Assembly (NCBI RefSeq): GCF_000949635.1
Contig: NZ_BAFN01000001.1
Location: forward strand, 2,841,673-2,905,672
DNA: 64,000 nt
DNA from: Candidatus Brocadia sinica JPN1
GTDB lineage: Bacteria; Planctomycetota; Brocadiia; Brocadiales; Brocadiaceae
Direction of reading: 5' to 3'
The position numbers were made by a program, and so were the translations under genes. The number at the start of each line of letters is the position of its first letter. Position 1 is the first letter of the stretch. The notes under the pieces are model-generated. The model worked only from the letters and a program-made list of their open reading frames with translations. It made no database searches and was not told the origin of the DNA. Positions 1 through 64,000 of the stretch are shown here, piece by piece.

Positions 1-25
1 CCAACTTATTCCAATTAAAACAAGT

Positions 26-328
26 TCAACACTCACTCAAATCTCTCCAACCTGGATTAAAGGTATTTATCAAATTTATTTTCCAATCTCTATGCCAATT
101 CTTTAATTGTTTTTCTCTTTTTATAGCACTGTAAATATCATTCGTTACTTCAAAATATACTAATTTCGCAATGTTGTATTTCTTTGTAAATCCAGCTACC
201 AATTTATTTCTATGTTCGTACATTCTGCGCTTAAGATTATTTGTAACCCCGATGTAAAAAACTTCATTCGATTTGTTTGTAAGAATGTAAACAAAATACT
301 CCCTCGATTCTCTGGTAAAATTGGACAT
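26..328 (-). CDS. GIY-YIG nuclease superfamily protein, small YhbQ/UPF0213-like
   Basis: Complete 100-residue ORF. The N-terminal half carries the GIY-YIG signature split as YFVYIL then FYIGVT, followed by NLKRRMYEH with the catalytic-type arginine. The segment IKREKQLKNWHR is typical of the single-domain GIY-YIG proteins common in Bacteroidetes, Planctomycetes and candidate phyla. The family has the fold of structure-specific endonucleases, but the role of these stand-alone members is not established. It stands alone downstream of cobQ, beyond a short hairpin. The family call is secure; the function is not. Confidence 0.85.
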   Translation of the reverse strand: MSNFTRESREYFVYILTNKSNEVFYIGVTNNLKRRMYEHRNKLVAGFTKKYNIAKLVYFEVTNDIYSAIKREKQLKNWHRDWKINLINTFNPGWRDLSEC

Positions 329-377
329 TGTGCTATTCCAGAAAATAGGTTTAGCCGGAATTTATCAAAAACTCCAG

Positions 378-398
378 ATTCCGAAACAAGTTCGGAAT
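378..398. repeat. Short hairpin repeat in the cobQ/GIY-YIG gap
   Basis: Inverted arms ATTCCGAA and TTCGGAAT around ACAAG. The surrounding wording (actccagattcc, then ggaatgacac) resembles a dispersed intergenic palindrome seen in many environmental genomes. There is no T-run, so it is not a convincing terminator. Confidence 0.4.
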
Positions 399-473
399 GA
401 CACAGCAAAAAATGCAGAAATGTTAAATCAAATATGCCTCGTTGTCATTTTTTTAATTTTCTAAATGTTAAAT

Positions 474-2069
474 TCAGGATAATTTCAATATATTATAGAC
501 TGTATTCATGTCCATATTCTCACGAACAATGTCGGCCAATTTATTGTATCTTTGCTCCTTTATGCTTTTAAAACCCACATGACATTCACGAGACGGTTCC
601 AATCCCTTTTTTGACCTGAGACAATTCATGAGCTTTAACCGGAATTCGTCGTTATCAAAGATACCGTGTATATAGGTACCCAGCACCTTGCCATCGGCAG
701 AAACACAGCCATCCAGTATGTTCACTGTTTTTCCAGCCCGTTCGGTAATCCTTGCAAAAGGCTTAAGAGCCTTATGTCCGTTAAATATCGTATCTCCCAT
801 GTGAATTTCATAGCCCGCTAACTCATCATTGACATGAAACAAATTTTCATGATCAAGCAGGGACGCCTTTACCTGATAGGTCTGTTTTTCCCTGGCAAAG
901 GTAGTTACGGTGTTTAGTAAACCCATGCCCTGAATACTGTCCGTTGCCGATTCGACATGATACGGGTCATTGATCTGCTTTCCTAACATCTGGTATCCGC
1001 CACAAATACCCATAATCATCGTTCCGCACATTGATAGATTTTTGATTTCTTCAGAAATATCCCTTTCTTCCAAAAAGATTAAATCCCCTATAGTATTTTT
1101 TGTACCCGGGATAATTAGCAAGTCCGGCTTGCCAATATTTTCAGCCTTATCCACAAATCTCACTCTGACATCTTTTCCATGGGTAAATATATTGAAATCG
1201 GTAAAATTTGATATACGGGGTAATTTGATTACAACAATATCGATGAAAGAAGCCGGGAGTCGGGAGTCGGGGGTCAAGGCCTTGTCTCCTGTATTCTGAC
1301 CCCTGACCCCTGATCCCTGATCCCTATCATTGTTGCCCGAATACTCAAGTGAAACGGAATCTTCGTCATCGATGCTGAGATTGTGAATGTAAGGAATGAT
1401 ACCGAGAACAGGTTTATTGATACGGTTTTCCAGCATATCCAATCCTGGCTGTAATATGCCTTTGTCTCCCCGGAATTTATTAAACACAATCCCCTTTACC
1501 CTGTCTCTCTCAGTTGCTGTTAACAATTCTAATGTCCCGACAATCCATGCAAAGGCACCGCCACGGTCAATATCTGTTACCAACAATACAGGGGCCGATG
1601 CCATTTTTGCCATACCCATATTGACGATATCGTCATCTTTCAGGTTTATCTCAGCCGGGCTGCCTGCCCCTTCAATAACAATAATGTCGAACCGGTTTCT
1701 TAACGTATCATAAGCGCCTTTTATGATCGAAATAAATTCACCCTTCTTCTGATAATACTCCCTGGCAGTCATATTCCCTATTGGCTTACCCATGATAACA
1801 ACCTGTGAACCACAGTCACCTGTGGGTTTAAGGAGTATGGGGTTCATCTCGACCATAGGCTCAATTCCCGCTGCCTCCGCTTGCGCCACCTGCGCCCTTC
1901 CCATTTCCTTTCCGTCTTTCGTCACAAAGGAATTCAAGGCCATATTCTGCGCTTTAAACGGTGCAACCCTATAACCGTCCTGTTTCAAGATACGGCACAG
2001 GGCACATACGAGAATACTCTTGCCCACATGCGAACCCGTACCCTGTATCATGATGGATCTATTTGTCAT
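474..2069 (-). CDS. cobQ: Cobyric acid synthase CobQ/CbiP
   Basis: Amidates four side chains of adenosyl-cobyrinate a,c-diamide to give cobyric acid, using glutamine and ATP, in the cytoplasm. The N-terminal dethiobiotin-synthetase-like ATPase domain starts with the P-loop GTGSHVGKS; VIEGAGSPAEINL follows near residue 140. The C-terminal class-I amidotransferase domain has the nucleophile elbow MGICGGYQMLG and the histidine in GTYIHGIFDN. At 531 residues it is slightly long, because about 25 residues between the two domains, just before IDIVVIKLPRISNFTDF, come from a palindromic repeat (separate entry). It is the last gene of the cobalamin operon, and its start overlaps the end of cobD by 11 bases, suggesting translational coupling. 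Confidence 0.95.
   Translation of the reverse strand: MTNRSIMIQGTGSHVGKSILVCALCRILKQDGYRVAPFKAQNMALNSFVTKDGKEMGRAQVAQAEAAGIEPMVEMNPILLKPTGDCGSQVVIMGKPIGNMTAREYYQKKGEFISIIKGAYDTLRNRFDIIVIEGAGSPAEINLKDDDIVNMGMAKMASAPVLLVTDIDRGGAFAWIVGTLELLTATERDRVKGIVFNKFRGDKGILQPGLDMLENRINKPVLGIIPYIHNLSIDDEDSVSLEYSGNNDRDQGSGVRGQNTGDKALTPDSRLPASFIDIVVIKLPRISNFTDFNIFTHGKDVRVRFVDKAENIGKPDLLIIPGTKNTIGDLIFLEERDISEEIKNLSMCGTMIMGICGGYQMLGKQINDPYHVESATDSIQGMGLLNTVTTFAREKQTYQVKASLLDHENLFHVNDELAGYEIHMGDTIFNGHKALKPFARITERAGKTVNILDGCVSADGKVLGTYIHGIFDNDEFRLKLMNCLRSKKGLEPSRECHVGFKSIKEQRYNKLADIVRENMDMNTVYNILKLS
1255..1325. repeat. Palindromic repeat inserted in frame inside cobQ
   Basis: Left arm 1255-1276 is made of GGGAGTC units and right arm 1297-1325 of TGACCCC/TGATCCC units; the two are imperfectly complementary, so the stretch can fold into a hairpin. 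On the coding strand it reads as DQGSGVRGQNTGDKALTPDS, low-complexity sequence that does not fit CobQ and lies in the linker between the ATPase and amidotransferase domains. The reading frame stays open. Confidence 0.7.
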
Positions 2070-3156
2070 ATGTTATGTTTTTCAATGCAGCAATAAGCCG
2101 CATATTTTCATCCCTTGTCCTTACCGCTACTCGAAAATACTTATCATTAAGCCCCATAAAATTTGAACAATCGCGAATGGCGATACCATACTCCAATAGT
2201 CGTTCACGTAGCAAAGGAGAAGTCATACCGACTCTATTTATTTTGATAAAGATATAATTGACCGTTGGTTTGTAAGGCAAAAGCCCATGAATATCGGCTA
2301 ATTCGTTGAATAAATACAATCGCTCCTGTAGCATAAATTCTCTGCTTCTCGAAATAAATTCTTCGTCTTCTATAGCGACCCTTGCAGCATATTGGGCTAA
2401 AGTATTCACAGACCACGGTTCCTTGTATTCCGTCATTTTTTTTACTAAATCCACATGGGCAACAAGATATCCTATCCTCAAGCCGGGAAAGCCATAAAAT
2501 TTTGTAAGTGATCTGACTACAATTAAATTACGCACTGTACCAGCATCATTGATAACACTGTATCTTTCCGGTGTATCAACAAAATCCATAAATGCCTCAT
2601 CCACAACGAATATTATATCCGGATGTTGCCTTGCCATATTTACTATGACGGTCTTTTCTACCAGTTGCCCTGTAGGGTTGTTGGGATTACACAGAAAGAC
2701 CATCTCTGCTTTTTTGTCATCAAAATGGTCTTCTCGATAGGTAAAACAAAAATCTTCTTCCACCATCAGCATAGTATGAAGTACCTCTGCGTGGCTGCAT
2801 TTCAGCGCTTCAGCAAATTCGCTGAAGGTAGGCTGGAAAATAATCCCTTTGGCTGGTTTTATTGCACGGGGGATTAAATAAAACAACTCTGTTGAGCCAT
2901 TTCCTACGATGATTTCGTCTTCTGAATGCCTGATTTTTTGGGTAATACATTTCCTCAGGCTGGAGCAATCAATATCGGGATAATGCAAAATATCGTCGAA
3001 ATTCTTCCAGATGATTTTTCGAACGTTTTCTGGGTATCCCAGAGGATTAATGCTTGCACTAAAGTCGAGTATCCCGTTGCTTCCCTTCCGTTTGCCAGCG
3101 CTACAAGGTAATTGACGAATAGTATGCTTTATATTTCCGCCGTGACCTTTAAACAT
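2059..3156 (-). CDS. cobD: Threonine-phosphate decarboxylase CobD-type, HisC-like aminotransferase fold
   Basis: PLP-dependent fold-type I enzyme expected to decarboxylate L-threonine-O-3-phosphate to (R)-1-amino-2-propanol phosphate, the linker of the nucleotide loop of B12. Visible motifs are FSASINPLGYP near residue 28, IIVGNGSTELFY, FLCNPNNPTGQ, VVDEAFMDF, and the PLP-lysine context VVRSLTKFYGFPGLRIGYL near residue 217. The 365-residue length fits CobD. Histidinol-phosphate aminotransferase is the close alternative, but the position between cbiO and cobQ decides for CobD. It overlaps cbiO by 8 bases and cobQ by 11 bases. Confidence 0.92.
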   Translation of the reverse strand: MFKGHGGNIKHTIRQLPCSAGKRKGSNGILDFSASINPLGYPENVRKIIWKNFDDILHYPDIDCSSLRKCITQKIRHSEDEIIVGNGSTELFYLIPRAIKPAKGIIFQPTFSEFAEALKCSHAEVLHTMLMVEEDFCFTYREDHFDDKKAEMVFLCNPNNPTGQLVEKTVIVNMARQHPDIIFVVDEAFMDFVDTPERYSVINDAGTVRNLIVVRSLTKFYGFPGLRIGYLVAHVDLVKKMTEYKEPWSVNTLAQYAARVAIEDEEFISRSREFMLQERLYLFNELADIHGLLPYKPTVNYIFIKINRVGMTSPLLRERLLEYGIAIRDCSNFMGLNDKYFRVAVRTRDENMRLIAALKNITYDK

Positions 3157-4009
3157 GGTTTTTCGCTAAAAAATGCATCCCATTTAGCCTGGATATCAAA
3201 AATTTTCTTGCTTCTCCAACAGTAAGAGGCAGGGCATCCATAGGAAGATTATCTTCATCTCTGAGTAGTTGCATTAACTGGGCAATCTGTGGAAGCTCCA
3301 AACAAGCGTGTTTTATTTCCATCGCATTTGAAAATATATCCTCAGGGGTCCCTGCTCTGAGGATATCACCATGGTACATAATTGCTAAACGGTCCATGTA
3401 GACTGGTACTAAATCAACGGAATTTGTTGCCATAATGACAGTAATACCATACTTGTTGTTTAATTCTCTTAGCAGTACCATAAGAGAAGTAACACCAACA
3501 GGGTCAAGACCGCATGTGGGTTCATCCAAAACAAGCACCTCGGGTCTCATTGCCAGGACTCCTGCAATACAAACCCGCTTCCTTTGTCCAAAACTCAGGG
3601 CATCGACGGTTTTCCTTGCATAAGGCTTCATACCTACCAATGACAATGCCTCATCCACCCGATGTGCAATCTCATTCTTTGACAACCCAAGATTCATGGG
3701 CCCGAAGGCTACATCCTCCCAAACAGACGGGGCAAACAACTGATCGTTTGGGTCCTGGAATACAATTCCTACTCTCTGAAATATCTCTTTTGATGTATAT
3801 TGAGCCAGAGGCTTTTGTTCTAATAAGAGTTCTCCTCCCATTGGTTTTAGTAAGCCGTTGAGGTGTTTTAACAGCGTTGTCTTGCCGGACCCATTTGGAC
3901 CGAGTATGGCTAAGAATTCTCCTTTCAAGATGTCCAAACAAACACCATGCAGCGCATGTGTTCCGTCATGATACCGGTACTGAACATTGTTAATTTGTAG
4001 TATCACCAT
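3149..4009 (-). CDS. cbiO: Cobalt ECF transporter ATPase CbiO
   Basis: ATP-binding subunit that energises the CbiMNQO cobalt importer at the cytoplasmic membrane face. The Walker A motif is GPNGSGKTT (about residues 38-46), the Q-loop GIVFQDPNDQLFAPSVWEDVA carries the extended ECF-type insert, the signature is LSFGQRKRVCIAGVLA, and Walker B is EVLVLDEPTCGLDP. At 286 residues it is normal for the family. It overlaps both cbiQ (7 bases) and cobD (8 bases), so the operon appears tightly coupled. Confidence 0.95.
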   Translation of the reverse strand: MVILQINNVQYRYHDGTHALHGVCLDILKGEFLAILGPNGSGKTTLLKHLNGLLKPMGGELLLEQKPLAQYTSKEIFQRVGIVFQDPNDQLFAPSVWEDVAFGPMNLGLSKNEIAHRVDEALSLVGMKPYARKTVDALSFGQRKRVCIAGVLAMRPEVLVLDEPTCGLDPVGVTSLMVLLRELNNKYGITVIMATNSVDLVPVYMDRLAIMYHGDILRAGTPEDIFSNAMEIKHACLELPQIAQLMQLLRDEDNLPMDALPLTVGEARKFLISRLNGMHFLAKNHV

Positions 4010-4791
4010 ATCTGCATCTTTCCCATATAGACAAACAGGGGTAAAATAATGACCATTCCTATGACGAGCGTGTAATCTTTTTTATTCCATGACGATAGGT
4101 TAACCGTCAATATGCCACCGCCTTCGTAACCTCTGGCATACATCGCTTCATAGGTTCGTTCTGCCCTTTCGAAGGCACGGATGATAAGCAATCCGCCTAA
4201 TATTCCCAGGGATTTTATTGTTTTTTTCCACGAGGTATGGCCTAAGCGCGATTTTTGAGCGGTCCACATGGTAGATACTTCATCTAAGAGATGGAAGATA
4301 TATCGATAGATAAAGGCCAGCAGTTCGACTATGGTGTTTGGTACATGAAACCATTTTAGACCCGCACACAGCAGACTTATTGTTGTGGTAAAGGAAAATA
4401 GCATGAGTAATGAAATACCTCCCATCACCTTGCTGCAGGTATAAAATCCACTCCGCAGTCCTTCTTCTTTCAATAGTATATTGTATCCTGCAATTGAAAA
4501 GGACAGCCACGCTGTTTGTCCCTCATGCAGCCCTTTTATAATCAGGATTAACATTGCAAACAATACCGGCAGAAGCATGCTTCGAAGGATTGCTATAAGA
4601 GGAATTTTTACAGAAAGGAGCAGGATGAAAGATACGGAAAGGAAAAGTGACGGGATGCATATATTTTTTGCCCATAGATTTATTGCAAGCAGCGAAATGA
4701 CGTAGAACAGCTTTACCCTTACGTCAACCCTTGTCAGCCAGTTGTTCTGGCGGGCGTACATATCAGAAAATGTGTGATGGAAAAATGCCAT
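4003..4791 (-). CDS. cbiQ: Cobalt ECF transporter transmembrane subunit CbiQ
   Basis: EcfT-type membrane scaffold that couples CbiO to CbiM. It is 262 residues with several hydrophobic segments (for example around residues 28-65, 80-100 and 240-258). The diagnostic coupling motif AMYARGYEG is near residue 217 and RLGHTSWK is the first coupling segment. It sits 18 bases downstream of cbiN. Confidence 0.93.
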   Translation of the reverse strand: MAFFHHTFSDMYARQNNWLTRVDVRVKLFYVISLLAINLWAKNICIPSLFLSVSFILLLSVKIPLIAILRSMLLPVLFAMLILIIKGLHEGQTAWLSFSIAGYNILLKEEGLRSGFYTCSKVMGGISLLMLFSFTTTISLLCAGLKWFHVPNTIVELLAFIYRYIFHLLDEVSTMWTAQKSRLGHTSWKKTIKSLGILGGLLIIRAFERAERTYEAMYARGYEGGGILTVNLSSWNKKDYTLVIGMVIILPLFVYMGKMQIW

Positions 4792-4809
4792 AAGGCGCTA
4801 AATTATTGT

Positions 4810-5133
4810 CTATTTTTCATAAAAAAGTTTTCGTACATTAAATCCGATAACAAACCCGCCAATTACCCCTGCAAAGGTAAACACAAAAAGGAGCAAATCA
4901 CCCTGGGCGGTATTGATATAAGGGTCACGGGGTGGGTAGCCGTACTTGGCAGCATATTTACCCACAATGCTTATATCAATGCCGGTCCATGCCTCTTCTT
5001 CGTTTGTTTGTGCTGCAGGCATATCAGCATTCTCCGAACGTTCTTCTGCAAATAATGCAGTGGAGAGCACAGATGAAATCAGAAAAACAATAAAGAAGAT
5101 ATTTGTCTTATGGCTGAATGGATTTTGTATCAT
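4810..5133 (-). CDS. cbiN: CbiN-like small subunit of the cobalt ECF transporter
   Basis: A 107-residue protein with two membrane segments, one N-terminal (residues 11-29) and one C-terminal (about 80-100), separated by a polar, probably extracytoplasmic loop. That architecture, and its place between cbiM and cbiQ, match CbiN, which helps load cobalt into CbiM. Sequence similarity to classical CbiN is hard to see by eye; a PDGLE-type auxiliary subunit is the alternative. Its start lies inside the cbiM 3' end (26-base overlap). Confidence 0.75.
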   Translation of the reverse strand: MIQNPFSHKTNIFFIVFLISSVLSTALFAEERSENADMPAAQTNEEEAWTGIDISIVGKYAAKYGYPPRDPYINTAQGDLLLFVFTFAGVIGGFVIGFNVRKLFYEK

Positions 5134-5878
5134 CTCGTATTACCCCAAGGGTTAGCAAAATACCCGGTCTCCGTTTATAAACAAAGACCAGCACAAATCC
5201 CACCACGGCGCCCTCAACGACACATAAAATTCCCTGTGATGTCATCATGAACACCAAAAAAATTTCTGCAGTGGCGTTCAAGAATGACCCTCCTTTTCCT
5301 ACCACAAGAAGTCCCAGCTCAAGAGCTGTGCCTAAATAGGTAAGTAAATCAGAGGCCATGCCGGCAAGAAACCCGCACCAAAATAGTGGCAATCCGCATC
5401 GGTATGCTATTTTGAATGCAAAATATCCGGAAAATGAGCCCAGAATACCCATGGAAAATATGTTTCCACCCAGCGTAGTTAGCCCCCCATGAGCGAGAAA
5501 CAAGGCCTGAATCAGTAAGGCAATGGCTGCCACCAGCACGCTAACAAAAGGACCCAGCAACACAGCGCTCATGCCTGTGCCACACGGATGAGAAGTAGCC
5601 ATTCCATTCAGGGCAATAACCGGGATGGGAAAACAGGAGAATACAAATACCGCCGCTCCAAGCATACCCACCATAGGCAGAAAACTTGGCACCCTCTTTT
5701 TCCTTCGTTTTAGGTGATACGTTCCAATCCCTACAAAAGGCAGTGATACCGCAAACCATGTAAAAACCCATTTGGGAGGTAAAATTCCTTCGGTAATATG
5801 CATGGCATATACTACATTTTCTAATGCAAAAAATGATGTAAAAAAAATGAAGGTAATGAATAGTAGTGTCCTTGACAT
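5108..5878 (-). CDS. cbiM: Cobalt ECF transporter substrate-binding subunit CbiM
   Basis: Membrane S-component that binds Co2+. A cleavable signal-like N-terminus of about 25 residues precedes MHITEGILPPKW, the conserved start of mature CbiM whose N-terminal Met-His ligates cobalt. The segment LNGMATSHPCGTGMSAVLLGPF carries the second conserved histidine region. There are multiple membrane helices in 256 residues. It is the first gene of the operon, about 20 bases after a strong terminator hairpin and 310 bases after the cobalamin riboswitch, so its transcription is probably controlled by B12. Confidence 0.95.
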   Translation of the reverse strand: MSRTLLFITFIFFTSFFALENVVYAMHITEGILPPKWVFTWFAVSLPFVGIGTYHLKRRKKRVPSFLPMVGMLGAAVFVFSCFPIPVIALNGMATSHPCGTGMSAVLLGPFVSVLVAAIALLIQALFLAHGGLTTLGGNIFSMGILGSFSGYFAFKIAYRCGLPLFWCGFLAGMASDLLTYLGTALELGLLVVGKGGSFLNATAEIFLVFMMTSQGILCVVEGAVVGFVLVFVYKRRPGILLTLGVIRDDTKSIQP

Positions 5879-5890
5879 TGCACCTTTCCT

Positions 5891-5938
5891 AAAACAAAAA
5901 AACCCATGTCTCCGATAGGGATGACATGGGTTTTTTTT
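5891..5938 (-). terminator. Intrinsic terminator in the cbiM leader, likely riboswitch output
   Basis: Stem AACCCATGTC (5901-5910) with GACATGGGTT (5923-5932) around a 12-base loop; in the minus direction it is followed by TTTTTTGTTTT. It ends about 12 bases before the cbiM start codon. Lying between riboswitch and first gene, it is the natural OFF element of the leader. Confidence 0.85.
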
Positions 5939-6012
5939 GAAAAACTTTCAGACCGCGGATTTCATAAATGGCACAGAAAAAATTCCGTGATAGTTTACCA
6001 CAGTGCGGAGAA

Positions 6013-6076
6013 TTCAGAGAAAAACTAACGAAAGGTAATTTGGCTTGCCATTCTCTGAAGATATTAGTTTTCTCTG
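6013..6076 (-). promoter_or_regulatory. Mutually exclusive leader stems between riboswitch and terminator
   Basis: TTCAGAGAA (6013-6021) is exactly complementary to TTCTCTGAA (6051-6059). The overlapping CAGAGAAAAACTAA (6015-6028) is also complementary, with one bulge, to TTAGTTTTCTCTG (6064-6076). Both pairings cannot form together, which is the layout of an antiterminator-type switch. Confidence 0.5.
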
Positions 6077-6187
6077 CTGGGGGGCTCAACTGTCAGGACG
6101 CATTTTCACATATATCTGTGTAATTAGCGAAATTGGCGGTTTATACCCTTCACCTTCTTTACCATCGAAGACTACGTGAAGTAATTA

Positions 6188-6393
6188 CAGGCAGGTCTTC
6201 TGGCTCCCGGATCATCCTACCGGCCACCCCTTCCCAGAAAGCTGTTTGAATAGTTTAAACGGCTTTTCCAGTGGTATTGTGACTTTCGTTCCCGGTTACA
6301 GCGGCGGGTCCGCTCCTCATCTCATTTGTATAAAAACAAGATATGGATTCCCTTTTAACGCCCACATTGTTTGCGGGAGAAACACCTGCAATT
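6188..6393 (-). promoter_or_regulatory. Cobalamin riboswitch
   Basis: On the minus strand the 3' end carries the B12 box AGCCAGAAGACCTGCC. Upstream are the conserved core pieces GACCCGCCGCTGTAACCGGG and GTCACAATACCACTGG, and the basal P1 partner GCAGGT at the 5' end pairs with ACCTGC. It precedes cbiMNQO-cobD-cobQ, the expected target. Family knowledge: ligand binding represses downstream expression. Confidence 0.95.
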
Positions 6394-6436
6394 AATTTTA
6401 TTGACTAAAAAGAGCAAACTTCCTTATGACCAGACA

Positions 6437-6466
6437 ATTTTACTTTATACACCAACTGCTTGTCAA
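6437..6466 (-). promoter_or_regulatory. Sigma-70-type promoter for the cobalamin riboswitch transcript
   Basis: On the minus strand, TTGACA (6466-6461), an 18-base spacer and TAAAAT (6442-6437), about 45 bases before the first conserved riboswitch stem. Confidence 0.6.
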
Positions 6467-6630
6467 ATTAAATGTTTTTCAGTAATAAGGAGTGTAATTC
6501 TCAAAGTTCCTCATTTTTCCTTTGATTCTCTGTGATGAGAAATATAAAATACCGCCTAAACGGAACAGTTTGTGATGGTTTGAGATTTGGACTTTTGGGT
6601 AATTTTCTTGATAAAGGGGGTGTGATTCAC

Positions 6631-7785
6631 ATGGGATTAAAAAAGAACGTCCGTACGGTTTTTCTTCTCACTGCAATTCTCATTGCTATGATGGGATCAG
6701 GCTGTGCAATGTTTAAGAAGAGACCTCTCCTGGTGCCTCGAGAATCCGGGGATACCCTTGTAGAGATTACAGACCCCAATCAACTTCCCAAATTTCAGGA
6801 TGATTATAGCAGAGACTCCCTGTTGAGTTCGATAGATAACAGTCTCGACTATTTTAAAAGGGTTAAGGCCAATCCATATGGTTTTCATATGACAGGTTTT
6901 TCACATGAAAGTCTGGAAGATACCTTGAAGTTCTTTCGAGAGGGTTTCCTTCGTTGCAGAGACGCCGAGGAACTCAACGATTTTATTATTAAAAATTTCA
7001 GGGTTTTTCAGGCTATTGGAAAAGCTTATGAGGGTCAGGTGCATTTTACCGGTTATGGAACACCTATTTATGATGGAAGTCTTACGCTAACCGGGGAATT
7101 TCGTTACCCTCTTTATAAAATACCATCCGACTTTAAAAAACCTTATTATACACGACGTGAAATTGAGGAACGTGGCCTCTTAAAAGGAAATGAAATTGCC
7201 TATCTGAAATCAAAATTAGATGCCTATCTTATCCATGTTCAGGGATCAGGGCAAATCAAATTGCCATCGGGAGAGATGGTCTATGTGGGATATGGGGCAG
7301 ACTCGGGACACAAATACAACAGTATTGGACGCATGTTGGTCATGGATGGCAAGATTCCCGAAGAGGAATTAACCCTTTCTACGCTTATCAACTACTTTGA
7401 ACAACATCCCAATGAATTGGATTATTATCTCAGGAAAAATGATCGCTTTATCTTTTTCAAAAGAGTCAATTACGCTACCCCGTATGGTTCCATAGGCGTA
7501 CCTGTCACCCCGATGAGAAGTATTGCTACCGATAAGAAAGTCTTTCCTGCAGGTGGACTTGCCTTTTCTGTTATAGAACCAAAGAAGGCGAAGAAGACCT
7601 GGAAGTTTTGGGAAAAGGGGAAGAGTGAGGCAGGAAAATCCTTCTTTGTTCTGGATCAGGATACAGGAAGTGCGATACAAACTCCAGCCAGAGCCGATGT
7701 GTATTTTGGGATTGGAGACCAGGCCATGTATGAGGCGGGGAATTTGAATACCTTCGGTCAGCTCTATTATCTCCTGAGGCGATAG
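6631..7785 (+). CDS. mltA: MltA-like membrane-bound lytic transglycosylase lipoprotein
   Basis: Cleaves the MurNAc-GlcNAc bond of peptidoglycan with formation of 1,6-anhydroMurNAc, anchored to a membrane facing the periplasm. The chosen ATG at 6631 follows AAAGGGGGTG and begins a signal peptide ending in the lipobox region MGSGC; an upstream in-frame ATG at 6532 would only add 33 unlikely residues. MltA-domain motifs include FTGYGTPIYDGSLT, YLIHVQGSGQIKLPSGE and YVGYGADSGHKYNSIGRM. The C-terminal 3D domain shows PMRSIATDKKVFPAGGLAF and ADVYFGIGDQA with its conserved aspartate. Length is typical. It implies at least some peptidoglycan in this cell wall. Confidence 0.92.
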   Translation: MGLKKNVRTVFLLTAILIAMMGSGCAMFKKRPLLVPRESGDTLVEITDPNQLPKFQDDYSRDSLLSSIDNSLDYFKRVKANPYGFHMTGFSHESLEDTLKFFREGFLRCRDAEELNDFIIKNFRVFQAIGKAYEGQVHFTGYGTPIYDGSLTLTGEFRYPLYKIPSDFKKPYYTRREIEERGLLKGNEIAYLKSKLDAYLIHVQGSGQIKLPSGEMVYVGYGADSGHKYNSIGRMLVMDGKIPEEELTLSTLINYFEQHPNELDYYLRKNDRFIFFKRVNYATPYGSIGVPVTPMRSIATDKKVFPAGGLAFSVIEPKKAKKTWKFWEKGKSEAGKSFFVLDQDTGSAIQTPARADVYFGIGDQAMYEAGNLNTFGQLYYLLRR

Positions 7786-7806
7786 ATTTCTTCGCAAATA
7801 ATTTTA

Positions 7807-7835
7807 TTGACAATCTAAATATTTTTTGTTAATAA
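7807..7835 (+). promoter_or_regulatory. Promoter upstream of the first GEMM riboswitch
   Basis: TTGACA (7807-7812), a 17-base spacer and TAATAA (7830-7835). The predicted transcription start falls about 8 bases before the GEMM core, so the RNA starts right at the aptamer. Confidence 0.65.
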
Positions 7836-7842
7836 ACTATAG

Positions 7843-7924
7843 CGAAAAAGGCAAACCTTGGGTGATCAGGGGGCGCAAAGGAAAAGGGTCTTTACCCACC
7901 ACGGGAAGCTAGGACAATAAAGAT
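7843..7924 (+). promoter_or_regulatory. GEMM-I type cyclic-dinucleotide riboswitch, copy 1
   Basis: Conserved elements in order: AAAGGCAAACC, a short helix capped by a GTGA tetraloop, GGGCGCAAAG, then GGGTCTTTACCC and ACGGGAAGCTAGG. This matches the c-di-GMP-I aptamer layout (GGCAAACC, GNRA loop, GACGCAAAG, then the second helix with its tetraloop receptor). A strong terminator follows directly. Whether the ligand is c-di-GMP or 3',3'-cGAMP cannot be decided by eye. Confidence 0.78.
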
Positions 7925-7967
7925 AGCCTTACTGCCAAAAGATATTTTAGTAGTAAGGCTTTTTTTA
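7925..7967 (+). terminator. Intrinsic terminator following GEMM copy 1
   Basis: Stem AGCCTTACT (7925-7933) with AGTAAGGCT (7952-7960), then a run of T. It directly follows the aptamer and is the probable expression platform; read-through would continue toward the DUF11 genes. Confidence 0.85.
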
Positions 7968-8012
7968 TCCAGTAAATAAACAAAACTAAAAAAGAATCTA
8001 AAAATATAAAAC

Positions 8013-8038
8013 AATTTGTCTAATGTATTAGACAAATT
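8013..8038. promoter_or_regulatory. Perfect 26-bp palindrome, candidate operator
   Basis: AATTTGTCTAAT, then GT, then ATTAGACAAATT: two exact 12-base arms in an AT-rich gap with no gene. There is no T-run, so it is not a terminator. The symmetry suits a dimeric transcription factor. The rest of 7968-8315 holds no recognisable gene. Confidence 0.45.
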
Positions 8039-8317
8039 TGCAAAAAAGTAAAGAAGGAATGAAGATATAAAAGAAATTTTTTATGGAAAATCATGAAAAA
8101 TCTCTTTGATTTTTTAATCATTACAATAAACATAAGTGTTTGTGATTAAGCCTATTACGTAAATATTAATTCAGGATGCTCCAGTTTGCTCAAATTAATA
8201 AAAAGGCATGGTGTTTAATATTTTGATCATTAAGTGAATTAGTGGAATGTAATTTGTGCATTTCATAATACTACGAAAAAAGGCATCAGTTTAATTTTCA
8301 GAATAAGTTTTAGCGAA

Positions 8318-8412
8318 TGTTAAGAAAAAGGCGAGCCCTGAGCAATTAGGGGAAGCGAGTTAAAGGGTCTTTTACTTACAGGGATGTGGGATAGGAAAGA
8401 CAGCCTTACGGT
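8318..8412 (+). promoter_or_regulatory. Diverged GEMM-like RNA element, copy 2
   Basis: This follows copy 1 block by block: AAAAAGGCGAGCC (copy 1 AAAAAGGCAAACC), AGGGGAAGCGAG (copy 1 AGGGGGCGCAAAG), AAAGGGTCTTTTAC (copy 1 AAAGGGTCTTTAC), and AAAGACAGCCTTAC (copy 1 AAAGATAGCCTTAC). Several core ligand-contact bases differ, so it may bind another ligand or be decaying. It lies about 160 bases before the first OmcB-like gene. Confidence 0.6.
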
Positions 8413-8570
8413 TGAAGGTGTTTCATAAATAAATATTTTTTGCAGCAAGGTTTTATTATCAATAATCAAAAAGGCAATCCGTGTATCCGCATTAACCATG
8501 TATTTAGCTATAATTGAGATGCATTCGTGCTGAAGATCGTAAGACCCTTATTTTAGAAAAGGAGGATTAG

Positions 8571-10187
8571 ATGGGAGGGAAGAATAAGATGTATAAATCG
8601 TTATTTATTTCTGGCATTCTGGCATTTACTCTTTACGGGTGCGGAACTTTTAAATTTGAAACTGGTGTTGATCATGAGAAAGAGAAAGGGCCACACTATC
8701 ATGGACATGTTGAAGGGGAACCACCACCAAGGCATCTGCGTGGTCATGTTCATGAGCCAGAACCACCAAAATCAGACATGTGTGTTACAGATGGGGCGTA
8801 TCCCACAAATGACAAGGATTGTTGCAGTGTAGTTTATCTGCAAAAAATGGGGCCATGCTCTGGGCGTGTTGGTCAGGAATACTGTTATACGGTAAAAGCT
8901 ACTAACCTTACCAAGAGAAAAGTTAAAGATGTTGAAGTTGTTCAGACCCTTCCAAAGAATTTTGAGATAAAAAGTTCTGATCCTGAAATGGGAAGCGGAA
9001 GCGGCGGGGGTGTGGCAAAATGGTTCCTCGGAGAGCTTGGGCCTGAGGAGACGAAAGAAATTCATGTGTGCGGTGTTCCGACGCAAAGCGGAAATATGCC
9101 ATTCTGTACTGATGTGACATATAAATTACCGGAACTCTGTTTGGATCCGCTTATTACGGAACCGAAGGTGACTATTGCCAAGCGTGCACCATCTGAAGTT
9201 CTGCTCTGCGATATGATACCAGTGACTTTTGTGGTAACCAACACGGGTACAGGACTTGCGACCAATGTTAAGGTTCGGGAATCATTGCCACAAGGCCTGA
9301 AGGCTCAGGATGGTAAAACTGATGTAGAGTTAGACGTTGGCTCATTAAAACCTGGAGAGTCGAGAGAGGTAACATTAACGGTTCAGGCAGAAAAGACAGG
9401 TACGTTTAACAATAGTGCGACGGTAGTTGCAGAAGGTGGTTTAAGTGCAGAATCCAATACAACCACAACCACAGTAAAACAGCCGGTGCTTACGATCGCA
9501 AAAACCGGACCTGATAAGGTATTTTTGGGACGCAATATCAGTTACGATATTGTTGTAACGAATGAGGGTGATGGAGTGGCGGCTGCAACGATTATTGAGG
9601 ATGCTATACCTGCAAACACATCAGTTGCAAGCGCAACCGAAGGAGCTATGATGTCAGGTAGCATAGTCACATGGAATTTGGGAACCTTACAGCCGCAGGA
9701 TTCAAGGAAGGTTCGTGTGACTTTTACACCAAGAGATATTGGTGTAGTGAAAAACACGGCAACGGTAAAGGCTAACTGCGCTGAGGCAGTGTCCGCATCG
9801 GCATCCACTGAAGTATCGGGTATTGCTGCAATCCTGCTTGAAGTAATCGATGTGGAGGATCCAATTGAGGTAGGTGGTAACGAGACTTACGTAATTACAG
9901 TAACCAATCAGGGTTCTGAGACGGGTACTGGCATCAAGGTTACCTGCGTGCTTGAGGATACAATGCAATATGTATCTTCTTCTGGACCGACAAATGCGGC
10001 AGTCTCTGCGGACGGCAAGACGATAACCTTTGAATCTTTGCCAACCCTTGCATCAAAGGCAAAAGCAACTTGGAATGTTGTTGTTAAGGCATTAAGTGAA
10101 GGAGATACCCGTTTCAAAGTTACCATGAGTGAGGATTGCCTGACGAGACCTGTCGAAGAGACTGAGGCTACACACTTCTATAAGTAA
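8571..10187 (+). CDS. OmcB-like cysteine-rich DUF11-repeat surface lipoprotein, copy 1
   Basis: A 538-residue envelope protein. The start at 8571 follows AAAAGGAGGATTAG. The signal peptide ends in the lipobox region FTLYGC, so it is probably a lipoprotein. A His/Pro/Glu-rich stretch (HYHGHVEGEPPPRHLRGHVH) precedes four DUF11-type immunoglobulin-like repeats, each with a core such as VTFVVTNTG or ISYDIVVTNEG. The layout resembles chlamydial OmcB, a disulfide-crosslinked envelope protein. About 12 cysteines follow the lipobox, including a CC pair near residue 84, compatible with disulfide crosslinking. The structural role in the envelope is inferred. It is probably governed by the upstream GEMM elements. 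Confidence 0.85.
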   Translation: MGGKNKMYKSLFISGILAFTLYGCGTFKFETGVDHEKEKGPHYHGHVEGEPPPRHLRGHVHEPEPPKSDMCVTDGAYPTNDKDCCSVVYLQKMGPCSGRVGQEYCYTVKATNLTKRKVKDVEVVQTLPKNFEIKSSDPEMGSGSGGGVAKWFLGELGPEETKEIHVCGVPTQSGNMPFCTDVTYKLPELCLDPLITEPKVTIAKRAPSEVLLCDMIPVTFVVTNTGTGLATNVKVRESLPQGLKAQDGKTDVELDVGSLKPGESREVTLTVQAEKTGTFNNSATVVAEGGLSAESNTTTTTVKQPVLTIAKTGPDKVFLGRNISYDIVVTNEGDGVAAATIIEDAIPANTSVASATEGAMMSGSIVTWNLGTLQPQDSRKVRVTFTPRDIGVVKNTATVKANCAEAVSASASTEVSGIAAILLEVIDVEDPIEVGGNETYVITVTNQGSETGTGIKVTCVLEDTMQYVSSSGPTNAAVSADGKTITFESLPTLASKAKATWNVVVKALSEGDTRFKVTMSEDCLTRPVEETEATHFYK

Positions 10188-10304
10188 TGTTTATGAGTAA
10201 AGTACTGAATTCAAATCACGGACTTATCAGATAGGGTGGTTTGAACTGAAATGAAGTTTGAGTCTCCATGATGTGTAGTTACGAAATTCAGTAAATTATT
10301 TAAG

Positions 10305-10347
10305 GAAAGCCGGGGCGCTTTACTGTCGCACCGGCTTTCTTTTTTTG
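10305..10347 (+). terminator. Intrinsic terminator after OmcB-like copy 1
   Basis: Stem GAAAGCCGG (10305-10313) with CCGGCTTTC (10331-10339) and an 8-base T-run. It separates the two paralogues, so copy 2 is either read through or has its own promoter. Confidence 0.9.
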
Positions 10348-10406
10348 TAAAAGTATGAGTTTCTATTTTTCATAGGTGCTCAATAAGCCTTCGAAAGGAG
10401 TAAAGT

Positions 10407-12008
10407 ATGGGTTACTGGAAAAGATGTTATACGTTGTTGCTTTTGATTCTCATGGGCACGTCTTGTATGTATGGTTGTCGTTATCAAGAAGGTGCTTTTA
10501 TACATGATAAACCGCCGTATTACCACGGGCATGTAGAGAATGAACCAGGATACAGACATGAAAGCATGCATCAACGCGGTGAGACAAAAGCGGTTTATGA
10601 AACAAGTGAAACTGATAAAATATTTTCTACAAGCAGGAAAGAGTATGGAGTTGTTTCTATAGAAAAGGATGCGCCCGCTGAAATCCAGGTTGGTAAATTA
10701 TTTAATTATACCATTAAAATTACTAATCATACTGGCGAAAAAATAAAAAATGTTGAAGTCACCGAGACTTTTTCCCATAAGTATGATCTAAGAGGTTCTA
10801 TTCCAAAGGTGGAGAAGGAGGCCAGAGAGGGCATGGCAAAATGGTCTATAGGAGATTTAAATCCGGCAGAGACGAAGACAATACGGATTACCGGCGTGCC
10901 CCTGGAAACCGGGGATGTGCCGTTTTGTACAGATGTGGCATATAACTTACCGCCACTTTGTAATATAACAAATGCCGTGGAACCAAAATTAACTATTGCC
11001 AAGAGCGCTCCGAAAGAGGTTTTGCTTTGTGATACAATACCAATAAACCTGGTGGTAACAAATACGGGCACGGGTGTTGCGCAAAATTTGCAGATAAAAG
11101 ATTCGTTAGCTCCCGGATTGAGGACGGTGGATGGTAAAAATGACATAGTTCAGGAAATTGGTATTTTAAAGCCGGGAGAATCGAGAGAAATTGCCTTGTC
11201 TGTTAAGGCAGACAAAACAGGAAAGTTTAGTAACACCGCAACAGTTGTTGCTGAAGGTGGGTTGCGTGCAGAATCTAATACTGTCACGACTATTGTAAAG
11301 CAACCGTTACTTACTATCAGAAAAAGAGGGCCAGAAAGGATTTATACAGGCCGAAATATTACTTACAATATTGATGTAAGCAATAAAGGTGATGGGCCTG
11401 CGGCATCAGCAATCATTGAAGATATAATACCGGGGAATGCTTCCTTTGTAAGTGCTAGCCAAGGTGGTATATTCGCTGGTAATACCGTAACATGGAATTT
11501 GGGAACCTTGCAGCCACGAGATTCAAGAAAAGTTAGTGTGACTCTGAAGGATAAGGGGCTTGGTGTAGTAAAAAATATTGCTACCGTTAAGGCTGTCTGT
11601 GCAGCGCCAGTTTCGGCGTCAGCAACCACGCAAGTGTTGGGTATTGCTGCAATCCTGCTTGAGGTAATCGATGTAGAAGACCCAATCGAGGTTGGTGATA
11701 ACGAGACTTATGTAATTACGGTAACCAATCAGGGTTCTGAGACAGGAACTAATATAAAGGTTGTTTGTATGCTAGAGGATACAATGCAATATGTCTCATC
11801 GTCTGGTCCTACAACCGGAACAGTCTCTGTTGATGGCAAGACGGTAACCTTTGATCCATTACCTACTCTCGCATCAAAGGCAAACACATCATGGAAAGTC
11901 GTTGTTAAGGCATTAGATACCGGGGATGTTCGCTTTAAAGTTAATATGATTGAGGATTGTCTGAAAAGGCCAGTTGAAGAGACTGAGGCGACAAACTTCT
12001 ATAAATAG
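10407..12008 (+). CDS. OmcB-like DUF11-repeat surface lipoprotein, copy 2
   Basis: A 533-residue tandem paralogue of the preceding gene. The start is set by GAAAGGAGTAAAGT. The lipobox region is SCMYGC, followed by the same PPYYHGHVENEP-type histidine-rich segment and four DUF11 repeats. The last repeat is almost identical to copy 1 (shared GIAAILLEVIDVEDPIEV and RPVEETEAT), whereas the first repeat has diverged and lost the cysteines: only about 6 remain after the lipobox, against about 12 in copy 1. Similar envelope role, but probably a different crosslinking capacity. It arose by tandem duplication. Confidence 0.85.
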   Translation: MGYWKRCYTLLLLILMGTSCMYGCRYQEGAFIHDKPPYYHGHVENEPGYRHESMHQRGETKAVYETSETDKIFSTSRKEYGVVSIEKDAPAEIQVGKLFNYTIKITNHTGEKIKNVEVTETFSHKYDLRGSIPKVEKEAREGMAKWSIGDLNPAETKTIRITGVPLETGDVPFCTDVAYNLPPLCNITNAVEPKLTIAKSAPKEVLLCDTIPINLVVTNTGTGVAQNLQIKDSLAPGLRTVDGKNDIVQEIGILKPGESREIALSVKADKTGKFSNTATVVAEGGLRAESNTVTTIVKQPLLTIRKRGPERIYTGRNITYNIDVSNKGDGPAASAIIEDIIPGNASFVSASQGGIFAGNTVTWNLGTLQPRDSRKVSVTLKDKGLGVVKNIATVKAVCAAPVSASATTQVLGIAAILLEVIDVEDPIEVGDNETYVITVTNQGSETGTNIKVVCMLEDTMQYVSSSGPTTGTVSVDGKTVTFDPLPTLASKANTSWKVVVKALDTGDVRFKVNMIEDCLKRPVEETEATNFYK

Positions 12009-12126
12009 TGGTGTTTTAATAATTAGTACTGGAAAAGTTTATCAAATCAGCAAAGATGGGGAGATTAGAGGTATGAAATCAAATCTACTCAGAAGGTTAA
12101 TGTTAAGATGAAACATAGATTATAGC

Positions 12127-12156
12127 TTGACATAAATAATATTCATTAGCTATAAT
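12127..12156 (+). promoter_or_regulatory. Sigma-70-type promoter for the RIC operon
   Basis: TTGACA (12127-12132), an 18-base spacer and TATAAT (12151-12156), about 65 bases before the RIC start. Confidence 0.65.
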
Positions 12157-12221
12157 TTTAACTAAATTAGGAGTTTAATTTTAATTATTACTAAAAAACC
12201 ATCAATAGAAGGAGGGTATTT

Positions 12222-13019
12222 TTGGACAATGTGTTAAACAAAGAAATAAAGAATATCATCGAAGCCTGCCCGGAAGTTGGTCGTATTCTGGATGAATATG
12301 GGATTGGCTGTGTTCCCTGTTCAGTCGGGAGTTGTCTTCTGAAGGATATTGTAGGGATCCATAATCTCGATCCGGAGCAAGAAGCTACCTTGATGTACAG
12401 AATAGAAAAAGCTATTTATCCGGATAGGAATGTTTCCAAACCTGTAGTGGATACGACCAAAAAATCATCTCCAAAAAAAATCAGTTATTCTCCGCCTGTT
12501 AAAAAGCTCGTTGATGAACATGTATTGATCAAACGGCTCTTGGCCTTAATTCCAGTAATTGTTGATTATGTCGAGAGCAGTATTAAGGTGGATAAGGAAC
12601 TGATTTTAAGCTGTGTTGATTTTATTCGCACGTATGCTGACAAATATCATCATATGAAGGAAGAAGATATATTGTTTAAATACGTTGACGAAAAAGCAGA
12701 GATTATCCTGATCATGTATAAAGACCATGATACGGGAAGGGGTCATATCAGGCAGGTTGTTGAGGGTGCTGAAAAAGGGAATAAAGCCCAGATCAGGGAA
12801 CATCTCCTTGGTTACAGGGATTTATTAACGCAGCACATCAAAAAAGAGGATGAAATTCTTTATCCGTGGATTGACCGGCAGTTATCCACGACCCAAGTCG
12901 GTGAAATGTTCCGCAAGTGTAATGATGCAGACGCCTCGGTAGGCGACGAACTGCCAAGAAAGTATGAAAAGTTAATTGCTGAATTAGAAGAAAAATTTTT
13001 ACAGGAGGTTACAAAATGA
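12222..13019 (+). CDS. ric: Iron-sulfur cluster repair di-iron protein (RIC/YtfE/ScdA family)
   Basis: A 265-residue protein that in characterised relatives repairs [Fe-S] clusters damaged by nitric oxide or oxidants. The TTG start at 12222 is supported by GAAGGAGGGTATTT just upstream. The N-terminal DUF542/DUF1858-like segment (residues 8-50) contains CPEVGRILDEYGIGCVPC. The hemerythrin-like four-helix domain has the di-iron ligand pattern DEHVLIKRL, YHHMKEEDILF, HDTGRGHI and QHIKKEDEILYPW. It overlaps the next gene by 4 bases (ATGA), so they form an operon. NO exposure is expected in a nitrogen-cycling anaerobe, which would explain its presence. Confidence 0.88.
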   Translation: MDNVLNKEIKNIIEACPEVGRILDEYGIGCVPCSVGSCLLKDIVGIHNLDPEQEATLMYRIEKAIYPDRNVSKPVVDTTKKSSPKKISYSPPVKKLVDEHVLIKRLLALIPVIVDYVESSIKVDKELILSCVDFIRTYADKYHHMKEEDILFKYVDEKAEIILIMYKDHDTGRGHIRQVVEGAEKGNKAQIREHLLGYRDLLTQHIKKEDEILYPWIDRQLSTTQVGEMFRKCNDADASVGDELPRKYEKLIAELEEKFLQEVTK

Positions 13020-13477
13020 GTGGATGCCCAGGATCAAGAACAATCGATTTTAGCGAAAAGGCGAATCAAGAGGGTAGCGAAACAGGAAAACGCCCTTCTC
13101 AACTAAGACAATGGCCAATACAGATGCATTTAGTTTCTCCGCAAGCACCCTATTTTCAGGGTAAAGATGTATTACTAGCGGCAGACTGTACGGCTTTTGC
13201 GCTCGGTGATTTTCATAAAGATTATCTGAAAGGAAAGAGTGTCGGAATCGCCTGTCCGAAACTGGATTCAGACCAGGAAGTCTATATTGAGAAGATTAAA
13301 TCATTGATTGATGACGCAAAGATTAACACCCTGACTGTTATAATTATGCAGGTTCCATGCTGTTTTGGTTTGGCCCAAATTGCCAAGGAAGGCGCCGAAA
13401 AGGCCTCTCGTAAGATACCGGTGAAACAGGTAGTTGTCGGACTGGAAGGCAATATTTTATCCGAAGAGTGGATTTAA
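13016..13477 (+). CDS. Cysteine-containing partner of RIC, Fe-S oxidoreductase C-terminal-like
   Basis: A 153-residue protein starting MSGCPGSRTIDF, the sequence that in longer relatives follows an N-terminal 4Fe-4S ferredoxin domain; here that domain is absent. Further cysteines lie in DCTAF, ACPKLD and the pair VPCCFGLAQ. The conserved block RQWPIQMHLVSPQAPYF is characteristic of this family, often found near hybrid-cluster proteins and nitrosative-stress genes. It is translationally coupled to RIC and probably works with it. The biochemical activity is unknown. Confidence 0.7.
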   Translation: MSGCPGSRTIDFSEKANQEGSETGKRPSQLRQWPIQMHLVSPQAPYFQGKDVLLAADCTAFALGDFHKDYLKGKSVGIACPKLDSDQEVYIEKIKSLIDDAKINTLTVIIMQVPCCFGLAQIAKEGAEKASRKIPVKQVVVGLEGNILSEEWI

Positions 13478-13502
13478 GACCATACGAATGCCCTGTTGAA
13501 TC

Positions 13503-13546
13503 AAAAATTCCCTGGGGAGATTAAATCTCTTCCAGGGAATTTTTTT
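13503..13546 (+). terminator. Intrinsic terminator after the RIC operon
   Basis: Stem AATTCCCTGG (13506-13515) with CCAGGGAATT (13532-13541), flanked by an A-run and a T-run, so it could also act on the opposite strand. Confidence 0.9.
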
Positions 13547-13596
13547 GTAGTTATTCGTTTCCAGAGAATAGCAATTGATTGAACCTGTCCCTCTGT

Positions 13597-14154
13597 CTAT
13601 TGTTTCATTCCCCGGAAGATAAGTCGTTGGGCCCTTGTGCTCTCTCCCCGCATGAGATCTATAATTATTTCAGCGCCTCTCCCCTGAAACTCGTAGACTA
13701 ATTTTCCACCGTCCTCTGCTGAATAACTATTGTACAAAATCCTTCCACAAACAGGATTGCCATCAAGGCCTGCAGCAATGATCTTTAAGGGCAAGCAACA
13801 GGCAGCTTGAAATACAAGGGTATTGTCAAATACGAAAAGGCGTGTGTAATGCGGTCTTCGTATGCCTTTCTGCCTCTTACTGTCATCTGAAGTTTGTCTG
13901 GAATGGATATCTGCGTTGCCAGGTTGGGTTTCGATCATATACTTTTCATCGGCATTGGCGATATCTTTCAATGACCGATTTACATCCACCCCTGCAAGCT
14001 TAATAAGTGTTTCTGCATCTTTTGCATCCTGCGCAATACTATCTGGTGATGTCTGATTTTCTGCCCTGTTCCTTCGACTCAATACTTTTGGCGAGGCACG
14101 ATCGACCAAAGGAAGTTTCTCATATGATATATTTACGGAACTTATGAATATCAT
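13597..14154 (-). CDS. Hypothetical protein, 185 residues
   Basis: Not recognised. The predicted protein is soluble, with a polar middle (residues about 35-105) and a more ordered C-terminal half with alternating hydrophobic residues (RLFVFDNTLVFQAACCLPL, then KLVYEFQGRGAEIIIDLMRGE). There is no signal peptide or membrane segment. No clear ribosome-binding site precedes the ATG, but GGATATAATAC just upstream looks like a -10 element. It lies downstream of, and in the same direction as, the large helical protein gene. Confidence 0.55.
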   Translation of the reverse strand: MIFISSVNISYEKLPLVDRASPKVLSRRNRAENQTSPDSIAQDAKDAETLIKLAGVDVNRSLKDIANADEKYMIETQPGNADIHSRQTSDDSKRQKGIRRPHYTRLFVFDNTLVFQAACCLPLKIIAAGLDGNPVCGRILYNSYSAEDGGKLVYEFQGRGAEIIIDLMRGESTRAQRLIFRGMKQ

Positions 14155-14215
14155 TTTCTTACAGAAGTATTATATCCACCCTGAATGATTATCGTTATGG
14201 TGAAAAGAGGAGAGA

Positions 14216-16771
14216 TTAACTTATATGTAAATGAGGCGATGCCTTATCCTGACGTTGATATTCTCTGATAATCGTTTTTTTGTCAATTTCTTTCATTAAA
14301 ACTTCGATGTCTTCCTGCTTTGGTTCCTTAAAAGTTTCTCCTACCTGGTAATGAAATATCGTGCTTACACTTTCCTTAAACATATCCTCTGTTGATTTAG
14401 GCAAGTCTATCAACCTGACATCGATATTGCTTAATAAATAGGTTATCTGATCAAAAAGAACACTGGTTGCAACCCCTGAATGAATAAAAGAATGCCGATA
14501 TAAATTGTTTTCGATATCATGCATAAATCCATCGATTTGAGCAATTTGGTTTTGTAAAAGGAGAATTGCTTTTTCTAAATTTTTTCTCGCTAATTGGGAA
14601 CTTTTTAAATAGTTGATATGAATATCCGGTTCCCTGGATATCTTCTGATCCTTATTCCTAGTGTACGATGAAATAAGGTCGTCAATGCCTTTGACTTCAC
14701 CGATTAATTGATCGAACTTTTTTTCTATGGCTTCAAACTCCGATATATTTTTATAATAACAGGTATCTTTCAGTTCTTCATGGAAGTTTACGATCTGTGT
14801 CAGAAAATCCTCCAATTCCTTTGCGCTATATGAACAAAACGCAATTTCATTTTTAAAGGTATCGATTTTTCTGATTTGGGCACCTTTTTCAATAATATTT
14901 TGAAGGCCTGTTTTTATGTCCATAATAGTTCTAAAAACGGGATTTTGATTTAGTTTCAATAGAATAGTGGTAGCAGATTTATTTTTGCTTATAATAAAAT
15001 CTTCCAGGGAATGAATCTTGTTTATAATTTCCGGATAGGCGCTTTCCTTTAATGGCTTATCAAACAGAAGTTGTTGTAAGTCCTTTACTATTCTCCGAAC
15101 AAATTCTTGTTCCCTTGAAGTTTCTAATAATCCCCAGTCACTGAGTTCTTTATACAGAATTTCAAATTTGTTTGATCTTGTAAAAATCGCATCAAACGGA
15201 TCCTGTAAATCTTTTTTTGTCTCGACAGTCTTAATTAATTCCTTGAGTTGGTCAAGGATATCAGACAAATTGGTTAGCAGGGGCACGCACCTTCTCGCTT
15301 CCAAGAAGGCATCCCTGGCGCTAACAGTCTTTAACTTAGATAACCTTTCCAAATTTTCATTCAATTTAATTATGAGTTTTTGAACGTCCTCTTCCTGGCC
15401 TGTTTTTAAAGCTTGATCCTGCCGAAAAACTGGTTTTGTGGAGATCTCGATTGTTGCAGAAAAAATTGACCCGATGCATTTTTTGACAATTGCTCCAAAT
15501 TTCTTTGATGACTTTTCTGTATGATTAATCACATCTTGGATGCCGCCTGCTGTTTTGGGGTTCGTACTACGTATCGTCAAAAAATCCAGGTATGCAAGCA
15601 ACTTGCTAAAGGAATTCAATAGTTCCTGGTAATCACTTTGCAACAACGGATGATTCGAAACTATTTGCAGCTTCTTCAGTTCATTATAATTTGCCGTTAA
15701 ATTTTCCTGCTCGCTATGAATATCTGATTTGTGTTTTGATAATTTTTTCGTTAACTTGGCAATAAACTTTTCAATGCAGTTTGCATAAGTTAAAAAGAGG
15801 TTGTATTCTTCCAGGAGCTTAAATTGATCATTCAGTCTGTTTGCCGCTGAGTAGATATAACCTGTATAAGCCGGGATAGCCTTCCAGTTGTTCTTTTCTA
15901 TGATATGCTCAAGCCGCATCAAATCTAGGAATAAACTTTCATTAGACAATAACGGATTATCCCTTGAGGCTATGTGATTAAAAATGTCGGCGAAGAAACC
16001 TAGATCATCAATCTTTTCCTCAACCATTTTAATGTCATTTTCCTGGAAATTAAGGATTCTTAATTTTAAATAATGTTGCTCTAAATCCAGCTTGAGGATC
16101 AAAGAAATAAAATGGAGATTTAAATAAATCTCTTTCAATCCCGTAGTCGTAAAGACCTTGTTCTTCGTTTCAATTTTATTGAATCTGAGTTCCCTGCCAA
16201 TTTTTTCTGAAGTTAAGGGTAATCCATTGAAAACTAAATAATCACCCAGCCTTCCTGTATATTTTTCATGAGATTCTGCGTGGGTAATATAGTTGCGGTG
16301 AGTATAATCCGGTGTGAAATCGTCCAGTTGGCTTTGTTCTTCTTCGTCAATAATCAATAAATTACTTGCATCCTTTGCAATTCCCGTTTTACAGTGCAAC
16401 ACAATATGGGGTTTTGAAAGGTATTGAACAAGGGACTCAACCTCTGAAAGGGTTGCGGTCATTTTCGCTTCTACAAAACCTTGTTCTTTAAAGGTATTGA
16501 TACTGCCGATTTCGCCTTTAATAAAGAGGCGTTTGGAAATAATTTTAAGGGTTTTCTCAAAAGAAGCACCAATGACCTGCCCCTTAAATCTAACGACAAA
16601 AGATTTTCTCGGCTCTTTAACCACCCGATCTTTTATTTTTTCCTGTATTTCGAGTATTTGGGCACGGATAATTTCAGAAGTGTGGTATTTCTTTTTTAAC
16701 AGATCATACAAATAATTTTTAGCTGTAGAGATTTGTGTTTTCATAATCCACAATGTAATAAAACTTTCCAT
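14216..16771 (-). CDS. Large helical, coiled-coil-rich protein of unknown function
   Basis: About 850 residues with no recognised domain. It is rich in Lys, Glu, Leu, Ile and Asn with long amphipathic stretches (for example LTKKLSKHKSDIHSEQENL and VQKLIIKLNENLERLSKL), so it is probably mostly helical or coiled coil; no membrane segment or signal peptide is obvious. The first ~170 residues look more globular (FVVRFKGQVIGASFEKTLKI). The extended reading frame starts with TTG at 16780; the ATG at 16771 or at 16744 is more likely, and neither has a strong ribosome-binding site. It follows a lipoprotein gene by under 30 bases, so the two are probably co-transcribed. Confidence 0.75.
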   Translation of the reverse strand: MESFITLWIMKTQISTAKNYLYDLLKKKYHTSEIIRAQILEIQEKIKDRVVKEPRKSFVVRFKGQVIGASFEKTLKIISKRLFIKGEIGSINTFKEQGFVEAKMTATLSEVESLVQYLSKPHIVLHCKTGIAKDASNLLIIDEEEQSQLDDFTPDYTHRNYITHAESHEKYTGRLGDYLVFNGLPLTSEKIGRELRFNKIETKNKVFTTTGLKEIYLNLHFISLILKLDLEQHYLKLRILNFQENDIKMVEEKIDDLGFFADIFNHIASRDNPLLSNESLFLDLMRLEHIIEKNNWKAIPAYTGYIYSAANRLNDQFKLLEEYNLFLTYANCIEKFIAKLTKKLSKHKSDIHSEQENLTANYNELKKLQIVSNHPLLQSDYQELLNSFSKLLAYLDFLTIRSTNPKTAGGIQDVINHTEKSSKKFGAIVKKCIGSIFSATIEISTKPVFRQDQALKTGQEEDVQKLIIKLNENLERLSKLKTVSARDAFLEARRCVPLLTNLSDILDQLKELIKTVETKKDLQDPFDAIFTRSNKFEILYKELSDWGLLETSREQEFVRRIVKDLQQLLFDKPLKESAYPEIINKIHSLEDFIISKNKSATTILLKLNQNPVFRTIMDIKTGLQNIIEKGAQIRKIDTFKNEIAFCSYSAKELEDFLTQIVNFHEELKDTCYYKNISEFEAIEKKFDQLIGEVKGIDDLISSYTRNKDQKISREPDIHINYLKSSQLARKNLEKAILLLQNQIAQIDGFMHDIENNLYRHSFIHSGVATSVLFDQITYLLSNIDVRLIDLPKSTEDMFKESVSTIFHYQVGETFKEPKQEDIEVLMKEIDKKTIIREYQRQDKASPHLHIS

Positions 16772-16798
16772 AACTGTCAAAATAATTTTGAATATTTT

Positions 16799-17455
16799 TC
16801 ATGGAATATCCGTTTCTATTTGTTCCCTGGATGCAATCAATCTTTGTGCAAGTTTAAAGACAATCTTTTCGATTGAATCTTCAACGGCAGGACCATATTT
16901 GGGCCCTGCAGTTTTCCACCATCCTCCTTCTGTTTCGAAATCGATTAAATCCAGATTCTTTCCCTCCGCAATGAACTCATCTTCAAATATCTTATTGAGG
17001 TTTTTACCTGACAAAGAGGCCTGGATCGATAGATAATGTTTCCCAATGGCCCTCCAAGCTGATTCTTCAACAATCAAGTCCAACTCTGATTCCTTCAGCT
17101 GTACAGTCAGCACCACATCTAATCCTGTTTTTTCAATCAATTCACGGTTGGGTAATTCGTTAAGAATAGTAACTTTGTCAAACACCATCTTTGTCATTTC
17201 TTCTATGCTTCTGGCCAGAGGTTCCCCTATTGGAAATACATAGTGGTGTATTCCCACAATCATGCTTGTTTGCCATTCTTCCTGATTGAAATGACGAAGC
17301 GAAGGTTCAATAAAGAGCCCTGCATGGCATGGAATTGACTGCATTGCTTTATATCGTTTATCCAGCATTGGTACAATCGATACCTTCTTCCCTCTGCTAT
17401 TCGCGCAACCCGTAACGAGAAGGAACATCAAAATAAATACTATTACCTTTTTCAT
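16799..17455 (-). CDS. Predicted lipoprotein of unknown function
   Basis: 218 residues with a signal peptide and lipobox (FLLVTGCANS, cysteine near residue 17). The mature part alternates strands and helices and carries a segment like VVLTVQLKESELDL that recalls periplasmic lipoproteins of the GNA1162/YajG type, but no family can be assigned with certainty. It lies immediately upstream of the large helical protein gene on the same strand; the pair may connect an outer-membrane lipoprotein with an intracellular or periplasmic scaffold. That connection is inference from position only. Confidence 0.75.
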   Translation of the reverse strand: MKKVIVFILMFLLVTGCANSRGKKVSIVPMLDKRYKAMQSIPCHAGLFIEPSLRHFNQEEWQTSMIVGIHHYVFPIGEPLARSIEEMTKMVFDKVTILNELPNRELIEKTGLDVVLTVQLKESELDLIVEESAWRAIGKHYLSIQASLSGKNLNKIFEDEFIAEGKNLDLIDFETEGGWWKTAGPKYGPAVEDSIEKIVFKLAQRLIASREQIETDIP

Positions 17456-17536
17456 GATTCAGCTCCACTGTAATGTAAGGGTCGAATTGAATTTCTAAAC
17501 AGAAACATCCAATTGCTGTTGCATGCAAAATGTTGC

Positions 17537-19087
17537 TTAGAAGCCAATTTCGCCGATGCGGCTGCCCCACACGGCAGACCTGTTGATCTTTTCATTGACA
17601 ATCCACGCTCTCAGTGGGTCTTCGGGGTCTACGGTTACAGCCGAGTAATCACCCCATCGCTCAGGACTATCGCTGGATGGGTCATAAAAAGTGGAACTGG
17701 TGAACAATGTGTCGCCGCTCGAAATGGTGTTAATGGGGTCAGTGTGCAGTCGCCCAGAAAATCTGACCTGTGCGTTTATACCGGTATTTGGGTCGGTAGA
17801 TGACCATGTTACATATACATCATTATTGGCGTTCGCTGTAATCGATGCATTCCAGTCATTCGACGTGGAGGATGCGGAGATGATGCCACTCTGGATGACC
17901 GTATCCGTTGCGGTATTGAACTCATAGAATTTCGGTTTTGGTAAACCATTCACGTTTATCGTGTGAACCTGCCAGAGCGAATTGCCGATCTGCGTGCTTG
18001 CGTTGACGAAGCGCATATCGCTTGTATCAAGTGTTTCGGTGGTGCCTGGTTGCTTTGCACTTGGTGGTACGCTGTATGCCGGCACATTTATGATAGATGA
18101 GGTGAGGGTGGGAATGCCTCCCGGGTACGACAGCGTATACTTTGTTATTACACCACTCGACGTTGCTGCGACCAGGAATGTCTTATCGTTATTATCCAAC
18201 ACAATAGGAGGCGCAAGGGTGCCTTTAAGCCCTGCGAAGAGCTTCAGTCGGACACTCAAACCATTGTAAAGCCTGGATTTATCTGCCACAACCATCCTGG
18301 TTTCACGGTATGAAATCCTCCCAAAGATGTTTGCTGTGATGAGAATCGCTTTGCTGTCGATACCAAGGTGGGGAAAGTCCCAGAAATCATTGTTGTTTTT
18401 GAAGTTAATGTCACCGTTATAAATGTAAAACGACCCCAGCGGATCCGAGGTTACGGAGACCCCGACGAAATGGCGCTGTACGGTGGCTGACTCCTGGAAT
18501 GCCTCAGCTGATATGATCCAGCGGTCTTCAGCGCTATCATATACACACCGTGGATCAAATAGGGTCTGAGTGGTGTATCCGAAAAAGCTTGCCAGCGAAA
18601 CGCTCTTTACCCGTGCGCCGTCACTTTTTCGAAAGATATCGACATGAGAATTGGTTACCTCTACGAAGTGGTTGAGGCCAACGGCACCATGGGTGTCGGG
18701 TGGACGTCCACCACCTGCTTCAGTTTGGTTAACACCATTTATGTTGACTCCTTTTACATTTGACGAGGCATGTGGTACCTTTGAGGATTCCACGTCTGGG
18801 TGGTTGATCTCGGTTTCTGCTGCCGCAGCAGCCTTTGCAGCCTTGTAATCAATCTCGCCCATTGTCGGCCTGAAAGGTATCCTGGGTACGACAGGCATTT
18901 TGCCAGCCTCCCGCAAGGCAGCTTCGGTTGCCTCCATATCTTCCGGTGTTCGTACCTGTGGGCGTTTGAATTTGATGATACCTTCCTGGATTCCTTTCCC
19001 GGCATGTGCCGTGTCTACCGCATAGCCCAATGCCATAAATGCTACAATAAATTGTACCAGCAAAAATGTCTTAAACATCTTATGCAT
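17537..19087 (-). CDS. Secreted protein of unknown function, possibly beta-propeller-like
   Basis: The start at 19087 is decided by AAAAGGAGGAAAACC directly upstream; it gives 516 residues beginning with a classical signal peptide (MHKMFKTFLLVQFIVAFMAL, cleavage after DTAHA). The body contains GGGRPPDTHGAVGLNHFVEV, VYDSAEDRWIISAE and NNDFWDFPHLGID, with repeated W/G/D-rich strands suggesting a propeller, and ends with ERWGDYSAVTVDPEDP. Proteins with this DTHGAVG...RWGDY pattern occur in many environmental bacteria without an assigned function. It is probably exported or on the cell surface. Confidence 0.8.
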   Translation of the reverse strand: MHKMFKTFLLVQFIVAFMALGYAVDTAHAGKGIQEGIIKFKRPQVRTPEDMEATEAALREAGKMPVVPRIPFRPTMGEIDYKAAKAAAAAETEINHPDVESSKVPHASSNVKGVNINGVNQTEAGGGRPPDTHGAVGLNHFVEVTNSHVDIFRKSDGARVKSVSLASFFGYTTQTLFDPRCVYDSAEDRWIISAEAFQESATVQRHFVGVSVTSDPLGSFYIYNGDINFKNNNDFWDFPHLGIDSKAILITANIFGRISYRETRMVVADKSRLYNGLSVRLKLFAGLKGTLAPPIVLDNNDKTFLVAATSSGVITKYTLSYPGGIPTLTSSIINVPAYSVPPSAKQPGTTETLDTSDMRFVNASTQIGNSLWQVHTINVNGLPKPKFYEFNTATDTVIQSGIISASSTSNDWNASITANANNDVYVTWSSTDPNTGINAQVRFSGRLHTDPINTISSGDTLFTSSTFYDPSSDSPERWGDYSAVTVDPEDPLRAWIVNEKINRSAVWGSRIGEIGF

Positions 19088-19310
19088 GGTTTTCCTCCTT
19101 TTCTGAAGAGTATTGCTAGATTTATCACTGTTCATAACAAGACAATATCAGAGAAAGGTTGTTTGTCAACAAGAAAGAGTTGCCCGATGTTATCAGCGTA
19201 AATCCGATTCCTCTACGCCGATGAGATGACGTTGCGGCGAAATTGGTGGGTGACCAAAAGATAGTAACAATGAAATTCCTTGTAAGTAATAAAACTTGTC
19301 TTAAAATACT

Positions 19311-19338
19311 TTGACAAGAGGTTTTTTTGGGCTAAAAT
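19311..19338 (+). promoter_or_regulatory. Promoter for the DUF362 gene
   Basis: TTGACA (19311-19316), a 16-base spacer and TAAAAT (19333-19338), about 43 bases before the start codon; TTTGAGGAGGAAAAACG then provides a strong ribosome-binding site. Confidence 0.65.
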
Positions 19339-19380
19339 CAATGAAAAATTCAGACGGTTCGTTTTTGAGGAGGAAAAACG

Positions 19381-20448
19381 ATGGATACAAAGGATTATCA
19401 TCTCTCACGCAGAAACTTTTTGAAACATTCTGCCCTTGGCGCCGTCGGGCTTGGGTTGGGGATCGGAAGCTTTGAGGGTTTGCAGCAATGGGCAATTGGG
19501 GCAGATAATCAACCTTCTGCATTTGGAAAAGGCAGGGTAATTGCCATAAAAAGCAGTGGAATTATGAGCAAAGGAAAACCTGAATCTGAGGTTGTCCAGA
19601 GGATGATGAACGAGGGGATGTTTACCCTTACCGGCAAAAAAACGGTTGCCGATGCGTGGCGAACGTTCTTTACCCCCGATGATGTTGTGGGTATTAAGAT
19701 CAATCCTATCGGCGGGATAAAACTCTCCACACGGCCTGAAGTGATCAGCGAAATCATTATGGGCCTGAAAGCCGCCGGAGTAAAGGATAACAATATCATT
19801 ATCTGGGACCGTTTTAGTTACCATCTTATAACAGCTGGTTTCCCCTTGAATCAGGGAAGCAGCGGGGTTCGTTGTTATGGCACCGAGCCAACGGCCGGAT
19901 ACGACAAAAAAATATATTATGAATCACTGGATGACGACTATGCCTTGCGGCAGGACGATGGGGCACGGTCACTTTTCAGTACCATTGTTACCCAGCACGT
20001 CACGGCAATTGTAAATGTGCCGGTTATGAAGGATCACGGCATTGCGGGAGTGACCCTATGCCTCAAAAATCTGGCCTTTGGTGCCATCAATAATACACAG
20101 AGATTCCATCCGTCACCATACTTCTGTGACCCTGCCTCGGCAGAAGTCTGTGCGCATCCAGTTATAAAAGACAAGGTGCGTTTGCATATCGTTGATGCAC
20201 TGCAGGCTTGTTTTGAGGGTGGCCCTGCGAGTATGAAGACATGGACTATGTGGAATGAGGAACGTCTCTTTTTTGGGACCGATCCGGTAGCAATTGACAG
20301 GATAGGACTTGAAATTATAGACAGGAAACGTAAGGAAAACAATTATCCGACGGTATTCCAAAAGGCCAGACATATTTCCACAGCAGGGAAAAAGGGATTG
20401 GGCGTTTATGACAAAGATACTATTGACTTTATAGAACTCAATGTGTAA
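19381..20448 (+). CDS. Tat-exported DUF362 domain protein
   Basis: 355 residues. The N-terminus has a twin-arginine signal (LSRRNFLKHSALGAVGLGLG), so it is exported folded to the periplasm or, in a planctomycete, the paryphoplasm or anammoxosome. The DUF362 body shows VVGIKINPIGGIKLSTRPE, IIIWDRF, VTAIVNVPVMKDHGIAGVTLCLKN and FGTDPVAIDRIGLEII. DUF362 proteins are often near Fe-S or electron-transfer systems, but no reaction is known. It is followed after 33 bases by the dienelactone-hydrolase gene, which has its own AAAGGAGGGAGG ribosome-binding site; probably an operon. Confidence 0.88.
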   Translation: MDTKDYHLSRRNFLKHSALGAVGLGLGIGSFEGLQQWAIGADNQPSAFGKGRVIAIKSSGIMSKGKPESEVVQRMMNEGMFTLTGKKTVADAWRTFFTPDDVVGIKINPIGGIKLSTRPEVISEIIMGLKAAGVKDNNIIIWDRFSYHLITAGFPLNQGSSGVRCYGTEPTAGYDKKIYYESLDDDYALRQDDGARSLFSTIVTQHVTAIVNVPVMKDHGIAGVTLCLKNLAFGAINNTQRFHPSPYFCDPASAEVCAHPVIKDKVRLHIVDALQACFEGGPASMKTWTMWNEERLFFGTDPVAIDRIGLEIIDRKRKENNYPTVFQKARHISTAGKKGLGVYDKDTIDFIELNV

Positions 20449-20481
20449 GTCAGAAAAAGTGTAAAAAGGAGGGAGGTTGCT

Positions 20482-21288
20482 ATGGAGCGGATCTTCGCAA
20501 GTCTGTTTGTCATCGCATTGATAGTAGTGGTTGTTGGTCGGGTTTCCGCGGGTGGGAGCGTCCAGGGGAAGGATGTTGACTATAGTTCAGAGGGTATCGT
20601 GATGAAAGGTTACCTGTCCTATAACATGAAGATAAAAGGGAAACAGCCGGGGGTGCTGGTTGTTCACGAATGGTGGGGGCATAACGAATATGCCAGAAAA
20701 CGCGCAAGGATGCTGGCAGAACTGGGGTATACTGCCCTCGCTGTGGACATGTACGGAGATGGCAGGCAGGCGATGCATCCCGATGAGGCAGGAAAATTCT
20801 CGTCGGAGCTTATGAAGAACTTTGATATTGCCAGGGCGCGTTTCATGGCTGCGCTGGACTTTCTGAAACAGTTGCCAAATGTTGACCCCAATCGCATTGC
20901 CGCTATCGGCTATTGCTTTGGTGGTGCAATCGTGCTTAATATGGCACGTCAAGGCGTTGGCCTTAAGGGTATTGCCAGCTTTCATGGGAATCTAACTGCA
21001 ATCAGGCCGGCGCAGCCTGGCGGCGTTAAGGCGAAGATACTAGTATTCCATGGCGCCGATGATAAATTCATTACGCAGGAACAGATCGAGGCATTCAAAC
21101 AGGAGATGAAGACAGCCGGGGCCGATTTTCAGTTTATCTCATATCCCGGCGTCATCCACAGCTTCACAAATCCCGATGCGGATACTTACGCAAAGAAATT
21201 CAATCTGCCCGTGGCATACAATGCTGAGGCTGACAGGAAATCATGGGAGGAATTGCAAAAATTCTTTACTATGATTTTCAAGGAATAG
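20482..21288 (+). CDS. Secreted dienelactone-hydrolase family protein
   Basis: 268 residues with a signal peptide of about 23 residues. Alpha/beta-hydrolase landmarks are VLVVHEWWGHNEYA (oxyanion region), the nucleophile elbow AIGYCFGG with Cys near residue 143, the acid in VFHGADDKFI, and the histidine in YPGVIHSFTNP. The Cys-Asp-His triad is that of the dienelactone-hydrolase family. The natural substrate here is unknown. It is transcribed with the DUF362 gene. Confidence 0.9.
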   Translation: MERIFASLFVIALIVVVVGRVSAGGSVQGKDVDYSSEGIVMKGYLSYNMKIKGKQPGVLVVHEWWGHNEYARKRARMLAELGYTALAVDMYGDGRQAMHPDEAGKFSSELMKNFDIARARFMAALDFLKQLPNVDPNRIAAIGYCFGGAIVLNMARQGVGLKGIASFHGNLTAIRPAQPGGVKAKILVFHGADDKFITQEQIEAFKQEMKTAGADFQFISYPGVIHSFTNPDADTYAKKFNLPVAYNAEADRKSWEELQKFFTMIFKE

Positions 21289-21356
21289 GGAACAATAAAC
21301 GCCAAAAGAATATTTTTCTTAAAAAGAAAATAACCGGTTAGTTTTTTGAAAAATAA

Positions 21357-22583
21357 CTATGCATAATTATTATGCTTGACCCCACCAGGTCTCCACGATG
21401 GGGATATAACACCCTTGTGACGATATCGCTCAATCAATGTACCCCAGGTAATAAAAAAATCACCGTATCGATCATTGATCTCGTCCATGACACGTGTTGC
21501 TGCCTGCCTTGTCCTGTCGTTAGGAAAGAGCGGAATCTGGGCAACGTTCCTGGTAAGATTACAAACGCTAACACCTACCAGCCTGACAGTCTGCTGGAGT
21601 CGTATTGTCTCCAGTATGTCTTTAGCAACCATGTAGATGTCTATGCTGTTATTCAGAGAAGATTTTATAGAACTACGCCTGGTAAAGGTATCGAAGTTGG
21701 TATAACGAAGCGTGAGGGTAACCGTCCTCCCTGCATACCCTCCATGGCGCAACCGCCGTCCCACCATTTCGGACAAATGAAGGATATGCTGTTCCAAAGT
21801 TTCCACATCACTCACGTCCCTGTCGAGAGTCATGCTGTGTCCAACAGATTTTGCATCGGGTTCCTGTTCCATGGGCACAGCAGGGCTGTCATCAATACCC
21901 AGGGCCATAAGCTTTAACCGTTCCCCGATCACGCCGAATTGATTTTTTAAAACGGCAATAGATGCCCTCCCCAGTTCGCCACAGGTTCTAATCCCCATGA
22001 CAGACAGACGGCTTTCAATCTGTGTACCTATGCCACAGAGTTCTTTTACTGGTAAGTGTTCCAGTAATCTCATAACATCCTCTTGTTGTATAATAACGAG
22101 CCCATCCGGTTTTTTCATATCGCTGCCCAGCTTTGCCAGAAGCTTATTGTGGGCGATGCCGATAGAACAGGTCAGTCTTCCGAGTCTTTGGTGAATATCC
22201 CTTTTGATGTTTCTGGCAGTGTTCTCAGCGCTGCCAAAGAGGGGAATCGAACCGGTAATATCCAGAAATGCCTCATCGATGGAATAGACCTCTACAATAG
22301 GGGTGTATTGCTGGTATATCTCGACAAGCCGGTGGCATGTATCCGTATAACGGCTTGTGTCTCCTCCCACAAGGATAATATGGGGACATAACCATTTTGC
22401 CTCATGTTTGGTCATACCTGTTTTAACTCCGTAGGCCCGCGCCTCGTAAGAAGCTGTGGTAACCACCGTCCTTTCATTCGAGCCAATTACCGCGATGGGT
22501 TTTCCCCTGAGTGCCGGATTGACCTGCTGCTCTACCGAGGCAAAGAAGGCGTTCATGTCGATGTGCATAATAGTTTTTTTCAT
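21357..22583 (-). CDS. dinB: DNA polymerase IV (DinB), Y-family
   Basis: 408 residues. Error-prone translesion polymerase. The catalytic motifs are IMHIDMNAFFASVEQ (first Asp) and YSIDEAFLDITGS (Asp-Glu pair near residues 102-103), plus CSIGIAHNKLLAKLGSDMKKP. The little-finger domain follows (SVGHSMTLDRDV). There are only 9 bases between the end of hsdS and this start, so it depends on the upstream hsdM-hsdS transcript, and possibly on the lexA promoter. In related genomes lexA, a DUF6504-type gene and dinB are often together; here they are separated by the restriction-modification genes. Confidence 0.95.
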   Translation of the reverse strand: MKKTIMHIDMNAFFASVEQQVNPALRGKPIAVIGSNERTVVTTASYEARAYGVKTGMTKHEAKWLCPHIILVGGDTSRYTDTCHRLVEIYQQYTPIVEVYSIDEAFLDITGSIPLFGSAENTARNIKRDIHQRLGRLTCSIGIAHNKLLAKLGSDMKKPDGLVIIQQEDVMRLLEHLPVKELCGIGTQIESRLSVMGIRTCGELGRASIAVLKNQFGVIGERLKLMALGIDDSPAVPMEQEPDAKSVGHSMTLDRDVSDVETLEQHILHLSEMVGRRLRHGGYAGRTVTLTLRYTNFDTFTRRSSIKSSLNNSIDIYMVAKDILETIRLQQTVRLVGVSVCNLTRNVAQIPLFPNDRTRQAATRVMDEINDRYGDFFITWGTLIERYRHKGVISPSWRPGGVKHNNYA

Positions 22584-22592
22584 ACGGAGAAA

Positions 22593-24014
22593 TCAACCTT
22601 TTATCGCTGCCTCAATAATTCTACTTATTTCCTTTTGTTTCTCATCAATCTCCCTTTCAATCTCTTTTTGTTTGTCGAGTTCTGATTTTATTTTTTCAAC
22701 GATAGATTTTTGTTTTTTTTCTGAAAAATCTGGTATTGGAAATTCCCATACTTGACTTGGGAAAATATTGGTATTGTTACCTAAGCCCTTTTTATGCGTG
22801 TATATATAATATTGGAAAAAATCGCTTCTAAAATAGTAATAGGCCAATAGAGGGTTATAATTCCTTAGTCGAATTCGCATTGTAAAATCAGCAAAGAGTC
22901 CTTCAATTTCTTCATCCTGAATTATGGCAACCTTGCCTATTGTACCCTCACCTGAACGCGCCATTATTATGTCATTCATAGCAAATGACTTATTAAAGTT
23001 TGATCTATAAAATTCATCTCCAACTGTTTTGCATTCTTCTTGGTTAAAGTACCAGTTTTTAATATCTGCCATTGAGATATAGTAATATTTTCCTTCTTCA
23101 TCATAATCATTTGGTGAAATACCTTTACCAAGAACGATTGGTTCAGAAATAAAATCTTTTATCTTGGTTCGAAAAAGTCCTGTAAGATACTTATGTAAAA
23201 ATTTATACGCTGGGTTATGAAATCTTATTCCACACCTTAGATCTTTATTATTTGCAAAGTCAGAAAGATTAAGAATTTGCAAACGTTGCTTTTTTTCCTT
23301 TTCAAAAGCATGCAAGTCAAATTTAAATTCTACTGCAAATATTTTGTTGATAACCGATAACGGCTCTAAGGATTGGGACTGGAGGCGTTTTATTCTTTGA
23401 AGTATTGTTAAAATTTTTGATTTGATAGAGTCTTTATTTGCTAATATGGTATCAATTATATATTTTTGGAACCGGATTAATTAATTTAATTTTATATCGT
23501 CTTCTTTTAAAGTAGGGTATCCCTTCCCTTGTCTTGAAACGGCATTTAATTGTTTGAATAAAGTTGTTCGCAACAAATAATATAGGATTTCGCTATCTAT
23601 TTTAGGCCTTATGTGAATAAATGCGGAAGTAAAATAAATATTATCATTTTCGATTAAAATGTTCTTGTTAAGATAAGGGCGGACAGAAGAAATTAATATA
23701 TCTCCATTTTCGGGTTTTATGATATCCCCTTTTTCAATCTTTATGAAATAATTCTCATTTACTTCATTTCTGTTTGAAAAACTTAAAGTGATTGGTAAGA
23801 CACTTCCATTATTGTTAACGTTTCCAATTTCTGCATATTGAAAATCATCAAGCTCTTCTAAATTTATTTTCTGATAAGAAACAAATTCAAATAATTCATT
23901 CCAACGGTAATATTTATCAACTCTGGTAATATTTTCAAAAATATAGTCAACATCAAACCGAAGACTAGAGTCATTTACCCAAGATTGGGATATGCATTGC
24001 CATCTCATTCCCAT
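22593..24014 (-). pseudogene. hsdS: Type I-like specificity subunit HsdS broken by one in-frame TAA
   Basis: The two ORFs 24014-23481 and 23315-22593 lie in the same frame. Translating the gap gives continuous HsdS sequence (QKYIIDTILANKDSIKS, then VINKIFAVEFKFDLHAFEKE) with only one stop, TAA at 23483-23481. Ignoring it gives a normal 473-residue subunit with two target-recognition domains and two helical spacers (IKSKILTILQRIKRLQ and KSIVEKIKSELDKQKEIE). The stop sits in an AAATTAAATTAATTAAT tract. The first half ends just after the first recognition domain (KGYPTLKEDDIKL) and might act as a half-subunit. The gene overlaps hsdM by 10 bases. Confidence 0.85.
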
Positions 24015-26740
24015 ACTACCTCTTTTCTTACAGCGTCCAAAATTTTCACAATGGTATTTTTGCGAAGCAGCACATCATCACTCCGCCACTGTTGCAGAAG
24101 ACCCGTAGTGAAGTGGGCTAAAAGTGTGGTATCGGTTCGGTCATAATATTTATCTTTAATCCTGTATCGTTTGCCGTCTTCTCGATAATGAGTATCAATA
24201 ATTTTCTCGATTTCGGCCTTTTCTTTTGTTAACCTAACGATCTCATTTTTACATTCCTCTAAATCATTCACAAACTGTTCTATTTGTCTTTTCAGTTTTT
24301 CACCAGCTTTTTCTTTGTTTTTCTCTTCCGCAATTTTTAATTCTTCATCCAATTCAGTTTTTAATTTGGTTTGATGGTCAATGCGTTCATCATATCCTTG
24401 TATAATAGCGGCTTTGTTAAGAAAGGTGGGCGCTATTTCCACATCGAACAAATCATTCGGCATTGGTTTTTCTCCCCGCTTGGTGCGCTTATAACCAATG
24501 TTTTCTGTCTCTGCCATAAAGATATGATAGTCACGCTGTTTGCTTACCTCGCCAAATACCCACCAAGGATTATAATAACCAAAAACATCTTTAACGCTGT
24601 TATCGAATTCGCTCACTTCTTCAATTTCATTACAATACCTTTCTAAAAGTTCTTTTACTGAAAGCGCTTTGTCCTGTTCTGTGGCAAAATCCTTAAGGAA
24701 ACGGAAGGTATTTTCTTTTATGGTTTTCTCTTTGTGATCTTTTATGGATGGGAATTTGCTTTGGTCTTCTCCATCAATAAACACCTTGATATAATTGGCA
24801 ACACGTGTTTTCAGTTCCGACCATTCCTTGCCATATTTTTCCCAAAGTTCGTTCCATTGCTTTACTTCTTCTTTGGTTTTCTTCTGGGCAAATAACAGGC
24901 TGGTTTTGGTAGAAGTATAAGGTTCAAATGTGAGTTGAGGCAAACTGACAACTGCCTTTATTTTGAAATATTTGAAAAGGAACAGGCGAATATATTTATT
25001 CTCAGTAGTATCAAATACACTTTCTGGCAAGACAACACCGAGTCGACCGTTCTCTTTCAACAATTGATACCAGCGCTCAATGAAGAGATTTTCTGAGTTT
25101 TTCTTATTGTAAAACAAAAAGGACCGTTCGACCTTTTGTTTTGTTACATTATCAAGGTCAACGCTGAAAGGTGGATTACTGATTACCACATCAAATTGAC
25201 CGTTCTCATATTTGTTTCCATAAAATTCTTCGGGTTCCTGAACGATCAGAATATTCTGTCCTCCGGCCGTTTTCTTGTACATATTGAATGGCAAGAGTCC
25301 ATCCTGAACAAAGATATTGGCAGAACCATCGCCGTGGAGAATCATATTGACCTTTGAAGAGGTTCCTAAATCAAAGTTTTGGTCAATGCCATAGAGAAAC
25401 TCTTTTGCCCATTGGTTTTCGTCCTCATCGAGGGTGAAAAACCGCTTGAATGTACGCTGTCCCTGATTGCTTGAGGAAATTTCATTGAATCGTTTGCGTT
25501 TAAGTTCTTTGGTAATGATTTTCATTGTTTCAATTAAGAATGTTCCACTCCCGCAGGCAGGATCGATAATGTAAGGGAGGGTATTTAATCCATTAATTAA
25601 TTGAATGGCTTGATTGTCTATCTGTAAGGCGTAGATAATGAATCGAACTATGTTAATTGGGGTGAAAAATTGGCCTTTCGTTTGACGGAATCCTTCACGG
25701 GTGATCGTTTCAAAAAAGTCACCCAGAATATCTTTGCCGTCAATGGCGCTTCTTCCTTCCAGCAGGGATATGCCTTCTAATTGTTGAACTGTATAAACTA
25801 ATTTGCTTAGTGGGAATTTTTCTTCATTTACGACAAAGATTTTTTCTAATTTTCTTTCGTCATCAATGTTGAGTTTATACTTTAAAGCTTGCCGATAGAG
25901 CTTGTTGATTCGCTCAAACAGCGTCTCAGGTTGTTCTGTTTCAGAATTACCTTTTTTATCCTGATAGCCCTTTACCTGAAACTCGTATTCCTCTCCTACT
26001 TTTCTGGCATCCTCATCGTATATCTTGGCGAGGATAAGATTGACAAGGGAATTGAATATCTCTGTATCGGTAGTGCCACCGCCACCCCATAAAACATTAT
26101 GGAGTTGTGTAGCCAGACTTTTTAATTCCTGGGGAGTGAGGTCTTTTCTTAAAGCATATTGAGGATCACCTTTTTTATAGGGTGGTTTCTTGGGCTTACC
26201 ATATCCTCCCTGTAATTCAGTGCCAATCGATGAAGCGCCTGCATTTATCCAATCGTGATAATTAGAAAATTTCTCAAAATCGATGATTATAGCCTTGTCA
26301 ATACATGTATTGTCCTTGAAATCAACCGTATAATAAACCAGGTATTTAACGTTCTTTTCTTGATGGGCTAAGTCAAAGAGCTGTCCTTCTATTAATTCCT
26401 TATCGCTCTCGAATTTGTCCGGGGCTTTTAACTCAATAAATAAAAAAGTCCCATCCTTGTTGTCTCTTACAATGACATCTATTTTTGCTCTGGAAGTTTT
26501 AGGCCTTCCTATACTATACCGTTTTTCAATCTCGATATATTCTGGTTTGTAATCAAGTTCATTGATTAACCGGTGAATCAAATAAGCACGCACAATTTCC
26601 TCATCACCTTTGATAACCTTTGGATCCTCGTGTTTTTTGATTTTGTCAGTATAAGATACAGCGGTCTTTTCAAGGTTGATGGTAGCGACGTTGTTTTTGG
26701 CCGATTTCAGGATTTTTTCAATATGTTCTTTCCAGTTCAT
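24005..26740 (-). CDS. hsdM: N6-adenine DNA methylase fused to an HsdR_N-type nuclease domain
   Basis: 911 residues. The N-terminal ~180 residues form a PD-(D/E)XK-like domain: D88 in AKIDVIVRD, then E103 and K105 in FIELKAPDKF. The methylase part has the AdoMet motif DPACGSGTFLIETM near residue 395 and the catalytic motif VVISNPPFSVDL near residue 535. The C-terminus is a helical region (EEKNKEKAGEKLKRQIEQF). No separate HsdR motor gene is present, so the unit looks like a fused restriction-modification enzyme with a separate specificity subunit. A possible own promoter, TTGATT and TAATAT with 17-base spacing, lies in the 67-base gap upstream. Confidence 0.88.
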   Translation of the reverse strand: MNWKEHIEKILKSAKNNVATINLEKTAVSYTDKIKKHEDPKVIKGDEEIVRAYLIHRLINELDYKPEYIEIEKRYSIGRPKTSRAKIDVIVRDNKDGTFLFIELKAPDKFESDKELIEGQLFDLAHQEKNVKYLVYYTVDFKDNTCIDKAIIIDFEKFSNYHDWINAGASSIGTELQGGYGKPKKPPYKKGDPQYALRKDLTPQELKSLATQLHNVLWGGGGTTDTEIFNSLVNLILAKIYDEDARKVGEEYEFQVKGYQDKKGNSETEQPETLFERINKLYRQALKYKLNIDDERKLEKIFVVNEEKFPLSKLVYTVQQLEGISLLEGRSAIDGKDILGDFFETITREGFRQTKGQFFTPINIVRFIIYALQIDNQAIQLINGLNTLPYIIDPACGSGTFLIETMKIITKELKRKRFNEISSSNQGQRTFKRFFTLDEDENQWAKEFLYGIDQNFDLGTSSKVNMILHGDGSANIFVQDGLLPFNMYKKTAGGQNILIVQEPEEFYGNKYENGQFDVVISNPPFSVDLDNVTKQKVERSFLFYNKKNSENLFIERWYQLLKENGRLGVVLPESVFDTTENKYIRLFLFKYFKIKAVVSLPQLTFEPYTSTKTSLLFAQKKTKEEVKQWNELWEKYGKEWSELKTRVANYIKVFIDGEDQSKFPSIKDHKEKTIKENTFRFLKDFATEQDKALSVKELLERYCNEIEEVSEFDNSVKDVFGYYNPWWVFGEVSKQRDYHIFMAETENIGYKRTKRGEKPMPNDLFDVEIAPTFLNKAAIIQGYDERIDHQTKLKTELDEELKIAEEKNKEKAGEKLKRQIEQFVNDLEECKNEIVRLTKEKAEIEKIIDTHYREDGKRYRIKDKYYDRTDTTLLAHFTTGLLQQWRSDDVLLRKNTIVKILDAVRKEVVWE

Positions 26741-26807
26741 ATACGATCCCCTTTAAATTTTGACCGATATTAACAGTACTTTTTGTGGAAATCAAAAGAT
26801 AATACTG

Positions 26808-27062
26808 CTACCCCGCCATTTCTATGGAATGAAGCGTCCACACCAGGGTGTTCGTATTATAAGAAATGGCAAAGAGATTGGCGCCATCTGTAACGGTAAA
26901 ATGGTGTATGCCTGCCTTTCCTACCCGCTCTGTCCAAATATACGTGATCTCTCTGACATCGTATTTTCGACCACTCCACACAAACCAGACGGGTTTGAGT
27001 TTCTTGTTATTATCACCAAAAATGGCACCCACCTTAATGGGTTCGTTGACTTCTGTAATCAT
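26808..27062 (-). CDS. DUF6504-like small protein coupled to lexA
   Basis: 84 residues. The core VWFVWSGRKYDVREITYIWTE, followed by HHFTVTDGANLFAISYN and TLVWTLHSIEMAG, follows the pattern of the short proteins encoded beside lexA, imuA/imuB or dinB in many bacteria (DUF6504). Its ATG overlaps the lexA stop codon (27059-27062), so it is translated with lexA. The function is unknown, presumably in the SOS mutagenesis pathway. Confidence 0.75.
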   Translation of the reverse strand: MITEVNEPIKVGAIFGDNNKKLKPVWFVWSGRKYDVREITYIWTERVGKAGIHHFTVTDGANLFAISYNTNTLVWTLHSIEMAG

Positions 27063-27679
27063 AATTGCCTTATTACCGCTGCAACTGTACCAACGATAGA
27101 TACATTTGCCTGCCCCTCTTTAATGATAATCGGTTGCATCGTTGGGTGTTCGGGTTTCAATAGTATCGTATCGTCCTTTTTAGAAAATCGCTTTACCGTA
27201 GCCTCATCATCGATAAGGGCCACCACGATCTCTCCATTATTGGCCACGGGTTGTGATTTAACGAGGACAAGGTCTCCATCCTGGATATGGGCATCAATCA
27301 TACTATCCCCCACTACCCGTAAAAAAAAGATATTGCTGCTACGGCATAGTGTTTGATCCACGGAAAGGTATCCTTCGATATCTTCTACAACTGGATGAGG
27401 CGCCCCAGCCCTAACCCTTCCCGCAATTGGCACAGACCTTATTTCTGAGCTTCGTGCAGCGGTTCCCTCAACAATTTCAATAGCCCGTGGGCTGTGAAAT
27501 TGTCTCCTGATGTATCCCTTGCGTTCCAGAATGTCGAAGTATTTTTTTACTATGTTGGTACTGGAAAGCCCCAGCCCATCCATACTCTCCCGTACCGTAG
27601 GCGGATATCCCCTTTCCTGAAGATATTTTTTTAAAAAAGATAAAAAATCTGCCTGTTTTTTGGTTAGCGGAGTATTCAT
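27059..27679 (-). CDS. lexA: LexA repressor
   Basis: 206 residues. The N-terminal winged helix-turn-helix starts LTKKQADFLSFLKKYLQERGYPPTVREI-like and includes STNIVKKYFDILERKGYIRR. The autocleavage site is AGRVRAGAPHP (Ala-Gly near residues 85-86). The catalytic Ser is in VVGDSMIDAHIQDGD and the Lys in VVALIDDEATVKRF. It represses SOS genes until RecA-stimulated self-cleavage. A GAAC-N4-GTTC operator and a consensus promoter lie directly upstream, so it is autoregulated. Confidence 0.97.
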   Translation of the reverse strand: MNTPLTKKQADFLSFLKKYLQERGYPPTVRESMDGLGLSSTNIVKKYFDILERKGYIRRQFHSPRAIEIVEGTAARSSEIRSVPIAGRVRAGAPHPVVEDIEGYLSVDQTLCRSSNIFFLRVVGDSMIDAHIQDGDLVLVKSQPVANNGEIVVALIDDEATVKRFSKKDDTILLKPEHPTMQPIIIKEGQANVSIVGTVAAVIRQL

Positions 27680-27694
27680 GGATTAAGATTTATT

Positions 27695-27712
27695 GGTGAA
27701 CATTTGTTCACC
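27695..27712 (-). promoter_or_regulatory. LexA operator (SOS box)
   Basis: GGTGAACATTTGTTCACC: inverted arms GGTGAACA and TGTTCACC, containing GAAC-N4-GTTC, the Gram-positive/planctomycete-style SOS box. It begins one base after the lexA -10 element and covers the likely transcription start. Confidence 0.9.
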
Positions 27713-27713
27713 C

Positions 27714-27742
27714 ATTATATTTTTTTGTCCCTATCCTGTCAA
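27714..27742 (-). promoter_or_regulatory. lexA promoter
   Basis: Perfect consensus on the minus strand: TTGACA (27742-27737), a 17-base spacer and TATAAT (27719-27714), adjoining the SOS box. Confidence 0.9.
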
Positions 27743-27948
27743 GCCTCAAAATGTGAGTTTTCATTACAATTTCATTATTACCAAGGCATCTGAATGTGTA
27801 TTTAAAAACATACACAATTTTCGTTTATAGAGTATAATTTAGTTGAAATAGTACTGTTTATGGATAATATTATGATACTAGAAGAGTCGGCCATGTCAGG
27901 AGCGTTCCTGGCGGCTGGGCTTAAGTTTCCTAATGTGAGGAGAAGGAA

Positions 27949-28125
27949 ATGTTGAAGAGATTTGGTTATAGTCTTTTGGTTGTTGGGGCGTTGGTGGTTG
28001 GTGTTGGTGCAGTGAATACAGCTCTTGTTGGTACCGCTATGGCAACAGAAGCAAAGTGCGACAAATGCGGACACACAGCAAAAGAGGGTAAAGATTGCAA
28101 GTGTGAGTGCCATCACAAGCACTAA
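27949..28125 (+). CDS. Small secreted Cys/His-rich peptide, putative metal binder
   Basis: 58 codons, preceded by GTGAGGAGAAGGAA. The translation starts MLKRFGYSLLVVGALVVGVG, a signal peptide probably cleaved after TAMA. The mature ~26 residues contain KCDKCGH and DCKCECHHKH: five cysteines and four histidines, a pattern that suggests binding of zinc, copper or another metal in the periplasm. It is followed by a strong terminator, so it is a monocistronic unit. No family is recognised. Confidence 0.75.
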   Translation: MLKRFGYSLLVVGALVVGVGAVNTALVGTAMATEAKCDKCGHTAKEGKDCKCECHHKH

Positions 28126-28173
28126 ATAAGTAAGCTAAGTGTAACTATTTGGCAAAATTCAAAAAATAATTAC

Positions 28174-28206
28174 AAAAAGGCAACTCATTTGAGTTGCCTT
28201 TTTGTT
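28174..28206. terminator. Bidirectional terminator between the small peptide gene and recQ
   Basis: AAAAAGGCAACTCA (28174-28187) and TGAGTTGCCTTTTT (28190-28203) are perfectly complementary, with A-run and T-run on either side. It serves the peptide gene on the plus strand and recQ on the minus strand. Confidence 0.92.
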
Positions 28207-28229
28207 TTATAGAGATTGACCAGCATCAA

Positions 28230-30374
28230 TTATTGCTTTTTCTCACAGCCACACATCATCTTCGCCCTTACTAATCTTATCTCTTCGTAGGAATAATCGT
28301 TTCCTAATTTCTCTTTTACCGGATTGAGAAACTCCAAGCCTGATTCTTTGAATGCTCGTTGGATATGTAGCTGTTTTTCTGTGGCAACAATGCTGTCTAT
28401 GGAGATACCAGCGCCATCCAGAATAAGTTTTTCCAGATGAGAAATGATCGTGGATAATGCTAAATTCCGCTTTTGTGCGATCTCATGAATGGTAAGGTGT
28501 TGTTTGTAAAGTTCCAGGGTCATTTGAACCGTGGAAGTCTTTGGTTGTTTTACAGGAGATTCAGAACATTTATGAGCAATCTGATTTGGCATGATATGGT
28601 GTTGTTCACAGTAATCGGCGATCTCTTTGAGAACGACCTTTCCGTATTTCATCAGTTTTTGATCTCCAACACCACTTATCTTCCTTAAACCAAGCAAGCT
28701 TTGGGGATAATAGATAGACATTTCTTTTAAGCTGGTATCATGGAAAATAACATACGGAGGCACTCCTTCCTGATCAGCCAGTGTTTTCCTCAAAGTCCTC
28801 AAACGTTCAAACAGCAAGCGGTCGTAATCCTCACCCGCATCAATTTTTTGAACAGAGATTTGTTCTTCGGGTTTTATCAAAAACACCTTTTCGCTAGACA
28901 ATAATACATTCCGGCACTTTTCTTGTAACTTCAATACGGGATACTTATCCCCATCCAGCCTCAGGTATCCCAATTGAATTAATTCACGGACAAAAGCCTG
29001 CCACTGAGACTTTGAATATTCTTTTCCGGCACCGTACGTCTTGATCGTGTTATGCTGGTTCTGTACTATTTTTTGATTCTTTGAACCCTGCAGGATGTCA
29101 ATAACATAGTTAATTCCGAATCGTTCACCCACCCGATAAACGCAGGATAATATCTTTTGTGCAGCAATCGTTCCGTCAAATCGTTCCTTCGGTTCTAAAC
29201 AGACGTCACAACTCCTGCAATTTGGTTCATCGAGTTTTTCTCCAAAATAAGCCAGCAATAACCTTCTCCGGCAAACGTTGCTTTCACAATAGTTTGCCAT
29301 CTCCCGCAATTGCCTGTATGCAACTTGTCGCTCACCTTCGTCCGTTTTTTGATTGATAAAATATTCTATCTTGAACATATCAGCGTAACTAAAGAACAGA
29401 ATACAGTCGCTTTTTAACCCATCCCTTCCCGCACGGCCTGTCTCCTGATAATACCCTTCGATGCTCTTCGGCAAATCGTAATGGATCACATACCGCACAT
29501 TGGGTTTATTAATGCCCATACCAAATGCAATCGTTGCCACAATGATCTCAACGTCTTCACGGATAAACCGTTCCTGGTTTTCTGTTCTGGCTTCAGCGGT
29601 GAGACCTGCATGGTACGGCAGGGCACGGTATCCGTCCTTCTGCAGGCTCGTAGAAAGCCTTTCTACGGTTTTACGGCTCTGACAATAAATAATTCCCGAA
29701 TCTTTCTGTCGTCCTTTCAGATAGTGGAGTATTTGATAATAGGGATTATCCTTGGGTTTAATTTGATAATGCAGGTTTTTCCGGTTAAAACTCGCCTTGA
29801 AGATCCTGCAATCCGACAACTTGAGATGTGTGATAATATCTTCCTGGACGACCGGTGTGGCGGTGGCTGTTAAAGCCATAATAGGCACCTTTGGGAATCT
29901 CTCCTTCAGTAATTTTAACTGGCGGTACTCCGGTCTGAAATCGTGTCCCCATTCCGAAATACAATGTGATTCATCAATGGCAAACAGGCAGACCTTTAAT
30001 CTCTGTAAAAACTGCAGAAATTCCGGCATAACGAGTCTTTCCGGCGCGATATAAAGGATCTTTACTTCATTGTTTGATAAACTCCGCTTTTTTATATCAA
30101 TTTCGCCATAACTCAAAGAACTATTAATAAACGTTGCCGGAATACCATTCGCCAACAACCCGTCTACCTGGTCTTTCATCAAGGCGATTAATGGAGAGAT
30201 AACAATAGTTACACCGTCAAAAAGGAGTGCAGGTAGTTGATAACACAGGGATTTCCCACCCCCGGTCGGCATAAGGACAAAGACGTCTCTTTGCCCCAGT
30301 GATTCCTTAATAATATCCTCCTGAAGTGGGTAAAAACTTGTGTATCCAAAATATTTTTGCAGTATCGTATACAT
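28230..30374 (-). CDS. recQ: ATP-dependent DNA helicase RecQ
   Basis: 714 residues, a 3'-5' helicase of recombination and fork repair. Helicase motifs are LMPTGGGKSLCYQLPAL (motif I), FAIDESHCISEWGHDFRP (motif II and the aromatic-rich loop), ALTATATP (III), and ATIAFGMGINKPNVR with YYQETGRAGRDGL (V, VI). The RecQ zinc ligands are ESNVCRRRLLLAYFGE and CRSCDVC. The winged-helix and HRDC domains follow (LRKTLADQEGVPPYVIFHD), then a helix-turn-helix-like C-terminus (LTIHEIAQKRNLALSTIISHLEKL). It is divergent from the FGE-family gene. Confidence 0.96.
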   Translation of the reverse strand: MYTILQKYFGYTSFYPLQEDIIKESLGQRDVFVLMPTGGGKSLCYQLPALLFDGVTIVISPLIALMKDQVDGLLANGIPATFINSSLSYGEIDIKKRSLSNNEVKILYIAPERLVMPEFLQFLQRLKVCLFAIDESHCISEWGHDFRPEYRQLKLLKERFPKVPIMALTATATPVVQEDIITHLKLSDCRIFKASFNRKNLHYQIKPKDNPYYQILHYLKGRQKDSGIIYCQSRKTVERLSTSLQKDGYRALPYHAGLTAEARTENQERFIREDVEIIVATIAFGMGINKPNVRYVIHYDLPKSIEGYYQETGRAGRDGLKSDCILFFSYADMFKIEYFINQKTDEGERQVAYRQLREMANYCESNVCRRRLLLAYFGEKLDEPNCRSCDVCLEPKERFDGTIAAQKILSCVYRVGERFGINYVIDILQGSKNQKIVQNQHNTIKTYGAGKEYSKSQWQAFVRELIQLGYLRLDGDKYPVLKLQEKCRNVLLSSEKVFLIKPEEQISVQKIDAGEDYDRLLFERLRTLRKTLADQEGVPPYVIFHDTSLKEMSIYYPQSLLGLRKISGVGDQKLMKYGKVVLKEIADYCEQHHIMPNQIAHKCSESPVKQPKTSTVQMTLELYKQHLTIHEIAQKRNLALSTIISHLEKLILDGAGISIDSIVATEKQLHIQRAFKESGLEFLNPVKEKLGNDYSYEEIRLVRAKMMCGCEKKQ

Positions 30375-30461
30375 AGTATTTCAGGGATAATACTGATTTT
30401 CATTTCCCGAATCAATCGGAAACATTTTGACATTAAAATATACTATGATAAACTTTGGTAT

Positions 30462-31361
30462 ATGAACAACAGAAACAAAGGAAAAGAAAGTATCCCCGAA
30501 GACATGGTACTCATCCCTGAAGGGCTGTTTTTGATGGGGAGTACAAGGGAAGACATTGAAAGATTATTAGACCTTGACCGTAATATTGAAATTGATCGGC
30601 TGGATAACGAATTTCCTCAAAGAGAGGTTTATCTCAGTGCCTACCTCATTGACAAATATCCCGTTACCAATGCTCAATATAAGCGATTCATCGAGTCCGG
30701 CGGTTATGGTCAAAAGGTCTTTTGGTCAGAAGCCGGATGGCAGTATATCTTACAGGCAAACCCATTGGAAAGTAACGATCTGGATGCCATCTCGCATGGT
30801 GAACAGGATTGTCCTGTTGTAGACATCTCGTGGTATGAGGCTGAGGCTTTTGCCAGATGGGCAGGAAAAAGGCTTCCTACCGAGGCAGAATGGGAGAAAG
30901 CAGCCCGCAGTACCGATGGCAGGGCATATCCATGGGGCAACGAGTTTGATAAAACGAGATTAAACTGTGCCGAAGTTAAGATAGAAAAACCAACCCCTGT
31001 AACGAAATACCCGCAAGGCCAAAGTGTTTATGGATGTTTCGATATGGCAGGAAACGTATGGGAATGGGCCGCCGACTGGTATGACAGTCAATACTATCGC
31101 CATGCTCCAAACAAAAATCCACAAGGGCCCACCATAGCCGAAGAAAGCCCTTATTTTGGGAGACCGGAAGACGTAGGTATTTCCATTTATGAATTAAAGC
31201 CTTATGCGGCAAGTAAAATGCTGAGTGCCTGCAAGGTATTACGGGGAGGTTCGTGGAATGGGTCTGGTGTTGTTCACGTCCGTTGTGCAAATAGGGATTA
31301 CGACGAACCCACGTATAAAAACGACACCATTGGTTTTCGCTGCGCAAAGTCTTTGGGATAA
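30462..31361 (+). CDS. Formylglycine-generating enzyme (SUMF1/FGE) family protein
   Basis: About 299 residues from the ATG at 30462; a longer frame from 30357 would overlap the start of recQ and is unlikely. The FGE-sulfatase domain motifs are VLIPEGLFLMGS, LIDKYPVTNAQYKRFIE, VVDISWYEAEAFARWAGKRLPTEAEWEKAAR, FDMAGNVWEWAADWYDS and VLRGGSWNGS, ending RCANRDYDEP and GFRCAKS. The family includes true formylglycine generators and many oxidases or adaptor proteins. No sulfatase gene is near and the paired active-site cysteines are not obvious, so a different role is likely. Confidence 0.88.
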   Translation: MNNRNKGKESIPEDMVLIPEGLFLMGSTREDIERLLDLDRNIEIDRLDNEFPQREVYLSAYLIDKYPVTNAQYKRFIESGGYGQKVFWSEAGWQYILQANPLESNDLDAISHGEQDCPVVDISWYEAEAFARWAGKRLPTEAEWEKAARSTDGRAYPWGNEFDKTRLNCAEVKIEKPTPVTKYPQGQSVYGCFDMAGNVWEWAADWYDSQYYRHAPNKNPQGPTIAEESPYFGRPEDVGISIYELKPYAASKMLSACKVLRGGSWNGSGVVHVRCANRDYDEPTYKNDTIGFRCAKSLG

Positions 31362-31458
31362 ATAATTCGTTGTCATTATCCGGTAGATCTTCTGCAGCAT
31401 GTAAAATATGCCAACTTGATTGTATAGGAATTTTCATTTTATTTAAGCAGTATTTGGG

Positions 31459-31677
31459 GTGGCACGGACAAGCTTGTTTATCCGTATTTATTTGACTATA
31501 TTTGAGAAATACAGTCGATTGAAACAGAATTTTCGAGGTCATCGGTTTTGGACGAGAGGATTTTATGTGAGTACGGTAGGCTTGGATGAAGCGAAAATAC
31601 GGAAGTATATACAAGATCAAGAGGAAAATGAGTCGATAGAAGATCAGTATGACTCAGATTTAAGTAATCCCTTTTAG
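31459..31677 (+). pseudogene. C-terminal remnant of an IS200/REP-type Y1 transposase
   Basis: The segment GHRFWTRGFYVSTVGLDEAKIRKYIQDQEE matches the C-terminal part of IS200-like transposases (typically FWSRGYFVSTVG...IRRYIQNQ). The HUH and catalytic-tyrosine regions that should precede it are missing, and the first ~20 residues of the frame do not fit. It is a truncated, non-functional relic. Confidence 0.75.
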
Positions 31678-31855
31678 TGAAGCACGTGTCATTGGTAAAG
31701 AACGTTGCATTGTACATTAATAACCGTACAAATGGAGAGCATTCCTGATTAGAAAATAAAGCGGAGAATATCCCTTAAGGGGTACCAGTAACAATGCCCT
31801 TTTAGGGCTGGTCAAGCCACTAGCTACGCTGCTGGATTGAGTTATAACCTGACCC

Positions 31856-33883
31856 ATGAAACAATCCTTACAACAATCAACAACTGCACACCATGTTGAG
31901 CATATAATCATCGGTACGGCAGGGCATATCGACCATGGAAAGACGTCCCTGGTGAAGGCATTGACGGGGATTGATGCCGACAGGCTGCCCGAAGAAAAAC
32001 AGCGTGGATTGACCATAGATTTGGGTTTTGCCTATCTCGACCTCGATTCAGACCAAAGAATCAGCATCGTAGATGTGCCGGGACATGAACGGTTCGTCAA
32101 GAACATGCTGGCGGGCGCGACCAGCATTAACCTCGTATTATTCGTCATTGCGGCTGACGATGGCGTCATGCCACAAACTATTGAACATCTGGAAATTATC
32201 AACCTCCTGGGCATCAGACACGGACTCATTGCCTTAACGAAAAAAGACCTGGTAACTGACGAATGGCTAACAGTAGTTCGAGAAGATATCAAAAATATTG
32301 TGACGGGTACAACCCTGGAGCACGCACCGATTATTCCCGTATCTGTGGTCACGGGTGAAGGGATTGAAGTCTGCAAGTCTGCCATAAAAGAACTTATTTC
32401 ACAGATACAAACCAGGAGTAACACACGCGTATTTCGAATGCCCATCGATCGATCTTTTACCATCTCCGGGTATGGATGTGTTGTCACAGGGCCCATTCTG
32501 GGTGGGCAGGTTTCCGTGGTGGATGAAATAGAAATAGTGCCCCTCAAAAAAACCTTGCGTGTCAGAGGAATTGAAGTGACCGGAGAACGGGTTGATACTG
32601 CCTTTGCAGGGCAACGGGCAGCGATTAATCTCTCGGGTATGAAATCTACCGAAATACAACGTGGGTATGAACTCTCGGCTCCGGGATACTTGCAACCGGT
32701 GAACATTGCCGATGCCTCATTAAGATTGATTCAAAGCGCAAAAAATCCATTAAAAAACAGGACACGGATTCGGTTTCACCTTAATACCTCAGAGGTGATG
32801 GGTCGTGTTATACTGCTGGATAGAGACACGCTAAAACCCGGCGAAGAGACCTTGTGTCAATTCCTCCTGGAAAATCCCATTACCACCGAAAGGGAAGACC
32901 GGTTTATTATTCGCTCCTATTCGCCGGCTTATACCATTGGCGGAGGTAAGGTGCTCAGGTATAATACAACCCGATTGAAACGCTTTAAAGAAGAGACGCT
33001 CAAGACTCTAAGGATTCTGGCCAGTGGAAATCTTTCCGATATCGTGGAACAGATTTATTTAGGTAATACCGTTGGCAGAGGCGAACGTCTGTTTGCCCCT
33101 GCCATTGATGATATCTCCAAACAGGTCAATATTCACCCTTCGATTGCTGAAAATGTCATAGCAGGGTTGATAAAAAAGGGGTTACTCCTGAAATTTGTTA
33201 TCGAGGGCAAAGACGTTATTATTCATCGTGATGTTATCGCTTCTTTAAAGGGGCAGATGTTGAATATACTCAGGGTATTTCACAAGGAAAACCCTTTAAA
33301 AACAGGGATGGAAGAGACCCAACTCAAAACACTGGTAGCTGCAGGCTTCACGCCTGTGCCAAAAACTTTAAAAGCAGGGATTGGAGAATTGCGCCAAAAA
33401 CCAATCTCCGGCGATAATATTCATCCTCTCTTGCTCACTGCGGTGATCTCCGTCTTAGAAAATGAAAAGGCCATTAAGGTTACTGACAACAAGCTATCTC
33501 TCATGGACTTTATGATTGAGGTATCTGCGAAAGACAAGGGTGTAGCGGATAAAATCGAAGAGACATTTTGCAAGGCAGGGTTTACCCCGCCTTCCATGGA
33601 GGAAGTATCCACAAAATTTGGTACCAATGGTAAGGCTGCCATCTCATTGCTTGTTGAACAAAAGAAGCTCGTTATTGTGGAGAGTGGCCTCTGTTTTCAT
33701 GCTACGGCACTCAACAAATTAAAAGAAATGATCAGGGATCATATCACCAAACACGGTACGATGAGCGTGGCACAGTTCAGGGATTTGACGAAAACCACCC
33801 GCAAATTTGCCGTCCCTTTGCTGGAATACTTCGATGCCATCCATTTCACCAGACGGATGGGGGATGTGAGGATATTACTGTAA
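31856..33883 (+). CDS. selB: Selenocysteine-specific elongation factor SelB
   Basis: 675 residues. It delivers Sec-tRNA to UGA codons marked by a SECIS element. The GTPase domain has [20 protein letters not shown], the switch region [26 protein letters not shown] and ALTKKDL. EF-Tu-like beta domains follow, then the C-terminal winged-helix repeats that bind SECIS RNA (about residues 400-675). No selA, selD or tRNA-Sec gene is seen nearby. The start ATG at 31856 directly follows an AT-rich gap without a clear Shine-Dalgarno sequence. Confidence 0.95.
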
Positions 33884-33984
33884 AACTACCTCAATTTCTA
33901 TCGGATCTTGTGCGAGTTCAGATTTGAAATTTATGATATTGATTTTAGAGAGATAGGATTGTATTGGGATCAATAGTAAGGTAT

Positions 33985-34410
33985 TGGATATGAAACGAGG
34001 ATTTGACGAGAATAATCTGTACGATAATTTGGCGTGGTTATCGGGGAATCAGGCAAAGATAGAGTGAAAGCTGTTTGAGGTAAGGCGGGGGAGGCAAGAG
34101 GCCGAAGCTGTTTTTGTATGACGTGACGAGCAGTTATGTGGAGGGGGGAGTAGAATCATTTTGGTGAGTACGGGTGTAATCGCGACGGCAAGAAGGGGAA
34201 GAAGCAGATCGTGATTGGCATGTTATGTGATGAATCCCGGGAGCCGGTATCAACGAGGGATGGCGAAGACCCGCCTAGCAAAATTAGAGGGTATGGAGAA
34301 ATACCTTGAGAAGGAGAATTGTTATCTGGGAGAGCATCCGGGCAGAGGTATTGCCGGGACTGAACATACGGGTAGTCACGAGAAAAAAACTTCTTAATCA
34401 AAGAAAAGAC
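33985..34410 (+). pseudogene. Decayed IS1634/IS4-type transposase remnant
   Basis: Fragments in shifting frames read YDNLAWLSGNQAKIE, KLFLYDVTSSYVEG and GKKGKKQIVIGMLCDE, the DDE-transposase core of IS1634-type elements. Several stops and frameshifts separate them. A later fragment around 34340-34400 (GIEHTGSHEK-like) may be its continuation. Apart from these relics, 33884-34630 holds no gene I can support. Confidence 0.7.
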
Positions 34411-34642
34411 CAGGAAAACTAAGGATTTCACGGTCTTTTTGTTTTTCATTTATGCGGTGAATATCCGTTTTAGAAAAGAGCAGCAACAAAAAGACAAAAA
34501 TACCAGACAAAGAACTAGAAGAATTATTACTACGAGAGAATAAACAGTCTATTTTAAAACTAAGGAACCACAGCCAAATATTTTTTGTTTACTCTTATAT
34601 TAATTTGTGTATGGTATTTTAACTTAATTTTTGGAGGAGTAT

Positions 34643-34945
34643 ATGAGACGAATTGGATATTTTGCAGGTGTTGTTAGTATTGCCTTTGTAGTAATGACCT
34701 CTTACGTGGTCAATAAGGCATTTGCCGGTTCTGATTGTTGTGGTACCAAGGAAGTTTCTGCCGGTGAAAAATGTGAAAGTAAGTGTTTGGTTTGTGGAAA
34801 AGTAATAGATAGCAAAAGTAAGCCGGTAAAAGTAGAACACAATGGGAAAACCTTTTGCTTTTGCTGCGAGAATTGTGCAGATACTTTCAAAAAGGACCCG
34901 GGAAAGTGCTTAAGAGACGAGGATCAACGTCAAAAAGAAAAATAA
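34643..34945 (+). CDS. Exported YHS/TRASH-type metal-binding protein
   Basis: The start at 34643 is set by TTTTTGGAGGAGTAT; a TTG twelve bases upstream in frame is inside that ribosome-binding site. 100 residues: a signal peptide (MRRIGYFAGVVSIAFVVMTS...NKAFA), then a YHS domain with CLVCGKVIDSKSKPVKVEHN and FCFCCENCADTFKKDP. The CxxC and CCxxC pattern is typical of YHS/TRASH domains that bind heavy metals such as copper. Two more cysteines (DCCGTK) follow the signal. Likely a periplasmic metal-binding protein, transcribed alone. Confidence 0.82.
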   Translation: MRRIGYFAGVVSIAFVVMTSYVVNKAFAGSDCCGTKEVSAGEKCESKCLVCGKVIDSKSKPVKVEHNGKTFCFCCENCADTFKKDPGKCLRDEDQRQKEK

Positions 34946-34997
34946 TAGACAATGAAATTGTTACGAGACGATAGGAAACAATCAGTCTGTTTTAACC

Positions 34998-35037
34998 AAA
35001 AGGCGTTCTTGTGTTTTTTTTATACAAGAACGCCTTT
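34998..35037 (+). terminator. Intrinsic terminator after the YHS gene
   Basis: AAAGGCGTTCTTGT (34998-35012) pairs with ACAAGAACGCCTTT; the loop is T-rich and a short T-tract follows. Confidence 0.8.
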
Positions 35038-35061
35038 GTTGTTTTATCTTTCCGGGAGAAC

Positions 35062-35127
35062 ATTAGATATATTGCGTAATTGTACAGTTTGAAACAATCT
35101 TAGGATTATGACATATTCTAAATAGAG
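35062..35127 (-). mobile_element. Solitary end of the IS5-type element found at 61.4-62.5 kb
   Basis: The reverse complement of this stretch matches 62407-62469 almost base for base, including TTTCAAACTGTACAATTACG and GCAATATATCTA. It is the right terminal region of that IS without its transposase, left by deletion or a partial transposition. Confidence 0.8.
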
Positions 35128-35325
35128 GGAATGATCTTACCGTAACATCAAAGATACTTGATCATAGCAGTGTCCATATCACGGCAGAGTTTTATATCCA
35201 TAGAGACCTTAACTCGAAGCATGATGCAATTGGGAAGCTAGTAAGGCATCTCATGAGTGGCAAAGAGGTGTTTCTCAGGCGATGTAACCAAGTACGGCTA
35301 CGGTACGGCTTGCATATATATGGAC
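35128..35325 (+). pseudogene. C-terminal remnant of a tyrosine recombinase/integrase
   Basis: In one frame it reads LTVTSKILDHSSVHITAEFY then IHRDLNSKHDAIGKLVRHLM, the C-terminal catalytic end of phage-type integrases (LGHSSVxxTxxxY with the nucleophilic tyrosine). The rest of the domain is missing upstream, where the solitary IS end begins, so the IS probably interrupted it. From 35326 to 35364 nothing is recognised. Confidence 0.7.
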
Positions 35326-35364
35326 GAGTTATAACGCAAGCAGACAAATGACTTACAGAAATTT

Positions 35365-36453
35365 TTATACATTAAATCTGAAATGCATAATATCTCCATC
35401 CTTCACAATGTATTCCTTTCCCTCACGTCTTAAAAGTCCTTTTTCTTTAACCTTTTGTTCTGAACCCGTCGCAATGAGATCGTTATAGTTGTATGTCTCA
35501 GCACAGATAAATCCACGTTCAAAATCAGAGTGAATTACTCCTGCCGCCTGCGGCGCCCTTGTTCCCTGTTTAATCGTCCATGCTTTCACTTCTTTTGGAC
35601 CTGCCGTGAAATAGGTAATCAGGCCTAATAGCCCATATGTTTCACGGATCAATTTTTCCAATCCAGACTCTTCCATCCCCATCTCCAGATAATAGGTCTT
35701 TCTTTCGGAGGGTTCCATTTGTACAATCTCCGATTCGATATCCCCCGAAATGACCACGCATTTTGAGTTTTCCTGATTTGCATAATTAGCAACTGCTTCT
35801 ATGTATTGCTTATCTTTTTCAAAATCAAAAACATTCACAACGTATAATACCGGTTTCTCAGTCATCAAATGCATATCCTCGATGAGATTTCTTTCCTCAT
35901 CCGATAAAGGTAATAACCTGACCGGTTTATTGCTATTGAGTCCATTCCTGACTTTTTTTAGCACGCCAGCGGCAGCAATAGTGTTTTTATCACCGGTTTT
36001 CAAAAGTCTCTCGTTCTTTAATAGCCTTTTTTCTACCGTATCCATATCCGCAAGAATCAATTCCGTATTGATAATCTCGATATCACGGATGGGGTGTATC
36101 CCGCCTTCTACGTGAATGATATCACTTTTCTCAAAACAACGCACCACATGTAAAATGGCATTGACATTCTTGATGTGTCCCAAAAATTGATTCCCCAAAC
36201 CCTCTCCCTGACTAGCACCCTTCACCAGACCGGCAATATCAACAAATTCAACGGTTGTGGGCACAATTTTTTCAGTAGTAATTATTTCTGCTATTTTATC
36301 CAGACGCAGATCCGGTACGGCAACCACACCCACATTAGGATCAATGGTACAAAAGGGATAATTTGCCGAGGCGGCCTTGGCCGAGGTCAATGCATTAAAG
36401 ATCGTGGATTTCCCGACGTTCGGTAATCCAACGATACCACAATTTAAACCCAT
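35365..36453 (-). CDS. ychF: Ribosome-binding ATPase YchF (OLA1 family)
   Basis: 362 residues, the universal Obg-related ATPase. G-domain motifs are GIVGLPNVGKSTIFNAL, the switch region FCTIDPNVG, DIAGLVKGASQGEGLGNQFL and the non-canonical G4 region VLYVVNVFDFE. The C-terminal TGS domain includes TWTIKQGTRAPQAAGVIHSDFERGFI. It acts on ribosomes and in stress regulation. Length and start are standard. Confidence 0.97.
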   Translation of the reverse strand: MGLNCGIVGLPNVGKSTIFNALTSAKAASANYPFCTIDPNVGVVAVPDLRLDKIAEIITTEKIVPTTVEFVDIAGLVKGASQGEGLGNQFLGHIKNVNAILHVVRCFEKSDIIHVEGGIHPIRDIEIINTELILADMDTVEKRLLKNERLLKTGDKNTIAAAGVLKKVRNGLNSNKPVRLLPLSDEERNLIEDMHLMTEKPVLYVVNVFDFEKDKQYIEAVANYANQENSKCVVISGDIESEIVQMEPSERKTYYLEMGMEESGLEKLIRETYGLLGLITYFTAGPKEVKAWTIKQGTRAPQAAGVIHSDFERGFICAETYNYNDLIATGSEQKVKEKGLLRREGKEYIVKDGDIMHFRFNV

Positions 36454-36871
36454 GGGTAAATCCTTCTCCTGTGTTTATAAATACGAAAAAAATAAACCTA
36501 AATTCCCATCTTAAAAATGGAAACTTAGGAATTATCATAATCGCGAATGTTTCTTGGATAAAACGAATAATTACTAAAACAAATAATAACGAGTTACGCC
36601 GTAATAATCAATCATTTCTCATCCAAGTTTCTTCAAAAGCTAAACTATCATTTTGCTATCCCTTTTTTGTGGCAGCATCTTCGCTATCGAGATAATGCTC
36701 TGCTCAAGTTGATCTCAGGATAATTTCTTTTTTAAAACGTATGATAAATTCGGCGCCTTCCTGAGAATAGAAACAACCACAAAAAATATCCTTTCTTTTG
36801 AACTTAGCGTCTGCCCTCCTGTCATCGTGCGTGTACGTTCGTGCCTTTAAAACAGTGTCAAGTATGTTTGT
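36454..36871. other. Gap without a recognisable gene
   Basis: AT-rich intergenic DNA between ychF and the ydbL-like gene, both on the minus strand. Short frames exist but lack ribosome-binding sites and family features. It presumably holds the ychF promoter; no hairpin with a T-run stands out. Confidence 0.5.
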
Positions 36872-37252
36872 TTATTTCTGGTACCATTTTCCGGTTGGAT
36901 TTTGTAACCATTCTCCCTTCCTTGCTTTACTGGCAATCTGCTGTGCCCTGCGCTGCCCCACTTGCTCTATGCTGGCCCCTTCTTTTTTAGCAATTGATTC
37001 ATAAACTTTTCTTCTATCCTGGTTTTCTGCCTGAACGATGTCCTCTTTTTCACGCCTTCCGCCAATAAATTGCAAATATCCCGTATTGTTCTCTCCGATT
37101 ATTCCTTTGGACTTTAATTCAATAATAATGGGAAGGCGTTTTTCCATTTGTCTTTTTAATGCACTCAGATCATCGGCAACGGATGAAACATTTGCAAAAA
37201 AACTTCCGAATAGCATAATGATGAGAAGAGAGACATAAATTTTTAATTTCAT
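36872..37252 (-). CDS. ydbL: YdbL-like DUF1318 periplasmic protein
   Basis: 126 residues with a signal peptide (MKLKIYVSLLIIMLFGSFFA). The mature part has the DUF1318 pattern LKSKGIIGENNTGYLQFIGG, then ENQDRRKVYESIAKKEGASIEQVGQRRAQQ. In E. coli YdbL works with YnbE and YdbH in building an intermembrane bridge for phospholipids. Here it is the third gene of the same set, 42 bases after the lipoprotein gene. Confidence 0.88.
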   Translation of the reverse strand: MKLKIYVSLLIIMLFGSFFANVSSVADDLSALKRQMEKRLPIIIELKSKGIIGENNTGYLQFIGGRREKEDIVQAENQDRRKVYESIAKKEGASIEQVGQRRAQQIASKARKGEWLQNPTGKWYQK

Positions 37253-37294
37253 TTTTTTCTCCTTTATTTGAAAATTTTAACTTTCGATAGATAA

Positions 37295-37516
37295 CTATTG
37301 AGCAGGTTCAGATACTTCTTCGGTTTTTTCACCACCAACTTTTTGTGCGGCTTCGTCTAAATTGCCAAAGAAGTTTTCAAGCTCCCGATCGATTCTAATA
37401 TTCACGTCGATGGTGATTTGCATTGGCTTTACGTCTACTTCCACTTTGTGTTCAGTTTTACATCCTTGTAAAAAAATAAAAAATACTGCGCAAGAAACTA
37501 CGAAGACTCTTTTCAT
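37295..37516 (-). CDS. ynbE: YnbE-like small outer-membrane lipoprotein
   Basis: 73 residues with the lipobox FIFLQGC (cysteine near residue 19). The short mature chain KVEVDVKPMQITIDVNIRID is the beta-strand-augmenting segment typical of YnbE, which stacks onto the C-terminus of YdbH to complete the bridge at the outer membrane. It lies between the ydbH-like and ydbL-like genes. Confidence 0.85.
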   Translation of the reverse strand: MKRVFVVSCAVFFIFLQGCKTEHKVEVDVKPMQITIDVNIRIDRELENFFGNLDEAAQKVGGEKTEEVSEPAQ

Positions 37517-37615
37517 TCCCCCTTCTCCTTACGATTATTTTTCAATTATTCGGTACAATAAAAGCATACTTCTCTGTCATTATTATTCCTCCTTATTGGT
37601 ATCAGTATTTCACAA

Positions 37616-40150
37616 TTACTCAGATTGCAACAATTCACTCATTCCGGCACCGTAATACAACATTTTATCGAGGGGCAGTTTAAAATTGATATCAAACCGT
37701 ATTCCCTGAAAATGTGCCCTTGGCTCTTCTATTTTTACGAGTCCCTTTGCTTTACTAAAACCAAATGGTAATAAATCGGCAGGCCTTCCGTCCATCTGCA
37801 TACGGATCATAAGGTCATCACCCTGGCTCAGTAATGAAAGCTTTGCCCAGTCATATGTAAAATTTTTCAGGGCTTCCCGGGCAATTTGCATTTGAATACT
37901 CTGCTGAACACCCGATGCTCCTGATACGAGTGTATCAGTACGAAAACTAATGGTACCTTTTTCTCCGGGTGTAGAATAAAGGAAACCATCATGGACTTTT
38001 ATTTTCGCATCTTTATAACTTATTGGGATCCTTCCATTTACTGAACCTTCACCATCAGCGCTCGCTGCCTTAAACTGTTTTAAGATTGTTGCAAGTTTAA
38101 GGCGATCGCAGTAACAAATAATATCGAATTCTCTTCTACCGGATTTTATCCGTAAACCATGCGTATATACATGTCCTCCGCACCAGGAAAAGCTACTCTT
38201 TTTAAGAAAAAAAGACGAAAAAGATTCTATCTGGAATTCAACCTCTCCTTCATTCATTTCTATATCGCCCCAGGCAAAGCGCTTAAATTTTAACATTTGA
38301 TCAGGGGCACTGCAAAATTTGTATAAATCCTGCATATCCAGGTCAAAATCAATGCCTTCAAGTGCAATTTTTTTTTCAGGAACTTCTATCTTTGAATTAC
38401 GCATTGTTATGAGTGCACTACTTGTTATCGTACTACCAATGAATTTGCAATTACCGTTCATATCCAGATTGCCTTCAAAAAACATTCCTGTCAATTGGGG
38501 TGAAAACTTTCCAAGGTTTATTTTTATAGCCTTTTCTGGTTCGGAGGTTTTAAAATCAACTTTCGAAACAAAATTACCTTCGTTGCTCATTCCCGCACTT
38601 CCCAGGAAATAAACGCGAAAGTCAGGGAATAAGTCCTTGTGTTGGCCTGCAAAGAAGATATTTAGCCTGTCCTGATAAGGTGTCGCAAAAATTCTCCCAA
38701 CATCCATGTCCGCATATTTTATTTCATCTATGTTAAGATATCTTTCTGGCTTATTTGTGGATGTAATTTTATCCGTTTCCATCGATGGATATGGCCATTG
38801 GAGAGGGATTTTGGCGTGTATTTCCCTTACAGAGAGGCTTCCGGTATGATATTCTGTATCTGTTACTTTTGCAAAGGCTTTTATCGTGGAAAACTGCCCA
38901 TTATCAATGGACGAATTGCCGAATATCCAAAAATTTGGAATATTGATACGCATATAATCTGAATCATATTTTATATGAGACACTTTCATTGAAAATCGTG
39001 TAGTACCATTCGAACCTTTTCCTTTTCCACAGACGGAAAAAATCTTCGGATGCAAATGAATCTTTTCTGTCTGTCCGTGAAATTGTAGCGGCGTATCTGA
39101 ACCGGTGGAATTCAAAGAGAAATGCCACTGAGATCCTCTTTTTTTACCTTTAAACGTAAAGGGTAAAGATTCGGAATCGGCAACTTTTAACCAGAAACGA
39201 GAATTGCTGCTTGTTAATTCTTTATTAATGTTTACATAAATCTTTCCCTGCATATCCATTTGCTCCGGAGAGATGTGTAGATTGCAATCAGTATTTTGTC
39301 TCATAGATAGTTCTATGGGAAAGGGCGACATAATACAAAAACGGGAGAATTTCATATGAATATCGTCCTGTTTTTTTGTAACTTCTATCGTTAATGGAAC
39401 ATTGCCAAGGGAATTCTGTATTTGCAATTCCTTATATTCAATATTCATATTAGTAAAGTTAAGCTGTATTCCAAAGTCATTTGTTTTAAAATTATATCTT
39501 GCGTCCATAGCTATCTGGGATGCGATTTTAACTCCTGGTAGTGGGTTTATTAGGTTTGGATATAGCCATAATTGCGCTTCATAACCTGAATTTGTTTCAT
39601 TTCCCTGTGTGGCAAAAGGCTTTGCTTTAATGCTCAATGGGATTCGAAAATTCTCATCTCCTGATTTTAAAAGAATGGTAGCATTCCGTAATGCAAATTC
39701 TCCAAAACTTATGGGCATTGTTTGTTGTTGCGAATTGGCCGGTTTTTCTCGCTTTGTATCCGAAGGACTTTGGAAAAGTTTATTGAAATCCATTCCAGCA
39801 ATACTAAAAGTTCCGTCTTTATATTCAGACCTGATTTCAACGCCGCTGATAATGATCTTGTTTACGTGTTTTTGAAATAAACCAAATAAAGAATAGTCGA
39901 AGCGGACAGAGTCAAATGACAGAGAAGGGCTTTCACGTTCTCCCCATTGCAGAGAGGACAGGTCGAGTCCGGTCAGACTGAACTTGCGCACATTGCAGGT
40001 GAAGTTGCTAAGTCCGAAGCTTTTGGCAAGGCTGGGAAGCAGTTTTTTCTCGAGAAAAAACGGAATAAACAAATATATGCCACATAACAGGGAGAAAATA
40101 ATGAATACAATGACAATAGAGCGAAATGCTATTTTTCTATTCAGATCCAT
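37616..40150 (-). CDS. ydbH: YdbH-like AsmA-superfamily intermembrane lipid-transport protein
   Basis: 844 residues. One N-terminal membrane anchor (IAFRSIVIVFIIFSLLCGIY), then a long chain of beta-strand-rich repeats with the AsmA/YdbH character, ending in the dicarboxylate-transport (PF11739-type) segment (GEGSVNGRIPISYKDAKIKV and GKGTISFRT-like). Family knowledge: TamB, YhdP and YdbH are partly redundant bridges that carry phospholipids from inner to outer membrane. Together with the YnbE and YdbL partners this argues for a true diderm envelope in this organism. Confidence 0.88.
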   Translation of the reverse strand: MDLNRKIAFRSIVIVFIIFSLLCGIYLFIPFFLEKKLLPSLAKSFGLSNFTCNVRKFSLTGLDLSSLQWGERESPSLSFDSVRFDYSLFGLFQKHVNKIIISGVEIRSEYKDGTFSIAGMDFNKLFQSPSDTKREKPANSQQQTMPISFGEFALRNATILLKSGDENFRIPLSIKAKPFATQGNETNSGYEAQLWLYPNLINPLPGVKIASQIAMDARYNFKTNDFGIQLNFTNMNIEYKELQIQNSLGNVPLTIEVTKKQDDIHMKFSRFCIMSPFPIELSMRQNTDCNLHISPEQMDMQGKIYVNINKELTSSNSRFWLKVADSESLPFTFKGKKRGSQWHFSLNSTGSDTPLQFHGQTEKIHLHPKIFSVCGKGKGSNGTTRFSMKVSHIKYDSDYMRINIPNFWIFGNSSIDNGQFSTIKAFAKVTDTEYHTGSLSVREIHAKIPLQWPYPSMETDKITSTNKPERYLNIDEIKYADMDVGRIFATPYQDRLNIFFAGQHKDLFPDFRVYFLGSAGMSNEGNFVSKVDFKTSEPEKAIKINLGKFSPQLTGMFFEGNLDMNGNCKFIGSTITSSALITMRNSKIEVPEKKIALEGIDFDLDMQDLYKFCSAPDQMLKFKRFAWGDIEMNEGEVEFQIESFSSFFLKKSSFSWCGGHVYTHGLRIKSGRREFDIICYCDRLKLATILKQFKAASADGEGSVNGRIPISYKDAKIKVHDGFLYSTPGEKGTISFRTDTLVSGASGVQQSIQMQIAREALKNFTYDWAKLSLLSQGDDLMIRMQMDGRPADLLPFGFSKAKGLVKIEEPRAHFQGIRFDINFKLPLDKMLYYGAGMSELLQSE

Positions 40151-40246
40151 AGTAACGGTTCTTTTATTCGAGATTTATCATATTCACTTGGTAAATACTA
40201 TAAATGCATATAAGCACAAATACAAGCATACAATGATAAAATTTCC

Positions 40247-40274
40247 TTGATAGCACTGTAAGCACTGATAGAAT
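40247..40274 (+). promoter_or_regulatory. Candidate promoter for the 38-residue peptide and TlpA-NHL operon
   Basis: TTGATA (40247-40252), a 16-base spacer and TAGAAT (40269-40274), 70 bases before the first start codon. Confidence 0.4.
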
Positions 40275-40344
40275 GAAGAGATGAAATAACAAAAATATGT
40301 TCAAGATCGATCTCATATTTTCATGAGGCAAAAGGAGGGGGACT

Positions 40345-40461
40345 ATGGAACTGGTTTATTTTATTATCAGTGTGGTAACGCTGATTGTTGTTGCCTTCCT
40401 ATTCTACGGGAAAGATCTTTTCAAGCGCAAAAAGAATAATAAAAAAGGGCAGGGACAATGA
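40345..40461 (+). CDS. 38-residue membrane peptide coupled to the TlpA-NHL gene
   Basis: The ATG at 40345 follows the strong site AAAAGGAGGGGGACT. The translation has one hydrophobic helix (YFIISVVTLIVVAFLFYGKD) and a very basic tail (KRKKNNKKGQGQ). Its TGA overlaps the next start codon (ATGA at 40458-40461). The excellent ribosome-binding site, helix-plus-basic-tail layout and coupling indicate a real small protein, perhaps a membrane tether or assembly factor for its neighbour. No family is recognised. Confidence 0.7.
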   Translation: MELVYFIISVVTLIVVAFLFYGKDLFKRKKNNKKGQGQ

Positions 40462-42461
40462 AAAAAATCCGGTTTTTTTTATGGCTTTCACCCCGAACGG
40501 TTATATTCATTATCATGATACTTTACCTCTTTTATTCCGGAGGAATGCCTTTGGCATTTGCACAGAAAAAAAAGATTCCTGCCCCTGAACTAGCGGGTGG
40601 TACTGCCTGGCTCAATGTTTCAAAACCCCTGGCCCTGGCTGATTTAAAGGGGAAGGTCGTACTCCTGGACTTCTGGACATATTGCTGTATCAATTGCATG
40701 CACATCATTCCCGACCTTAAAAAGCTGGAGGAAAAATATCCAAAAGAATTAGTGATTATAGGGGTACATTCCGCAAAATTTGAGAATGAGCGGGATGCAG
40801 AAAATATCCGTCAGGCTATTCTTCGGTACGAAATTGAACATCCGGTAGTTAATGACAGCAATTTTGCCATCTGGGATGCCTACGGTGCCAGGGCATGGCC
40901 CACACTCGTACTGATCGATCCAGAGGGGCATGTGGTGGGAACAGATACAGGCGAGGGACATTATGAGACCTTGGATAAACTCATTGGCCAATTGATCTCC
41001 GAATATCGTTCTAAAAATCTCATCAATGAAACCGCCATACCACTTTCTTTAGAAAAATACAAACTAGGAGAGGGCATTCTCTCTTTTCCCGGCAAAGTGC
41101 TGGCGGATGAGGCATCAAATCGGTTGTTTATTGCAGATTCAAATCACAATCGGATCATTATTGCAGATTTGGGAGGCGCCGTTTTAGATATTGCTGGCAA
41201 TGGTAAAATTGGCAAGAGCGATGGTGTATTTACGGAAGCAAGCTTTCATCATCCACAAGGGATGGCCATTCACGGGGATCACTTGTATGTGGCAGATACC
41301 GAGAATCATCTCATTCGTAAATTGGATTTAAAGGCAAAGACGGTCAAAACAATTGCTGGTACGGGTAAACAGGCGGACTTTATGGATACTGGTGGAATGG
41401 GCATGTTTTCCCCTCTTAATTCGCCCTGGGATCTGGTCTTTTTAGACGGGCAACTCTATATAGCCATGGCTGGGGCACATCAAATCTGGGTGATGGATTT
41501 AGAAACCGCAGTTTTCCAACCCTTTGCTGGTAGTGGCAGGGAGGGGCGTATTGATGGCCCGTTAGATAAGGCCGCCCTGGCTCAGCCCAGCGGGATTACG
41601 GTTTCCGGCAGAAGGCTCTATTTTGCAGATAGTGAGGTAAGTTCGATTCGTTACGTTGACCTTGAAAAGAAAGAAGTAAAGACGGTGGTAGGAAAAGATC
41701 TCTTTGTTTTTGGAGATGTGGATGGTCAGGGAGACGAAGTACGTTTACAACATCCGCTTGGTGTATTGAACCACAACGGCCTTATCTATATAGCGGATAC
41801 CTATAATCATAAGATTAAGCTTTTAAATCCTCTGGACAGGACGTGCCGGACATTCTCAGGTAATGGAAAAGCCGGACATGTAGATGGTAAAGATCCCCAA
41901 TTCTATGAACCCGGAGGACTCAATATTGCCAATAATAAACTGTATGTTGCCGATACCAATAACCATGCCATCCGCGTGGTTGACATGAAAACGAAGGAGG
42001 CGAGTACCTTGCAGATCAAAGGACTCAAAACAGAGGTCTCACAAAAAGTATCGGAGAGTGCACTACCTCCTTTTGCAAAGTCGCTGGATTTACCTTTGAA
42101 AACCTTGAAAACAGATACAGAGATACAATTAACAGTAAACATAAACCTTCCCAAGGGATACCATTTGAACCCCAATGCCCCATTGTCATATATGGTCGAA
42201 GCTGGTAAAGGTATTCAGATTGAGCAGGGCAATCGGGAAGTGAGACTCGAAAAGCCTGCATTACCTATAAAAATTTCCTTCAAGACAGGTTCTGAGGTAT
42301 TGAGTACAGATTTAAAGGTCTCCGTGAGTTTTTATTATTGCAGGGAGGATAATCAGGGGGCGTGCTTCATTGATGCGGTAGTCTGGCATCAACCGATTAA
42401 AATTGACAAGGACACGGGAGATACTGCGGTGGCGTTGGACTATGATGTAAAATTGCCGTAA
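40458..42461 (+). CDS. Thioredoxin-like (TlpA) plus NHL-repeat protein, NHLRC2-like
   Basis: 667 residues. An N-terminal signal or anchor (residues 8-36) is followed by a TlpA/thioredoxin domain with VVLLDFWTYCCINCMHIIPD (active CINC motif near residue 76). Next come about five NHL repeats (for example LFIADSNHNRIIIADL, LYVADTENHLIRKLDL, IYIADTYNHKIKLLNP) forming a beta-propeller, and a C-terminal DsbD-alpha-like domain with KGYHLNPNAPLSY and SFYYCREDNQGACFID. It acts outside the cytoplasm, probably in disulfide chemistry or redox-linked assembly. It is translated with the 38-residue peptide. Confidence 0.92.
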   Translation: MKKIRFFLWLSPRTVIFIIMILYLFYSGGMPLAFAQKKKIPAPELAGGTAWLNVSKPLALADLKGKVVLLDFWTYCCINCMHIIPDLKKLEEKYPKELVIIGVHSAKFENERDAENIRQAILRYEIEHPVVNDSNFAIWDAYGARAWPTLVLIDPEGHVVGTDTGEGHYETLDKLIGQLISEYRSKNLINETAIPLSLEKYKLGEGILSFPGKVLADEASNRLFIADSNHNRIIIADLGGAVLDIAGNGKIGKSDGVFTEASFHHPQGMAIHGDHLYVADTENHLIRKLDLKAKTVKTIAGTGKQADFMDTGGMGMFSPLNSPWDLVFLDGQLYIAMAGAHQIWVMDLETAVFQPFAGSGREGRIDGPLDKAALAQPSGITVSGRRLYFADSEVSSIRYVDLEKKEVKTVVGKDLFVFGDVDGQGDEVRLQHPLGVLNHNGLIYIADTYNHKIKLLNPLDRTCRTFSGNGKAGHVDGKDPQFYEPGGLNIANNKLYVADTNNHAIRVVDMKTKEASTLQIKGLKTEVSQKVSESALPPFAKSLDLPLKTLKTDTEIQLTVNINLPKGYHLNPNAPLSYMVEAGKGIQIEQGNREVRLEKPALPIKISFKTGSEVLSTDLKVSVSFYYCREDNQGACFIDAVVWHQPIKIDKDTGDTAVALDYDVKLP

Positions 42462-42570
42462 AATATTTGAAGGAATGTCTATTGAAAAATTTTAGAAGCA
42501 TATCCACATTTTACAAAAGAGGATATTCTTACGGCTATTTTCTTATTCTGCTTTATTAAATCTCTTCTTT

Positions 42571-42762
42571 TCATGCAACTTCAAGTTCAGCAACTTTACG
42601 CACGCAGGGAATAGTACCGCTCGTTAATTCTTGATAAATATCCTTTAAATTTTCCTTTAATTCTTCAAGGGATTCACCCTGAGTCTTATAGTCTGGATAT
42701 TCTTCAAGGTACCCTATCCACATATCTCCATCTTGCCAATATACGTATTTTTTTCTCACCAT
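42571..42762 (-). CDS. HicB-family protein without HicA (orphan)
   Basis: The start at 42762 follows ACAGGAGGCAATACT; the longer frame from 42831 lacks support. 63 residues with the HicB-type partial RNase-H fold: YVYWQDGDMWIGYLEEYPDY, then TQGESLEELKENLKDIYQEL. HicB proteins usually neutralise a HicA RNase encoded next to them. No HicA reading frame was found on either side, so this is a lone antitoxin or a free-standing regulator. Confidence 0.8.
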   Translation of the reverse strand: MVRKKYVYWQDGDMWIGYLEEYPDYKTQGESLEELKENLKDIYQELTSGTIPCVRKVAELEVA

Positions 42763-42890
42763 AGTATTGCCTCCTGTATTTTTACTTTTCATCGAAATAG
42801 GGGATAGAGTCCCATAACCTCCTCTGCCCATATATGCCCGAAATCAGAAACACATATATGCATTCGCCGAACGATAAGTTAGATGTAGTT

Positions 42891-43604
42891 TTAGGGGGAT
42901 GGCTGTAACGGTCCAATATCGCGCTTCTCGATTGCAATTGGTTGCTCACTAAGGGGCAAAATTCGAAACGTTTTGAACGTTGTTCTTGAGTTCTCATCAT
43001 ACGTTCCAAGTAGAAGGCAGTCTCCCATTTTCTGAATTACAAAGGAGCCTGGCTGATCAGGCAGAACAGCGAAACTACACTGGTTTTCAGTGCTCCATTT
43101 TCCAATAGTGCGAAACAATCCAACTCCAACGATAGCAATTACGAACAGTGTAAACACCATGTCTGGAATAGCCCTATTCTTGCAATAGCGTGCGGACAGA
43201 TACTGTATCAGAAACGCCAAGGTTGCCCAGACAGGAACAGCTATGGCTTTACGCCATCGAAAGTTCGAAAAAATAGTGAAAACAAGCCACATAGCAAGAA
43301 AATATAAGAAAAGGATGACAAATGGCCGTATCTTCCCCTTCAGCTTAAGTAGTCCTCCTGGTGTCAATCCAATTAACATATCACCAAATTGAAATAGGAT
43401 CGTCAGAAAACCCACAATGGTTGAGCCGATAACTAAAAGCGTAGTAGTATCTACAGTGATCAGTTCGGTTGGAACGCCAAAAAACGCAAAATACCCGACC
43501 TCATATTGGTAAGCGAGAAAGTAGGCGAAAACTGACGATAGGGCGAGAGTTATTCCCTCGGAAAGTCCTCACTTATGTTGAAGATTGTTTGGCTCGGTTG
43601 GCAT
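42891..43604 (-). pseudogene. Membrane protein of unknown function with an in-frame TGA at codon 12
   Basis: The frame open from 43415 continues upstream as plausible protein (EGITLALSSVFAYFLAYQYE, VGYFAFFGVPTELITVDTTT) up to ATG at 43604. One stop, TGA at 43571-43569, interrupts it. The intact product would be 237 residues with about four membrane helices and a C-terminal soluble domain (SFAVLPDQPGSFVIQKMGDC). The family is not recognised. The gap between this gene and the IS3 element (43605-43766) holds no gene. Confidence 0.6.
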
Positions 43605-43868
43605 AACATCGTGAATATCAAAATTTAACTTGCGTTCAAGCAGTGAGATATCGACCAAAATCAGCATCGGTTATCAGCCGTCCGCAGGACTAAGTGTTAG
43701 GCTCTTTCTTGAAAAAGTTAAACTCTGGTTTTCCAATAACCTGGTTTACGTCTCAGATGCATATAATGTACCCCAAAAACTGGACAGTATGTTAAGATAG
43801 AAAATCATGCCTGGCTAAAGGCAGGCATGGAAGAGAAAAAGGTTTGGAAAGGGGGTATAAAATAAGAG

Positions 43869-44153
43869 GTGGAGAGGAAGCAATATAATGGGGAATTTAA
43901 GGCGAGAGTAGCGATAGAAGCGATAAAGGGGGAGAAGACTGCAAACGAGCTAGCAGGGCAATATGGGGTACACCCAACGCAGATAGCACAGTGGAAGAAG
44001 CAGGTAATAGAAGAGATACCGAGGATATTTTCGCTGAAGAAGGTGCAAGATGCCAGAAAGGAGGATGAATTGCGTGCGTCGTTGTACCAGCAGATAGGGC
44101 AATTGAAGGTTGAACTGGATTGGCTGAAAAAAAAAGTTGGGATCAACGGTTGA
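43869..44153 (+). CDS. IS3-family transposase OrfA (helix-turn-helix part)
   Basis: 94 residues starting at GTG 43869. Helix-turn-helix of the IS3/IS911 type: KQYNGEFKARVAIEAIKGEK then ELAGQYGVHPTQIAQWKKQV, followed by a leucine-zipper-like helix (LYQQIGQLKVELDWLKKKVG). It ends past a run of nine A (44127-44135) that probably directs a -1 frameshift into orfB. Confidence 0.92.
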   Translation: MERKQYNGEFKARVAIEAIKGEKTANELAGQYGVHPTQIAQWKKQVIEEIPRIFSLKKVQDARKEDELRASLYQQIGQLKVELDWLKKKVGING

Positions 44154-45021
44154 GGAAAGGAAGAGGTTAATAGAGCCAGAAAATGAGGAGATAAGTGTAA
44201 GTCGGCAGTGTGAGTTACTGGGGATATCCCGTTCAGTCTTTTATTATAAGGCGATTGGTGAGAGTGCATATAATCTTCAATTGATGAACCTGATAGATGA
44301 GTATTATACGGGGTATCCGTTTTATGGGGTAAGGCGGTTGACGGCATGGTTAAGAAAGGAAGGGCATGAGGTAAACCCTAAGAGGGTAAAACGGTTAATG
44401 AGGAAGATGGGATTATATGCGATCTATCCGAAGCCTTGGCTAAGTAAAGGAGGTGAAGGACACAAGAAATACCCATATTTACTCAGAGGATTGAGTATAG
44501 AGTATCCAGATCACGTGTGGTGTGCGGATATAACGTACATACGGCTCAATCAGGGGTATGTATATCTCATGGCAATAATGGACTGGTATAGTCGGTATGT
44601 GCTGTCGTGGGAGACATCAATAACCCTGGATGTGGGATTTTGTCTGGAAGCATTAGACAGGGCAATAAGGAAGGGATGCCCTGAGATATTTAACACGGAC
44701 CAGGGATCGCAGTTTACGAGCAATGCGTTTACTGGGAAATTAGAGGGAGCCGGGGTAAAGATCAGCATGGATGGAAGGGGACGAGTGTTTGATAACATTT
44801 TTATAGAGCGTTTGTGGAGGTCGATAAAATACGAGGAGGTGTATTTAAAAGACTATAAGACGGTAAGAGAGGCAGTGGATGGTTTAAGGAGGTATTTTGA
44901 TTTTTATAACAACGAGAGATTACATCAGTCGCTTGAATACAGAGCGCCAGCAACGCTGTATTGTAGTAACAAAAAGGCACGGAAAGGAGAGATGGTAAAT
45001 ACTCTTGAACTGACCGGGTAA
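44137..45021 (+). CDS. IS3-family transposase OrfB (DDE integrase part)
   Basis: 294 residues. DDE catalytic core: WCADITYIRLNQGYVYLM (first Asp), FNTDQGSQFTS (second Asp) and GRVFDNIFIERLWRSIKYEE (Glu). An HTH_21-type region SVSRQCELLGISRSVFYYK precedes it. It overlaps orfA by 17 bases at the A9 slippery run, so the active product is an OrfAB fusion made by ribosomal frameshifting. It appears intact. Confidence 0.95.
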   Translation: MGSTVEERKRLIEPENEEISVSRQCELLGISRSVFYYKAIGESAYNLQLMNLIDEYYTGYPFYGVRRLTAWLRKEGHEVNPKRVKRLMRKMGLYAIYPKPWLSKGGEGHKKYPYLLRGLSIEYPDHVWCADITYIRLNQGYVYLMAIMDWYSRYVLSWETSITLDVGFCLEALDRAIRKGCPEIFNTDQGSQFTSNAFTGKLEGAGVKISMDGRGRVFDNIFIERLWRSIKYEEVYLKDYKTVREAVDGLRRYFDFYNNERLHQSLEYRAPATLYCSNKKARKGEMVNTLELTG

Positions 45022-45143
45022 AAATGGCAAGAAAGCAAGAACGGAGAAATGCACAGCGGATGAGCAGAAAAACTCCATTCCGCTCCGCTCCATTCCGTTT
45101 TCCTGCTCATCAAATAATTAAAAGATACTTCGCATAAACAATA

Positions 45144-45452
45144 CTAAAATTCTATCTTATTTTTATTAAATAATTGTCTAGACAATGGGGTACACCTTAG
45201 CATGACTGCGATTATTTCTATAAATTTATTTTTATCACGATAAATAATACCATATGGGAAATGCAATAAACTACATTTTCTCATGTTATCATCAATTTTT
45301 CTATAAAGTTCAGGGTTCCTTTTTATTCGGTTTATCGTATCAGTTAATGCCTCGATAAATCTCTTTCCGAGACCTTTTTGTTGCTCTTCATAAAATTTGG
45401 CTGCTTCGTCTGCTTCTGCGAGTGCTTCTGGATGAAAATGAAAGGGTTTCAT
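45144..45452 (-). CDS. ParE/RelE-family toxin with IS-derived C-terminus
   Basis: 102 residues. ParE-like fold: FHPEALAEADEAAKFYEEQQ, LGKRFIEALTDTINRIKRNP and FPYGIIYRDKNKFIEIIAVM. Family members normally continue with H-x(2)-R/K-x-PGYW; here the chain switches to LRCTPLSRQLFNKNK, which is encoded by the end of the neighbouring IS3 element (its terminal TGTACCCC reads CTP). The toxin's C-terminal residues, often needed for activity, are therefore replaced. The antitoxin gene overlaps the start by 4 bases. Confidence 0.85.
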   Translation of the reverse strand: MKPFHFHPEALAEADEAAKFYEEQQKGLGKRFIEALTDTINRIKRNPELYRKIDDNMRKCSLLHFPYGIIYRDKNKFIEIIAVMLRCTPLSRQLFNKNKIEF

Positions 45453-45679
45453 GAATATTTCTTTTGGAGCCCAGCAAGTCCTTCATTTCCTGAAATTAAT
45501 TCTACTTTGCCTTCGTCAAGTTCCTGACAACGTTTTTTGATTTCTTTCATCCATTCCTCACTTATTGGGAAGTCTTCTTCAAAATCTAAGCTTTCAAGAA
45601 GTAACTCAGCGAGATATGCTCGAGAATTTGCAGGAAGCGCTAATATACTGTCAATGATATCGTCAATATTTTTTACCAT
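45449..45679 (-). CDS. Addiction-module antitoxin (Unstab_antitox family)
   Basis: 76 residues. The pattern DDIIDSILALPANSRAYLAELLLESL, then PISEEWMKEIKKRCQELDEG, is that of putative addiction-module components (PF09720 type), which pair with RelE/ParE toxins. It is upstream of and coupled to the truncated toxin (ATGA). GTTAGGAGGTTTAAA-like sequence upstream gives a good ribosome-binding site. Confidence 0.88.
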   Translation of the reverse strand: MVKNIDDIIDSILALPANSRAYLAELLLESLDFEEDFPISEEWMKEIKKRCQELDEGKVELISGNEGLAGLQKKYS

Positions 45680-45816
45680 TTTAAACCTCCTAACAGGTAG
45701 CTTTTTGTAAATTATCTCATTTTTGTTGCCTAATTTATATTGTAATACTACATTAAATAAGGACGAATATAAAGCATATCGTTATGAAAAAACTCCCAAA
45801 CAGATAAATTAAATTT

Positions 45817-46067
45817 GGGTAGGGTGTTTTAAGGCGCTGTTTTTTTGCGCTGAATCCACCTTCACAATACCCACCCCTGAGTCCCCTCCCGGGAGGGGAC
45901 TCAGGGGTGGGTTCGCTCCGCCCATTGCAATTAACAATTCATCCCTATAATCCAGTTCAAAATTTCTGGTTCAATCTGTAAGATTACGCCAGTCCTGATG
46001 GTAGATTCGGCGCAAAAGACAGCGCCTTAATCGTTCGACTGAGCAATCGACGAAGTCCACCCTACCC
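45817..46067. repeat. MITE-like element with terminal inverted repeats
   Basis: Outer arms GGGTAGGGTG (45817-45826) and CACCCTACCC (46058-46067) are exact complements. Inner arms AAGGCGCTGTTTTTTTGCGC (from 45831) and GCGCAAAAGACAGCGCCTT (to 46028) are near-complements. A perfect palindrome lies inside. The whole 250-base unit has no ORF, abuts the gcvPB stop codon and looks like a non-autonomous mobile repeat. No copy of a matching transposase was seen in the window. Confidence 0.6.
45869..45912. repeat. Perfect 44-bp palindrome
   Basis: Two exact 22-base arms meet at CCCGGG with no loop; each arm contains CCACCCCTGAGTCCCC or its complement. It is related in wording to the palindromic repeat at 63909-63979. 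Confidence 0.9.
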
Positions 46068-46068
46068 G

Positions 46069-47628
46069 TTACTCCCATTTCAATTTCGGTTCGCGGGCGG
46101 CCTTTACTTCATCCGGACGACCGATCAGGGTAGTTTGTGGCGTGTTACGTACCACCTCTGGTCGTTGTTCTATGTCTTGAGCTATCCGGATCATGGCGGC
46201 AACAAAAGTATCTAATGTCTCCCGTGATTCTGTCTCTGTAGGTTCTATCATCAAGGCCTCTTCCACAATCAATGGAAAGTAAATCGTGGGGGCGTGGAAA
46301 CCGTAATCCAGTAGTTTCTTGGCGATGTCCAGAGCAGACACGCCTTTTTGCTTTTGTCTTTTTGCAGAGATAACGAATTCATGCATACAGGTCTTTCCAT
46401 AGGGAATGTCATAGTATTTTTTGAGTTTGTGCCGCAGGTAGTTGGCATTTAAGACGGCATGTTCACCCACCTTGCAAACACCTTCCTTGCCCAGTGACAA
46501 CAGATAGGTATAAGCCCTGATCATCATCCCAATATGACCGTAGAACGCCCTGACCCTTCCTATGGAATCAGGGTAGTCATAATTTAAGATATATTTTTTC
46601 CGTAACACTTCAGCCACAGAGTTCACAGAGGACACAGAGTTATGAGGAAGCAGGGGCGAACGGCCGCTAGCCCCTGCACTTTTTCTCTCTGCGATCTCTG
46701 TGCGCTCTGTGGCTAATACATCGATTCGTGGGACAGGTAAAAAGGGTTTTAATGCCTCAGTAACGCCAATGGGTCCGGCGCCTGGTCCTCCCCCGCCATG
46801 TGGAGTGGAAAAGGTCTTATGAAGGTTCAGGTGTAGGATGTCTACACCCATATCACCTGGTCGGGCTATGCCCAGGAGGGCGTTCATATTTGCCCCGTCA
46901 CAATAGACGAGTCCACCTGCATTATGGGCGATCTTGCATATCTCCACAATATCCTTCTCAAAGAGACCAAGGGTATTGGGATTGGTGATCATGAGGGCGG
47001 CTGTATCACGAGTAAAGAATGCTTTTAATTTCTCTATGTCAACGAGACCGTTGGCATTTGATTGAATCGATTCGACCTCATAACCACAAAGGGCGGCCGA
47101 GGCAGGGTTGGTGCCATGTGCAGAATCGGGGATGATGATCTTGTGTCTGGTTTCGCCCTTTTTCTCCAGGTAAGCACGAATGATCAACATGCCAGTTAAT
47201 TCGCCATGGGCACCAGCGGCAGGTTGTAAGGTAAATGCTGGCATCCCCGAAATATTTACGAGGATTTGCTCAAGCTCGTAAAGGAGTTTCAGGATACCCT
47301 GACATTGCTCAATAGGCTGATATGGGTGTAATTTCGTAAAACCCTCCAGGCGGGCTGCATCCTCATTAATCCTGGGATTATATTTCATGGTGCATGAACC
47401 CAACGGGTAAAAATTGGTATCCACGCAGAAGTTCATTTGAGAGAGTCTGGTGAAATGCCGTACGACATCGATCTCTGAAACTTCGGGCAATTTTGCCTCT
47501 TGTTTCCTTAGCATCTTTTCAGGGAGGAAATTTGTTATAGGTTTCTCCGGTACATCACAGGCAGGGAGGATAAAACACCGTCTGCCAGGAGAAGATTTTT
47601 CAAAGATGAGTGGTTCAGTATTGTTCAT
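46069..47628 (-). CDS. gcvPB: Glycine dehydrogenase (decarboxylating) subunit 2, GcvPB
   Basis: 519 residues, the C-terminal half of the P-protein, which carries the PLP lysine. With GcvPA it decarboxylates glycine and passes the aminomethyl group to GcvH. Motifs: [21 protein letters not shown]-like start, [37 protein letters not shown], and the PLP site [20 protein letters not shown]. About 40 residues between PRIDVLA and [13 protein letters not shown] are encoded by a palindromic repeat; the usual protein is ~480 residues. Its partner gcvPA lies 2.2 kb upstream, separated by a toxin-antitoxin relic and an IS4 element. Confidence 0.96.
   Translation of the reverse strand: [519 protein letters not shown]
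46612..46714. repeat. Palindromic repeat inserted in frame inside gcvPB
   Basis: Arms AGCCACAGAGTTCACAGAGG (from 46612) and CTCTGTGCGCTCTGTGGCT (to 46714) are largely complementary, and an inner hairpin GCAGGGGC (46650-46657)/GCCCCTGC (46670-46677) sits between them. The unit adds roughly 35-40 residues without breaking the frame. Confidence 0.75.
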
Positions 47629-47723
47629 AGTCTTTAACTGTATTATCTAGTTTGCAGGATGGATTTTATTTTATTAAGTAAAGTTCTATAAATAGGTTCT
47701 GCTGTTTGAATGAATTCCTTTAT

Positions 47724-49039
47724 CAGCATTGTCCGGTTAAGTTTTTGCGTGGTCATAATTTTTAGCATGTTCTTTGAAATTGTAGTTACCAAAAGGAGAA
47801 AAGTTTAAGTTTCTGGCTTCATTATTTATTTTGATTCTCAACTCTCTGACTCTTTTGATAGAAACTTTTTCTTTGAAATTATTGTGACAGTAAATAGCAA
47901 GTAGAAGATAGGTAATTAACCCTGCAAGTATTTGAACCATTAATCCGTGCTGTGATCGTGCGATAAGATGATAGACCTTGAGGTGGCGCTTCCACCAACC
48001 AAAGAATATTTCAATATTCCAGCGAAGCTTGTAAAGAGAAGCGATATCTTCAGCAGTAAGGTCATGGCGGTCAGTTGCAACCCAATACTCTTTAGCGTCT
48101 ATCCAATACCCGATAAGGCGAACAGGTTTTTCTGTCTGATTCACCTGGGGTGTTCCAAGCAGGACAAGGGCATCATAAAAGACTATGCTCCCTGGCTTGA
48201 GAGGATTGGTTTTTATAACGGATTTATTTGTATTCTCTTTGATACGGCAGACAAAATGCTTTCCTTCTGTCTGCCATAGGTCAAAGTCTTTATGGCACTG
48301 ATAATAACGGTCCATGATTCCCGTCTGACCAGGGGAGAGTATTTTGTTTACGAAAGGGCGTTCGTCACCTTTACCATCGGTAAGGTAAATTTTTGATGGA
48401 ATAGAATGGTTAAGATTAAAACCAAGGTGGGCTTTTGCTTTTTTTGCCCCCTTTCGGTAATCTGCCCAATGCATGGAAAGGACTGCGTCAATGAATGAAC
48501 CATCAATACTGACGAGTTCCCCCAGATGTTCATATTCCTTGGGGAGCACCTTTGTGGCATCGGCTTGAAGTTTCGTGAAAATAAAGAGGAGTTGCTCGAT
48601 GCCTCTGTGGTTGATGGCCTCGAAAAAGCTGCTCTTTTTGATACCGTCGGGAGGCGCTATTTCGGTTCTGGCAAAATCATCCTCTTGGAGTTCCTGAAGG
48701 AGATCTCTGCCTGAGGAATGTTCTTCGAGATGGTAATAAATAAGTGCTTTGAGTTGTTGTTCGAAATTCATCTGCAACGGCCTGTTTCCTTTTGATTCAA
48801 GAGGTGGCACCGAATGAAAAATATTCTGTACAGGACTAAACAGTTCATGAAACGTGGGAATTTTTTGCTGTTTGCAAAACGGATCAATGGTATATGGCAT
48901 TTTTATAACTCCTTTATAGTTAAAGTGTTATAAAAATTTTGCCATCATTGACTATTTCAAAAAGTCAAGCAAAAAATACCTCTTTCTAAAAAAATTTATT
49001 GTCTTTTGTTTTACGCAAATTTCTAACCGGACAATGCTG
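47724..49039 (-). mobile_element. IS4-family insertion sequence with intact 9-bp target duplication
   Basis: Terminal inverted repeats CAGCATTGTCCGGTTA (47724-47739) and TAACCGGACAATGCTG (49024-49039) match over 16 bases. The direct repeat TTCCTTTAT flanks both sides (47715-47723 and 49040-49048). The 1316-bp element carries one full-length transposase. Perfect repeats and an intact gene indicate a recent insertion. Confidence 0.95.
47737..48900 (-). CDS. IS4-family transposase
   Basis: 387 residues. DDE residues in SIDGSFIDAVLSMH and GIMDRYYQCHKDF, and the IS4 signature Y-x2-R-x3-E-x6-K in YKLRWNIEIFFGWWKRHLKV. A DUF4372-like N-terminus is present (NRPLQMNFEQQLKALIYYHL). The frame is complete and fills nearly the whole element. 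Confidence 0.95.
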   Translation of the reverse strand: MPYTIDPFCKQQKIPTFHELFSPVQNIFHSVPPLESKGNRPLQMNFEQQLKALIYYHLEEHSSGRDLLQELQEDDFARTEIAPPDGIKKSSFFEAINHRGIEQLLFIFTKLQADATKVLPKEYEHLGELVSIDGSFIDAVLSMHWADYRKGAKKAKAHLGFNLNHSIPSKIYLTDGKGDERPFVNKILSPGQTGIMDRYYQCHKDFDLWQTEGKHFVCRIKENTNKSVIKTNPLKPGSIVFYDALVLLGTPQVNQTEKPVRLIGYWIDAKEYWVATDRHDLTAEDIASLYKLRWNIEIFFGWWKRHLKVYHLIARSQHGLMVQILAGLITYLLLAIYCHNNFKEKVSIKRVRELRIKINNEARNLNFSPFGNYNFKEHAKNYDHAKT

Positions 49040-49385
49040 TTCCTTTATGGTAGTCCAGCGAATATCCAGGTATTCATGAGCAAGAATGTTTCTCAAGACT
49101 GCCCATCGTGAGATATTCTCACCAAAAACCTCATCAAAGTGAGGAGAAGCGCCGAGTTCTTTCAAGATTTCCTTATATGAAGTGGGGTTTCTCCTATCTT
49201 CAGAAGCAAGGATGACTTTGGCTATGTCTATGGAACAAGTAACTATATTTTCAATCCATCTCTCGAGATTTCTCCTTGTATCCCTGTCTCCATTATAAGT
49301 TTTCCAATCAATTTTTGAGAATTTTTGGAAATCTGATAACTCTGATTTCATAAAGTCAGCGTATCGTATAAGTCGCTCTCTGTCT

Positions 49386-49820
49386 TCAGGTACTAACACC
49401 ATGTTTTATTCTCTCTTTCAGATTCCAATATGACTCAACCCATTGCCTGAAATCAATAGCTTCAGAGGTAATTCTTAAAAGAAAGTCCATATAAAGATTA
49501 TGATTTTTTATAATAATGGGGATGCCTCTCAGTGCGCTGTCTGCAATAGTGGAAGCGGCTCTGTTGAGGATCAGCAGGTCTACCTCCTTTTCAACAATTT
49601 TTTCAATATCTAACCAAATGGATTTTTCGTAGTTGCTCCTGAAGTCTGTTTTTTCTCAATCATAACCTTTCCCTTCCGGGACAAAATATATGGCTATATC
49701 AACGTCTGAATCAATGCCGTCCTGACCTCTTGCCCAGGAACCAAAGAGGAAAGCGAAGGAGATATCGTCTCTTTTTTCAAAATAGACCTTCAGTTTTTCT
49801 ACGATTTTATTTGTATTCAT
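49386..49820 (-). pseudogene. mntA: MntA-like minimal nucleotidyltransferase antitoxin with in-frame TGA
   Basis: ATG at 49820. The frame gives FAFLFGSWARGQDGIDSDVD, the GS-x(n)-D-x-D nucleotidyltransferase active site, then stops at TGA (49658-49656, codon 55) and continues in the same frame for 89 codons as family sequence (IEKIVEKEVDLLILNRAAST) to the natural stop at 49386. The context KGYD-stop-EK suggests TGG changed to TGA. It is the partner of the HepT-like toxin; in characterised pairs MntA AMPylates a tyrosine of HepT to inactivate it. Located 19 bases after gcvPA. Confidence 0.85.
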
Positions 49821-49839
49821 TTAGCGATGGTTTTATTTG

Positions 49840-51180
49840 CTAAATATGTGACAACTCAGTAACCAAACGGTCGATCGATTCTTTGGTCTTCGTCTCTGTT
49901 ACACACAAGAGCATACTATTGTCCAGTTCGGGGTAAAATTCAGAAAGTTCTAAACCACCAATGATTCCTTTTTTTAGCAGGTACTCGTTGATCTTATTTG
50001 TACGCAGATTGCCCTGTGCTTTTAAGACAAATTCATGAAAGAATAGTTGTTGAAATGCCGGTTCAAAGATATTCAGTGAACACAGTCTTTCATACGCATA
50101 ATGGCTTTTTTGGATATTGAGACGAGAAAGTTCCGCCATACCCTTTTTTCCTAATGCACAGAGATAAATGCATGCCCTTAATGCAAGGAGCGCTTGATTG
50201 GTACAAATATTGGAAGTCGCCTTCTCCCTTCGTATGTGTTGTTCCCTGGCCTGCAGGGTGAGGACGAAACACCTTTTTCCGGTGCTATCCACCGTTTCCC
50301 CAGCGATCCTTCCGGGCATCTTGCGCAAAAGCTCTTTTTTTACCGTAAAAAAACCGAGGTATGGTCCACCATAGTTTAGATAATTTCCCAAAACCTGGGC
50401 CTCGCCAACGGCAATATCGGCATTGTATTCACCCGGTGGTTTCAGGATGCCCAGAGAAATGGGGTTTACACAAGCGATAAAAAGGCTGTCATGCCTGTGG
50501 GTAATATTTGAGATGGTCTCCATGTCTTCAATACAGCCAAAGAAGTTTGGATTTTGGATGAGTACAGCAGCGGTGCTGTCGTCAATAACTTTCTCCAGTT
50601 GGTTCATGTCCGTTATTCCGTCAGGTGCGTCTATTTCAATAATTTCTGTATGCAATCCTTTCAAATAGGTCTTGAGCACCTGCCGGTATTCAGAATGGAT
50701 TGCCCGTGAGCAAACAACCTTATTCTTTTCTTTCAGCCGAATGGACAAGAGTGCTGCCTCCGTTAAGGCAGTTGAACCATCGTACATGGAGGAATTTGCC
50801 ACATCCATACCAGTTAACTCACACATCAATGTTTGGAATTCATAGATTACCTGAAGCGTACCCTGGCTTACTTCGGGCTGGTAGGGTGTATAACAGGTAT
50901 AAAATTCACTCCTCGACGCCAGGTGGTCTACAACAGACGGGATATAGTGTTCATAGGCGCCGGCACCTAAAAATGAAATGTATTTGTCGATATTGCGATT
51001 CTTTTCACTGAAATCTTTTAAGGCTCTTAATACCTGTGGTTCGGAAAGGCCGTTGGGTAATGGTAAAGAAAATTTTCTTAACGTCTTTGGGACGTCTTCA
51101 AGGAGCGCTTCAAAAGAAGGTATCCCTATTTCTTTCAGCATTATTTCTTTATCGCGTGCGGTGTTCGGAATGTAATCCAT
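49840..51180 (-). CDS. gcvPA: Glycine dehydrogenase (decarboxylating) subunit 1, GcvPA
   Basis: 446 residues from ATG 51180, which follows CGGAGATGTT; the frame stays open upstream to 51528 but that part is the shadow of carB. Family motifs: IPNTARDKEIMLKEIG at the N-terminus, ASRSEFYTCYTPYQPEVSQG, YDGSTALTEAALLSIRL and LGNYLNYGGPYLGFF. N-terminal half of the glycine-cleavage P-protein; it needs GcvPB for activity. It sits 109 bases downstream of carB. Confidence 0.96.
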   Translation of the reverse strand: MDYIPNTARDKEIMLKEIGIPSFEALLEDVPKTLRKFSLPLPNGLSEPQVLRALKDFSEKNRNIDKYISFLGAGAYEHYIPSVVDHLASRSEFYTCYTPYQPEVSQGTLQVIYEFQTLMCELTGMDVANSSMYDGSTALTEAALLSIRLKEKNKVVCSRAIHSEYRQVLKTYLKGLHTEIIEIDAPDGITDMNQLEKVIDDSTAAVLIQNPNFFGCIEDMETISNITHRHDSLFIACVNPISLGILKPPGEYNADIAVGEAQVLGNYLNYGGPYLGFFTVKKELLRKMPGRIAGETVDSTGKRCFVLTLQAREQHIRREKATSNICTNQALLALRACIYLCALGKKGMAELSRLNIQKSHYAYERLCSLNIFEPAFQQLFFHEFVLKAQGNLRTNKINEYLLKKGIIGGLELSEFYPELDNSMLLCVTETKTKESIDRLVTELSHI

Positions 51181-51289
51181 AACATCTCCGTTGAAATGCA
51201 AAATTGAGTCTGGGAATAGAGGTCTGTGTTGATGAAAAAATTGAAGCAAAAAAGGGTAAAACAAGCAACGAAAAAAACTTTTGAATGAT

Positions 51290-54200
51290 TTATGTACGAT
51301 AGTATTCCTGAATAGGTTTGACGTCAAGGCTTCCGTTTTTGAGCGCCTCGATAGCCTTCGTAGCGGCCACTGCACCGGCAAGTGTTGTAAAATAGGGGAC
51401 ATGGTGAAGAAGTGCGGTGCGCCGGATGGAATAGGATGCCTCCTGGGCTGCCTTACCTCCTGTGGTGTTGATGACAAGTTGGATTTCGTTACTCTTGATG
51501 TGGTCGACAATATTGGGCCTTCCTTCAATGACTTTTAAGACAGGTGTGACAGGAACGTTATTTTCGGAAAGTACTTTAGCTGTGCCGTTTGTGGCTACAA
51601 GCCTGAAACCCATCTGTGAGAGTTTTTTTGCAATGGGGACAATGGGCTTTTTGTCTCTGTCTCTTACGCTCATGAAAACGCTACCCGTTAATGGGAGGCT
51701 GCAGTCAGCCGCCATCTGGGATTTGGCATAGGCACGACCAAAGTCCTTATCTATTCCCATGACCTCGCCTGTTGATTTCATTTCCGGTCCTAAGATTGTA
51801 TCGACCCCTTTAAACTTTATAAAAGGAAAGACCGCCTCTTTCACGGCAATATGTTTTAATTCCATGTTCGTGGAGATATTGAGTTCGCTGAGCTTCTTTC
51901 CCATGATTACCTTTGTTGCAATCTTGGCCAGCGGAATACCAATCGCCTTGCTGACAAAGGGTACGGTCCTCGAAGCACGAGGATTGACCTCCAGCACATA
52001 CACCATTTTATCTTTAATGGCATATTGTATATTGATGAGACCTATTACGTTCAAGGCCAGCGCTATGACTCGTGTCTGTTTTTTTAGTTCGGCAATAATA
52101 TCGTTCCCGATGGAATATGGTGGGAGCGAGCAGGCGCTGTCTCCGGAATGGATGCCGGCTTCTTCGATGTGTTCCATAACGCCGCCAATAAGCACTTCCT
52201 TACCGTCACAAATAGCGTCAACATCAATTTCTGTGGCATCTTCCAAAAATCTGTCAATGAGAACAGGATGTTCTGGTGAGACATGAACAGCATGCGTAAT
52301 ATATTCCTCTAAACCAGCTTCATCGTACACAATACGCATGGCTCTTCCTCCAAGGACATAGGATGGGCGGAGCAGTACAGGGTAGCCTATTTTACAGGCA
52401 ATAACCTTTGCCTCCGTGGCAGACCGTGCACATCCATTATCCGGCTGTCTTAAATTTAATCGGTTCATTAAGGCTGCAAACCGTTCACGATCCTCTGCAA
52501 CATCAATACTTTCCGGAGAAGTTCCCAGTATTTTAACACCCTCTTTTTCCAGGGGTATGGCCAATTTTAACGGTGTTTGTCCGCCAAATTGGACGATAAC
52601 GCCTTCGGGCTTCTCCTTATCAATAATTTCAAGGACGTCTTCCAGGGTAAGTGGTTCAAAATAAAGCCGGTCAGAAGTGTCGTAATCCGTACTTACCGTC
52701 TCCGGATTGCAATTGACCATAATCGTTTCGTAACCCAATTCTTTTAAGGCAAAGACCCCATGAACACAACAGTAATCGAACTCAATACCCTGTCCGATAC
52801 GGTTAGGTCCGCTCCCGAGGATGATGACCTTTTTCTTCTGAGTAGGCTCCGCCTCACACGCCCCTTCATAGGCTGAGTACAAATATGGTGTAAAGGCCTT
52901 GAATTCGGCAGCACAGGTATCCACATGTTTAAACACCGGCCTGATTGATTCCCCCTGACGGTACGTTCGCACCGTTTTTTCATCAACATTACACAAACAA
53001 GCCAGATATTTATCTGAATAACCGCGTCGTTTTGCCTCAGTCAGCATTTCCTTGTCCAGTGTAAATATCTCTCTGTTTTGAGAGGTATGAGCATTTTCAG
53101 AACACTTCCGCCGTATCTCGTCTTCCATGTCCAGTACCTGTTTGATATTGTAAAGGAACCAGCGGTCAATATGAGTCCATTTAAATATCTCGTCCAGACT
53201 CATGCCAAACCGTAGCGCATCGGCAATGTGCCAGAGCCTGTCAGAATTTGGGACCATCAATTTCGTTCTTAAAAACTCGTACCGTTGCTCAGTAGACCAT
53301 TTGTCACTCCCTGAGGGCCATAACGACTCAAATCCATATCGCCCTGATTCTAAGGAACGGATGGCTTTACCGATGGCCTCTTTAAACGTACGTCCCATTG
53401 CCATGACCTCCCCCACTGACTTCATATGGATAGTAAGTGTCTGATCAGTATCAGGGAATTTTTCAAAATTAAACCGGGGCACTTTTACGACACAATAATC
53501 GATGGTGGGTTCAAAACAGGCAGGGGTATAACGGGTGATGTCGTTAGGGATTTCATCAAGGGTGTAGCCAACCGCCAGCTTTGCAGCAATTTTAGCGATA
53601 GGAAAACCCGTAGCCTTTGAGGCAAGGGCGGAGCTTCTCGAAACCCTTGGGTTCATCTCGATGGCCAGCATTTCTCCATTATCCGGGTTCATGGAGAACT
53701 GAATATTGGAACCACCGGTCTCAACGCCTATTTCCCGAATAATCTTAATTGCCGCATCCCGCATAACCTGATATTCGACATCGGTAAGGGTTTGGGCAGG
53801 GGCAACCGTGATGCTATCGCCCGTATGTACACCCATGGGATCAAAATTTTCAATTGAGCAAATGATCACGACATTGTCTTTTAAATCACGCATTACTTCC
53901 AGTTCATATTCCTTCCAGCCTAAAACGGAACGCTCCACAAGGACTTCATGTACCGGGCTGGCTTCAAGGGCTACCTTGATATATTCTTTGTATTCTTCGA
54001 TATTATATGCTGCATTTCCACCGGTGCCTCCTAACGTAAAAGAAGGACGAATAATAGCCGGAAAACCTATTTTTTCGATAACCGTCATGCCTTCGTCGTA
54101 CGAACGGACATAAGCACTTTCAGGAACCGGGATACCAATCTGTTTCATGGCAGACTTAAAGAGCGACCTATCTTCGGCTTTTTTGATGGCATCCAGCTTG

Positions 54201-54553
54201 GCGCCGATCAATTCTACGCCAAATTCATCCAGTACACCCTTTTCTGCAAGGTTAACTGCCGTATTTAAACCGGTTTGTCCGCCCAATGTTGGAAGTAATG
54301 CCTGTGGGCGTTCCTTTGCGATAACCTTTGCCACCATTTCCGTCGTTATCGGTTCTATATAAGTCCTGTCGGCAACTTCTGGGTCTGTCATAATGGTGGC
54401 AGGATTACTGTTTACGAGGACAACCTTATATCCCTCTTCGCGGAGCGCTTTACAGGCCTGGGTGCCTGAATAATCGAATTCGCAGGCCTGGCCGATGACG
54501 ATCGGGCCTGAGCCAATAATCAGGATTTTTTGTATATCGGTTCTCTTGGGCAT
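51290..54553 (-). CDS. carB: Carbamoyl-phosphate synthase large subunit
   Basis: 1087 residues. Two homologous ATP-grasp halves: the first begins [22 protein letters not shown] and the second [21 protein letters not shown] near residue 570. The C-terminal MGS-like allosteric domain follows ([20 protein letters not shown]). It makes carbamoyl phosphate for arginine and pyrimidine synthesis with CarA, encoded 67 bases upstream. Confidence 0.98.
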
Positions 54554-54620
54554 TTGTGTTTCTTGGGTTAATTGAGTTAATTGGGCTTTTTATATCGGTT
54601 CTCGTTCTGAAGCAAATAAG

Positions 54621-55748
54621 TTAACTTTGATATTTCATCATCTCAATAAATCTCTCAAACAGATAACTCGCATCGTGTGGGCCAGGCGAAGCCTCCGGAT
54701 GATATTGAACAGAAAAGGCAGGTATCGAGTGGCATTTCAATCCCTCTACAGACTTGTCGTTGAGATTGACATGGGTAATCTCAACGTTCCCGTACGGACT
54801 TTTTTGCATGGTACCTTCCTGTGGCGCCGTTACCGCAAAGCTGTGATTTTGTGCGGTAATTTCCACTTTTTTGGTGTGTAAATCCATGACGGGCTGATTT
54901 CCCCCATGATGTCCAAACTTTAATTTGTAGGTCTTTAGCCCCAGGGTAAGTGCCATCAATTGATGGCCAAGACAAATCCCGAATACCGGTTTTTTCCCTA
55001 ATAAGCCTTTAATATTTTCAATCATATAAGGAACGGCTGCCGGGTCACCTGGACCATTGGAAAGCACGACCCCATCCGGTTTCATGTTCAGGATAGTTTG
55101 AGACTGGGTTTGTGCCGGAACTACCGTTACAGAGCAGCCGGCACTGTTCAGTTTTCTGAGAATATTATATTTTACGCCACAATCATAGACAACGACCTTG
55201 AGTCTTTTTGATTTGCCCGCATCTGAGTCAGAATCCTTCCATTCATACAAATTGTTACATGTCACTGACTTTACAAGATCTATCCCAACCAATCCGGGGG
55301 CAGATTTTATCTTTTTGGTAAGACTGAAAACATCAAAATCTTCGGTGGAAATAATACCCTGCTGGGCGCCGTAATCCCGTAATCGCCTTGTCAATTCCCG
55401 TGTATCTATTCCCTGGATACCCACAGTCTTTTTGTTTTTAAGAAACTCATCCAGACTAATTTGTGAACGCCAGTTACTGGGGAAGGGGCTGTATTCTTTA
55501 ACAATAAAACCCTCTAAAAAGAGGCTACGAGATTCGTAATCTTTTTCATTGATTCCATAATTGCCAATCAGCGGGTAGGTCATGACCACCATTTGGCCTT
55601 TGTATGACGGGTCTGTGAGGATTTCCTGGTAGCCCATCATGCTGGTATTAAAAACGACCTCACCGGCCTTCTCACCGGCGGCGCCTAAAGAATATCCTGT
55701 AAAACTTGTCCCGTCTGCAAGAACAAGTATTGCCCGTTTTTTATCCAT
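54621..55748 (-). CDS. carA: Carbamoyl-phosphate synthase small subunit (glutaminase)
   Basis: 375 residues. N-terminal CarA-specific domain ([26 protein letters not shown]-type), then a class-I amidotransferase with the nucleophile in [13 protein letters not shown] and catalytic His/Glu in [11 protein letters not shown]. It supplies ammonia from glutamine to CarB. First gene of the carA-carB-gcvPA unit. Confidence 0.98.
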
Positions 55749-55825
55749 AAATTTTTACTAAAGGTTGCAAGGTTGGTATGCCTTCCGTAGTCTTAGTTTC
55801 TTGATGTCTAAATTCAAGTCGATAA

Positions 55826-55854
55826 ATCGTACAAATAAAAAATGGACGTGTCAA
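55826..55854 (-). promoter_or_regulatory. Candidate carA promoter
   Basis: Minus strand: TTGACA (55854-55849), a 17-base spacer and TACGAT (55831-55826), about 78 bases before the carA start. Confidence 0.45.
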
Positions 55855-55873
55855 GTCAAAGTTGTTTTTTCAC

Positions 55874-55901
55874 TTGACTACGATGACTCCTTTGCTATAT
55901 T
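55874..55901 (+). promoter_or_regulatory. Candidate promoter for the epimerase gene
   Basis: TTGACT (55874-55879), a 16-base spacer and TATATT (55896-55901), 50 bases before the start; divergent from the carA promoter. Confidence 0.4.
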
Positions 55902-55951
55902 AAGCCTTACAACCACAATACGATAAACTGTTTGAAAGGGCAATTTACTGC

Positions 55952-56902
55952 ATGGCAATTCTTGTTACTGGTGGCGCTGGTTTTATCGGTTCACATCTGG
56001 TGGAAAAATTACTATTATTGGGTGAACAGGTAGTTGTTATCGATAATTTTAATGACTTTTACCCGCCTGCTTACAAAAGAGAAAATATCTCGGCGGTTGT
56101 TCGCAATCCATGGTTAACTCTCTACGAAACCGATATCTGTAACACGGCCTCTTGTAAAGAGGTATTTGAGAAACATCGCGTTGAAAAGATTGTTCATCTG
56201 GCGGCGTATGCTGGTGTGAGACCATCGATCGAACGACCCTTACTCTATGAAGAGGTTAATTGTCGGGGTACCTTGAATTTGCTTGAACTTTCGAGGATAT
56301 ATAAGGTCAAGCAATTTATCTTTGGTTCGTCTTCATCGGTTTATGGGAATAATAAAAAGATTCCATTTTCAGAAGATGACCCTGTAAACGAACCGATATC
56401 TCCTTATGCTGCTACCAAACGGGGGGGGGAACTTTATTGTTATAATTACCATCACCTCTATGAGATACCCATTGCCTGTCTCCGGTTTTTCACGGTGTAC
56501 GGACCACGACAACGACCCGATCTTGCCATACGTAAATTTACCGAAATAATTGATCATGACCAGCAGATTCCCATGTATGGCGATGGAACGACGCAGAGAG
56601 ATTATACATTCTTTTCTGATATCATAGACGGTGTGGTTTCTACCTTAAAGAAACAATTTGATTTCGAAATTATTAATCTGGGTAATTCAACACCGATTCA
56701 GTTGGCAAGGCTTATTGAACTCATTGAACAGGAATTGGGCAAAAAAGCAAAAATCAAAAGACTTCCAGAACAACCTGGCGATGTGCATAGGACTTATGCA
56801 GATATTAGAAAGGCGGAGCGATTTTTACAGTACAGGCCAAAAGTATCCATTGAACAAGGTATCCGTTTGTTTGTGGCATGGTATAAAGAACATAAAAAAT
56901 AA
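55952..56902 (+). CDS. NAD-dependent sugar-nucleotide epimerase (UDP-glucuronate 4-epimerase-like)
   Basis: 316 residues, extended short-chain dehydrogenase fold. The NAD site is VTGGAGFIGSHLVEKLL. The catalytic Ser/Tyr/Lys are in FGSSSSVYGNNKKIPF and SPYAATKRGGELYCY. The TVYGPRQRPDLAIRKFTEII segment and the region DYTFFSDIIDGV are those of UDP-glucuronate or UDP-glucose 4-epimerases used in surface polysaccharide synthesis. The exact sugar is uncertain. Confidence 0.92.
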   Translation: MAILVTGGAGFIGSHLVEKLLLLGEQVVVIDNFNDFYPPAYKRENISAVVRNPWLTLYETDICNTASCKEVFEKHRVEKIVHLAAYAGVRPSIERPLLYEEVNCRGTLNLLELSRIYKVKQFIFGSSSSVYGNNKKIPFSEDDPVNEPISPYAATKRGGELYCYNYHHLYEIPIACLRFFTVYGPRQRPDLAIRKFTEIIDHDQQIPMYGDGTTQRDYTFFSDIIDGVVSTLKKQFDFEIINLGNSTPIQLARLIELIEQELGKKAKIKRLPEQPGDVHRTYADIRKAERFLQYRPKVSIEQGIRLFVAWYKEHKK

Positions 56903-57003
56903 ACGGCCCAATTTCTTACTCCAGACGAAACTGACTCAACGGATGAAACACAGTGGTGATACCTAGTTGCCAATAACAGAAATATCAACAATGAGGTTTT
57001 TCC

Positions 57004-57552
57004 ATGTTGACACTCTCTAATAAAATAAGCCTCAGCAGGATATTTTTTATTCCACCCCTGGTGTTTTGCATAACACAGGTCCAGCATAACAATCATTACC
57101 GGTATGTCTGTCTTTTTATCATGCTGGTTATCGGCTTAAGCGATGTGCTGGACGGCTATCTTGCCAGAAAAAGAAATGAAATAACAAATCTGGGAAGGTA
57201 TCTGGATCCCGTTGCAGACAAGCTTGTCCTGGTGGTTTCCTGCATCATACTTTCCTCTGATCGTATCTGGCCGGAACCAAGATTTCCCAACTGGATTCCA
57301 ACAGTTATTGTCTGCAGAGACCTTTTACTCATGTTTGGTACCATTGTTTCTCTCTTCATTACCGGGAGAATGGATTGTCAACCAACGATGCTGGGTAAGG
57401 CTGCCACCAGCCTTCAGATTGTTGCCATCATATCTGTGCTCATTGGAAACCATATTCCATTGCCTGCACTCATCATCATCTGGTGGATGGCCGTTATTTT
57501 CACCTTTATTTCCGGACTGTTGTATATGTACAGGGGGGTAAGACAGTTGTAA
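57004..57552 (+). CDS. pgsA: CDP-alcohol phosphatidyltransferase, PgsA-like
   Basis: 182 residues with several membrane helices. The catalytic signature D-G-x2-A-R-x8-G-x3-D-x3-D is visible as LDGYLARKRNEITNLGRYLD plus PVAD. The likely reaction is CDP-diacylglycerol plus glycerol-3-phosphate to phosphatidylglycerol phosphate at the inner membrane. Other CDP-alcohol transferases are possible, but length and N-terminus (LSNKISLSRIFFIPPLV) favour PgsA. Confidence 0.9.
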   Translation: MLTLSNKISLSRIFFIPPLVFCITQVQHNNHYRYVCLFIMLVIGLSDVLDGYLARKRNEITNLGRYLDPVADKLVLVVSCIILSSDRIWPEPRFPNWIPTVIVCRDLLLMFGTIVSLFITGRMDCQPTMLGKAATSLQIVAIISVLIGNHIPLPALIIIWWMAVIFTFISGLLYMYRGVRQL

Positions 57553-57747
57553 TGTGCTTCCTATTCCCTCCTGCTATATTTATACAAAAAGGCTTTACAT
57601 TGCCCACCTTTTGTACTAGTATTTATATAAATTTTTTAGTAGGCAATCAGCCCTCTGCAAACAATAAGCAGTGATAGCTGAAAACCGACAGCAGACACTG
57701 ATCGCCTGCGGATTAACTCATCGAAATTTGTACGAGAGGTTTTTTTC

Positions 57748-58977
57748 ATGCGATTTAACATGATACAAGAGGCCGTAGAAGACCTGAGACAGGGCAAAAT
57801 GATCATTCTGGTGGATGATGCGAATCGTGAAAACGAAGGGGATATTACTATTGCTGCTGAAAAGATCACGCCAGAGGCTATTAATTTCATGCTTACCCAT
57901 GCGCGGGGTATTATTTGCCTTGCAATTAATGCAGAACGAGCAGAAGAACTCGATCTTTATCCCATGGTATCCAATAATACGTCAAACTTCCAGACGCCCT
58001 TTACTGTTTCTGTTGATGCCAGAAACGGTATTACGACGGGCGTTTCTTCAAAGGACCGGGCTACAACGGTATTAACCGCTATTGACGATAGGGCGACTGC
58101 CGATGACCTTGTCAGGCCAGGCCATGTATTTCCACTCAAGGCACAAAGGGGTGGCGTGCTGGTCAGGACAGGACACACCGAAGGTGCGGTAGACCTGACA
58201 CGCATTGCAGGGCTGAAACCCGCAGCGGTTATCTGTGAGATTATGACAGAAGACGGGAATATGGCGAAACTTCCCGATCTTAAAAGGTTTGCAGAAAAAC
58301 ACAATCTCAAAATCTGCACCATTGCAGACATTATTAAATACCGGCACGAACAGGAGCGGTTAATTGAAAAGCGCGTTACCGTAAAATTGCCTACTGCTTA
58401 TGGAAATTTTACGCTTCATCTGTATCGTTCCTTCGTTGATGATTATCTCCACCTTGCCTTGTGTTTGGGTGTGGGCAGTGAGAGTGGAAATGCCCCGTCT
58501 CCCTTGCATAATGAACCAGTACTGGTAAGGGTGCATGATGAGTGCCTGACTGGCGATATCTTCGGTTCTCTCCGTTGTGATTGTGGTGAACAGCTTCACA
58601 GTGCCCTTCGGATAATACAGAATCATGGGAAGGGGGTACTGTTGTATATGCGACAGGAGGGGCGGGGTATTGGTCTGGAAAACAAATTGCATGCGTATTT
58701 ATTACAGGAAAAGGGATTGGATACTGTTGAGGCCAATGAAAAACTTGGTTTTCCTGCTGATAAGCGGGATTACGGCATCGGTGCGCAAATCTTGAGAGAC
58801 CTGGGTATAACAAAGATGCGGTTGCTTACAAATAACCCGAAAAAGTTCGCCGCCCTCGCCGGATATGGACTGGAGATCGTGGAACGTGTGCCCATCGTTA
58901 TGGAGCCAAAGGAAGAAAACAGGGATTATCTGCGGACAAAGAAAGAAAAGCTCGGGCATATCATAGAAAAGGTGTAG
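57748..58977 (+). CDS. ribBA: Bifunctional RibBA: DHBP synthase and GTP cyclohydrolase II
   Basis: 409 residues. The N-terminal RibB domain has [17 protein letters not shown] and RPGHVFPL (3,4-dihydroxy-2-butanone 4-phosphate synthase). The C-terminal RibA domain has the zinc ligands [18 protein letters not shown] and the catalytic [16 protein letters not shown]. It starts both branches of riboflavin synthesis. No FMN riboswitch is visible in the 195-base leader. Confidence 0.97.
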
Positions 58978-59071
58978 TCTGCATTTGGAAAACCACAAAG
59001 ACCAAAAGGCACAAAGAATAATTTGAAGGGAAAAGGCTGGGGATGGTTTTAGCATACGTTTCAAACTAGCA

Positions 59072-60583
59072 ATGAAAAGACTTTTTGCAAAAAAGGCCCT
59101 GCACGACCTTGTCGAGGAATCTAATCACCATCACTTCAAACGGGTATTGGGCCCATTTTCGCTGACTGCCTTAGGAATTGGCGCCGTTATTGGCGCCGGG
59201 ATCTTTGTCCTTACTGGTCTGGCTGCAAAAGAGTTTGCAGGTCCTAGCCTGATTCTTTCCTTTGTCCTTTCAGGTCTTGCCTGTATCTTCGTAGCCCTGT
59301 GCTACGCCGAGTTTGCATCCATGGTTCCTCTGGCCGGCAGTGCTTATACGTATTCATATGCAGCCCTGGGGGAGGTTTTTGCCTGGATCATTGGATGGGA
59401 TCTTATTCTTGAATATTCCCTTGCCTCTAGCCTTGTAGCCGTAGGGTGGTCACATTATTTTGTAAAATTAATAGGACTTTTTGGTTTGCATATTCCACCC
59501 TGGCTTACCAATGATTATTGGACGCTTTCTCACCAGGCACAAGACCTCTTTACTCAAAGCGTGCCGGTTATTTATGGGATCCCTATCGTATTCAACCTTC
59601 CCGCCGCTCTTATTATTATCGCCATTACTACCTTACTGGTCATTGGCATAAAAGAAAGCGCACGTTTCAATAGTATCATTGTGGGGGTAAAACTTGCCGT
59701 AATACTCCTGGTGATTTTCGTTGGGTGGTGTTATGTAAAGAGCGATAACTGGGGAAATAGTTTTGAAACCTTTGCACCTTTTGGTATTGGTGGTGTTGGT
59801 ACCGGTGCAGCTTACGTGTTTTTTGCCTATATTGGTTTCGATGCAGTTTCTACTACTGCACAGGAGGCAAGAAACCCGAAAAGGGACGTACCTATTGGCA
59901 TCATTGTATCGCTGGTATTGTGTACCATTTTATACATTGCTGTCACTGCCGTCCTTACCGGTATGGTTTATTACAAGGATATCAATATTGATGCCCCGCT
60001 GGCCGATGCCTTTACCCGGTATGGACTGGTAAAGATATCCTTTTTCATTTCGGTCGGAGCTGTGGCGGGATTGACCAGTGTATTGCTGGTATTACTCTTA
60101 AGTCAATCCAGGATATTCTGGGCCATAGCCAGAGACGGCCTTCTGCCCGAAAGAATCTTCGCTGCCGTTCATCCCCGTTTTGGGACACCCTACATATCTA
60201 CCATAATCGTTGGCACCTGTGTTGCCCTTACCGCCAGTTGTTTCCCCATAGAAGAAATCGCGAAGTTGGTTAACATTGGAACCCTGCTTGCCTTTTGTCT
60301 TGTGAGCGCCGCAGTTATCATCCTTCGTATCAAAGATCCACATCATCCCCGTGCCTTTCAGTGTCCTTTTGTCCCGGTAATCCCCATCCTGGGCATTCTC
60401 TCCTGTGGATACATGATGATACGACTCGAATTTTCCACCTGGCTCAGGCTCCTTGTATGGCTGGCACTAGGTGCCATCATCTATGCCGCCTACGGCAGAC
60501 GTCACAGCAAACTGGCAAAGAAACACGCCCTGATGGAGAAACAAAACGAGTCCCTCATGGAATTGGATAAAAGCTATCTGTAG
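59072..60583 (+). CDS. APC-superfamily cationic/neutral amino-acid permease
   Basis: 503 residues, about 12-14 membrane helices. The first helix carries the substrate-site motif LGIGAVIGAGIFVLTGLAA. The loop FDAVSTTAQEARNPKRDVPI is the conserved APC loop. It is closest in layout to CAT-type (YfnA) permeases. The substrate cannot be specified. It stands alone, 94 bases after ribBA. Confidence 0.92.
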   Translation: MKRLFAKKALHDLVEESNHHHFKRVLGPFSLTALGIGAVIGAGIFVLTGLAAKEFAGPSLILSFVLSGLACIFVALCYAEFASMVPLAGSAYTYSYAALGEVFAWIIGWDLILEYSLASSLVAVGWSHYFVKLIGLFGLHIPPWLTNDYWTLSHQAQDLFTQSVPVIYGIPIVFNLPAALIIIAITTLLVIGIKESARFNSIIVGVKLAVILLVIFVGWCYVKSDNWGNSFETFAPFGIGGVGTGAAYVFFAYIGFDAVSTTAQEARNPKRDVPIGIIVSLVLCTILYIAVTAVLTGMVYYKDINIDAPLADAFTRYGLVKISFFISVGAVAGLTSVLLVLLLSQSRIFWAIARDGLLPERIFAAVHPRFGTPYISTIIVGTCVALTASCFPIEEIAKLVNIGTLLAFCLVSAAVIILRIKDPHHPRAFQCPFVPVIPILGILSCGYMMIRLEFSTWLRLLVWLALGAIIYAAYGRRHSKLAKKHALMEKQNESLMELDKSYL

Positions 60584-60817
60584 TGGTTTGCAATACCCCT
60601 TACTTTCTTTGTAAACAAGGAAGAGTATCCTCATTTTTTCTATTGCTAAATCTATCTTGGGATAGTAAATTGAGCTACCAGACAAACACCAGAATTCCAT
60701 TGTATCTAAATCCAATTAGACAAATTATCCAGCAGCATTTGTTCTGATTTTATACGAAAAATCAATTTATTGCTATTGTTAATTTTGATTGTTGTTCAGT
60801 CAGACGAGTAACAGAAA

Positions 60818-61129
60818 ATGCAAGAGATAGAATGGATACAAGAACGTGTTAGAAAAGGTGAATATTATTTTTCAAGGCATGGAGATCAGGAAAGGCAAAA
60901 TGACAATCTTACAATTGTAGAGGTCGAAGAAGCCTTGTCTACAAGCAGAATCTTAGAAAAATATGAAAACACTGGGAGAGGAGAAAGCTGTCTGGTTGCA
61001 GGGTTTACGAATACGGGTAAACCAATACATGTAGTTTGTGGAGAAAGGGGAGATTGGTTAGTGTTGATAACCGTCTATGTTCCTAGTCCTCCAAAATTCA
61101 AAACCCCTTATGAGAGAGGTGAGAAATGA
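60818..61129 (+). CDS. DUF4258 protein, toxin-like partner of a YgiT-type protein
   Basis: 103 residues. DUF4258 pattern: EWIQERVRKGEYYFSRHGDQ (conserved FSxHxxxR/E), then TNTGKPIHVVCGERGDWLVL and ITVYVP. The fold is related to RelE-like ribonucleases, and such genes are commonly paired with a YgiT zinc-finger gene as here (4-base ATGA overlap). Likely a toxin-antitoxin or regulatory pair; activity unproven. Confidence 0.82.
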   Translation: MQEIEWIQERVRKGEYYFSRHGDQERQNDNLTIVEVEEALSTSRILEKYENTGRGESCLVAGFTNTGKPIHVVCGERGDWLVLITVYVPSPPKFKTPYERGEK

Positions 61130-61377
61130 ACAAAAGTTGCAATTTCTGCGGGAACAAAAATTTCAAAGAAAAACGTATACAATATATTTACAAACATAAT
61201 GATCGGTTTCTCGTCATGAATAATGTGCCTTGTGAAGAATGCGAATATTGTGGAGAGCAGTATTTTAAAGCAGAAGTATTAAAAAAGATTGAGAAAATTT
61301 TCAAAGATATCTACTTTTCAGGAAAGAAAGTAAAACGAGAAGTTAAGGTGCCGGTTGAAGAATTTGCTGATATTTGA
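61126..61377 (+). CDS. YgiT-type zinc-finger protein
   Basis: 83 residues. Two CxxC pairs (SCNFCGN and CEYCGEQYF) form the MqsA/YgiT zinc-binding head, with RFLVMNNVPCEEC between. The DNA-binding helix-turn-helix domain of full MqsA is absent; the C-terminus is a short basic helix. Antitoxin-like partner of the preceding DUF4258 gene. Confidence 0.85.
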   Translation: MNKSCNFCGNKNFKEKRIQYIYKHNDRFLVMNNVPCEECEYCGEQYFKAEVLKKIEKIFKDIYFSGKKVKREVKVPVEEFADI

Positions 61378-61446
61378 AACTAGATACAGGATATTCGTTG
61401 GACGTATTACGAACTGCTGATATTTTCTCTTAAACAAGGGCATTAT

Positions 61447-62468
61447 TAAATCTATTGCATAATTAATTTAAAATGGCATACTTCCCCCGAAAGGGGGTGA
61501 GACATGCTGAAATATATAAAGATTTCGAAAAGGCCAAATACCTTATATCGGTCAACGGGATTAACGAGAGAACAATTTACTGCTCTTTGTACAAAACTAA
61601 ACCCATTATGGGAAAAAGCAGAGAAAAGACGCTTGACCCAAAGGGAGCGAAAAGGCGTCCTTGGACAAGGAAGAAAATATAAACTCTCTACTACAGAGGA
61701 TAAACTGTTATTCATTTTAGTGTTTTACCGTTATTACCTTACCGACGAACTTATGGGATACCTCTTTGGCATTCATCCAAGCAATGCTTGTAGGCTGAGG
61801 ATTAAAATGGAACCCCTGGTAGAAAAAGCTGCCGATCCTTCTCTGAGTCAATCGATAAGACGCAGGATTCCTCCTGGTGTAAAAAAGGTTTCTACCTTGG
61901 AGGAACTGCTTGTGGTATGTCCTGAATTTGCAGAGGTTGTAACCGATGCTACTGAGCGGCAAAGGCGAAGACCGAAAAAAAGGATACAAAAGAAATACTA
62001 TTCCGGAAAGAAGAAACGCCATACCAAAGGGAAAATTCTTATGGTAAGTAAAAGCTATCCTGGAAGAACCCACGACTATAACATCTTCAAACAGGAGAAT
62101 ACTGCGAAAAAGTTGCCCACGAAAAATATCCATTATGGAGATAGCGGTACGATGGCGCTCCAAATGACTATCCTGAACACACGATTATACTGCCGGTAAA
62201 GAGGAGACGCAATCATAGCAGCTTGAGTCTTTCTGAAAAGCGTTTTAACAGGAAACATTCTCGAATACGTATTCTTATTGAACATGTATTAAGTCGTATG
62301 AAAAAATATCAAATCCTAGCCCAGGTGTATTGTCACAAAATGATAGATTATAATCGAAGATTTAGAAACATTGCCGCCCTTGTCAATTTCAGGCTGGCAT
62401 CTCCTGCTATTTAGAATATGTCATAACCTTAAGATTGTTTCAAACTGTACAATTACGCAATATATCTA
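61447..62468 (+). mobile_element. IS5-type insertion sequence, inactivated
   Basis: Imperfect terminal repeats: TAAATCTATTGCATAATT (61447-61464) against the complement of AATTACGCAATATATCTA (62451-62468), 16 of 18 matching. It carries one frameshifted transposase. The same right end recurs alone at 35062-35127. Exact ends are approximate. Confidence 0.7.
61504..62414 (+). pseudogene. IS5-type DDE transposase with a one-base deletion
   Basis: The first frame (61504-62199) gives a helix-turn-helix region and the DDE_4-type core: VTDATERQRRRPKKRIQKKYYSGKKKRH and VSKSYPGRTHDYNIF. After HYGDSG the frame is lost at about 62150. Adding one base restores YDGAPNDYPEHTIILPVKRR and joins the second frame (62223-62414: KHSRIRILIEHVLSRMKKYQ, with the catalytic Glu). 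The intact product would be about 303 residues. Confidence 0.85.
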
Positions 62469-62852
62469 TTAATCAGAGATAAAGTTTACGAAGGTTTTAT
62501 TTCTTTCCTGACCCTGGAGGAAATTCTGAAGGCTCCTCATGAAATACGCAAAATATTAAAGAACACAATTAATGAATCGGGACTTGAGGTTTTTGAAGAG
62601 ACTGAGGAATGTGTTGAGTTAGCAGGTGCTTATTTAAATGATGAAATTATTCCCGTGAAGTATCGTAATGATGCTAGACATATTGCAATAGGTGTATACT
62701 ACGAATGCGATTTCATTGTCTCGTGGAATTACAGACATATGGTAAATATAACCGTGAAAAGATTGATTAACAGTACAAATTTGAGGATGGGATATAAGTA
62801 TATTGACATAGTTTCACCGGAGGTAATAGGATATGGAGAAGTGGGAACATAA
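62469..62852 (+). pseudogene. PIN-domain protein truncated at its N-terminus by the IS5-type element
   Basis: Reading from the IS end: LLIRDKVYEGFISFLTLEEI, IIPVKYRNDARHIAIGVYYE and CDFIVSWNYRHMVNITVKRL, the middle and C-terminal part of PIN-type proteins with the conserved acidic DARHIA and SWNxxH segments. The N-terminal strand with the first catalytic aspartate is missing; the element lies exactly there. It is probably a dead toxin-like gene. Confidence 0.75.
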
Positions 62853-62925
62853 ATCGCTGGAGTGGATCACAGGGTTAATAAATATTTGGGGAGTAAGTCT
62901 CTATGGCCTCCTCACTCTCTCCTAA
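62833..62925 (+). pseudogene. N-terminal fragment of the PIN gene's usual partner
   Basis: The ATG at 62833 overlaps the end of the PIN gene. It starts MEKWEHKSLEWI, the beginning of the small protein commonly encoded just after such PIN genes, then departs from the family and stops after 30 codons. A rearrangement joint probably lies near 62868. Confidence 0.45.
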
Positions 62926-63900
62926 TCTGTATGACGTGGCCGTTGTTGGAAGTGGTCTGGCGGATCATCTGCTGCACTTTGTTTAGCCAGACAAGGGGTG
63001 AGGGTGGTAGTTCTAGAAAAAGATTCGCTGCCACGTCATAAAACCTGTGATGGTGGGGTGACCTACAGGGCGATCCAACTGTTGCCTGTTGACATCCGAG
63101 AGGTTATTGAGTTAGAGTGCTACTCTGCCGAGTTGAATATGATCGATGCCAGCCTTCATTTCTCTACCAAAAGACAACAACCGATTATTTCCATGACCTC
63201 ACGGGAGAAGTTTGATTTCTTCCTGGTTTCTGCTGCCAAAGATGCCGGGGCTGATGTTTTGGCAGACTGCAAGGTAATTGGCATTATAAATAAGTCTGAC
63301 AAGGTTGAATTAATTACCAGCAAGGGAATATTGTCTGCCCGATTCGCGGTTGCGGCAGATGGTGCGAGGGGCGTTGTTGCCCAAAAAGCTGGCTGGCAGG
63401 AAACTCGTTACCTTATTCCTGCGCTGGAGTGTGAGGTTTTTGTATGTGAGAGCGTGCTGAGGAGATTCAGCCGTGCAGCCAGATTTGATTTTGGTATAGT
63501 TTCTTACGGATATGCATGGGTTTTCCCGAAGAAGGAACATTTGTCCATCGGTGTGTTGAGTATGTGACGTATCCCAATCAATCTGAATGAAATATTTGAG
63601 TGGCCAAATTGCTGCTCAAGCTTTACTTGATGGAAGGTTTGAAATGAGGCGCGTTGAACAAGTCTATAATTCGCAACTTGCGAAGGTAATATTACCAGAA
63701 CTGCGATTGGGCAGAATTTTGGAGAAATTGATTTACGATTATCCGAGGATACGCACGTGGCTATTCCGTTTGTATGGACGGAAATTGAGTGAGGTTGTTA
63801 CCGACGTATTCATAGGTGAAAAAACCTATTGTGGGATGCTACACAGTCCTTTGAATTATCTTAAATTAGGTTGGGTTTTAAAAGGCAAAACTCAACGACT
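62903..63900 (+). pseudogene. Geranylgeranyl-reductase-family FAD oxidoreductase, multiply broken
   Basis: It starts MASSLSPNLYDVAVVGSGLA, the FAD-binding beta-alpha-beta, then loses frame at about 62964; one added base gives GSSAALCLARQGVRVVVLEK, joining the frame 62998-63567 (KTCDGGVTYRAIQLLP and LVSAAKDAGADVLADCKVIG). That frame ends after LSIGVLSM. About 80 residues, including the second FAD motif GDAAG, are missing before a third piece in another frame (63587 on: LSGQIAAQALLDGRFE). The 3' end runs into a palindromic repeat. Confidence 0.82.
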
Positions 63901-63908
63901 TTTCACTT

Positions 63909-63979
63909 TTACCCACCCCTTAATCCCCTCTTGGGAGGGACTTCTAAAATTCCCCTCTTGAGAGGGGTAGGGGTGTGTT
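63909..63979. repeat. Palindromic repeat of the CCACCCC/GGGGTG type
   Basis: Arms ACCCACCCCTTAATCCCCTC and TTGAGAGGGGTAGGGGTG are largely complementary around an AT-rich loop. Similar wording to the perfect palindrome at 45869-45912; both belong to a widespread class of intergenic palindromes. Confidence 0.7.
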
Positions 63980-64000
63980 TATTCATTGCTTAACTAAAAA

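Follow-up and report, generated by a model that had tools for sequence, protein, structure and literature searches.

The region upstream of a gene for a DUF11-repeat surface protein in Candidatus Brocadia sinica JPN1 contains two GEMM-I RNAs in series, of which the first (copy 1) is quite probably a working c-di-GMP-I riboswitch of the ON type, and the second (copy 2) an orphaned, decayed unit that would be passed through passively. The window, that is, the whole stretch of 64,000 nucleotides that was analysed, belongs to a 4.08-Mb genome (G000) in 3 contigs with 100% completeness. The features of the region are as follows:

6532 to 7785, + strand: upstream neighbour, MltA-type lytic transglycosylase with a 3D domain (Pfam MltA, 5.8e-43)
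7807 to 7836, + strand: likely promoter of copy 1 (sequence and conservation)
7840 to 7939, + strand: copy 1, c-di-GMP-I (GEMM-I) riboswitch aptamer (RF01051 match, intact G20/A47/C92 core)
7925 to 7967, + strand: intrinsic terminator 1 (hairpin and T-run)
8320 to 8416, + strand: copy 2, degenerate GEMM-I aptamer (62.5 bits with a lineage model; below the cut-off of RF03167)
8402 to 8452, + strand: decayed terminator 2 (stem interrupted, an A breaks the T-run)
8571 to 10187, + strand: the gene taken to be controlled, for a 538-aa DUF11-repeat (OmcB-like) surface protein with a lipobox-like LYGC (Pfam DUF11)
10407 to 12008, + strand: second DUF11 paralogue, 58% identical to the first (Pfam and sequence comparison)

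Both GEMM RNAs lie on the + strand between the MltA gene and the first DUF11 gene, the product of which matched Pfam DUF11 in four stretches (1.3e-43). A GEMM-I RNA ahead of an OmcB-like surface-protein gene had been proposed in the original prediction, and the RF01051 and Pfam matches bear this out, as does the pairing of RNA and gene, which is conserved across the genus. A terminator-like hairpin is situated between the two DUF11 genes. No orthologous DUF11 protein was found in the viral contigs searched, nor the locus in the plasmids searched. In other Brocadia species, the last ~120 nt 5' of the DUF11 gene hold a conserved leader (AGCTGC..GCAGCAAAGGAG..CTCCTTGA; L146, L147, L148, L149, L150 and L151) with two likely hairpins, which scored below the cut-off of every Rfam family; within the genus, five genomes have this pattern, in each case at the DUF11 locus alone, and the leader is diverged in G000 and in its nearest relative, G009. 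A cobalamin riboswitch (89.9 bits) was also detected in the window at 6404-6173 on the - strand, 5' of transporter-like and cobalamin-synthesis-like ORFs of that strand.

In the Rfam search of the whole window, copy 1 reached 48.5 bits (E 2e-6) with RF01051 (c-di-GMP-I), whose gathering score is 35. It contains both GGCAAACC and GCGCAAAG, and its ligand pocket is formed by G20, A47 and C92 (numbering of the Vc2 aptamer, assigned here via alignment). Of the 46 positions that reach 94% conservation or more among the genome's 56 other GEMM RNAs, none (0/46) is changed in copy 1. Upstream, TTGACA at 7807-7812 is followed 17-18 nt downstream by TAATAA/AATAAA at 7830-7836, with a promoter score of 10.25 (95% point of the null, 9.5). 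A stricter promoter scan did not list this promoter, the -10 hexamer of which is off consensus; TTGACA is nevertheless kept ahead of the GEMM RNA of the orthologous gene in G002, G003, G004, G007, G008, G009 and G010, and it is this conservation, rather than the scan, that makes the promoter likely. Downstream, the hairpin at 7925-7960 (-17.5 kcal/mol) is followed by TTTTTT; the 3' strand of aptamer helix P3 serves as its 5' arm, and the terminator forms in the predicted fold of the leader without ligand. The canonical core and terminator that had been attributed to copy 1 from the sequence are retained here, as is its own promoter as a likely one. Since the 3' strand of P3 is common to aptamer and intrinsic terminator, copy 1 should be a transcription ON switch.

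The ligand expected for copy 1 is c-di-GMP. G20 is present in copy 1 and in 54 of the genome's 56 other GEMM RNAs, the remaining two having A and T, and it is the form associated with c-di-GMP, with c-AMP-GMP aptamers reported to be altered at position 20 (PMC9481103, PMC6274999); because G20 is kept, c-di-GMP and not cGAMP would be the ligand. Furthermore, 17 GGDEF domains are encoded in the genome. Either c-di-GMP or cGAMP had originally been proposed; the first stands, and cGAMP sensing was rejected, as base 20 is G and not A in both copies.

According to the mechanism proposed, the 3' strand of P3 would pair into the terminator at 7925-7960 in the absence of ligand and transcription would stop, while in the c-di-GMP-bound RNA that strand would be retained by P3 and the core, and RNA polymerase would reach the DUF11 gene. 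The polymerase would then read through copy 2, as its terminator has decayed along with its sensor, the sensing core having been lost through A47G, C92U, C44A, A23G and A25G. For the ligand, the direction of control and the loss of function of copy 2, we infer from established knowledge of the class.

Copy 2 begins 480 bases after copy 1, and an AT-rich spacer of 380 nt separates the two aptamers. It scored below the cut-off of every Rfam family and was recovered neither in the gathering-score scan of the window nor in the RF01051 search of the genome. The best family, in a search of 821 bases, was RF03167 (c-di-GMP-I-GGC) at 8321-8416, with 35.8 bits against the 59 required (E 1.3e-6); the covariance-model comparison that had been suggested for the pair thus placed copy 1 above its threshold and copy 2 below. 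A lineage covariance model was constructed from 26 of the genome's GEMM RNAs, both window copies being left out, and gave 62.5 bits for copy 2 (E 1.6e-13) and 77 bits for copy 1, the best chance match reaching ~16 bits. Copy 2 is therefore a true but diverged descendant of the GEMM family, given a lineage-model score so far above chance.

The altered core that had been noticed in copy 2 was confirmed as GGCGAGCC and GAAGCGAG, and CTGCC is additionally replaced by CGGTT. Ten of the 46 conserved positions are changed, among them A23G, A25G, C44A, A47G, C92U and C93U, compared with none in copy 1 (Fisher p 0.001). A23, A25, C44, A47 and C93 are each found in 56/56 of the other GEMM RNAs of the genome, and C92 in 55/56. 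The pocket of copy 2 is thus G47, U92 and U93. Terminator 2 has a mismatched stem of -10.8 kcal/mol, against ~-28 for most other GEMM terminators of the genome, and a T-run interrupted after four. On the other hand, P2, the GNRA loop, most of P3, G20, A48 and G83 are retained, features that speak against a relic: copy 2 is not erased.

That these differences arose from assembly or sequencing errors is scarcely credible; no support for it was found, the ten substitutions are scattered and indels do not cluster there, the assembly has 3 contigs and 100% completeness, and the orthologous locus of G009 likewise departs from the genus consensus. Another reading, rather improbable, is a tandem c-di-GMP switch in which copy 2 has kept weak binding of c-di-GMP and the two units together make the response steeper. 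Doublets of c-di-GMP-I aptamers are common (347 reported) and are thought to sharpen responses (PMC9481103), and the pair is retained in two species. However, A47 and C92 are both altered in copy 2: A47 is stacked between both ligand guanines and its mutation reportedly abolishes binding, and a G20A/C92U aptamer passes from a KD of 0.011 nM to ~4900 nM (PMC9049102). Moreover, terminator 2 is too weak, and lacks the U-run, for a second gate.

Comparison with related genomes points to a decaying relic as the best reading of copy 2, rather than to a new ligand class. Where the upstream region of the DUF11 gene was read in other Brocadia genomes, one GEMM RNA with its terminator precedes the gene; the single GEMM RNAs of G002 and G010 are eroded, with 7/46 and 9/46 positions changed, respectively. 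Among the genomes examined, the pair is found at the same place only in G009, whose protein is 84% identical, so that copy 2 would already have been present in the common ancestor of both. An origin of copy 2 by recent tandem duplication of copy 1 was discarded, each copy being nearest to its own G009 orthologue; copy 2 is also closer to other GEMM RNAs of the genome than to copy 1.

Copy 2 of G009 keeps A47 and C92, with 4/46 positions changed and a terminator with a perfect stem and T7. Its copy 1 carries C46U and A47G (8/46 changed) next to a terminator that is still strong (L145:9961-10639). With the aptamer damaged and the terminator live, the gene should be silent unless there is a promoter between the copies or the aptamer still works; in G009, then, either the copy 1 aptamer would be functional or the gene would be driven from between the copies. 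The best promoter matches between the copies were at the level of shuffled sequence in both species, and a second promoter there was dropped on these grounds. A clean swap of the copy in use between G000 and G009 is not claimed.

At fourfold sites of the two flanking genes, G000 and G009 differ by 25%, or ~0.13-0.15 per lineage. At a rate of 0.15, the probability of at least nine changes among 46 positions is 0.25, and that of zero changes 0.0006. An unchanged core is thus improbable at the neutral rate, so that copy 1 is under selection in G000, while the changes of copy 2 fit that rate and selection on it is not detectable; copy 2 changes at the rate expected of unconstrained DNA.

Of the two fates that had been suggested for copy 2, a changed ligand or a relic, the second is favoured because core and terminator decay together at an approximately neutral rate, because copy 2 of G009 has A47, C92 and a terminator, and because the first pattern search in 59 related genomes returned no GEMM RNA with G47 against 52 with A47, a sample and not a census, as the pattern was too strict in prescribing one base of P2 as well. 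It is highly unlikely that copy 2 is a functional variant (G20/G47/U92) for another ligand and that the pair works as a two-input switch. The helices and loop are mostly retained, G47 is seen in G009 copy 1 too, and Rfam contains a G47 family, RF03167, which is the best Rfam match of copy 2; assignment to that family was nonetheless rejected, as copy 2 falls short of its cut-off and lacks its C92. In addition, the tertiary positions A23, A25 and C44 and the terminator are altered as well, the variant pocket is not conserved in the G009 orthologue, and that sample of related genomes gave no G47 aptamer. The presence of A47G in both species is unsurprising, since ~1.7 overlaps are expected from 10 and 8 changes in 46 positions. 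Each species thus has one A47 and one G47 copy; if the G47 copy bound another dinucleotide, this would amount to a two-input gate with its order swapped between sister Brocadia species, for which the chance is very slim.

A relic beside one riboswitch that is kept would show, for the pair alone, that a low-scoring "variant" aptamer can be a decaying neighbour. The wider context weighs more: the pair is ordinary-looking, and the unusually large GEMM set of the genome is the more notable point. About 58 GEMM-I RNAs were located in this one Candidatus Brocadia genome (loci L097-L144 and the window), 55 above the RF01051 cut-off and the rest through RF03167 and the lineage model, a count that may be a lower bound, as the first look scored 150 of 390 candidates. 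With a stricter setting, 19-56 GEMM-I RNAs per genome were obtained within the genus and 1-28 in the family's other genera, and in the rest of the phylum the genomes with matches had mostly 1-5; Geobacter sulfurreducens has 17 (PMC8835794). The large set was unreported in the papers searched on anammox together with riboswitches or c-di-GMP, a search outside which most subscription journals lie.

At least 54 of the 58 RNAs share the layout in which the 3' strand of P3 (AGCCTTACTGCC) doubles as the 5' arm of a terminator, so that ligand binding should permit readthrough. The 58 downstream genes were assigned with a simple ORF criterion, and some of these assignments, though few, may be wrong; roughly counted, 35 of the genes begin with a signal- or membrane-like segment. 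Their families include LamG, Big, PKD, beta-helix and RCC1 repeats, peptidoglycan amidases, two sigma-54 activators and a contractile-sheath protein. The set would thus be mostly of the ON type and mostly before genes of exported or surface proteins. These data suggest that anammox bacteria switch on many surface, adhesion and secretion genes by c-di-GMP via transcription termination, a control that would bear on anammox granule formation.

Several other members of the set were recorded. At L120:450-537 (C1:2104847), a diverged GEMM RNA with C92U and 7/46 positions changed precedes a PAS/GAF/GGDEF/EAL protein, where feedback on c-di-GMP turnover is possible. Two strong GEMM RNAs (L117:495-610 and 3003-3118) lie before a sigma-54 response regulator and a phage-tail-sheath-like protein, which suggests c-di-GMP control over a contractile injection-type system. 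Two of different make-up (L097:4060-4143 and L143:3981-4057), before large LamG proteins, have no convincing terminator and a start codon 36 nt downstream, and may act on translation. Those at L109:505-605 and L118:469-580 precede PqqD-like and radical-SAM proteins, which suggests c-di-GMP control of peptide-maturation genes.

With respect to known systems, copy 1 resembles c-di-GMP-I (GEMM-I, RF01051; e.g., Vc2) in its full conserved core, in P3 and a P2 closed by a GNRA loop, and in a terminator whose formation is incompatible with the bound fold, whereas copy 2 differs from it by the absence of A47, C92, C44, the A23/A25 adenines and the terminator. As in tandem c-di-GMP-I riboswitches (e.g., Bc3-5 of Bacillus thuringiensis; doublets in PMC9481103), two aptamer-plus-terminator units stand before one surface-protein gene; unlike them, a single unit is intact, the second core and terminator having decayed, and the AT-rich spacer is of 380 nt. 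Copy 2 shares G20 and G47 with c-di-GMP-I-GGC (RF03167), which it matches better than RF01051, but it lies 23 bits under the cut-off, with U92 for C92 and further core changes. The cGAMP (GEMM-Ib) riboswitches of Geobacter have the same fold and also control surface and electron-transfer genes, but differ at the selectivity position 20, which is G here and A in those.
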